NCBI GenBank assembly: GCA_900322135.1 | Contig: ONYP01000014.1 | Location: 1 to 35,712 of the forward strand | Direction of reading: 5' to 3' | From: an uncultured Prevotellaceae bacterium | GTDB lineage: Bacteria > Bacteroidota > Bacteroidia > Bacteroidales > Muribaculaceae | Length of the DNA: 35,712 nucleotides | Shown: positions 1 through 35,712 of the stretch, one piece after another | Layout of the letters: every line of letters starts with the position of its first letter | Position numbering within the stretch: position 1 is the first letter of the stretch | Notes under the pieces: generated by a model | The model's database searches: none | Told to the model about the DNA's origin: nothing | What the model saw: only the letters and a program-made list of their open reading frames with translations | Made by a program: the position numbers and the translations under genes

Positions 1-1227
1 AATGCGGATGCCCTCAGGCGTCTGGTTGTTCTCGAGCAGGGCGGCCACGATGCGCGGCAGAGCCAGTGCCGAGCCGTTGAGCGTGTGGCACAGGTGGGTT
101 TTCTTGTCGTCGCCACGGTAGCGGCACTTCAGGCGGTTGGCCTGATAGGTCTCGAAGTTGGAGACGCTGCTCACCTCAAGCCAGCGCTGCTGGGCTGCCG
201 ACCACACCTCGAAGTCGAAGGTAATGGCGCTGGTGAAACTCATGTCACCGCCGCACAGGCGCAGGATGTGCCAGGGCAGTTCGAGTTTCTCGAGCAGACC
301 CTGCACATGGTCCTTCATCTCCTCGAGGGCGGCATAGGAGTCCTCGGGACGCTCGATGCGCACGATTTCGACCTTGTCGAACTGGTGCAGACGATTCAGA
401 CCGCGCACATCCTTGCCGTAGGAACCAGCCTCGCGGCGGAAACATGCCGAGTAGGCACAATTCTTCTTGGGCAGTTCGTCCTGCGGGATGATGACATCAC
501 GGTACATGTTGGTCACGGGCACCTCGGCAGTGGGAATCAGGTAGAAGTTGTCCACCTGGCAGTGGTACATCTGTCCCTCCTTGTCGGGCAACTGACCGGT
601 ACCCAGACCCGATGCCTCGTTAACCACCAGCGGGGGCTCAATCTCGAGATAGCCAGCCTTGCCGGCCTCGTCGAGGAAGAACTGGATGAGGGCACGCTGC
701 AGGCGTGCGCCCTTGCCCACATAGACGGGGAATCCAGCACCCGTAATCTTGACACCCAGGTCAAAGTCGATGAGGTTATACTTCTTGGCCAAGTCCCAGT
801 GAGGCAGGGCGTCCTCGGGGAGTTCGGGCATCTTGCCGCCTGTCTTCTCGACGACATTGTCCTCGGCGGTCTTGCCCTCGGGAACACCGCTGTAGGGCAC
901 ATTGGGGATGCTCAGCAGGATTTCGGTAATCTCGTCCTGGGCAGCGGTAAGATTGTCGTCAATTTCCTTGTTGGCGGTCTTGAGGCTGGCCACCTGGGCC
1001 TTGACATTCTCGGCCTCGTCGCGGTTGCCCTGTTTCATGAGGGCACCGATCTGTGCGGCCATTTTATTGAGTACTGCGGCGTTGTCGTCGCGTTGTTTCT
1101 GCAGTGCACGGCGCTGCTTGTCCAGTTCCACGATGCGCATGATGGGCTCGCGGCCGTCAAACTGCTTGATGGCCAAGCGGCGAATCACATCCTCAGGGTC
1201 CTGGTTGATGAGTTGTAATGTCAGCAT
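1..1227 (-). CDS. serS: Seryl-tRNA synthetase, C-terminal end cut by window edge
   Basis: Charges tRNA-Ser with serine in the cytoplasm (class II synthetase). The 409 visible residues start at an ATG at 1227 (MLTLQLINQDPEDV). They contain the N-terminal helical arm (about residues 30-110, rich in Lys, Gln and Glu), motif 2 (FRREAGSYGKD followed by HQFDKVE), and motif 3 (TLNGSALALPRIVAALLEN) close to the edge. The family is usually about 425 residues, so only roughly 15 residues are missing. It is the last visible gene of the minus-strand run that begins at rsmH. A 71-nt gap made mostly of short tandem repeats separates it from the YqeY-like gene. I see no promoter of its own. Confidence 0.96.
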   Translation of the reverse strand, partial: MLTLQLINQDPEDVIRRLAIKQFDGREPIMRIVELDKQRRALQKQRDDNAAVLNKMAAQIGALMKQGNRDEAENVKAQVASLKTANKEIDDNLTAAQDEITEILLSIPNVPYSGVPEGKTAEDNVVEKTGGKMPELPEDALPHWDLAKKYNLIDFDLGVKITGAGFPVYVGKGARLQRALIQFFLDEAGKAGYLEIEPPLVVNEASGLGTGQLPDKEGQMYHCQVDNFYLIPTAEVPVTNMYRDVIIPQDELPKKNCAYSACFRREAGSYGKDVRGLNRLHQFDKVEIVRIERPEDSYAALEEMKDHVQGLLEKLELPWHILRLCGGDMSFTSAITFDFEVWSAAQQRWLEVSSVSNFETYQANRLKCRYRGDDKKTHLCHTLNGSALALPRIVAALLENNQTPEGIRI

Positions 1228-1240
1228 TATTATTTGAGTT

Positions 1241-1306
1241 TCTAGTCTTTAGTCCCTAGTCCTTAGTTTCTAGTTTTTGGTTGGTTTTTGGTTGGTTTTT
1301 AGTTGG
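1241..1306. repeat. Short tandem repeats between yqeY-like gene and serS
   Basis: Five imperfect heptads of the form nYTAGTY occupy 1241-1275. They are followed by two 11-mers TTTGGTTGGTT and a partial third (1276-1306). The array fills the intergenic gap, runs into the last codons of the YqeY-like gene, and ends 14 nt before the serS start. On the transcribed (minus) strand it reads as ACTARRR heptads, an unstructured A-rich leader. Function unknown. Confidence 0.75.
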
Positions 1307-1754
1307 CAGTAAGGAGTTCTTTCACTTTGGCACTGATGGCACGGCCCTCGGCTCGACCAGCGAGTTGCTTGGTGGCGATGCCCATCACCTTGCCCATGTC
1401 CTTCATGCTCGTGGCACCCGCCTGCTCGATGATATGCTTGACATGGGCGGTGAGTTCCTCGTCGTTCATCTGCTTGGGCAGGAATTCCTCGATGACGGCA
1501 GCCTGCAACAGTTCCACATCGGCCAAATCCTGACGGCCCTGGCCGGTGTAGATTTCAGCGCTCTCCTTGCGCTGCTTGGCCATGCGCACGAGCACCTTCA
1601 AGGCGTTCTCGTCACTGACCTCGCCGTTGTTGCCTGGAGCAGTCTTAATCAACAGGAATTCAGCCTTGATGCCCCTGAGGGCCTCGAGACGGCCCTTGTC
1701 ATGGGCCTTCATGGCCTCCTTAATACCATTATTGACTTGATCAAAAATACTCAT
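1299..1754 (-). CDS. GatB/YqeY domain protein
   Basis: A 151-residue protein of the YqeY family, which resembles the C-terminal tRNA-binding region of GatB but stands alone; its cellular role is not settled. The sequence MSIFDQVNNGIKEAMKAHDK followed by RLEALRGIKAEFL is typical of the N-terminus. EEFLPKQMNDEEL and the GxxxMKDMGKVMG stretch are family hallmarks. Length matches the family (about 150). It starts at an ATG 47 nt after the ftsZ stop, on the same strand, and probably belongs to the same transcript. A YqeY gene directly after ftsZ is common in Bacteroidales dcw clusters. Confidence 0.9.
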   Translation of the reverse strand: MSIFDQVNNGIKEAMKAHDKGRLEALRGIKAEFLLIKTAPGNNGEVSDENALKVLVRMAKQRKESAEIYTGQGRQDLADVELLQAAVIEEFLPKQMNDEELTAHVKHIIEQAGATSMKDMGKVMGIATKQLAGRAEGRAISAKVKELLTAN

Positions 1755-1801
1755 AGCGGTGATTTCCTCACTCTTACATTATATAATTATATATCTTGCA
1801 A

Positions 1802-3199
1802 TCAGTCCATATCAAAGTCGATGGTCGGCGAATCACCACCACCGCCGCGCTTGGGCGACTTGGGCACCTCGACGGGACGCTCCTGGCTGGCGGCCTGCTG
1901 GCGCTCCTTGATCTGGGCGCGGAAGTCAGGTTTACGCTTGTAGGTAGGCGTCTTCTCAATCATGTCGATAACCTCGTCATCGTCCATCTCATCAGGCGAG
2001 AGCACGATGTAGCGGGCGCTATTCTGTTTTAGTGTCATGTCGTTAATCGCCTTGACACCATATTCATCGGCAAGACGCTTGGTCTCGGAAACAGGCTCGC
2101 CGCGAGGTGAAGATTGACGAGATGCGGGAACAGGGGATTCCTTATCGAGCGACACATTAAATCCTGAAGCCAATACCGTTACCTTGATTTGGTCCTCGAG
2201 GGTATTGTCGAATGCCATACCCCAGATCACATCAACATCCTTATCAAAGTTAGCCATGAACTCCTGAATCTCGTTCATCTCTTCCATCAACAGGGGTGAC
2301 TCACTGTTGGGGTTGTAGTAGAAATTCATCAGAATCTTCTGTGAGCCATAGACATCACGGTTCTTGAGCAGCGGCGACTCCAGGGCGTCCTCGATGGCCT
2401 TGGTCACGCGGCGCTCACCCGTTCCGTAACCCGAACTGATGATAGCAGCACCGCCGTTGCGCAGGGTGGTGTTCACATCGTTGAAGTCAAGGTTAATCTT
2501 TCCCTTCACAGTAATCAGGTCACTGATGCTGCGGGCAGCAATCGTGAGCGTGTCATCGGCTTTGCCGAAAGCATTGGTGAAGTCGAGATCCTTGTAAATC
2601 TCGGTCAAACGCTGGTTGTTGATGATGAGCAGGGCATCGACATACTTGCCCATCTCGTCGGCACCCGAAAGCGCCTTGAGAATCTTCTTGGGACCCTCGA
2701 ACAGGAAGGGGATGGTCACGATACCGATGGTGAGCACGCCCTTCTCGTGGGCAATGCGCGCCACGACAGGCGCAGCACCAGTACCGGTGCCGCCGCCCAT
2801 ACCGGCGGTAATGAACACCATCTTGGTAGTGTCGTCAAAGAGGGAAGCGATTTCGCTCTCACTCTCCTCGGCAGCACGGCGTGCTACATCAGGCACATTA
2901 CCTGCACCGAGGCCGTGGGTCGTGTTCGGGCCGAGCAGCACGCGGTTAGGCACGGGCGACTCGTTGAGTTGCTGGCGGTCGGTATTGAGGACAACGAAGG
3001 AGACACCCTCGATGTTCTGCAGGTACATGTGGTTGATGGCATTGTTGCCGCCACCACCCACGCCCATCACCTTGATGATGGTGGGCATTGTCTTGTTATC
3101 CTGGAATCCTGAATCCTTGTCGAGCGTTGAATAGATGTCATGACCAGTCTCGCGCTGACCCTGGTTATTTCCGTTGAAATTGATATTGTTCTCGTCCAT
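1802..3199 (-). CDS. ftsZ: Cell division GTPase FtsZ
   Basis: Tubulin homologue that polymerises at midcell and organises the division machinery. Of 465 residues, about 40 form a Gly/Asn-rich N-terminal extension before the core (IIKVMGVGGGGNNAINHM, residues 41-58). The GTP-binding tubulin signature GGGTGTG is at 135-141 and the T7 loop (LDFNDVNTTLR) near 235. The T-P-T-Y-K-R-K stretch near 417-423 resembles the short conserved peptide that binds FtsA in many bacteria. It is followed by a further ~42 residues ending in an acidic PTIDFDMD, so the binding peptide may be internal rather than terminal. Follows ftsA with a 49-nt gap. Confidence 0.98.
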   Translation of the reverse strand: MDENNINFNGNNQGQRETGHDIYSTLDKDSGFQDNKTMPTIIKVMGVGGGGNNAINHMYLQNIEGVSFVVLNTDRQQLNESPVPNRVLLGPNTTHGLGAGNVPDVARRAAEESESEIASLFDDTTKMVFITAGMGGGTGTGAAPVVARIAHEKGVLTIGIVTIPFLFEGPKKILKALSGADEMGKYVDALLIINNQRLTEIYKDLDFTNAFGKADDTLTIAARSISDLITVKGKINLDFNDVNTTLRNGGAAIISSGYGTGERRVTKAIEDALESPLLKNRDVYGSQKILMNFYYNPNSESPLLMEEMNEIQEFMANFDKDVDVIWGMAFDNTLEDQIKVTVLASGFNVSLDKESPVPASRQSSPRGEPVSETKRLADEYGVKAINDMTLKQNSARYIVLSPDEMDDDEVIDMIEKTPTYKRKPDFRAQIKERQQAASQERPVEVPKSPKRGGGGDSPTIDFDMD

Positions 3200-3248
3200 A
3201 TTGTGATTGTTTTTTTAATTCGGGTAAATGAAATCTTAGCGCAGTTTA

Positions 3249-4574
3249 CTAGTCATCGGCCATTTCGTCATCCTCAGACATCAAGCCAGAAAGTTTTGCC
3301 TTCAAGATATCCCAGCGGCTGGGTTTGCTACGGCGCTTTGAAGACCTCTTTTCACGCGGCTCATCCTCGGGCTCATCCTCGGGTTCGGGCCTTGAAGGGT
3401 GCGGATTGTTGAGGATGAGACCATCCTCATACTTGTTGAGCTCGACACAGGTCTCGCCCTCCTCAATCAACTCGGCGGCCTTAGCCAGCAGCGAGAACAC
3501 CTCGATATACTCCATGCGGTTGATGTCGGGGTTGAGGATGTTGAGCGTGGGCGGGTTCTGTCCCATGCGCACCTTGATCTTGATGGTTTCCTCCATCTTG
3601 AGCTGCAAGCCTCCGAGATGGGCACTGCCACCGATGAGGACGATGCTCTGGATAGCATCCGATGCCATACCGGCGTCGGCAATCTGCTGGTTGATGTTAG
3701 CGATAATCTCACCCGTGCGGGCACTGATATACTTGGCGGCCTCAGGGGCATTGACGCCCTCGATGACCACATTGCTCACATTGTTGGGGTCGAGCGGATT
3801 GTTGATGTTCTTCTTGACATTCTCGGCGGTCTCCTCGAGCACACTCATGCCGTTCATCACATCGCGTGTGAGGTTGCGGCCACCCAGGGGCAGGGTGTTG
3901 AGGTAGATGAGGGCCTTGTTCTTGTAGATAGATACCGTGGTAGTCTCGGCACCCATATCCACGAGCATGCAACCCAGCTCACGGTCGCTGTCGCTCAGGA
4001 TCTGCTCACCCACGGCCAGCGGGGTAACGATATAATCCTTGGCAGGAATGCCGAAGTTCATCAAGCGGTTAAGGTTGAGCTTGAGCGAGGGCTTGGCGAC
4101 AATGAGGTTGACCTTGATCTTTATGGAAGAACCAAACTGTCCTACAGGGTTGGGTGTTTCCACTTTGTCAACATAGAAAGCGCGGGGCACGATATCCACA
4201 GTGTCGTGGTTGCGAATCGGGGTACTCGTCGCATCTTTGATGATGCGGTCGATGAGTTCCTTGGTAATGGCCTCGGTAGACCCGACGCTGCGGTTCACCT
4301 CGCTGACGATGCTGTGCAGCGAACGACCGCTGACACCCATATACACCTGCGTGATGCGGCCGTCAATCATGCCCTCCAGATTCTTGAGGATGTGATTGAT
4401 GCTCGTCTTGATGTTCTCAACATTCTGAACTATGCCATATCTCACGCTGTTGACATGCTTTTCTTCCTGCAGATGCCGTACACTCAAGTATCCGGCAGAA
4501 GTCTTTTCGGCAATGGCTCCAACAATCTTGGAACTGCCGATTTCAAGTGCTACAATGTACTGGTTCTTTTCCAT
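3249..4574 (-). CDS. ftsA: Cell division protein FtsA
   Basis: Actin-like ATPase that ties FtsZ filaments to the membrane. N-terminal phosphate-binding segment YIVALEIGSSKIVGAI, the SHS2 region near 85-160, and a second phosphate loop (CMLVDMGAETTTVS) are visible. The adenosine-side motif is VLIGGSAHLGG. The C-terminus has an acidic Pro-Glu-Asp repeat (encoded by a 12-bp tandem repeat), a basic patch, and then SRWDILKAKLSGLMSE, a plausible amphipathic membrane helix. The ATG at 4574 (MEKNQYIV) is preferred over an in-frame TTG at 4580. Length 441 residues, slightly longer than usual because of the tail. Confidence 0.97.
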   Translation of the reverse strand: MEKNQYIVALEIGSSKIVGAIAEKTSAGYLSVRHLQEEKHVNSVRYGIVQNVENIKTSINHILKNLEGMIDGRITQVYMGVSGRSLHSIVSEVNRSVGSTEAITKELIDRIIKDATSTPIRNHDTVDIVPRAFYVDKVETPNPVGQFGSSIKIKVNLIVAKPSLKLNLNRLMNFGIPAKDYIVTPLAVGEQILSDSDRELGCMLVDMGAETTTVSIYKNKALIYLNTLPLGGRNLTRDVMNGMSVLEETAENVKKNINNPLDPNNVSNVVIEGVNAPEAAKYISARTGEIIANINQQIADAGMASDAIQSIVLIGGSAHLGGLQLKMEETIKIKVRMGQNPPTLNILNPDINRMEYIEVFSLLAKAAELIEEGETCVELNKYEDGLILNNPHPSRPEPEDEPEDEPREKRSSKRRSKPSRWDILKAKLSGLMSEDDEMADD

Positions 4575-4619
4575 AAACAATGATTGATATATTTTGCTGT
4601 TTTTTAGTTATGATTATTG

Positions 4620-5534
4620 TTATTGTTGTTTCTTCTTTTTCTCGTCGGCCGGGGGCGTAGCCTTCGGCTCCTCGGGCTTGCTCTCGTCGCGGGCAGGCTC
4701 ATCGGCATGCTTGGCATCGGCCGGCGTGCCCACGGTCACCGTCTCCAGACCCGGGAACTGCTCGTCGTCCTCGGGGTCCTCCTCGACGGTCTGCTGCACG
4801 GCCTTGATGCGGCGGGTGGCAACGACCTGGTGGTCCCATTTTACCGAGATGGTGTCAAACGCATTCCATCCACGCTGCGGCATGACCTTATTGTAGAACA
4901 GTTTGAGCTTGGCAAATTTACCCTCAAAGCCCTGGGCGTTGCCGATGTTCACAACATGTCCACTGATGTTGGGAACAACGATGATGTTGTTGGTGTCACG
5001 CACACAGTACATCGTCACCAGCGAGCGCAGCAACGAGTCATTCTCGACAAAGTCCACCAGCGGCATGATGCGTGTGACCGGATACTTCTTGGTGAAGTGG
5101 CCTTGAACGACAGGCACATCACAGTGATAGTTGGTCGACGCCATCATGCGCTTGCCGGCGCGGTTGACATAGTAGGACTCACCGCCGTCAAACACCCTGA
5201 GCACCGGCACGAGCTGGCTCACCCTGATGAGGACACGGCCATCCTGGCATTTTACGATATCGGCACTCTCCAGGTAAGGAGACTGGCGCAGGAGGGTCTC
5301 GATGTCGGTAGCATCGATGTCACCCATACGCTTGCCCACAATCTTGACACCCTGGCTCTCCAAGTCATTGAGTATGCCCTTGGGGGTGACAAAGGTTGTG
5401 CTGTCGGCGTTGATGACCTCGACCTGCACACCCGTGCACAGTTCATCATGCGACTTGCCCCGTGCCCACAGGATGCCTGTGGTGAGAGCAATCGCAAGAA
5501 CAAGCAGTATGCTATTTTGTATCAGCCTTTTCAA
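4620..5534 (-). CDS. ftsQ: Cell division protein FtsQ/DivIB
   Basis: Bitopic divisome protein that links early and late division proteins through its periplasmic POTRA and beta domains. One membrane segment (about residues 5-23, SILLVLAIALTTGILW) is followed by the POTRA-like region (VQVEVINADSTTFVTPKGI onward) and the beta domain. The last ~55 residues are a low-complexity charged tail rich in Glu, Asp, Pro and Lys ending in KKKKQQ. The start is a TTG that overlaps the murC stop by 4 nt (TTGA), implying translational coupling. No in-frame ATG exists before the membrane segment. Sequence conservation in this family is low; position between murC and ftsA supports the call. Confidence 0.93.
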   Translation of the reverse strand: MKRLIQNSILLVLAIALTTGILWARGKSHDELCTGVQVEVINADSTTFVTPKGILNDLESQGVKIVGKRMGDIDATDIETLLRQSPYLESADIVKCQDGRVLIRVSQLVPVLRVFDGGESYYVNRAGKRMMASTNYHCDVPVVQGHFTKKYPVTRIMPLVDFVENDSLLRSLVTMYCVRDTNNIIVVPNISGHVVNIGNAQGFEGKFAKLKLFYNKVMPQRGWNAFDTISVKWDHQVVATRRIKAVQQTVEEDPEDDEQFPGLETVTVGTPADAKHADEPARDESKPEEPKATPPADEKKKKQQ

Positions 5535-6913
5535 CGCTTCTGTTTCTTGAATTCATCGCAAATCTGTGGCAGCAGATTGGCGATATCGCCGGCACCCGCT
5601 GTCAACAAAAGGTCAAAATTACTCAATTGTATTGACTTAATCAAATTTTCTTTTGAGTAAATGCATTTTTTAGCACTTATTATATTTTCAAGTATCATTT
5701 CACTGGACACTCCGGGAATGGGTTCCTCACGGGCCGGATAGATGGGCAGCAGAATGACCTCGTCGGCCAGCGAGAGGGCCTGGGCAAAGCCGTCGGCGAA
5801 GTCGCGCGTGCGGGTGTACAGGTGGGGCTGGAAGATGACGGTCAAGCGGCGGCCAGGATACAGGCTGCGCACCGAGGTGATGCTCGCCCGCAGTTCACCG
5901 GGATGATGGGCATAGTCGTCAATCATCACCCTACCCTTGGGGCCTGGTTCCTTGAGCCAGAACTCAAAGCGCCGCTTGGGGCCCATGAAAGTCGCCACAG
6001 CCTGCCGCATCGCGCCGGCCGGTGTTTCCACCAGACGGCAAGCCGCCATGGCAGCAATGGCGTTTTCGATATTGATATCCACAGGAACACCCAGATTGAC
6101 ATCGGCGATTGTCTCCCATGGCGTCACCAGGTCAAAGGTAATCGTTCCCTCGCCCTTGCGGATGTTGGCAGCATGGAAATCGCCCTCGTCGCGGCTGTAG
6201 GTATAGGTTGTCACATCGGCCCCGGTGCGCGGCTTCAACGCCAGCCCCGTGTGCACGATGAGTGCGCCCCCGGGCTGGATGAGCGAGGTAAAGTGCGCAA
6301 AACTCTCCAGGTAGTTCTCGGCGGTGCCGTAGATATCCAAGTGGTCGGGGTCGGTCGAGGTCACAACGGCGATAAACGGTGTCAAGTGGTGGAACGAACG
6401 GTCAAACTCATCAGCCTCGATGACCGAATAGGGACTCGTGGGCGACAACAGGAAATTACTATCATAGTTGCGCAACACGCCCCCCAGAAAAGCATTGCAG
6501 CCGATACCTGAGCTGTGAAGGATGTGGGCCGCCATGCTCGATGTAGTCGTCTTGCCGTGGGTGCCGGCAAAGCATAGGGCACGCGAGTGACGGGTCACCA
6601 CGCCCAACAATGCGGCACGCTTAATCACCTCAAAGCCGTTGTTGCGGAACCAGGTGAGTCCCTGATGCGTGTCGGGCACGGCAGGGGTATAAACCACCAG
6701 CGTGCGTTGCGGGTCACGGCAATCATCGGGGATGAGGTCGGGATTCTCGTCAAAGTCGATGTGCACGCCCTCACGCTGCAGGGCTGCCGTCAAGTCACTC
6801 GGGGTGCGGTCATAGCCTGCAACCCGCTTGCCCTGAGCGAGGAAATAGCGTTCCAGAGCGGCCATACCGATACCGCCTGCTCCAACAAAATATAATGAAT
6901 CAAAGTCTTTCAT
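5531..6913 (-). CDS. murC: UDP-N-acetylmuramate--L-alanine ligase
   Basis: Adds L-alanine to UDP-MurNAc, the first amino acid of the peptidoglycan stem peptide (cytoplasmic, ATP-dependent). A Rossmann-like N-terminus (YFVGAGGIGMAALERYF, residues 8-24) binds the UDP sugar. GTHGKTTTS (117-125) is the Mur-ligase ATP loop. DEFDRSFHHLTP and the YAHHPGELRASI stretch are MurC-typical. Length 460 is normal. The last ~45 codons (about 5590-5700) are strikingly AT-rich compared with the rest of the gene and contain a consensus promoter (see 5614-5645). Stop codon overlaps the ftsQ start. Confidence 0.98.
   Translation of the reverse strand: MKDFDSLYFVGAGGIGMAALERYFLAQGKRVAGYDRTPSDLTAALQREGVHIDFDENPDLIPDDCRDPQRTLVVYTPAVPDTHQGLTWFRNNGFEVIKRAALLGVVTRHSRALCFAGTHGKTTTSSMAAHILHSSGIGCNAFLGGVLRNYDSNFLLSPTSPYSVIEADEFDRSFHHLTPFIAVVTSTDPDHLDIYGTAENYLESFAHFTSLIQPGGALIVHTGLALKPRTGADVTTYTYSRDEGDFHAANIRKGEGTITFDLVTPWETIADVNLGVPVDINIENAIAAMAACRLVETPAGAMRQAVATFMGPKRRFEFWLKEPGPKGRVMIDDYAHHPGELRASITSVRSLYPGRRLTVIFQPHLYTRTRDFADGFAQALSLADEVILLPIYPAREEPIPGVSSEMILENIISAKKCIYSKENLIKSIQLSNFDLLLTAGAGDIANLLPQICDEFKKQKR
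5614..5645 (-). promoter_or_regulatory. Internal promoter in murC 3' end, ahead of ftsQAZ
   Basis: On the minus strand, TTTG (5645-5642), a 20-nt spacer and TAATTTTG (5621-5614) match the Bacteroidetes housekeeping consensus TTTG-N19-21-TAnnTTTG exactly. Predicted transcription start about 5607, some 70 nt before the ftsQ start codon. The match falls in a local AT-rich stretch inside otherwise GC-rich murC. Confidence 0.6.
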
Positions 6914-6945
6914 TCTTCCTGAACAATTTGTTGCTATTGAGGCCG

Positions 6946-8073
6946 TTATGCCTTGTTGTTGCTGATAATCTTCTCCACTTCATCAACGATGTGCTCGGCA
7001 GCGTCGCGCAGGGCCATTTTCTCAACATTGGCGCTCAGCGAGGCCAGCAGGTCGCTGTTGCCCACTGTGTCGAGCATGGTCGGTACCAAGGTCTCGACAG
7101 CGTCGGCATCGGTAACCATCACGGCTGCATCGCGGTTGACGAGGGCAAGGGCGTTCTTGGTTTGATGGTCCTCGGCCACATTGGGCGAGGGCACCAGGAT
7201 GGCAGCCTTGCCAAGCAACTGCAATTCCGAGATGGAACTGGCACCAGCACGCGAAACGACCAGGTCGGCAGCACGGTAGGCCATGTCCATGTTGCTGATG
7301 AACGGCATCTGGACTACATTCTTCACGCCCGACGCTTCCAGCGCCTCACGGCACTGCTGGTCATACAACTTGCCCGTCTGCCAGATGACTTGCACGCCAT
7401 AGGCCTCACCTATCTGCTTCAGGCCGGCAATGATGGCATTGTTGACGGTGCGGGCTCCCAGACTGCCACCGATGATGAGGACAGTCTTCTTGTTGGGAGA
7501 GACACCCATTGCCTGGCGTGCCTGTTCGGGAGTCGCGCCGCACTCGAGCAGGTTGCGCCTCACGGGATTACCGGTGAGCACAATCTTCTCTTGGGGGAAG
7601 AAACGCTCCATGCCCTCATAGGCGACACAGATGCGCTCGGCCTTGGCAGCCAGCAGCTTGTTGGTCACACCGGCATAGGAGTTCTGCTCCTGCAGCAATG
7701 TGGGGATGCCCCGCTTCTGTGCAGCCTTGAGCATAGGGCCACTGGCATAACCGCCCACACCGATGGCAATATCGGGATTGAATTCCTTGAGGATGGCGCG
7801 GGCCTTGCTCATGCTCTTGAGCAACTTGATGCCCACGGCAACATTGCGCCACAGGCGCTTACGGTCAAAGCCGCTCACGGGCAGACCGATGATCTTGTAA
7901 CCCGCGGCAGGCACTTTTTCCATTTCCATACGACCCTCGGCTCCAACAAACAGGATGTTGGCCTCGGGATAACGGCGGTGCACCTCATTGGCTATCGAGA
8001 GTGCGGGGAAGATGTGGCCACCTGTACCGCCACCGCTCACCAGGATGTTGAGTTTTTTGTTATTTCCAGACAT
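6946..8073 (-). CDS. murG: UDP-GlcNAc transferase MurG (lipid II synthesis)
   Basis: Transfers GlcNAc from UDP-GlcNAc to lipid I, making lipid II on the inner face of the membrane. From the ATG at 8073 (MSGNNKKLNILVS) the protein has 375 residues. It shows the glycine loop GGGTGGH (14-20), a second loop GGYASGP (107-113), LLQEQNSYAGVTN, and the donor-side GGSLGA (202-207). RAGASSISEL then VPSPNVAEDHQTKNA is typical of GT28 enzymes. This start overlaps the ftsW stop by 14 nt. An in-frame start at 8115 would add 14 residues unlike the family and deepen the overlap. Confidence 0.97.
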   Translation of the reverse strand: MSGNNKKLNILVSGGGTGGHIFPALSIANEVHRRYPEANILFVGAEGRMEMEKVPAAGYKIIGLPVSGFDRKRLWRNVAVGIKLLKSMSKARAILKEFNPDIAIGVGGYASGPMLKAAQKRGIPTLLQEQNSYAGVTNKLLAAKAERICVAYEGMERFFPQEKIVLTGNPVRRNLLECGATPEQARQAMGVSPNKKTVLIIGGSLGARTVNNAIIAGLKQIGEAYGVQVIWQTGKLYDQQCREALEASGVKNVVQMPFISNMDMAYRAADLVVSRAGASSISELQLLGKAAILVPSPNVAEDHQTKNALALVNRDAAVMVTDADAVETLVPTMLDTVGNSDLLASLSANVEKMALRDAAEHIVDEVEKIISNNKA

Positions 8074-9415
8074 TTTTTGCAGGTATTTCAGTTGGGTTTG
8101 CGGCGTCGAGACCATCGATAATCGGAGTCTCGTCGACCTTATTTTTCTTATTTCCGTAGTTGGCGATGGTGCGGCTCACGCTCAACATCACGCCAAAGGC
8201 GATACTGATGACGATAATCGATGTACCTCCCTTAGAGATGAGGGGCAACGGCTGGCCCGACACGGGGAAGACGCCCACATTGATGGCCATGTGGAACAAG
8301 GCCTGGAATGTAATAAACGACGCCATGCCAATGACCAGCAACGAGGGCAGCACACGCTTGCTGCGCCGCACGATCATAGCCGCTCGTCCGAGCAGCGACA
8401 GGTAAAGGAACAGCACAAAGATGCCCCCCACCAAGCCCAGTTCCTCGACGATGATCGAGAAGATGTAGTCACTGAAGGCCAGCGGCAGGCGGCTGCACTC
8501 GCGGGACTTGCCCACGCCCTTGCCCACGATGCCACCATGAGCCTGAGCCATGCGGGAGAACATTTCCTGCTGGTTCTTGGCGGTAATATCGCGATAGACC
8601 AGTGAATCGCTGTGCCACCACTCCAAGAGGCGGTTTTTCCATGTGTGCGAGCGGCCCACTTCATCTTTACTCTCACTCGCATCAGGGTTGAGTTCTACCT
8701 GCAGGCCTCCAGTCTGTGTATTGGCCTGCACCTCGGTAAAGAGCTCCTGTTTCTTGTCATTGTTGCTCTTGATGATGAAAAAGATGCCCATCATGATGAT
8801 GAAGAAAATCATCAGGTAGCCGATGCGCTTGAACTGAGCGCCACCGATGAGCAGCATCGAGCCGCTGATGGCAACCAGCAGCAGGGTGTTGGTCAAGCCG
8901 CTGCGAATCATCAAGGCACCATACAGCGCCACGACTACCGCGGCACTTACCAAGCCGCCGTTGCTGATGTCCTTGTTTTTCTGCGACTTGGCGAAGATGT
9001 AGGACAAGATTGTGACTATCGACAACTTGGCCAACTCGGCAGGTTGCAATGTGACCAGACCGGGAATAATCGTCATGGCTCGGCGGGCACCATTGATGAC
9101 CTCGCCAAAGAACATCACATAAATCAGGCTGATTACCGTGATGACAGCCAAGCCCGGTATCATGGCATACAAGAACTTCTGCTTGTTGTAGTCGACGCGC
9201 TGCAACAGCAACACGCACAACGCACCCGCGCCCAAGAATACACACTGCTTGATGATGGGCATGTAGATGCCCTGAGCAGCGATTTCACGGCTCGATGCGC
9301 TATAACTCTCGACTATCGAGATGATGAGCAGAGTGATGTAGATGCCCCAAATCCAGGGGTCGCCATACTTCTGCGAGATTTCGTTGTACCTATTTGTCTT
9401 TTCGGCAGGGGACAT
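8060..9415 (-). CDS. ftsW: Lipid II polymerase FtsW (SEDS family)
   Basis: SEDS-family glycosyltransferase that polymerises lipid II at the septum together with FtsI. A 451-residue multi-spanning membrane protein; at least eight hydrophobic segments are visible from residue 22 to about 430. Family motifs include NGARRAMTIIPGLVTLQPAE before AKL (near 109-132) and the long external loop with AQAHGGIVGKGVGKS, then SDYIFSIIVEELGLVGG. PLISKGGTS near the C-terminus is also diagnostic. The conserved Trp that usually follows GARR is Ala here. The loop between the middle membrane segments is long and charged, as in other Bacteroidales. Located next to murG and murD. Confidence 0.96.
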   Translation of the reverse strand: MSPAEKTNRYNEISQKYGDPWIWGIYITLLIISIVESYSASSREIAAQGIYMPIIKQCVFLGAGALCVLLLQRVDYNKQKFLYAMIPGLAVITVISLIYVMFFGEVINGARRAMTIIPGLVTLQPAELAKLSIVTILSYIFAKSQKNKDISNGGLVSAAVVVALYGALMIRSGLTNTLLLVAISGSMLLIGGAQFKRIGYLMIFFIIMMGIFFIIKSNNDKKQELFTEVQANTQTGGLQVELNPDASESKDEVGRSHTWKNRLLEWWHSDSLVYRDITAKNQQEMFSRMAQAHGGIVGKGVGKSRECSRLPLAFSDYIFSIIVEELGLVGGIFVLFLYLSLLGRAAMIVRRSKRVLPSLLVIGMASFITFQALFHMAINVGVFPVSGQPLPLISKGGTSIIVISIAFGVMLSVSRTIANYGNKKNKVDETPIIDGLDAANPTEIPAKNVWK

Positions 9416-9449
9416 AGGGAGGGGGAACTAATAGCGGTTGTTGAACAGA

Positions 9450-10799
9450 TTAATGGGTTTCTTTCATCTTGCGGACACACTCCTTGAACTGGTTGCCACG
9501 GTCGGCCATGCCGTTGAAAAGGTCAAAGCTGGCACAGCACGGCGACAGCAACACGGTGCTGCCGGCGCTGGCCAGGCCGCGACACTTGTCCATGCACTCG
9601 ACCATGCTGGTAGCGTCGGTGACCACAGGCACCATGCCGTCAAAGAACTCATGCAGCTTGGCATTGTCCTTGCCCAGACACACGATGGCCGTCACTTTCT
9701 CCTTGACCAGCGGAGCAATCTGACTATAGTCGTTGCCCTTGTCGATGCCGCCCAAGATGAGCACACACGGTTCCTTGACACTCTCAAGGGCATACCAGCA
9801 GGCATCCACATTGGTGGCCTTGCTGTCGTTGATGTAACGCACGCCGTCGACAGTGTCGACATACTCCAGACGGTGGGGCACGGCTTCAAAGTCGGCCAAT
9901 GCCTCACGGATGACATCCTTACGGATATCAAACACCTGGGCCGACAAGCCGGCCGCCATAGTGTTATAGACATTGTGCAGGCCTTTGAGTGACAACTGGT
10001 CGCGGGGGATGTCCCAGCGGTCGCCGTCCACATCGAAGTTGAGCACATCGTCATGCACCCACGCTGCGCAATGATCGTCATCGTCGCCGGTGAAACTCAA
10101 CTGCCGCGACTCCAGGTGATGTTGACGCAACTGCAGCGCGATGACCGGGTCGTTTTTCCAGAAGATGAAGGAGTCGTCACCAGTCTGGTTGCGTGTGATG
10201 CGGAACTTGGCGGCGGCATAGTTGTCCATCTTGTAGTCATAACGGTCGAGGTGGTCGGGCGTGATGTTGAGCAGCACAGCCACATTGGCCTTGAACTCAT
10301 ACATGTTGTCGAGCTGGAAACTGCTCAACTCGATGATGTAGACATCATGATGCTCGGTCGCCACCTGTAAAGCCAGGCTGCGCCCCACATTGCCGGCAAG
10401 GCCCACATTCAGTCCCGCCTTCTTGAAGATATGGTAGGTGAGTTTGGTGGTCGTGGTCTTGCCGTTGCTACCGGTGATGCACACCATCTTGGCATCGGTA
10501 TAGCGCCCCGCAAACTCAATCTCGCTCACGATAGGAATCTTTTTCTCGATGGCACGCGCCACCATGGGAGCCGTGTCGGGGATGCCCGGGCTCTTCACTA
10601 TTTCGTCGGCATTGAGGATTTTCTCGGGGGTGTGGCCGCCTTCCTCCCAGGCGATGTCATACTGGTTGAGCAGGTCCTTATAGGCCTGACCGATGCTGCC
10701 GGCATCGCTCAGCCACACATCCATGCCCTTGACCTTGGCCAGCACAGCGGCACCCGCTCCGCTCTCGCCTCCGCCTAAAACTACTAGTCTTTTTGCCAT
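9450..10799 (-). CDS. murD: UDP-MurNAc-L-alanine--D-glutamate ligase
   Basis: Adds D-glutamate to UDP-MurNAc-L-Ala. The N-terminal nucleotide-sugar domain begins MAKRLVVLGGGESGAGAAVL. The ATP loop is ITGSNGKTTTT (108-118). NITPDHLDRY and YINDSKATNVDA are MurD signatures, and the C-terminal domain ends with LLSPCCASFDLF. Length 449 is normal. The gap to mraY is 29 nt and to ftsW 34 nt, all co-directional. Confidence 0.98.
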   Translation of the reverse strand: MAKRLVVLGGGESGAGAAVLAKVKGMDVWLSDAGSIGQAYKDLLNQYDIAWEEGGHTPEKILNADEIVKSPGIPDTAPMVARAIEKKIPIVSEIEFAGRYTDAKMVCITGSNGKTTTTKLTYHIFKKAGLNVGLAGNVGRSLALQVATEHHDVYIIELSSFQLDNMYEFKANVAVLLNITPDHLDRYDYKMDNYAAAKFRITRNQTGDDSFIFWKNDPVIALQLRQHHLESRQLSFTGDDDDHCAAWVHDDVLNFDVDGDRWDIPRDQLSLKGLHNVYNTMAAGLSAQVFDIRKDVIREALADFEAVPHRLEYVDTVDGVRYINDSKATNVDACWYALESVKEPCVLILGGIDKGNDYSQIAPLVKEKVTAIVCLGKDNAKLHEFFDGMVPVVTDATSMVECMDKCRGLASAGSTVLLSPCCASFDLFNGMADRGNQFKECVRKMKETH

Positions 10800-10828
10800 A
10801 TTATATCTTGTTGGGTTTTCTATAGTTG

Positions 10829-12088
10829 TTATCGTATCTTGAGCGTGACAAATGTCAATGCCGCCAGCAGAATGCTCACCAGGAAGAAGCGCATCACGAT
10901 CTTGGCCTCGGGGATGCGGTGATCAGGGGTCTTGATTTTGTAGTCCCAGGTGAGTTTAGCGGGGTCGGCAGTGAAGTGGTGATGCAAGGGAGTCATCTTG
11001 AACAGACGCATGTTCTTGCCCTTGTGACGCTTGACATACCACACCTGCAGGATGACCGACAGCTCCTCGATCAGGAAGATGCCGCACAGCAGGGGGATGA
11101 GCCACTCCTTGCGGATGAGCACGGCAAACACCGCGATGATGCCGCCCAGGCACAGACTGCCCGTGTCGCCCATGAACACCTGCGCCGGATAGGAATTATA
11201 CCACAGGAAGCCGATTGTGGCTCCGATGAATGCGGCGGCATAGACTACCAGTTCACTGCTATCCGGGATGTACATGATATTCAAGTAGGATGAATAGATG
11301 ACATTACCACCCAGATAGCACATGATGGCTAGGGCGACTCCGATAATCGCCGATGTTCCCGTCGCCAAGCCGTCAACGCCGTCGGTCAGGTTGGCACCGT
11401 TGCTCACGGCAGTGATGACAAAGATGGTCACCAGGATGAACAGAATCCATCCGCCCACCTGCTTGTACTTGCCCATCCAGCCGGTGAAGTAGGCGTAGTC
11501 GAAGTTATGGTTCTTGACAAAGGGCAGCGTGGTCTTGGTGGCCTTGACCGCCTGGGACTTGTGGATCTCGACCAACTCGGGAGTCTCGTTGCGGTTGCTG
11601 ACATGTACATTCTCGTTCATCACGATGGCGGGGCTCAGGTACATCGTCAGGCCGACAATGATGCCCAGACCCACCTGACCGACAATCTTGAACTTGCCTT
11701 TCAAGCCCTCCTTGTTGTGGTGGAAGACCTTGATGTAGTCGTCGGCAAAGCCCAGGGCACCGCACCACAGCGTGGATACAATCATCAGCAGCATGTACAC
11801 ATTGTTGAGCTTACCCAGCAACAGGCAGGGCACAAGAATCGAGATGATAATGATGATACCGCCCATGGTGGGAGTACCCTGCTTGGCGGAATTGCCGCCC
11901 AACTTCTCTTCACGCTCCTTGTCACACATCTGCTTGTCCTTGAGCTTGAAGATGATGCGCCGGCCGATGACTATGCCGATGAACAACGACAGGATGAACG
12001 CGAAGCCCGACCTGAAGGTGATGTACTCAAACAGGCGTGCTCCGGGGAAATGGGTCTCTTGCAGGTAATGGAAAAGATGGTATAACAT
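10829..12088 (-). CDS. mraY: Phospho-MurNAc-pentapeptide transferase MraY
   Basis: Transfers phospho-MurNAc-pentapeptide to undecaprenyl phosphate, giving lipid I; integral membrane enzyme. GTPTMGGIII (71-80), the Asp pair in GFADDYIK (113-120), NLTDGVDGLA (233-242), GDTGS (307-311) and the His cluster PLHHHF (367-372) cover the catalytic and Mg-binding motifs. At 419 residues it is longer than the ~360 of E. coli. The additional stretch near 155-210 (ENVHVSNRNETP to YFTGWMGKY) is an extra loop commonly present in Bacteroidetes MraY. Begins at an ATG 27 nt after the murE stop. Confidence 0.98.
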   Translation of the reverse strand: MLYHLFHYLQETHFPGARLFEYITFRSGFAFILSLFIGIVIGRRIIFKLKDKQMCDKEREEKLGGNSAKQGTPTMGGIIIIISILVPCLLLGKLNNVYMLLMIVSTLWCGALGFADDYIKVFHHNKEGLKGKFKIVGQVGLGIIVGLTMYLSPAIVMNENVHVSNRNETPELVEIHKSQAVKATKTTLPFVKNHNFDYAYFTGWMGKYKQVGGWILFILVTIFVITAVSNGANLTDGVDGLATGTSAIIGVALAIMCYLGGNVIYSSYLNIMYIPDSSELVVYAAAFIGATIGFLWYNSYPAQVFMGDTGSLCLGGIIAVFAVLIRKEWLIPLLCGIFLIEELSVILQVWYVKRHKGKNMRLFKMTPLHHHFTADPAKLTWDYKIKTPDHRIPEAKIVMRFFLVSILLAALTFVTLKIR

Positions 12089-12115
12089 ATCCTTGCTTTG
12101 TTGTGATTAATAATC

Positions 12116-13585
12116 TTAGTTGGAGGGCTGCTCAGCGGCAAACACCTCGAGCACCTGTTCGCGGTCGTCGAAGTGGTGCTTCACACCCTTGATTTCCTGG
12201 TAGTCCTCGTGTCCCTTGCCGGCAATGAGCACCACATCGCCAGCCTGTGCCAGCTGGCAAGCGGTGCGGATGGCCTGGCGGCGGTCGGTAATCGTGAGGG
12301 TCGTGGGGCGAGATTCCTCAGGCAGGCCCACCTCCATGTCACGCAGGATGGCCTCGGGGTCCTCGTTGCGCGGATTGTCGCTGGTGAGAATCACGCGGTC
12401 ACTGCGCACAGCCGACTCGCGGGCCATAATCGGGCGCTTGCCGGCATCACGGTTGCCGCCGCAGCCGCACACGGTGATGATGTGGCCACTGGTGCCCACC
12501 ACCTCACGGATGGTGTCCAGCACATTGACCAGGGCGTCGGGCGTGTGGGCATAGTCCACGATAGCCGTGTAACCACGGGGCGAACGCAGCGTCTGGAAAC
12601 GCCCGGCCACGGGCTCCAGCAGGCTCATGTTCACCAACACCTGTTGCGGGTCGAAACCCAACAACAGCGATGCGCCATAGACCGACAGCAGGTTATAGGC
12701 ATTGAAGCGGCCCGTGAACAGCACCTCGACGAGGTTGCCGTTGAGCTCCAGTGTGGTGCCGTCCAGGCGCGACTCAACGATGCGGCCTTTAAAGTCGGTG
12801 ATTGAGCGCAGCGAGTATCGGTACTTGCCGGCACGCGTATTCTGCAGCATCACCTCGCCCACCTTGTCGTCGGCATTGACCAGGGCAAAGGCACCGGCGG
12901 GCAATGCGTCAAAGAACATCTTCTTGGCTGCGATATAGTTGTCCACGGTCTTGTGGAAATCCATGTGATCGCGCGTGAGGTTGGTAAAGATGCCGCCGGC
13001 AAAGGTGATGCCCTCGATGCGCCGTTGCACGCAAGCATGGGAACTCACTTCCATGAAGGCATATTCACAACCAGCCTCAACCATCTCGTGGAGCAGACGG
13101 TTGAGCGTCAAGTGGTCGGGCGTGGTCTGCTGTGCCACCTCCTCGCGGGTGTCAATGATGTTCTTCACCGTCGACAGCAGGCCGGCCTTGTAGCCCATCA
13201 AGCGCGCCATCTCATAGAGCAGCGTCGCTGTCGTCGTCTTGCCGTTGGTGCCGGTGACACCCACCAGACGCAGGGCCTTGGAGGGATGGTCAAACCATTC
13301 GTCGGCAAGATGAGCCAATGCGATAATGCTGTTTTCAACCTGTATATAGGTCACTGCAGGATTGAGCGCGGCAGGCATATCCTCGCACACGATGGCACAG
13401 GCGCCAGCAGCAATCACATCGTCGATAAAGCGGTGTGAATCCACGGCGACGCCCTTGACGGCGACAAAGAGAGCACCCTTAGCGGCCTTGCGCGAATCGT
13501 TTACCAGGTCGGTGATGTCAATATCAGTGCCACCCACCACCTGCAGTGGTTTGATAGACGAGAGTAGTTGTGATAATTTCTTCAT
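12116..13585 (-). CDS. murE: UDP-MurNAc-tripeptide ligase, meso-diaminopimelate type
   Basis: Adds the third stem-peptide residue. The ATP loop is GVTGTNGKTTTA (109-120). DNPRNED (403-409) contains the DNPR motif that recognises meso-diaminopimelate rather than lysine, so the cell wall is predicted to be of the DAP type. GKGHEDYQ (450-457) and DFHKT (near 210) are also family features. Length 489 is normal. The gap after the ftsI stop is 4 nt, suggesting coupled translation. The lysA gene at 17.5 kb consumes the same DAP pool. Confidence 0.98.
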   Translation of the reverse strand: MKKLSQLLSSIKPLQVVGGTDIDITDLVNDSRKAAKGALFVAVKGVAVDSHRFIDDVIAAGACAIVCEDMPAALNPAVTYIQVENSIIALAHLADEWFDHPSKALRLVGVTGTNGKTTTATLLYEMARLMGYKAGLLSTVKNIIDTREEVAQQTTPDHLTLNRLLHEMVEAGCEYAFMEVSSHACVQRRIEGITFAGGIFTNLTRDHMDFHKTVDNYIAAKKMFFDALPAGAFALVNADDKVGEVMLQNTRAGKYRYSLRSITDFKGRIVESRLDGTTLELNGNLVEVLFTGRFNAYNLLSVYGASLLLGFDPQQVLVNMSLLEPVAGRFQTLRSPRGYTAIVDYAHTPDALVNVLDTIREVVGTSGHIITVCGCGGNRDAGKRPIMARESAVRSDRVILTSDNPRNEDPEAILRDMEVGLPEESRPTTLTITDRRQAIRTACQLAQAGDVVLIAGKGHEDYQEIKGVKHHFDDREQVLEVFAAEQPSN

Positions 13586-13589
13586 GATT

Positions 13590-15713
13590 TCAGTAGTTTC
13601 TCAATGTTAGGTTAATGCTTTGTCCTCTTGAATAGCTCGAGCCGGCCGAGAGGCTTTGTCCGGTGACCATTCCCGAACCCGTGAACACGACCGACAGGCC
13701 GGCATCCTCCAGAGTCTTGATTGCTTCACGGATATTCAGGCCCACGACATTGGGCACGCCCTTGGACACTGCCGTCGGGCGGGCATAACGATGGGGCTTG
13801 CTCCCGCCCAGGAAATGGTCGATATTGGCATAGGCCTGATCGTTCATCGACGCATACAGCGTGGGATAGTTCTTGAGGCTCTCGTCCTTGGCTGCAGCGC
13901 GGTAATCGGGGGCGTTGCCCAGCAGGCCGATGGCATACATTTTGCGGGCAATGTTCTTCAACACGACGCCACTGCTGGCACCGGCACCCATGTTGGCGTT
14001 CCTCAACAGGACGATGCACGAGTATTTGGGCTTGTCGTAAGGGAAGAAACCGCAAAATGCCAATCGTTTCTGGCCACCATACTGGCCTTTAACCACATCA
14101 AAGGCGGTGCCCGTCTTGCCGGCAATCTCGACCTTGTCGTCCTGGACCCACTTCCTGGCTGTGCCGTGGGAACCCCACACCACATCGTGGAGCATAATCC
14201 GCAGCTTGCGGGCATTCTCGGGCGAGCACACCTGCTCACGGATGTAGGTCACGGGGATGATGGAATCGGGCTCACCCTCACGCGACAGTTTCTTGACCAA
14301 GTGGGGACGCACATACTTGCCGTCGTTGGCAATGGCATTGTACATGGCCAGGGTACACAGCGGCGGAATGCGCGCTCCGTAACCATAGGCCTGGCGGGTG
14401 AGCGTCACGCGGCCACCGTTCTTGATCTCGACATTTTGGTACCAGGGGATGTTCTCGCCGGCGATACCCGAGTGGAACGGCTCAAAGAATCCCATCTCCC
14501 GCAGACGGTCATGGAAGCCCTGCGGGTTAGCGCCATACTTCTGGACAATCAGTTTGGCCATGCCGATGTTGGACGAGGTCTCGATAATCTGGCGGGGAGT
14601 GCGGGTAGCACCGCCGTGCTCGTCCTTGACGGTACAGCCGGCATAGGACCACAGCGTACCGGTGGATATGGGCGCATCGATATTGTCAACGATGCCGTCC
14701 TCCAGGGCGACCATCATCGATATGGTCTTTATCACCGAACCGGGCTCATAGCCCAGCACGGCATGGTTCACGCCCTCGACATAATCGCCCGTCTGCTTGT
14801 TGAGGTCCAGGTTGCTGATGGCCTTGATTTCGCCGGTGGCTACCTCCATGAGCACACATGTACCCCACTCGGCTCCCGTCTTGACGCACATGTCGTAGAG
14901 CTCATTCTCCACGATGTCCTGCAACTGGATGTTGATGGTGGTGGTGATGTCATAGCCCTTGACGGCAGGAACGCTCTCGGCCCTGACGATGCCGTTGGTG
15001 AGCTGGATGTTCTTGGAAATGCCGGGCTGGCCATAGAGCAGCGAGTCGAGCGCCATCTCCAGGCCTGAACGGCCGTGGATCTCGGAGCTCAATGTATCCT
15101 CGCCCACATTGCCGATACTGCGCGCCGCCATGTTGCCGTAGGGCTTGATGCGGCGGTCATGTTTCTCGCTATAGAAACCGTTCTTGTTGCGCGGGAGGTT
15201 CAAGAACGGGAAATTGCGCACCCGCTCAAACTCATTGTGGGTAAGCATCTTCGAGAACAATTTATAGGCACGGTTCTTACGGCCCTTTTTGCCATTGGCC
15301 TGGATGGTTTTCGGGGCATCGAGGATGGCCTTGCGGTCCTGCAGAATCTTCTGCCGCCACTGCGTTGCCGTCATCGTCGTGTCAAACGCCGCCAAGCTGT
15401 CGCACAGCGCGCCAATCTCCTTCATCAGGGTTTCCTCCTTGATGCCGTCGGTGAACCAGTCGATGCGCGGAACATAATAGCGCAGGTTGGCCGAGAGCAC
15501 AGTGCCGTTGTCGGCAAGCAGTTTGCCGCGCTCGGGGGGAATGGGGGTGGTATCGGTAAGCACCTTGTCGGCCTTGCGGTTCCATTCGTCGGCATACACC
15601 ACGGTGGTCTTGAACAGGTCCCACACTATCGTTACCGAGAAAAGCAGCATGATTCCCACCACGATGGCGTAGCGGGCCAGAATGTGTCGTTTGTTGTTTT
15701 GCTTCGTTGCCAT
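13590..15713 (-). CDS. ftsI: Septal penicillin-binding protein FtsI/PBP3 with PASTA domain
   Basis: Transpeptidase that cross-links septal peptidoglycan. One membrane anchor (about 12-32), then the pedestal domain starting with IPPERGKLLADNG (58-70). The transpeptidase domain has SxxK at S326-K329 in EPGSVIKT, SxN at 380-382 (SSN), and KTG at 533-535 in AGKTGTA. A single C-terminal PASTA domain (about 648-707, beginning VPNVVGLNIREA) is unusual in E. coli but normal in Bacteroidetes FtsI. Total 707 residues. It follows ftsL with a 21-nt gap. Confidence 0.97.
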   Translation of the reverse strand: MATKQNNKRHILARYAIVVGIMLLFSVTIVWDLFKTTVVYADEWNRKADKVLTDTTPIPPERGKLLADNGTVLSANLRYYVPRIDWFTDGIKEETLMKEIGALCDSLAAFDTTMTATQWRQKILQDRKAILDAPKTIQANGKKGRKNRAYKLFSKMLTHNEFERVRNFPFLNLPRNKNGFYSEKHDRRIKPYGNMAARSIGNVGEDTLSSEIHGRSGLEMALDSLLYGQPGISKNIQLTNGIVRAESVPAVKGYDITTTINIQLQDIVENELYDMCVKTGAEWGTCVLMEVATGEIKAISNLDLNKQTGDYVEGVNHAVLGYEPGSVIKTISMMVALEDGIVDNIDAPISTGTLWSYAGCTVKDEHGGATRTPRQIIETSSNIGMAKLIVQKYGANPQGFHDRLREMGFFEPFHSGIAGENIPWYQNVEIKNGGRVTLTRQAYGYGARIPPLCTLAMYNAIANDGKYVRPHLVKKLSREGEPDSIIPVTYIREQVCSPENARKLRIMLHDVVWGSHGTARKWVQDDKVEIAGKTGTAFDVVKGQYGGQKRLAFCGFFPYDKPKYSCIVLLRNANMGAGASSGVVLKNIARKMYAIGLLGNAPDYRAAAKDESLKNYPTLYASMNDQAYANIDHFLGGSKPHRYARPTAVSKGVPNVVGLNIREAIKTLEDAGLSVVFTGSGMVTGQSLSAGSSYSRGQSINLTLRNY

Positions 15714-15734
15714 TTCGTCTCTACTTTCATGGGG

Positions 15735-16082
15735 TTATTCGGAAGTCAATTCATAAGGGGGCTCGAGGGGCACGCTCAGCCCCAGGTGCCTCTCCTGCAT
15801 GAGCCTGGTCATCTCGCTCTCGCGTATCATCGAGTTGTAATCGGCACTCGAGTGCACCAGGTCGGTCTGGGAGTCGTCCAACTCAGCCTTGAGGGCAATG
15901 ACTTCCTGCATGCTGCTCTGGAACATGAACTTATTGGCGATATAGGCCAGAGCCATCGCCACAACAAACACGATATAGAACCAGTATCGCTTGAAGAATA
16001 CAAGCGAAAACAACCGGCCGCGGATGAAACCTTTTGCTGCCTTCTTTCCTGACTTTGCGGCACTGTTTTTACTCTCGTTCAT
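15735..16082 (-). CDS. ftsL: FtsL-like divisome protein
   Basis: Small bitopic protein of 115 residues: a basic cytoplasmic N-terminus (KSGKKAAKGFIRGRLF), one membrane segment (about 30-50, YWFYIVFVVAMALAYIA), and an external helical region rich in Glu, Asp and Gln likely to form a coiled coil (about 55-95). Sequence similarity within this family is weak. The assignment rests on length, topology and position between rsmH and ftsI. FtsL recruits and activates FtsW-FtsI together with FtsQ. Confidence 0.88.
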   Translation of the reverse strand: MNESKNSAAKSGKKAAKGFIRGRLFSLVFFKRYWFYIVFVVAMALAYIANKFMFQSSMQEVIALKAELDDSQTDLVHSSADYNSMIRESEMTRLMQERHLGLSVPLEPPYELTSE

Positions 16083-16114
16083 CGTTTCAATGATTAATGC
16101 TTTAAGGGTGATTG

Positions 16115-17047
16115 TTATTTTATTATCTTCATCACATTACCGTCGATGGGCACACGCTCGGCGACACGCAGCTTGGCACTGCGCGAGCGGGGATTGCGGG
16201 CCACCTCGTCGTCGCCGGGAGCGATGACCTTGTTGTTCACCACCCGCAACGGGGCGCTCACCCGACCGTAGAAGTCCTTCTCCACCTTGCCCTCGATGTT
16301 GCCCGCGCGCATGAAATTCTTGACCAAGCGGTCCTCGAGGGAGTGGTAGGTGATGATGGCCAGGCGGCCACCGGGGCTGAGCACCTCAAGGGACTGGGTG
16401 AGCAGTTTGCGCAGGGCGTCGAGCTCTCCATTGACCTCGATGCGCAACGCCTGAAAGACCATCGACAGTTCTTTTTTCTCCTGCGACGGTTTGAGCAGGG
16501 GACGCACAGCATCGACAAGCGCTCCGGTAGTCGTGAGCGGACGGGCCTTGACCAGCGCCGCAGCCAGGCGGCGGGACTGCCGCAACTCACCATACAGGTA
16601 GAGGACATCGGCAAGGCGTTCCTCACTGTAGGTGTTGACCAGTTCACTGGCCGTGAACGGGGCGTTCCTGTTCATGCGCATGTCGAGGGGCGCGTCGGCA
16701 CGGAATGTGAAACCGCGCTCCACGGCATCAAAGTGGTGGAAAGAGACGCCCAGGTCGGCAAGGATGCCGTCCACATGACCGATGCCGTAATAGCGGAGAA
16801 AATTCTTGATGTAGGCAAAGTTGCCGTGTACAAATGTAAATCTCTCGTCCGCCAGACGGTTTTCCCATGCGTCCAGGTCCTGATCCATGCCCAGGAGGCG
16901 GCCGTCGGGTCCCAGTCGCTCGAGAATGGCACGGCTATGGCCGCCACCACCGTAGGTGACATCAACATAGGTGCCTTCGGGCTTGATGGCAAGTCCGTCA
17001 ATGCTCTCGGCGAGCAGTGCAGGTATGTGGTAAACTATTTGGTCCAT
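16115..17047 (-). CDS. rsmH: 16S rRNA m4C1402 methyltransferase RsmH (MraW)
   Basis: SAM-dependent methyltransferase acting on N4 of C1402 in 16S rRNA. From the ATG at 17047 (MDQIVYHIPALLAES) it has 310 residues, normal for the family. The SAM loop is DVTYGGGGHS (29-38); DGILADLGVS and FRADAPLDMRM are family signatures. AIITYHSLEDRLVKNF is the catalytic-region motif. An upstream in-frame TTG at 17089 lies inside the predicted -7 element (17087-17094), so it would not be in the transcript; this decides the start. First gene of the dcw operon here; mraZ, which usually precedes it, is absent. Confidence 0.97.
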   Translation of the reverse strand: MDQIVYHIPALLAESIDGLAIKPEGTYVDVTYGGGGHSRAILERLGPDGRLLGMDQDLDAWENRLADERFTFVHGNFAYIKNFLRYYGIGHVDGILADLGVSFHHFDAVERGFTFRADAPLDMRMNRNAPFTASELVNTYSEERLADVLYLYGELRQSRRLAAALVKARPLTTTGALVDAVRPLLKPSQEKKELSMVFQALRIEVNGELDALRKLLTQSLEVLSPGGRLAIITYHSLEDRLVKNFMRAGNIEGKVEKDFYGRVSAPLRVVNNKVIAPGDDEVARNPRSRSAKLRVAERVPIDGNVMKIIK

Positions 17048-17086
17048 TGCTATCGAGTGTGTCTCATCCCCATTTTTTTGGGACTC

Positions 17087-17094
17087 CAAAGGTA
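17087..17094 (-). promoter_or_regulatory. Promoter of the dcw operon
   Basis: TACCTTTG on the minus strand matches the Bacteroidetes -7 consensus TAnnTTTG. Predicted start about 17080, giving a leader of ~33 nt before the rsmH ATG. No good TTTG -33 box sits at the ideal spacing. Confidence 0.55.
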
Positions 17095-17109
17095 CAACTT
17101 TTTTCGCTA

Positions 17110-17233
17110 AAATTTACAATCTCAAATAAAAAAATTTACAAATTTGAAATATTTTTTATCAACACTTGATGTTAATAACTCTAAATACCCTGTAAATCAG
17201 TAATCTATATTAGCTGTTGTCAGAAATTTACAA
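17110..17233. repeat. Three exact AAATTTACAA decamers upstream of rsmH
   Basis: AAATTTACAA occurs at 17110-17119, 17132-17141 and 17224-17233 in the AT-rich gap (17095-17407) between the divergent rsmH and lysA promoters. The first copy lies just upstream of the dcw -7 element. Possible protein-binding sites, but the region is so AT-rich that chance is a real alternative. The rest of this gap holds no credible gene on either strand. Confidence 0.35.
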
Positions 17234-17407
17234 GTGCAAAATCTTGGCTTTTTCTGGCTTTTTCCCCATTATTTTCTACTTGCTGTTTTCAATGCGGGCC
17301 AGTGCCGCTTTTCGGCCAAGACTCATCCTGTTTTTTTCACACCGCACCATCAAACAAATTCCTTAAAAAATTTTACAGATTTTATAGATTGTAAATAAAA
17401 TTTTTGA

Positions 17408-17415
17408 TAATTTTG
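17408..17415 (+). promoter_or_regulatory. Promoter of lysA
   Basis: TAATTTTG matches TAnnTTTG on the plus strand. Predicted start about 17422, giving a leader of ~127 nt before the chosen lysA ATG. A partial -33 (TTG at 17389-17391) sits a few bases closer than ideal. Confidence 0.5.
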
Positions 17416-17458
17416 CCGCAACTACCGCATCATCATTGTTGATTTAAGGCTAAGGATT

Positions 17459-17537
17459 ATTGATGATGCTGTTAATCAACCGTTTAAAGTGCCAGCACGA
17501 GTGATTCGCGATGGCACTGCTAGAGAAAATCATCAAT
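17459..17537 (+). promoter_or_regulatory. Foldable leader RNA of lysA
   Basis: A perfect 9-bp inverted repeat, ATTGATGAT (17459-17467) with ATCATCAAT (17529-17537), can close a domain holding a second perfect stem, AGTGCCA (17488-17494) with TGGCACT (17512-17518), whose loop has a further CGA/TCG pairing. A short GTT/AAC hairpin (17471-17480) could form a third arm. The closing stem ends 11 nt before the lysA start codon, within reach of the ribosome. No known riboswitch class was recognised. Confidence 0.4.
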
Positions 17538-17548
17538 TGCAACCGATT

Positions 17549-18721
17549 ATGGGCTACGGACTTAAAGACTCTGGTTTCCCGATGGAAACGCTGCAACAGA
17601 CGCGCACGCCGTTCTACTACTACGACATGGATGTGCTGCGCAAGACTTTGGATGAAATCAATCGACTCACGGCCGACGATTTCTGTACTGTACACTATGC
17701 CGTCAAGGCCAATGGCAACCCACAGATTATCCGGGAAATAAAAGAGCACGGGCTAGGGGTTGACCTGGTGAGCGGTGGTGAAATCGAAGCCGCTCTCAAG
17801 GCTGGAATTCCGGCATCGATGATGAACTTCTCGGGGGTCGGCAAAGCCGATTGGGAAATCAGTTTGGGTCTGTCACACGACATCGGCTGCTTTAATGTGG
17901 AATCTGTTCCGGAACTACTGGCAATCAATGAGATAGCAGGAGAAATGGAGAAGCAGGCCAATGTCGCCATCAGGGTCAATCCCGACATCGATGCCCATAC
18001 CCACAAGTACATCACCACCGGCACAACCGACAACAAGTTCGGCATCGACATCGAGGTTCTGGACCAAGTCGTCAAGCAGGCAATGGAACTCGAGAACATC
18101 AACCTGCACGGGCTGCACTTCCACATCGGTTCACAAATCACGCAGATGCGGCCCTTTGAGATGCTGTGCGACAGGATCAACAACCTGCTCGACCGTTTTG
18201 ACGACAAGGGCATTCACTTCGAGTCAATCAATGTGGGCGGTGGCTTGGGCATCGACTATGAGCACCCCGACGAGCATCCCCTACCCGACTTGGAGAGATA
18301 CTTCGGCACCTTCAAGCGCATGCTACGCCTACGGCCCGGCCAGCAGCTGCACTTCGAGTTGGGCAGAGCCATCGTCGGCGGATGCGGCTCACTCATCTGC
18401 CGCGTGCTGTATGTCAAGGAGAGCCGCAACAAGAGATTTGTCATCGTTGACGCCGGCATGAACGACCTGATACGCCCGGCCTTGTATGAAGCACGGCACA
18501 GAATCCAGAATCTCACTTCACGCCATGAGCAGACCGATGTCTATGATGTCGTCGGTCCCGTCTGCGAGTCGAGCGATGTGTTTGCCCACGACTGCCAGTT
18601 GCTTGTAACGCAACGCGGCGACCTCATCGCCATACGCTCGGCAGGTGCCTATGGCGAGTCGATGGCATCGACCTATAACATGCGTTCCCTGCCCGGCAGC
18701 CTGTGCCACGAGACCATGTAA
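17549..18721 (+). CDS. lysA: Diaminopimelate decarboxylase
   Basis: PLP enzyme that decarboxylates meso-diaminopimelate to L-lysine, the last step of the DAP pathway. From the ATG at 17549 (MGYGLKDSGFPMETLQQ) it has 390 residues, the usual size. The PLP lysine is K53 in HYAVKANGNP; HFHIGSQI, NVGGGLGIDY and ELGRAIVGGCGSL bind the phosphate and substrate. CESSDVF supplies the active-site Cys across the dimer, and RSAGAYGE is near the C-terminus. An in-frame GTG at 17489 would add 20 residues, but those bases overlap the foldable leader. Single gene with its own promoter and terminator. Confidence 0.96.
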   Translation: MGYGLKDSGFPMETLQQTRTPFYYYDMDVLRKTLDEINRLTADDFCTVHYAVKANGNPQIIREIKEHGLGVDLVSGGEIEAALKAGIPASMMNFSGVGKADWEISLGLSHDIGCFNVESVPELLAINEIAGEMEKQANVAIRVNPDIDAHTHKYITTGTTDNKFGIDIEVLDQVVKQAMELENINLHGLHFHIGSQITQMRPFEMLCDRINNLLDRFDDKGIHFESINVGGGLGIDYEHPDEHPLPDLERYFGTFKRMLRLRPGQQLHFELGRAIVGGCGSLICRVLYVKESRNKRFVIVDAGMNDLIRPALYEARHRIQNLTSRHEQTDVYDVVGPVCESSDVFAHDCQLLVTQRGDLIAIRSAGAYGESMASTYNMRSLPGSLCHETM

Positions 18722-18749
18722 CGCGCCCCGCTCAGTCGGCAGCAACCAT

Positions 18750-18802
18750 AAAAAGCCCCTATCGGCCAGTCGGTGACAGCCGCCCGATAGGGGCTTTTTT
18801 TT
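18750..18802 (+). terminator. Rho-independent terminator after lysA
   Basis: GCCCCTATCGG (18755-18765) pairs with CCGATAGGGGC (18784-18794), an 11-bp perfect stem flanked by an A-run and followed by eight T residues. Confidence 0.92.
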
Positions 18803-18845
18803 ATACACTACAGGCAATTCCAAGCACCAGAACTTTTATAGATAT

Positions 18846-18864
18846 TACACTGGTAATCAGTGTA
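18846..18864. promoter_or_regulatory. Operator-like palindrome upstream of the AsnC-type gene
   Basis: TACACTG-GTAAT-CAGTGTA is a perfect 7-bp inverted repeat with a 5-bp centre, about 70-90 bp upstream of the promoter at 18934. Lrp/AsnC regulators often control themselves through such sites, so autoregulation is a fair guess, not shown. Confidence 0.4.
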
Positions 18865-18933
18865 TTAAACATTACTATCAAAAAAAATGAAAAAATATTT
18901 ACCGAAACCTATAGCCACATTAAAAAAAAATGT

Positions 18934-18941
18934 TACATTTG
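18934..18941 (+). promoter_or_regulatory. Promoter of the Lrp/AsnC gene
   Basis: TACATTTG matches TAnnTTTG. Predicted start about 18948, only ~17 nt before the ATG at 18965. It rules out the longer in-frame start at 18887. Confidence 0.6.
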
Positions 18942-18964
18942 CGATTAATAAAAAATTTGATCTC

Positions 18965-19426
18965 ATGGAAAAAATTGATACACTGGACAAGAAGATTCTC
19001 GAAATTGTAATGAACAACGCACGCATCCCCAGCAAGGATGTCGCTCAAGTGTGTGGCGTGTCGCGCGCTGCAGTGCATCAACGCATTCAGCGTCTCATCG
19101 ACGATGGCGTCATCACTGGCTCAGGATACAATGTGAACCCCAAGCTCCTGGGATACTCCACCTGCACCTTCATCGGCCTGACCCTCGAGCGCGGCTCGAT
19201 GTACCGCACCGTTGTTCCGGAATTGCTGAAAATCAAAGAGGTCGTGGAGTGCCATTTCACGACCGGCCACTATACCATGATGATTAAGGTCTATGCCCGT
19301 GATAATGAGCACCTCATGTCACTGGTCAACGACCGCATTCAGCACATCGAGGGTGTTGCTGCCACCGAGACGCTCATCTCGCTGGAACAGAGCATCAGCC
19401 GCACCCTGCCCATCTACTACGAGTAA
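18965..19426 (+). CDS. Lrp/AsnC family transcriptional regulator
   Basis: A 153-residue DNA-binding regulator. The N-terminal helix-turn-helix is clear: LDKKILEIVMNNARIPSKDV, then VSRAAVHQRIQRLIDDGVITG (about 8-54). The C-terminal RAM (ligand-binding, oligomerisation) domain spans about 65-150, with VECHFTTGHYTMMIKVYARD. The family senses amino acids or related effectors. Its ligand here cannot be read from sequence, though the neighbouring lysA makes an amino-acid link plausible. The start at 18965 is set by the promoter just upstream. A weak GC hairpin (19436-19462) follows without a T-run. Confidence 0.93.
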   Translation: MEKIDTLDKKILEIVMNNARIPSKDVAQVCGVSRAAVHQRIQRLIDDGVITGSGYNVNPKLLGYSTCTFIGLTLERGSMYRTVVPELLKIKEVVECHFTTGHYTMMIKVYARDNEHLMSLVNDRIQHIEGVAATETLISLEQSISRTLPIYYE

Positions 19427-19562
19427 TAACCCCTTGAGGGTCCGGGCCGACACGGCACCCTCTAGGCTATCGGCACCGATGGCGATGCCGGTTCAGGCAT
19501 TGGTGACAACATTTACCATGAGAATAATCACCCACATGAGTGATGAATCAGTTTTTTTGAGT

Positions 19563-19570
19563 TATCTTTG
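19563..19570 (+). promoter_or_regulatory. Promoter of the GDP-mannose synthesis gene
   Basis: TATCTTTG matches TAnnTTTG; predicted start about 19577, leader ~55 nt before the ATG at 19632. No clear -33 element. Confidence 0.5.
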
Positions 19571-19631
19571 CGACAAATAACTTAATACACCATCCCAAGG
19601 TACACAACTACCTAATAACAAGACTACCAAC

Positions 19632-20711
19632 ATGGATTTCAACCGATATTGCGTAATCATGTGCGGCGGTGTGGGCAGCAGATTCTGGCCCTTCAGCAAA
19701 GCCGCCAAGCCTAAACAGTTTCTTGACTTCTTCGGCACAGGGCGCAGCCTGCTGCAGATGGCATTTGACCGCATGCAGGGCATCGTTCCTGTCGAGAACA
19801 TCATATTGATTACCAACGAGAGCTACGGACCGCTCATCAAGGAGCAACTGCCCGAAATCAAGGACAGCCAGATTCTGCTCGAGCCTGCCAGGCGCAACAC
19901 GGCACCGTGCATCGCATGGGCCGCCCACCACATCATGGCCATCAACCCCGACGCCATGATGATGGTTGCTCCCAGCGACCACCTCATCCTGAATGTGGAT
20001 CAGTTCAGGGACAGTGTCACCAGAGCCTATGATTTCATTGAGAAGCATGACGCACTGGTCACCCTGGGCATCAAGCCGAGCCGCCCCGAGACGGGCTACG
20101 GCTACATCCAAGTGGGTGAGCATGTTGAGGGTAACTTCTCGTCGGTCAAGACATTTACCGAGAAGCCCAACGAGGACTTGGCCCGCGTGTTCCTCAAGTC
20201 GGGTGAGTTCTTCTGGAACTCGGGCATGTTCTTCTGGAAGACCAGCAGCATCATCAAGGCGCTCAACGACCATGCGCCCGATGTAAACACCATCTTTGAA
20301 CTGGGCAAGCAATACTTTGGCACGCCCAGCGAGACCGAGTACATCAACACCCACTTCGAGGCCTGCCCCAGCATCAGCATTGACTTTGCCGTGATGGAGA
20401 AAGCGCCCAATGTATTTGTGGAGACGGTCGACTTTGGGTGGAACGACTTGGGAACATGGCGCTCGCTGTACGACCACTCCCCCAAGAACAGCGAGGGCAA
20501 TGTCACCCAAAACTGCAAGGCCTTGATGTTCAACAGCCACAACAACATCGTCGCCGTCAAGGGCGACAAACTGGTCGTGACATCGGGACTCGAGGGATAC
20601 ATCGTTGCCGATGTTGACGACGCGCTGCTCATCGTGCCGCTCGACGAGGAACAGACCATCAAGCAGTATGTCAACGAGGTGAAGACATTATACGGCGACA
20701 AGTTCCTATAA
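19632..20711 (+). CDS. manC: Mannose-1-phosphate guanylyltransferase
   Basis: Makes GDP-mannose from mannose-1-phosphate and GTP, a precursor for capsule, O-antigen and glycoprotein sugars. The nucleotide-binding signature is VIMCGGVGSRFWPFSKAAKP then KQF (8-30). RRNTAPCIAWAAHH, APSDHLI and the TFTEKPN motif near 175 are typical, as is DFGWNDLGTWRSLY toward the C-terminus. The 359-residue protein has only the nucleotidyltransferase domain and lacks the C-terminal phosphomannose isomerase cupin found in bifunctional ManC. Monocistronic, ending in a strong terminator shared with ssb on the other strand. Confidence 0.95.
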   Translation: MDFNRYCVIMCGGVGSRFWPFSKAAKPKQFLDFFGTGRSLLQMAFDRMQGIVPVENIILITNESYGPLIKEQLPEIKDSQILLEPARRNTAPCIAWAAHHIMAINPDAMMMVAPSDHLILNVDQFRDSVTRAYDFIEKHDALVTLGIKPSRPETGYGYIQVGEHVEGNFSSVKTFTEKPNEDLARVFLKSGEFFWNSGMFFWKTSSIIKALNDHAPDVNTIFELGKQYFGTPSETEYINTHFEACPSISIDFAVMEKAPNVFVETVDFGWNDLGTWRSLYDHSPKNSEGNVTQNCKALMFNSHNNIVAVKGDKLVVTSGLEGYIVADVDDALLIVPLDEEQTIKQYVNEVKTLYGDKFL

Positions 20712-20744
20712 ACCAGCAGACTACGACTTGACAAAAAAAAGAAC

Positions 20745-20780
20745 ACAGGACCTCGGCACGACCATGTGCCGGGGTCCTGT
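20745..20780. terminator. Bidirectional terminator between manC and ssb
   Basis: A 15-bp stem (20745-20759 with 20766-20780, one T-G wobble, loop GACCAT). It has a T-rich tail on the plus side and an A8 tract on the left that gives a T-run for the minus strand. It sits between convergent genes. Confidence 0.88.
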
Positions 20781-20816
20781 TGTTTATCTTTATGGTGCTT
20801 TGGCCGCGAGAGCCTG

Positions 20817-20855
20817 AGCCGCCGGCTTCATGCCGCGCGGCACCAGGGGGCGGCT
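20817..20855 (-). terminator. GC-rich hairpin just after the ssb stop
   Basis: AGCCGCC (20817-20823) pairs with GGCGGCT (20849-20855), enclosing the palindrome TGCCGCGCGGCA (20831-20842). There is no T-run, so it may slow transcription or protect the 3' end rather than terminate. Confidence 0.35.
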
Positions 20856-20863
20856 ATCAGTCT

Positions 20864-21244
20864 TTATTGTTGAGGCTGGCTGCCGGGCTGCTGGGCCCCT
20901 GCATTGTCGCGGGCACGCGCCAGCAGTTCAAAGGTGTCCACATAAATCTCGGTGGTGAAACGCTTCACCTGATTGCGGTCCTCCCACGCACGGGTGCGCA
21001 AGCGTCCTTCAAGGTAAAGTTGTGTGCCTTTGCGGATGTAGCGCTCGGCAATCTCGGCATTCTTGCCCCACATCACGATGTTGTGCCACTCGGTGCGCTC
21101 GGGCACCTCCACACCGTTAGCATTGGTATAAGCACGATCGGTAGTAGCAAGCGTAAACGATGCAACGGGCTGATTCTGTGCCACATAACGCACATCTGGA
21201 TCTCGGCCGACACGGCCCAGCAAAATGACTTTATTGACTGACAT
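20864..21244 (-). CDS. ssb: Single-stranded DNA-binding protein without acidic tip
   Basis: OB-fold protein that coats single-stranded DNA. MSVNKVILLGRVGRDPDVRY, then TERTEWHN-like PERTEWHNIVMWGKNAEIAE, and YLEGRLRTRAWEDRN are classic SSB features (residues 1-110). The 126-residue protein ends GAQQPGSQPQQ. The short acidic tip (usually ending DDLPF) that recruits repair and replication partners is absent. I see no frameshift in the bases after the stop that would restore it. It may be a second SSB in this genome, or a lineage form with a shortened tail. Convergent with manC; 54 nt after the ArgC-like gene. Confidence 0.93.
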   Translation of the reverse strand: MSVNKVILLGRVGRDPDVRYVAQNQPVASFTLATTDRAYTNANGVEVPERTEWHNIVMWGKNAEIAERYIRKGTQLYLEGRLRTRAWEDRNQVKRFTTEIYVDTFELLARARDNAGAQQPGSQPQQ

Positions 21245-21298
21245 AATTTATGAATGGTATTTAGTGATTATATATATTATTAATGTATACTTCGTTTT

Positions 21299-22267
21299 TT
21301 AACAACCGGTGCCCTTGAGGGTGAGCCCCACCCGCTCATGCAAGCCGTACATCAGGTTCATCACATGAACCGCCATGCCGGCGCTGCCCTTGAGCAAGAC
21401 ATCCATCATGGCATGCACGGTGAGCGTTCCGGCGGCCCCGTCCTTATCGAGCATGATAAGGCACTTGTTGGTATTCTCCACATCAGCAGCCACAATGGGA
21501 CGGTCCACAAGGAACACAAAGTTATGGTCCCCATAATATTGCTCATAGAGCTGCCTGACCATATCGCCGTCAATGCCACACTTGAAACGAGCGGTCGCCT
21601 CAATCGTGCGGCGTTCTCCCTGTTGCGAAATGGTCATCTCGACAGGTTGCTTGAAGTTAGGCTGGCACTGGACAAGCGCAAGCTGCACCTCCTGATTTTG
21701 TTCGTTGAGCCATTGTTCTCGTGTCAAGCCGTCGGGCGTGGTGCCCGACTCATTATCCTGTGCCACACAAGCACATTCTCCTAGCTCCACATGCAGCGAT
21801 ACAGGGCTGTTGAGCAACAGGTTGCGTGCCATCGGCATCAGCGCGAGCAACGAGGCTGCCGCGGCACTGCCTGGCACTGTCACGAGCTCAGCATCGTGCA
21901 CGAGCACACGGCGCTGCATCTCACTCAAGCCGTAAACCCACTGATTCCCGGGCCCATGGTCCAGATTGTGGCCACCGCTCATGTCCACGACACGGGTCGT
22001 GCCCGACACCCCAATGCTACGCAGGCTGTCTTCCACGAGGCGGCGTTCATGGGTTACAAACACCACATCCACCTCATCCAGCGGGCCAACGGGGCTGACC
22101 ACGAGGTCACTCTCACCCACAATGCCCCGCACGAGATGGTCAAGGCGCTCACCAGCGTGCACACGCGAGGCTACCCATTTCAACACCACATCAGGGTGAT
22201 TGATGAGTACCCTCACTAGTTCGTATCCCCGCAAGTTATCGCACCCTATGATGCCGACATCAATCAT
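21299..22267 (-). CDS. argC: ArgC homologue lacking catalytic residues (pseudo-enzyme)
   Basis: Homologous along its length to N-acetyl-gamma-glutamyl-phosphate reductase (322 residues, ATG at 22267), but three functional sites are changed. The catalytic Cys of the NPGC motif is Ser134 in VPGSAAAASL (codon AGT, 21866-21868). The NADP-binding GxGxxG loop after GIIG reads CDNLRGYEL. The His motif (HxHxPE) is replaced by NEQNQE. The C-terminal fold region is well kept: NTNKCLIMLDKDG, DVLLKGSAGMAVHVMNLMYG. The gene is intact, with no stop or frameshift, which argues for retained function other than catalysis. It lies 18 nt after argR; no argB, argD or argG is adjacent. Confidence 0.85.
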   Translation of the reverse strand: MIDVGIIGCDNLRGYELVRVLINHPDVVLKWVASRVHAGERLDHLVRGIVGESDLVVSPVGPLDEVDVVFVTHERRLVEDSLRSIGVSGTTRVVDMSGGHNLDHGPGNQWVYGLSEMQRRVLVHDAELVTVPGSAAAASLLALMPMARNLLLNSPVSLHVELGECACVAQDNESGTTPDGLTREQWLNEQNQEVQLALVQCQPNFKQPVEMTISQQGERRTIEATARFKCGIDGDMVRQLYEQYYGDHNFVFLVDRPIVAADVENTNKCLIMLDKDGAAGTLTVHAMMDVLLKGSAGMAVHVMNLMYGLHERVGLTLKGTGC

Positions 22268-22285
22268 CAGCAATCAGTTAATGGA

Positions 22286-22831
22286 TCAACCCAGGCTATG
22301 GGGGGAATTCTTGGGCATGAACTGCTCAAACACTTCCCTAGCCTTCTCTTGGGTAACACCCTCGGCGAGAATTGCTACCACTGTATCAGCACCGGCAATG
22401 GTACCCAGGATCTCGGGGGGACGGCTCATGTCGATGTCATAAGCCAGACCGGGAGCATAACCGTTGCGCGTCTTAATCACGGCAAGGTTGCCCGAGAAGT
22501 TAACCGATACCAGACCCACTTGCTTGGCAGCATGGGCATCCGTCTGACGCATACTCAGCAGCCTGTCCTGCAACTGGTTGCTGTCAGGAATGATATACAT
22601 GTAGGTATTACGGTCGGTAGCCACCTTGGAAATCTTCAAGGCCTTCAAGTCACGCGACAATGTGGCTTGAGTCACATTGATGTTGTGCTCACGCAACATG
22701 TCGGCCAGCTCACTCTGGCTTCCGATGCAATTTGTCTTGATCAAATCAGTGATCAACTGTAGACGGTCACGTTTTCTTTTCACGAGTACTTTCTTTTTTC
22801 TTGGTTTTTTTGTTAATGTTGTCGTTTCCAT
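22286..22831 (-). CDS. argR: Arginine repressor ArgR
   Basis: Arginine-responsive regulator, normally a hexamer. The winged-helix N-domain includes DRLQLITDLIKTNCIGSQSE then VTQATLSRDLKALKISK (about 22-70). The C-terminal arginine-binding domain carries GNLAVIKTRNGYAPGLAYDID and EILGTIAGADTVVAIL. The promoter at 22866-22873 puts transcription start near 22859, so the ATG at 22831 (METTTLTKKPRKKK) is chosen over the ATG at 22864. Even so the protein (181 residues) has a strongly basic N-terminal extension of ~20 residues not usual for the ~150-residue family. Likely co-transcribed with the ArgC-like gene. Confidence 0.95.
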   Translation of the reverse strand: METTTLTKKPRKKKVLVKRKRDRLQLITDLIKTNCIGSQSELADMLREHNINVTQATLSRDLKALKISKVATDRNTYMYIIPDSNQLQDRLLSMRQTDAHAAKQVGLVSVNFSGNLAVIKTRNGYAPGLAYDIDMSRPPEILGTIAGADTVVAILAEGVTQEKAREVFEQFMPKNSPHSLG

Positions 22832-22865
22832 TTTACATATATACTTAAAAAGTTGGTTAGTCATG

Positions 22866-22873
22866 CAAAGGTA
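22866..22873 (-). promoter_or_regulatory. Promoter of argR
   Basis: TACCTTTG on the minus strand matches TAnnTTTG; a TTG about 21 nt upstream (22895-22897) approximates the -33 box. Predicted start about 22859. Confidence 0.6.
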
Positions 22874-23034
22874 AATACTTTTTTGCTAACTCTACAACAT
22901 ATTTATTGATTTTTTTGCTTGATAGGATACTTTTTATGAAATTTAATTAATTATCCACCAAATCCAGTCATGCCGAACAATATATATACATCTTGTAAAA
23001 CGGCTGATGAGCCTGCCGATTGCTCAATTCATCA

Positions 23035-24654
23035 TCAAGCCCGTGGAGACGGCACCATGCACAAGGGGTCGTCCTTGAAGCGGCGCCAAGCCTCCTGCAG
23101 TTGCGGCTTGCAGGCGATGATGAGACGATGTGAGGCTGTGAGGTTGCTCGGGTCTTGCTCAATCTTCTCGATGTAGTCAAGCAGGTTGTAGCAGATGGTG
23201 TACTGGCCACAAGCCATCACCGCCCGAGGCAGACCGGCAGCCTTCTCCTCGGGCGTGTACCACAGCGTGGTACCCATTGCGGCAGCACGGGCGCTGTTTT
23301 GCTGGATGGCCTCACTCGGGGCCAGATAGGATGCCAGGGTACCGTTCTCGCTCCTCGACTGCCAACGCTCGGCCGAGCGCAATTCATAGATGGTGCTGCT
23401 CACAAGGCGGTTTTTCCATGCGTCCTCATTAAAAAGCGTGCTGTAGCTCATCTGGCGCAGGCGCTTCAGGAACACCTCGCTGCTCATCATCATCACCGAC
23501 TTGGCACGGTTCATCAACATGCTCTCAAGGGTTGCAAACTTCAAGTGGCTGATAAAGGTGGCATTGTTACCCACAAAGGTACTGGCTATGGCACGGAACA
23601 TCTTGCTCTTCAGCAAGAAACCGATAACATTGGCCCCAGTGACCACGGCAAGGAAAACCGACATCACGCCCAACCAGAACTTGCTGCCCAAGACCAATGC
23701 CAGAACAAAAAGAGCCGTCACCACAGCCTGGGCAATCAGGCCGTAATTGCGCAGTCTGCCCAATGTCAACTTGCCCACGCCCGACGGCATCAACTGCCGG
23801 CTGGGGACATAGCCATCCATATAGGGGCTGGAAACATCACTGACGATGACCACATCCAGGGCCTTGTCGGTGCGCGCCGCGTCCTTGCGGTACTTGCGCA
23901 TGTGCTCCTCGGCCAGCAGGAGCGGCTCGATACCCTGATTGTCGGTGATGCCGCCATCCATAATGCCAAAACGGCTATTGATGCCAGCAGCCACATCGCG
24001 GTCTTGTGACACCTTGAAGTCATCAGGATACATCATCGGCTCAAAGCCGCTGGGGAAACATGAGGAGCAAGCCAGTGCCTCACCCGGCGTGATGTGACTG
24101 ATCACGCTGCGGCCGATGCGGTGCTTGTTGTTGCCGAACACGCCATAGTGCACACGCTGGCCGTCGGTCAGGTGGCCGGCACTGATGCGGAAGCGGAAAG
24201 GCAATGAGTTGTCAAAATCGGTAGCCAGGGCGGTATAGTCCTTGACAGGGATGCGGTCAAAATTATCGATGATGTCGCCCATCACCGCCCCATCGAACAG
24301 GCACCGGTCATAGATGCCGGCCATTATCTTGATGCTCGAGGCGTTACGGTTAGCCTTCTCGGCACTCAGGCCATCCAGGGCGCGGGCTACCAGATCCTCG
24401 TTACACAAGAAGTCGAACAACTCCTCGACCATCTCATCAACAGGCTGCCCCTTGGCTCGAGCAAGCATGTATTTCAACGCGGGAATAGTGCCACCCGAGA
24501 CCGAGGTCAACACCGTCACACAGTCCAGCAATGTGCGGCCATCGTCAAGATGGACAGAATTCAGGAATGATAATGTCCCCAGGTCAAAAGTGGCAGCACG
24601 GTAACCGCCCCCCGAAAAAGCCAAGCCTATATTCAGTTCGTTTTCCATCTTCAT
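23035..24654 (-). CDS. Patatin-like phospholipase with membrane segments
   Basis: Predicted lipid acyl hydrolase of the patatin family, using a Ser-Asp dyad. From the ATG at 24654 (539 residues) the oxyanion loop FSGGGYRAA is at about 13-21, the nucleophile motif TSVSGG at 50-55 (Ser53, with Ser in place of the usual first Gly of GxSxG), and the Asp motif MDGG at about 232-235. One or two hydrophobic segments (about 306-347) follow, so the protein is probably membrane-anchored. The ~190-residue C-terminal part is not recognised. No signal peptide is visible. The natural substrate is unknown. Single gene with a consensus promoter. Confidence 0.85.
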   Translation of the reverse strand: MKMENELNIGLAFSGGGYRAATFDLGTLSFLNSVHLDDGRTLLDCVTVLTSVSGGTIPALKYMLARAKGQPVDEMVEELFDFLCNEDLVARALDGLSAEKANRNASSIKIMAGIYDRCLFDGAVMGDIIDNFDRIPVKDYTALATDFDNSLPFRFRISAGHLTDGQRVHYGVFGNNKHRIGRSVISHITPGEALACSSCFPSGFEPMMYPDDFKVSQDRDVAAGINSRFGIMDGGITDNQGIEPLLLAEEHMRKYRKDAARTDKALDVVIVSDVSSPYMDGYVPSRQLMPSGVGKLTLGRLRNYGLIAQAVVTALFVLALVLGSKFWLGVMSVFLAVVTGANVIGFLLKSKMFRAIASTFVGNNATFISHLKFATLESMLMNRAKSVMMMSSEVFLKRLRQMSYSTLFNEDAWKNRLVSSTIYELRSAERWQSRSENGTLASYLAPSEAIQQNSARAAAMGTTLWYTPEEKAAGLPRAVMACGQYTICYNLLDYIEKIEQDPSNLTASHRLIIACKPQLQEAWRRFKDDPLCMVPSPRA

Positions 24655-24699
24655 CACTTATTATTCTACAACGATAATGCAAGCCCTGGGCTGCGCAGG

Positions 24700-24731
24700 C
24701 AAAGATAGTACAAACCTTACATAAAACCAAA
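24700..24731 (-). promoter_or_regulatory. Promoter of the patatin-like gene
   Basis: TTTG (24731-24728), 20-nt spacer, TATCTTTG (24707-24700): an exact Bacteroidetes consensus. Predicted start about 24693. Confidence 0.7.
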
Positions 24732-24756
24732 AATCCTTGTTGACTTGTGCATAACC

Positions 24757-24788
24757 AAAAGGAGGCGCACCCACATCGGTACGCCTCC
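24757..24788 (-). terminator. Terminator after the two-repeat dockerin gene
   Basis: GGAGGCG (24761-24767) pairs with CGCCTCC (24782-24788), with a further inner ACC/GGT pairing, followed by TTTT on the minus strand. Confidence 0.75.
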
Positions 24789-24817
24789 CTGCTGTAATCA
24801 GTTATCCAGACTGGTGA

Positions 24818-26812
24818 TTACCACTCACCAGTAAGAACGCGTCCAATCAGGGCACTCACATCGTTGATGTCGATGGTGTTATCACCGCCCTCAACATTGC
24901 AGTCGGCGGCAAGCGCGTTATACTCGACATCTTTACCCAGAACAACATCAATCAACAAGGCAACATCGTTGATGTCGATGAAGGTGTCATTATTCACATC
25001 ACCACGCAGGTAGGTGGGAGGCGCAACATACTTCTCCCATTTAACGGGTTCGAACACCAAATTGTCGCCTGACTTCCAAATGAGACCATAGATGTTGTAA
25101 CTGCCCATGGCGGGCTGATTTCCTGTTCCGGTCAACGAAATGTTTGTGCCGTCGGGCAACGGAATTGAGCGTATCGGCATGAAACTCTTGCTCACATTCT
25201 CAACCCAAACATAGGCGTTGAGCATGCTCTCTTCGGGGAAACTGGTGAGTTTTTGGGGAGCAGCCAGTTCGGCATTGGTCTCACCGCTTGCGCTGAGGTC
25301 TGAAGCATCGATGAACTTAACCCAACCGTTATTGCTGGTCTTGGTGGCATTCCAGCCCTGGCTCAGCACCTGACCGTTTTCAAAGACGGCGAGGCTGTCG
25401 ACAATCTGGCCATAGCCAGTCTCGTCGCGCAGGTACACGCTACCCTTCCAGCAGATGGTTACAACAGCGTCACCGTCAAAGGTAAAGGCCTCGTCATCGG
25501 CCAGAGCGTTTGCCTGTGCGAGGGTGGTGATGCCGTCCTCCTGGGGAACATACTCTACATAGAGTACAGCGGGCTGCTGGCTGCTGGTATAGCAAGCAAA
25601 ACGGGGGCTACTAGCATTGTACTGAAGAATGCGAGCGTTATCGGACTTGTTGCTCAGCACAATACCGTCGTCGGTTGCATTAGCAATCCATTGTGCACCG
25701 GTAGCACCAGTGGCGCCGTCACCGGTGACAGCGTCCAACGAATTACCTGTATTCCAGAGAATATAACTTCCTGAGCCATTGATCTCAAAGGTCCAAGTGT
25801 CATTGCCGAGGACATCCATACTACCCTCGCCCAAAGTCAACTCTACCACATCAGTACCACCGATGTATGCAACATCTTCAACAATGGGGATCTCGATATG
25901 GCTACCATAATGGGTAGAGCCACCAGTAATCTCACCCATGGCAAGTTTTCTTTCCTCATTGACGAGGATGTACTTCTTGCCTACTTCCAGTTCGTCAGCG
26001 CTGTTTACCTTCACATAAGGCTTGGTTAAGACAACAGGCTCAACCTTGGTGTAGGTGGCACTAACTACTTCACTCTCGACTTCGCCCTTGACAGCCTTGG
26101 CGTGAACCGTGGTGGTCTCGGTGATAGTGAGGGCTCCAGTGTATTCAGTAAATTCGCCATCATTGAGGGCGTACATGAGGTCAGCGCCTTCCTCATTGTT
26201 GGTGATGGTTACGCTGAGGCTGTTTTCAAACTCCTGAGATTCAGGCAGCGTGGGTGCAGCAACAGTCACGGGAGGCGTAACATTAGCATCCTGAACATAC
26301 AGGACAGCGGGCTTCTGGCTGCTGGTGTAGCAAGCAAAACGGGGGCTACCAGCATTGTACTGAAGAATGCGGGAATTGTCCACCTTGTTTTTCAGTATAA
26401 CGCCATCATCAGTCAAAGTAGGTAACCACGCAGAATTGTTGGAAGCGGGCAAGTTGATACCAGTCAACGAATTGCCTGAAGTCCAACCCATATAATAGCC
26501 GTCTTCGCCCATGCGGAAGTTCCATGTGGGATTGCCGGTTGCGTCCTGACCAGGAGCAGCCGCAATCAGTTCAACCACATCAGTTCCTTCAATATCGATA
26601 ACATCACCGATAGAGATTTCGACAGAAGTGCCGTAGTTGGTGGAACCGGCAGTGTAGAGCGCGCCCATGGCAACGCTGTTCTCCTCATTAACGAGGATGT
26701 ACTTCTTGCCTTCTTCCAGTTGGTCGATGCTGGCCACCTTCACATAGGTGTTGGCAGCCCATGCCGACATAGTCAGCAGAACAAGCGAGAATAAAGATAA
26801 AAATTTCTTCAT
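24818..26812 (-). CDS. Secreted two-repeat protein with C-terminal dockerin
   Basis: Exported protein of 664 residues. Signal peptide MKKFLSLFSLVLLTMSAWA (1-19). Two copies of a ~155-residue unit follow (about 21-175 and 264-421), each with KYILVNEE, GTDVVEL and ILQYNA-SPRFACYTSS. Between them (about 186-254) lies a chitobiase-type C-terminal-like domain. A region resembling an OB-fold module (about 428-590, with VTICWKGSVYLRDETG) leads to a type I dockerin-like pair of calcium loops (601-664, GDVNNDTFIDINDVALLID and NTIDINDVSALIG). No enzyme motif was recognised; a binding or structural surface protein is likely. The dockerin implies a cohesin-like partner, not seen here. Confidence 0.85.
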   Translation of the reverse strand: MKKFLSLFSLVLLTMSAWAANTYVKVASIDQLEEGKKYILVNEENSVAMGALYTAGSTNYGTSVEISIGDVIDIEGTDVVELIAAAPGQDATGNPTWNFRMGEDGYYMGWTSGNSLTGINLPASNNSAWLPTLTDDGVILKNKVDNSRILQYNAGSPRFACYTSSQKPAVLYVQDANVTPPVTVAAPTLPESQEFENSLSVTITNNEEGADLMYALNDGEFTEYTGALTITETTTVHAKAVKGEVESEVVSATYTKVEPVVLTKPYVKVNSADELEVGKKYILVNEERKLAMGEITGGSTHYGSHIEIPIVEDVAYIGGTDVVELTLGEGSMDVLGNDTWTFEINGSGSYILWNTGNSLDAVTGDGATGATGAQWIANATDDGIVLSNKSDNARILQYNASSPRFACYTSSQQPAVLYVEYVPQEDGITTLAQANALADDEAFTFDGDAVVTICWKGSVYLRDETGYGQIVDSLAVFENGQVLSQGWNATKTSNNGWVKFIDASDLSASGETNAELAAPQKLTSFPEESMLNAYVWVENVSKSFMPIRSIPLPDGTNISLTGTGNQPAMGSYNIYGLIWKSGDNLVFEPVKWEKYVAPPTYLRGDVNNDTFIDINDVALLIDVVLGKDVEYNALAADCNVEGGDNTIDINDVSALIGRVLTGEW

Positions 26813-26902
26813 AAATGTAATCTCATTAATCTGGTAAACTATATGCTAATAAACACTATAAAATTCCTTGCAATTCTTTCAAGTGGGCTTGATAATCAAC
26901 TG

Positions 26903-26934
26903 CAAAAGTAATCACAACTAACGATATGTGCAAA
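26903..26934 (-). promoter_or_regulatory. Promoter of the two-repeat dockerin gene
   Basis: TTTG (26934-26931), 20-nt spacer, TACTTTTG (26910-26903): an exact match. Predicted start about 26896, leader ~84 nt. Confidence 0.7.
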
Positions 26935-27031
26935 TATTATGAAGCATAAGACAATCTACTTCAAAATATTATTGAAAACAACAAGCCAACTCCTTGAATG
27001 ATTTGGGCGCCATCACTTGGGACGACCTACA

Positions 27032-27068
27032 GGTAATCCCCCACACCATTTAGGCATGAGGGATTATC
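27032..27068 (-). terminator. Hairpin after the BspA-like gene
   Basis: A 16-bp stem with one mismatch and several G-T pairs (27032-27047 with 27053-27068, loop ATTTA). The minus strand lacks a T-run, so termination efficiency is uncertain. Confidence 0.5.
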
Positions 27069-27092
27069 TTTCTATTGAAAGTTTATTATCAA

Positions 27093-29096
27093 TCAATGGC
27101 CGTTCAATACCCAATCAATCAGAGTCGCCACATCATTGATATCCACGGTTTCGTCATCAGTGACATCGGCGGCAAGCGCGTTATACACGACATCTTTACC
27201 CAGTACAACATCAATCAATAAGGCAACATCGTTGATGTCAATCAAGCGGTCACCGTTCATGTCGCCGAAGATGAACGCCGGGACGCCGGTCAAGTAGCCT
27301 GGCCGCGCGGGGCCGCCGTCGATGCGTGCATATTCAAGTTCCACATAATTACCATCATAGTGCGTTCCCATGCCACCCACGAGATTACCGCATCCGGTGA
27401 ACATCCTGCCGGCGATGGTAACGGCATCAGTATTCCATCCGTCACCGGCATAGATGGTTGTCAAGCCACTGCAGTAGGTGAACATTTCGTTCATGTCGGT
27501 AACATTGGCGGTGTTGAAACTGCTCAGGTCGAGGGTAGTCAGTTCCCTGTCGCCCCAGAACATTTCGGTCATATTGGTGACACTATCGGTGTTGAAACTG
27601 GTCAAATCGATGCTCTCCAGGCTGTAGCACCCACTGAACATGCGGTCCATATCTTTTACCCTGGCGGTATTGAAACAACGCAGGTCGAGGTTGACGGCAC
27701 CGCTGTTGAAGAACATGCGCCTCATGTATGTCACATTCTCGGTGTTGAAATGATTGCCGAAGTTGATGGTTTTGGCGCTGCACAACCTGAACATTTCGCC
27801 CATAGAGGTGACCTTCTCGGTGTTGAAGGTGCTTACATCCAGGCTGTCGAGGCTCTGGGTGCCGTAGAACATGCCGTACATATTAGTCACATTCTCGGTG
27901 TTGAAATTGCTCAGGTCGAGATTAGTCACATCATCGCAATTATAGAACATACCGGACATGTTGGTCACCTTGTCGGTGTTGAAGTTGCTCACATCGAGTG
28001 CCTTGACAGAGTAGCAGTCGTAAAACATCCCTGACATGGTTGTCACATTACGGGTGTCGAAGTTGCTCACATCGATGGTCTGCAAACGCCTGCAGTCATA
28101 GAACATGCTACCCATTGATGTGACATTGGAAGTGTTGAAGTGGCTCACATCAAGGTCTGTCAACTTATAACAGCCCTCAAACAGGGCGGTCATGCTGGTC
28201 ACATTCTCGGTGTTAAAAGTGCTCACATCGAGCGTTTCCAACGAGTGGCAGTAGCGGAACATGCAATACATTTCGGTCACGGCGGACGTGTTGAAGTTGC
28301 TACCCAGGTTAAGGTTCACCAACTTATCGCAACTGCCGAACATGTAATCCATATTGGTCACGCTGTCGGTGTTGAAGTTGCTCACATCAAGCGTCTTCAG
28401 GCTTTTGCACATGTAGAACAAGTCGCGCATGTTTTTCACCCTGGCGGTGTTGAAGTTGCTCACATCAAGGGCTTCCAGGCTATCGCAACTAGAGAACATG
28501 CCCGACATATAGGTCACTTTCTCGGTATTGAAACTGCTCACATCAAGGCTCCTTAATTTACGGCACATGTGGAACATGTCACCCATACCCGTCACATTCT
28601 CGGTGTTGAAATTGCTCAAGTCAAGGCTTGTCAGGTTCTCGCAGTTGCTAAACATGTCACTCATGACCGTCACATTGTGGGTGTCGAAACCGCTCACATC
28701 AAGGCTTGTTGCCCCACATCCCTTGAACATCTCTGTCATGCGTTTGACCTCGGATGTGTTAAGGTATTCCTTCATGCCCGTAATGGTCTTGAGGTTGGTC
28801 AGATAATAAAACCATCGCGCCGTGGATATGGGACGATAGTCGGCAAATGACGGGTCAAACACCACATGGGTGATGTCCTTATTGTAACCATCATTATACC
28901 AGCCCGGGCAATAGTAATACAGGTTCTTGGGCAGGTCATAGGTGAAGCCCGTGCGGGAACTCCTCAGGTCATCATAGTAGAAGGTCACCGTCGAGTCTTC
29001 GGGAGTGTACTCCATGTAGCCCTCCAGGGCCATCGCACTGACGGGGCACAGCAGACACGCCATCAGAGCAAAAAGTGAAAGTAAGGTTTTTCTCAT
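27093..29096 (-). CDS. BspA-like (DUF285) repeat surface protein with dockerin
   Basis: Exported protein of 667 residues. Signal peptide MRKTLLSLFALMACLLCPVS then AMA (1-23). About 17 tandem 26-residue units (about 110-551) of the form SxFNTxxVTxMxxMFxxCxxLxxLDV form a DUF285/BspA-type solenoid. The tail YARIDGGPARPGYLTG is a typical end cap. Residues 608-667 are a dockerin-like pair (GDMNGDRLIDINDVALLID and ETVDINDVATLID). Such solenoids serve in adhesion to host or polysaccharide in related bacteria; the ligand here is unknown. Joined to a dockerin, it may be an assembled adhesin. Confidence 0.88.
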   Translation of the reverse strand: MRKTLLSLFALMACLLCPVSAMALEGYMEYTPEDSTVTFYYDDLRSSRTGFTYDLPKNLYYYCPGWYNDGYNKDITHVVFDPSFADYRPISTARWFYYLTNLKTITGMKEYLNTSEVKRMTEMFKGCGATSLDVSGFDTHNVTVMSDMFSNCENLTSLDLSNFNTENVTGMGDMFHMCRKLRSLDVSSFNTEKVTYMSGMFSSCDSLEALDVSNFNTARVKNMRDLFYMCKSLKTLDVSNFNTDSVTNMDYMFGSCDKLVNLNLGSNFNTSAVTEMYCMFRYCHSLETLDVSTFNTENVTSMTALFEGCYKLTDLDVSHFNTSNVTSMGSMFYDCRRLQTIDVSNFDTRNVTTMSGMFYDCYSVKALDVSNFNTDKVTNMSGMFYNCDDVTNLDLSNFNTENVTNMYGMFYGTQSLDSLDVSTFNTEKVTSMGEMFRLCSAKTINFGNHFNTENVTYMRRMFFNSGAVNLDLRCFNTARVKDMDRMFSGCYSLESIDLTSFNTDSVTNMTEMFWGDRELTTLDLSSFNTANVTDMNEMFTYCSGLTTIYAGDGWNTDAVTIAGRMFTGCGNLVGGMGTHYDGNYVELEYARIDGGPARPGYLTGVPAFIFGDMNGDRLIDINDVALLIDVVLGKDVVYNALAADVTDDETVDINDVATLIDWVLNGH
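27444..28769 (-). repeat. 17 tandem 78-bp coding repeats (DUF285 units)
   Basis: Each 78-bp unit encodes one 26-residue FNT-VT-M-MF-LDV unit of the BspA-like protein. Units are diverged at the DNA level yet keep the FNTENVT-coding block, so copy number could change by recombination. Confidence 0.85.
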
Positions 29097-29180
29097 AATC
29101 GCTAAGTTTTATTGGTTAAGTCAACAGGAATTTGTCTGTAGCCACTTCATGGCATCATCTTGTCACCACAACAAGATTCA

Positions 29181-29188
29181 CAAAAGTA
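29181..29188 (-). promoter_or_regulatory. Promoter of the BspA-like gene
   Basis: TACTTTTG on the minus strand matches TAnnTTTG and is identical to the -7 box of the other large dockerin gene (26903-26910). No clear -33. Predicted start about 29174. Confidence 0.5.
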
Positions 29189-29298
29189 ATACAATTTTTC
29201 TATTAATCATCACCCGTGACCCTAAAAAGATGGCACATCGACGCACCAGCCGGCAACCGGTTCAACCGCTCATCACGGCATTGTCACGGAGGGGGGGT

Positions 29299-29336
29299 GC
29301 ACCTGTTGCCAGTGGTGGGCCGATGGCAGCAGGTGC
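29299..29336. other. GC-rich hairpin in a gene-free gap
   Basis: GCACCTGTTGCC (29299-29310) pairs with GGCAGCAGGTGC (29325-29336), 12 bp with one wobble and a 14-nt loop. It lies in the 394-bp gap between the esterase and BspA-like genes, in a locally GC-rich stretch (29240-29370) with no credible gene. Function unknown. Confidence 0.35.
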
Positions 29337-29382
29337 AGCAGCTGGAGTGCTGAGGCGCCCAGCCATTATCTCACATATAACG

Positions 29383-29419
29383 AAAAATCCAAACGACTCA
29401 TTACGAGTCGTTTGGATTT
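29383..29419 (-). terminator. Terminator after the esterase gene
   Basis: A perfect 15-bp stem (29385-29399 with 29405-29419, loop ATTAC) followed on the minus strand by a run of five T. Its core, CCAAACGACTC-ATTAC-GAGTC, closely resembles the hairpin at 33033-33067. Confidence 0.85.
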
Positions 29420-29490
29420 GATTCTGGCGTGTACCACAATGGAGTGAGACACCCGATTGTTGATAAGGAATATGAGAGTCCTTGATGGGG

Positions 29491-30747
<1,257 letters not shown>

Positions 30748-30804
30748 TTAAAAATTAGTAGTGATCAAAACATTAAATTCATTCACCCAGGAACAACAAG
30801 TACG

Positions 30805-30836
30805 CAAATATCGCAATAATCCATGGAGCACGCAAG
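30805..30836 (-). promoter_or_regulatory. Weak promoter match for the esterase gene
   Basis: CTTG (30836-30833), 20-nt spacer and GATATTTG (30812-30805) on the minus strand; one mismatch in each box. Predicted start about 30798. Confidence 0.35.
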
Positions 30837-30944
30837 CATTTGCCCAAGAATCTTTGAATGAGAAGAGTAAAGTGCCCAGATGAAAAGGCGAGACGCTTTC
30901 CTGGCATCATCTGCCCACGTTCGGGTGGTATGTCATAATTGTGA

Positions 30945-30973
30945 CACGGTAATGCAACCGTGCTATTGCACGG
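30945..30973. promoter_or_regulatory. Two overlapping, mutually exclusive hairpins
   Basis: CACGGT-AATGCA-ACCGTG (30945-30962) and CCGTGC-TATT-GCACGG (30958-30973) share CCGTG, so only one can form at a time. They lie in the 337-bp gap between the divergent esterase and small-protein promoters, which otherwise shows no gene. Could be operators rather than RNA structures. Confidence 0.35.
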
Positions 30974-31022
30974 GAAATTAAACAATTTTTTAATAAAAAC
31001 ACGATTTTTCGGAATAAAATCT

Positions 31023-31030
31023 TATTTTTG
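31023..31030 (+). promoter_or_regulatory. Promoter of the small membrane protein gene
   Basis: TATTTTTG matches TAnnTTTG; predicted start about 31037, leader ~36 nt. Confidence 0.5.
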
Positions 31031-31072
31031 CATCAAGCATTTATCATATAACCATTTATAATAATAACCGTT

Positions 31073-31267
31073 ATGGCCAGCAAAAAACGTGACAATCAAG
31101 TGCAACCACGCATAAAGAATAAAGGTGTTATCGTAGACCTGTTCGTTCTTTGGCTCGCTTTGACCGCACTTTCATGTGCCGCCATCAATCTTCATATTTC
31201 GCTGAATAAACTGGAACCAAAAGAAGAATCTTTCGACAGCACTAAATATAATATGCTACAGAATTAG
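31073..31267 (+). CDS. Small single-span membrane protein of unknown function
   Basis: A 64-residue protein with a basic N-terminus (MASKKRDNQVQPRIKNKG), one hydrophobic segment (about 19-41, VIVDLFVLWLALTALSCAAI), and a short charged tail. By the positive-inside rule the N-terminus should be cytoplasmic. No known domain. A -7 consensus just upstream and base composition like the neighbouring genes support it as real. Not obviously linked to the gene after it, which has its own promoter. Confidence 0.6.
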   Translation: MASKKRDNQVQPRIKNKGVIVDLFVLWLALTALSCAAINLHISLNKLEPKEESFDSTKYNMLQN

Positions 31268-31292
31268 GCTCCGTTGATCTCTTCAAGGAACT

Positions 31293-31343
31293 CCTTCAGT
31301 CGCATGACTGAGGCGTATCACTTGCGGGAGAACCAGAGGCGTC
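31293..31343 (+). repeat. Dispersed intergenic repeat A, copy 1
   Basis: Shares CCTTC-GTCGCATGACTGAGGCG and, after a variable 8-10 nt, CGGGAGAACCA with 34065-34116 in the same orientation. Weaker similarity extends leftward to about 31271. It marks the left border of the AT-rich block. Confidence 0.7.
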
Positions 31344-31368
31344 ATCAACAAGACCCATCCCAATGATG

Positions 31369-31379
31369 CCCCCCCCCCC
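31369..31379. repeat. Homopolymeric C11 tract
   Basis: Eleven consecutive C residues in the gap upstream of the WG-repeat lipoprotein, about 86 bp before its -7 element. Tracts like this are prone to slippage. Confidence 0.7.
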
Positions 31380-31392
31380 GCAGCCATCACCA

Positions 31393-31426
31393 CCCAAAAA
31401 TGTCATCAAAACAACCATCCTTTTTT
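31393..31426 (+). repeat. Dispersed intergenic repeat B, copy 1
   Basis: CCCAAAAAT, CATCAAAA, AACC, TCC and TTTTTT align in order with 35105-35139; about four differences and one gap over ~34 bp, same orientation. Confidence 0.6.
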
Positions 31427-31464
31427 CCTTACGGCAAAAGACACCGTTTTTGAGGAATATATTG

Positions 31465-31472
31465 TATATTTG
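31465..31472 (+). promoter_or_regulatory. Promoter of the WG-repeat lipoprotein gene
   Basis: TATATTTG matches TAnnTTTG; predicted start about 31479, ~33 nt before the ATG at 31512. It excludes the in-frame start at 31470. Confidence 0.55.
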
Positions 31473-31511
31473 CATCAACTATTTCACATCAACTATAAAT
31501 TCATATATTTT

Positions 31512-32921
31512 ATGAAGACTAGATTTCTTTATTTGGTTCTCTTGGGGATTCTAATTAGTTTCATCTCTTGTAGTAACGATAAGTCGAATCTGCCATCGGG
31601 TCCTGCTAGGAAAGTTTTAAGTCCGGATTTGTTTAGTCAATTGTCATCGAAGTATGGGCAAATAAATGACTTCGAATTTGGCTATGCTATAGTGCAGAAA
31701 GATAAGTTTGGACTTATAGATTACGAAGGAAACGAGGTTCTTGCCTGTATATATGATACAATATATTCGAGTAATTCTGATAGCAAAATCATATCCATGA
31801 ATGGGAAATTTGGAGTGATAGAGTATAATGGAAATACTATATTTGATTTGGATTTTGATGATGTCAAAACACCAACTGATGATTCTAATTTGATTGCTCT
31901 AAAAAAAGGATCGCAATGGGGATTAATCACTACTAAAGGGGAAAAAATTGTTTCGTTTGAGTACGATAATGTTGCTAATATTGAAAATGGATATATCGTC
32001 GTTGGGAAAAACGGGCGATATGGTATTCTGGATTCAATAGGAAACACAAAAATCAAACTTGATTATGACACGATATTCTTTAATTATGAAAACTCAAATA
32101 TCTCTCTAGCCAAAAAAGACAATAGAATAGGCATAATTAATTCAAATCTTCAGTTGGTAACAGATTGCAAGTATAATTGTGAATTTTTACTTGGTGGATC
32201 TCTGCCGATGATAGATAAACCCCAAAATGGTTTCATTAAGTTAGGAATCTACCAATCCAGTGCAACGCACCCTGTTCTGTTTGGCCTAATTAACTGTGAA
32301 ACAGGAGAGATCGCTATACCATTTGAATATGATGATTTGGGCTCTTATTCAGAAGAATTAATATGGGGCATGAAGGACGGAAAATGCGGTTATCTTGATA
32401 TCAACAATAATGTTATTATCAAGTTTGCATATGATCGGGCATATGATTTTTCGGAAGGATTAGCAGCAGTTGAAAAGTATTCTGGTCAATTTGTTCATAC
32501 AAATATGGGAATAGTACCAGAGAGAAAAACTGGATTCATTGACAAATATGGCAAAACTGTTATTCCATTTAAATTCAATAGCCAAGTTGGAAATGAACCG
32601 ATATTTAAAGAGGGGTTAGCTCCTATAGGTGTATCGAATAGTAATATCTATGGAATTAATAAGGGCTATATTAATAAAAATGGAGATTTTGTGATAAAAC
32701 CTATTTACGAAAACGCAGCTCCATTTGAGCATGGCTATGGCGAGGTCAAAAAAAATGGAAAGGTCGGGTTGGTTAATCGTAAAGGAGAAGTCATAATTCC
32801 ATTAGATTATGATTATTTATATTTTGAAAATGACAGTATTGTTCAATGTTCAAAAGAATCAGGAACGACCACTTCTGAGCACTATGTCATTAAAAATGGA
32901 ATTATAAAAAAAACAGATTAA
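31512..32921 (+). CDS. WG-repeat lipoprotein
   Basis: Predicted lipoprotein of 469 residues. The signal ends in a lipobox-like FISC with the modified Cys at 20. The rest is about ten degenerate WG (KWG) repeats of the form K-GxIdxxGxxvixxxYD, for example KFGLIDYEGNEVL, QWGLITTKGEKIV, KTGFIDKYGKTVIPF and KVGLVNRKGEVIIPLDYD. These repeats are widespread, probably fold into beta structure, and have no settled function. The gene is markedly AT-rich, rich in AAA, ATA and GAA codons, unlike the GC-rich genes to its left. With the flanking repeats this suggests acquisition. Start chosen from lipobox distance and promoter. Confidence 0.88.
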   Translation: MKTRFLYLVLLGILISFISCSNDKSNLPSGPARKVLSPDLFSQLSSKYGQINDFEFGYAIVQKDKFGLIDYEGNEVLACIYDTIYSSNSDSKIISMNGKFGVIEYNGNTIFDLDFDDVKTPTDDSNLIALKKGSQWGLITTKGEKIVSFEYDNVANIENGYIVVGKNGRYGILDSIGNTKIKLDYDTIFFNYENSNISLAKKDNRIGIINSNLQLVTDCKYNCEFLLGGSLPMIDKPQNGFIKLGIYQSSATHPVLFGLINCETGEIAIPFEYDDLGSYSEELIWGMKDGKCGYLDINNNVIIKFAYDRAYDFSEGLAAVEKYSGQFVHTNMGIVPERKTGFIDKYGKTVIPFKFNSQVGNEPIFKEGLAPIGVSNSNIYGINKGYINKNGDFVIKPIYENAAPFEHGYGEVKKNGKVGLVNRKGEVIIPLDYDYLYFENDSIVQCSKESGTTTSEHYVIKNGIIKKTD

Positions 32922-33032
32922 ATATCAGTCATTTTTAAAAGATATTTCATGAAGCAAATACATATTTCTATTTCAGACTGCTTAAGATTCACATCACCCT
33001 CGCAGGGAGAAAGTCAGAGATAGAAAAATGAA

Positions 33033-33067
33033 AAAGCCAAACGGCTCATTGCGAGTTGTTTGGCTTT
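33033..33067. terminator. Bidirectional terminator between convergent genes
   Basis: A 15-bp stem with two G-T pairs (33033-33047 with 33053-33067, loop ATTGC), flanked by A5 on the left and T-rich sequence on the right. It lies between the WG gene and the convergent 229-residue gene. Core closely matches the terminator at 29385-29419. Confidence 0.85.
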
Positions 33068-33164
33068 CATTTTACTAAAGGTATAGAACCAACCCTTAAG
33101 CCACTCTTTTCTGGACAATAATCACCATAAGATCCACCCCTGTTTTCTAGCCTGTTTTCTTGGA

Positions 33165-33854
33165 TTATAAGTCTTCTCCATCAGCATGGTTGTACTCATT
33201 GTCATAGTACATCGTAATGTAATACTCTCCATAAAGTTCACATATTCTAAACCACACAGATTTTTTTGACAATAATTCAAATTCAATCTTTAAAACAACA
33301 TTTAGGATTTCCTCCCTCTGCTTTTCAGAGGGATTGTCCAACTCTTCTTGTGTATATTTGCTTAGAATTTGCTGCTGTATTTTATTTTGCAAAGCAACAG
33401 TATCCACCTTGTTGTAATCTGGTTTTTGATAGAAATGTGCCTCATAGACCTTATTATGGACCATCATTTCATACGAAATATCTTCACTATTTGGTATTGA
33501 TTCGTCTAGTATTGATATATACCTCTGGTTATTTTCGAATTGATGAATCAGATTGTTGAATCTAATGATGATATCGGCTTCATTTCGTGTCTTAACATCA
33601 CTAAGCATAATACGATATACTTTGTTGTTATTAGTCACTATATATAAATGTACGTCAGTACCATTGAACTCACCTTCAAAGTATTCTGTACCATCAAATG
33701 TGTTAGGAGTAAAACCTTTTGCGATGATTTTCTTTCTCATTTCCGATCTGAATCCGTCAACAGGAATGCCCAAAAATGTGGTGACATCTTTTTGGGCAAA
33801 CATTACTATTGGCAATAATAATGATACAACTATAAATGACAATCTTATTTTCAT
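33165..33854 (-). CDS. Exported protein of unknown function
   Basis: A 229-residue protein with a clear signal peptide (MKIRLSFIVVSLLLPIVMFA, cleaved near AQK at 20-21). The following FLGIPVDGFRSEMRKKIIAK, then YFEGEFNGTDVHLYIVTNN, resembles the small exported proteins common in Bacteroidales whose role is not known. The C-terminal part has mixed charged helices and strands and ends in an acidic ADGEDL. No enzyme motif was seen. AT-rich like the convergent WG lipoprotein, and inside the same repeat-flanked block. Confidence 0.8.
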   Translation of the reverse strand: MKIRLSFIVVSLLLPIVMFAQKDVTTFLGIPVDGFRSEMRKKIIAKGFTPNTFDGTEYFEGEFNGTDVHLYIVTNNNKVYRIMLSDVKTRNEADIIIRFNNLIHQFENNQRYISILDESIPNSEDISYEMMVHNKVYEAHFYQKPDYNKVDTVALQNKIQQQILSKYTQEELDNPSEKQREEILNVVLKIEFELLSKKSVWFRICELYGEYYITMYYDNEYNHADGEDL

Positions 33855-33881
33855 GATTATGTGTTTATTTGATCCAATTCA

Positions 33882-33911
33882 CAAAGATACAACATTTCTT
33901 GTAAAGACAAA
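33882..33911 (-). promoter_or_regulatory. Promoter of the 229-residue exported protein gene
   Basis: TTTG (33911-33908), 18-nt spacer, TATCTTTG (33889-33882) on the minus strand. Predicted start about 33875, leader ~21 nt. Confidence 0.6.
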
Positions 33912-34064
33912 CTATTATGCCGAAAAAGCAGGCGAGGCTTATGACCTAACCATATGTTTAACTTAAAAGATGATTAGTGTTTTAGTATGAAATCTTTCTA
34001 TAAGGCAATAAGACAAAACTAACGATAACGCATAACTCCGTCATTCGTTTCTCCTCGCAGAAAC

Positions 34065-34116
34065 CCTTCCGTCGCATGACTGAGGCGAAATACTGACGGG
34101 AGAACCATTGGCGGCG
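34065..34116 (+). repeat. Dispersed intergenic repeat A, copy 2
   Basis: Second copy of the repeat at 31293-31343, same orientation, 2.7 kb away; it marks the right border of the AT-rich block. Confidence 0.7.
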
Positions 34117-34142
34117 TTGGTTACAGCCGATGAACCGATGTA

Positions 34143-34913
34143 TCACCGTGATTGGGACACCCGCACCGCGCGGATAACATGGCCATAGTAGCGGCTGAAG
34201 TCTTCCGAGTCCCAGTACTGCGAATCAAAGTAGAGGCAGTAAGCACGGTCTGGGAGATATGAGTAAAGCGAGCGCGACCAATAGATGCCGTAAGTTCCCG
34301 CGTATTCAAGCGAACTGCCGTCGCGGTATCCTGCAGCAGGCAAGAACATGGTGTTTCCGTTGGGCCCTGTAACCAAATGGCCATTCACGCCGTTACTTTG
34401 TGTCCACTGCCAGGTACAAGAATTAACGAGTTCGGCGACCTGCTCCACCGACGGCAAGCACCACGATGTGCCCATGTTCACGCGGGCTGCATCGTCCTCA
34501 GGCTCCATCTCCGTCTTGTTGTCAACAGGGCCAAAGTCGCTGCTTGTGTTGTACTTTGAAATATACCGATATCCATCCTCGTCATAGTACCACCACTTGT
34601 AGTTCTCATAGGTATACTCATCCTTGGGAACCGTTTCACTCCAGGCGAAGTAGTCACCATATTCCTCCGGGCTACTAGCCCCCAAATTACATGTTGCCCA
34701 CAGTGTGCCACTGGGCAAGCCCAGATCCACATACTCGTAATTGCCAGCATCAGGCCAAGAGCCCTTTAACAGATAATCTATTAAGCAGGTCACATCCGAT
34801 ATATCAACTTGACCATCAAAATTCACATCACCACGGAGGTACTCCTGTGCATTGGAGGCCAGAGAGGACAACATCAACAATGATAAAACAAAAAATGAGT
34901 TGAACTTCTTCAT
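34143..34913 (-). CDS. FISUMP-domain secreted protein with N-terminal half-dockerin
   Basis: Exported protein of 256 residues. Signal peptide about 1-22 (ending SLASNA). Residues 24-53 carry one calcium-loop dockerin repeat (YLRGDVNFDGQVDISDVTCL then IDYLLKG) rather than the usual pair. Residues ~58-254 are a Fibrobacter-major-paralogous (FISUMP) domain: YVDLGLPSGTLWATCNLGAS, EYGDYFAWSET, SWCLPSVEQVAELVN, NTMFLPAAGYRDG, and a terminal RAVR. The domain is frequent in secreted Bacteroidales proteins and has no proven function. Base composition is intermediate, unlike the AT-rich genes to its left. Confidence 0.87.
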   Translation of the reverse strand: MKKFNSFFVLSLLMLSSLASNAQEYLRGDVNFDGQVDISDVTCLIDYLLKGSWPDAGNYEYVDLGLPSGTLWATCNLGASSPEEYGDYFAWSETVPKDEYTYENYKWWYYDEDGYRYISKYNTSSDFGPVDNKTEMEPEDDAARVNMGTSWCLPSVEQVAELVNSCTWQWTQSNGVNGHLVTGPNGNTMFLPAAGYRDGSSLEYAGTYGIYWSRSLYSYLPDRAYCLYFDSQYWDSEDFSRYYGHVIRAVRVSQSR

Positions 34914-34944
34914 ATTGCATCTATATTAAGTGGAAGACTGACAA

Positions 34945-34952
34945 CAAATTTA
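34945..34952 (-). promoter_or_regulatory. Promoter of the FISUMP gene
   Basis: TAAATTTG on the minus strand matches TAnnTTTG; predicted start about 34938, leader ~25 nt. No -33 box seen. Confidence 0.45.
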
Positions 34953-35104
34953 ACTCAACTTTTTGATTGATAGTTGTTTCGCGCCAACAATTCAACGAAT
35001 ACCAAACTTTATCCTGTAAACTCTGAAAATCAGAAGAAATAGCCGGAGGCTTTGCATAATAGGCATTAGCCCTGTAGGTAGAAAGCCGATGACGCTATTT
35101 GACT

Positions 35105-35139
35105 CCCAAAAATTACATCAAAAGAACCGTCCCTTTTTT
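35105..35139 (+). repeat. Dispersed intergenic repeat B, copy 2
   Basis: Second copy of the element at 31393-31426. Read on the minus strand it contains GGGACGGTTCTTTTGATG, of the kind seen around REP-like elements. The adjacent stretch 35037-35100 is bounded by AAATAGC and GCTATTT and holds no gene. Confidence 0.6.
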
Positions 35140-35161
35140 GCTGTTTACTTTAATCGGCGGG

Positions 35162-35712
35162 TTATTTCATCTCGGCATCAATCCAGCCCAGAAGCGATAC
35201 CAACGAGGCATTCCAGTTGATGGCAATTTCGTTGCTGGCATAGGAGCCTGTAGCGTCCTGTTGGCCAGGATTGGGGCCGCCGGCGAGCAGGCCGGGCATG
35301 GGAGCATCAATGCCATCGGCCGACGAAATGCGATGGTGGATGTTCTTGGGGGGCTTGTGGCCATAGCCGGTCACATAGCAGTATCCGGAGGCATTACGGC
35401 CTAAAACATAATCGGCATTCTGGAGGGAGGCTTCAAGATATTTCTTGTCGCCCGTGGCACGGTAGCAGTACATGTGGGCAAGACCACTGGTGCAGAAGCA
35501 CTCAGACAGGCAACCCCAACCGTAGTCATTGGCATGATTACCGGCGGGCGTATTGAACGACGAGCTCTTCAGGGTCGACAACTGATAGTCGCAGAAACCC
35601 AACAACTTGTTGAGCATGAGGTCATGCATGCCGGTTTTGTCGTCGCCGCAGGTAATCCATGAATACATGGCAAGTCCGGTGACATTTCCCCAACCGGGTT
35701 GTGAGAATCCGC
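35162..35712 (-). CDS. Glycoside hydrolase family 9 enzyme, C-terminal part
   Basis: Only the last ~183 residues are in the window; the frame is open to the right edge (GFSQPGWGNVTGLAMYSW upstream of the first internal Met), so this is a partial gene. The catalytic-domain signatures of GH9 are plain: YVTGYGHKPPKNIHHRISSA followed by DG (His/Asp region), PGLLAGGPNPGQQD, and SNEIAINWNASLV with the proton-donor Glu. GH9 enzymes are mainly endoglucanases acting on beta-1,4-glucans. No domain follows the catalytic end, so any dockerin or binding module would be N-terminal and outside the window. Confidence 0.93.
   Translation of the reverse strand, partial: GFSQPGWGNVTGLAMYSWITCGDDKTGMHDLMLNKLLGFCDYQLSTLKSSSFNTPAGNHANDYGWGCLSECFCTSGLAHMYCYRATGDKKYLEASLQNADYVLGRNASGYCYVTGYGHKPPKNIHHRISSADGIDAPMPGLLAGGPNPGQQDATGSYASNEIAINWNASLVSLLGWIDAEMK

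Follow-up and report, generated by a model that had tools for sequence, protein, structure and literature searches.

ArgC, a reductase of arginine biosynthesis, is represented by the family model TIGR01850 and by the solved structures 1vkn, 2cvo and 7nni, while arginine repressors of the ArgR/AhrC kind are recognised by the domain models PF01316 and PF02863. In yeast, Arg5,6 combines ArgB and ArgC activities with DNA binding and the regulation of transcription (PMC10672435). Here we describe a locus of the Muribaculaceae in which a member of the ArgR/AhrC family is paired with a homologue of ArgC, here called ArgC* (gene argC*). It is very likely, judging from comparisons of sequence, that ArgC* has lost its active site and that its gene is kept under purifying selection.

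The window, a stretch of 35,712 nucleotides, is an entire contig of a 3.09 Mb draft genome that is 82.6% complete. On its minus strand, argR (22286-22831; matching PF01316 and PF02863, and read from the METTLT start at 22831 rather than from 22864, as in the list of open reading frames) is followed after 18 nt by argC* (21299-22267), which encodes 322 aa from the start MIDVG, with two in-frame TTG codons before it that extend the frame to 22273. The next gene downstream is ssb (20864-21244, minus strand). The first-pass annotation had read the pair as argR with an ArgC-family pseudo-enzyme, and this is borne out: the neighbour of argR is an ArgC homologue from which the catalytic residues are gone. 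Elsewhere in the window, three proteins (24818-26812, 27093-29096 and 34143-34913) carry what by eye are dockerin-like stretches of the RGD(V/M)N type, one of them also containing numerous short FNTENVT-like repeats.

Family membership and active site

ArgC* belongs to the ArgC family over nearly its full length. It passes the domain models PF01118 (44 bits, cut-off 26) and PF22698, a dimerisation-domain model (34.1 bits, cut-off 27), and it covers positions 2-341 of the 345 in TIGR01850 argC, at 125.4 bits below the equivalog cut-off of 233.6 and hence short of the curated threshold for full-length ArgC; the closest solved structure by sequence is ArgC 1vkn (E 4.8e-17). A profile search of the window's genome, at 82.6% completeness, returned no ArgC besides ArgC*. 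The other TIGR01850 match there, on contig C38, is cut by the contig end and carries NPNCS, from which motif we take it to be aspartate-semialdehyde dehydrogenase, and it was rejected as a second canonical ArgC. The suggestion that ArgC* might bind a true ArgC finds no support in this genome, because no true ArgC turned up in it.

We compared 33 ArgC* rows, a mixture of genomes from the genus and named relatives, with 17 canonical Bacteroidales ArgC rows. The nucleophilic Cys is replaced, as had been noticed from the window alone, with Ser134 (counted from MIDVG) aligning with the Cys of NPGC. The catalytic His motif is likewise replaced: in most or in all of the 33 rows, both His of HxH and the preceding Tyr are substituted or missing. 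One of these His, and the Tyr, correspond to His217 and Tyr211 in the ArgC of an "M." species. Two further claims stand in part. The NADP loop, GxxGxxGYTxGE, had been described as gone; its third Gly, Tyr and Thr are indeed lost, but 91-94% of the 33 rows retain the first two Gly. The alignment with ArgC had been called free of gaps over the active-site and C-terminal segments, which does not hold throughout, for 33/33 rows have lost by deletion the S, W and R of the FSWR loop, which lies between the active site and HxH. By these sequence tests ArgC* lacks the features of an active reductase at the NPGC Cys, at the HxH His and Tyr and in the NADP loop.

Nothing uniform has taken the place of the Cys. 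At its former position, 38 close relatives including the window carry N (24), S (5), D (3), T (2) and G, I, K or A (one each), and since Ser thus varies it is no fixed new nucleophile; the 33 argR-adjacent homologues of the genus carry N (12), P (7), D (5), S (3), A (3), G (2) and E (1). Cys is found in 0/33 of the latter, so the alternative that this copy alone had changed falls away. In group B, a second group within the genus, a Cys often stands where NPGC has its N, three positions ahead of the lost Cys (13/33 rows), and this shifted Cys is absent from group A, which includes the window. Other residues of ArgC* are kept or newly fixed (in P0001 numbering, which is MIDVG numbering plus 2): H26-P27-D28, W33, Y114-G115, E118, R121, V125-H126, P134, F207, Y246, D249-H250-N251-F252, T268-N269-K270-C271, K295-G296, G299, A301-V302-H303, M305-N306-L307 and G310-L311-H312-E313-R314. 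Homologous to ArgC, deprived of several catalytic elements and equipped with no conserved substitute, ArgC* is by its sequence a pseudoenzyme, the shifted Cys of group B being a reason for caution.

Conservation in the genus and the family

The sample from the genus comprised 37 genomes, the window's own and 36 others, and ArgC* is present in 33 of them. The association with argR, which the first-pass annotation had proposed to look for in related genomes, recurs there: argR lies directly upstream in 33/33 carriers, and ssb follows in 32/33, giving the order argR-argC*-ssb. The reading frame is open over 288-346 aa in 33/33, although a single stop was flagged in three of them, at the edge of the matched region. 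In a separate scan of named records, chiefly MAGs from gut and rumen that bear the titles Muribaculaceae, Prevotellaceae, Porphyromonadaceae or Bacteroidales, 54 of 80 loci are without the Cys, and 48 of these 54 adjoin argR; the other six show no argR, and in two of them argC lies at most 720 nt from the contig end. Three records titled Clostridiales, Paenibacillus and Staphylococcus carry an ArgC of the Muribaculaceae kind, and their titles look mislabelled; the first and the last were also placed in the ArgC tree.

A dN/dS near 1 would have marked a decaying gene, a prospect contradicted by values of 0.07-0.21 (NG86) or 0.05-0.26 (YN00) for the 12 closest group A pairs and of 0.09-0.15 (NG86) for the 12 closest group B pairs, several dS values in these comparisons being saturated or not computable. 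For argR, 14 of the same pairs gave 0.01-0.07 in 13 cases and 0.19 in one; argC* changes more quickly than argR and, mostly, than ssb. Conservation and purifying selection thus support the proposal that the intact frame is selected for a non-catalytic role, a role that we infer from the sequences.

Four genomes of the genus depart from this pattern. Two, G009 and G016, gave no ArgC match in the profile search; neither argR nor ArgC* was found in G009, and argR is present in G016. The argR of G016 is followed by a gene that by eye is nuclease-like. The other two, G004 and G030, have a canonical ArgC only, and their argR is directly followed by ssb with no ArgC* between, which implies that ArgR can do without ArgC*. 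Their canonical argC sits with argB, argF, argD and argG, and in the tree it groups with a genome from another family (support 100/95), a placement that suggests reacquisition. As for a second, canonical argC alongside ArgC*, which the annotation had proposed to look for, G021 has both, and none was found in the window's genome.

Among the 37 genomes, argG was found only in G004, G021 and G030 and argH only in G004 and G021, that is, only in genomes with a canonical arg cluster; neither gene was found in the window's genome, in an assembly 82.6% complete. Ser would have to be catalytically tolerated if ArgC* were the only ArgC and supported growth without arginine, and this case does not hold: ArgC* is the sole ArgC found in its genome, yet argG and argH were not found either. 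Matches to PF02274, the arginine deiminase model, occur in 29/37 genomes, 20 of them strong, and the window's genome has an ornithine transcarbamylase gene beside a carbamate-kinase-like gene, the latter named from its sequence; together these point to the use of arginine rather than its synthesis, which appears to be the usual lifestyle of the genus. A strict link between ArgC* and arginine deiminase was rejected, PF02274 not being found in six of the ArgC* carriers.

The window's genome also encodes an ArgB-like protein (contig C38, positions 1492-2262 of region L061, plus strand), flanked by asd and a prfB-like gene, names that were given by eye. Compared with canonical rows it is altered at the glycine-rich and NxNAD-like motifs, more completely so in one subgroup; we presume that both motifs have functional roles in ArgB. 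Identity among the group A genomes with a match is 85-94% and dN/dS is 0.03-0.11, and the protein may be a second former arginine enzyme retained for another use. It is not strictly linked to ArgC*, either, for six ArgC* carriers gave no ArgB match, one of which (G012) is 96% complete.

Across the family, a profile search found an ArgC homologue in 155/159 genomes and in 116/116 of those with completeness of 90% or more and contamination of 5% or less, native and second copies being pooled. For residue and neighbourhood comparisons we used 82 ArgC rows from 80 regions chosen among the matches listed, a set that is uninformative on how often ArgC is absent. Twelve of the 82 lie in a compact arg operon, whose order, where the whole of it is visible, is argG-C-D-F-B-E. 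ArgC is intact in these twelve operons. The ArgC of the compact operon forms a clade of 14 rows with those of G021 and G004 (support 100/97), placed among other families, and from this tree the operon appears to have entered several of the family's genera. The remaining 70 rows are of native type, and three residues served to score their intactness: the Cys, the second His and the FSWR Arg. Of the rows that have argG no more than 500 bp away, 30/30 are intact; of those that do not, 40/40 are altered, 34 having lost the Cys and six keeping it with the second His lost (a Fisher p-value on these rows ignores their relatedness). One such Cys-keeping altered form is that of the Duncaniella muris kind, for which a collection strain exists according to the record title.

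Eleven genomes combine an altered native argC, Cys-less in seven and Cys-keeping in four, with an intact ArgC in a second operon that was probably acquired. The clearest independent case is G172, whose native argC reads NPGAFATA, is nested in a clade of intact genes from its own genus (100/96) and is accompanied by a second, intact ArgC. At least three changes between intact and altered are needed on the ArgC tree, where long branches could conceal additional ones or group rows wrongly.

Proximity to argR is less general than the loss of the active site. An ArgR partner would be expected always to occur with argR, and argR lies within 200 bp of 14 of the 40 altered native genes, in six genera, leaving 26 without it; an altered argC from another family (G057) also adjoins argR. 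Other altered genes lie near gltX or among other genes, whose names, gltX excepted, were assigned by eye. Some canonical loci have the order gltX, argR, argG, argC, by comparison with which the positions of altered argC appear to mark what is left of a single ancestral cluster that kept argC and, in some genera, argR as well.

The argR operon and its operator

Across 87 non-canonical loci, in which some genomes were fetched twice, argR and argC* overlap by 4 or 8 nt in 44 cases and are separated by 0-52 nt in 40. The remaining three comprise one gap of 117 nt and two artefacts of the start codons chosen by the script (apparent gaps of 688 and 157 nt), where the frames of the two genes in fact overlap. 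At the 12 canonical loci, by comparison, argR comes first and argC 1.9-2.3 kb later, with argG between. By this spacing argR and argC* are a single operon, with translational coupling predicted from the overlaps.

Upstream of argR lies a -7-like promoter element, TACCTTTG (22866-22873, minus strand), with TTA and CTTTGCA parts that 80% or more of the argR promoters in an alignment of 38 have conserved; the -33 TTTG has degenerated in the window species. We take this element to belong to a promoter of the Bacteroidetes type. A further block, AATAAATATGTTGT (22894-22907, minus strand), is likewise kept in at least 80% of the 38. Beyond it is the remnant of a two-box operator (22927-22959, minus strand): the 38 aligned promoters, all of group A, have in common a dyad of two elements that we presume to be ARG boxes, well formed in many relatives and degraded in some, including the window species, in which the right half is degraded.

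Searched in 14 genomes at up to two mismatches, the left half of this operator gave 11 sites, 11/11 of them upstream of argR; the window's genome, G034 and G009 had no site at that threshold, G009 being without an argR match. The operator would thus be private to argR-argC* as far as can be told from the left-half motif, which was derived from argR promoters and would miss diverged targets. ARG boxes at up to three mismatches occur in 52/99 regions versus about 11.5 in single-base shuffles, the promoters being related to one another. A wider ArgR regulon was considered and rejected, with 19 sites at three mismatches in 14 genomes against 8 for a reversed-pattern control; six of these loci were inspected, and one site, just after a gene that by eye is sigma-factor-like, is alike in three genomes. 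Control of the arginine deiminase genes by ArgR through canonical ARG boxes was not supported either, such boxes occurring in 6/17 arcA promoters against about 4.6 in shuffles; for 3/17 of this set the promoter was taken from a start codon that precedes the likely one. Nor did we retain the Asp-to-Ala change in the ArgR pocket motif (GTIAGADT) as a sign of a new partner, for it is also present in family members with intact arginine clusters.

Candidate functions and known systems

The explanation to which we give about half of our confidence is a composite one, in which ArgC* would be a retained pseudoenzyme that, instead of catalysing a reaction, binds a ligand and modulates ArgR. ArgR and ArgC* would form a small self-regulated module behind the ARG-box-like operator; the ArgC* fold, built to hold a glutamate-derived metabolite, would serve as the ligand-binding partner and would adjust ArgR in cells that no longer make arginine. 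More widely, the native ArgC of the Muribaculaceae may have had a second, non-catalytic job that outlasts the loss of catalysis or its takeover by an acquired operon. We consider the case evenly balanced that such a second function keeps the gene after the cluster is lost, even in the presence of an acquired intact ArgC, and that in the window genus it has become that of a second subunit in an ArgR-based module. Involvement of ArgR in this genus is plausible because the two genes are tight, often overlapping, and share a private operator; partnership with ArgR is weakened as a general account, and can be only part of the explanation, since argR is not adjacent in 26 of the 40 altered native genes. 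Also counting against the composite explanation are the six altered native genes that keep the Cys, the argR of G016, G004 and G030 without ArgC*, the failure to find either gene in G009, the faster evolution of argC* than of argR, the arcA promoters with ARG boxes no commoner than by chance, and the shifted Cys of group B.

The same 26 genes, near gltX or other genes, speak for a role independent of ArgR, in which ArgC* would be a non-catalytic scaffold or regulatory subunit of the ArgB-like protein or of another glutamyl-phosphate enzyme, and its adjacency to argR a leftover of deletion. We hold this to be possible, if doubtful. With argG lying between argR and argC at canonical loci, deletions alone could bring the two together, and the ArgB-like protein is likewise altered and conserved; the overlapping start and stop codons and the shared, conserved operator, however, suggest that coupling is maintained, and given the six ArgC* genomes with no ArgB match, an ArgB-like partner does not look required. 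That ArgC* is instead a neofunctionalised enzyme with a different chemistry is unlikely: the fold core and residues such as H26, D28, W33, R121, H126, D249-H250-N251-F252, K295 and H303 are kept or newly fixed, and group B has its Cys at the N position of NPGC, but no residue is shared across the active-site column, the NADP loop is disrupted, every row compared has the FSWR loop deleted, and the shifted Cys is missing from the window's own group.

Two simpler accounts have very little in their favour. That the Ser-bearing protein still works as an ArgC, or that the Cys-keeping ones of other genera do, is highly improbable. The six Cys-keeping native genes do retain one His and the Arg of FSWR, having lost only the second His, so that the Duncaniella muris kind could still work; for the window, the variability of Ser among relatives and the failure to find argG and argH argue against it. 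Slow decay of a relic after the loss of arginine biosynthesis, already disfavoured, has if anything an even slimmer chance. It would account for the loss of catalysis by the loss of the pathway, and argC* does evolve faster than argR and mostly faster than ssb; against it stand the low dN/dS, the open frames in all 33 carriers of the genus and the near-universal presence of an ArgC homologue, copies pooled, in the family.

Whatever its role, the native argC of this family offers a repeated natural experiment, a core biosynthetic enzyme stripped of catalysis and still kept, and annotators could wrongly infer arginine synthesis from its altered forms. If ArgC* is, as the composite explanation proposes, a retained partner of ArgR, then a textbook enzyme has an unnoticed non-catalytic job, and the two-protein ArgR system would be a new control of arginine use in common gut and rumen bacteria.

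Set beside the known systems, ArgC* shares with canonical ArgC the T-N-K, K-G..G.A-V..M-N and G-L.E positions, and differs from it in the missing Cys, HxH, Tyr, third NADP-loop Gly and FSWR loop, in a score below the equivalog cut-off and in a genome where argG and argH were not found. The ArgR of the window differs from ArgR/AhrC repressors outside the family in that the operator found here precedes argR itself and argC*, and in its pocket, which reads GADT instead of GDDT; we know of no ArgR with a second subunit of the ArgC* kind. Metabolic pseudoenzymes are alike in having lost catalytic residues while keeping their fold family and the selection on it, and an ArgC pseudoenzyme is named in no title among the matches listed by a literature search. 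The nearest precedent that we found for a non-enzymatic role in the ArgC family is yeast Arg5,6, an enzyme with a second job (PMC10672435), whereas ArgC* has lost its active site.
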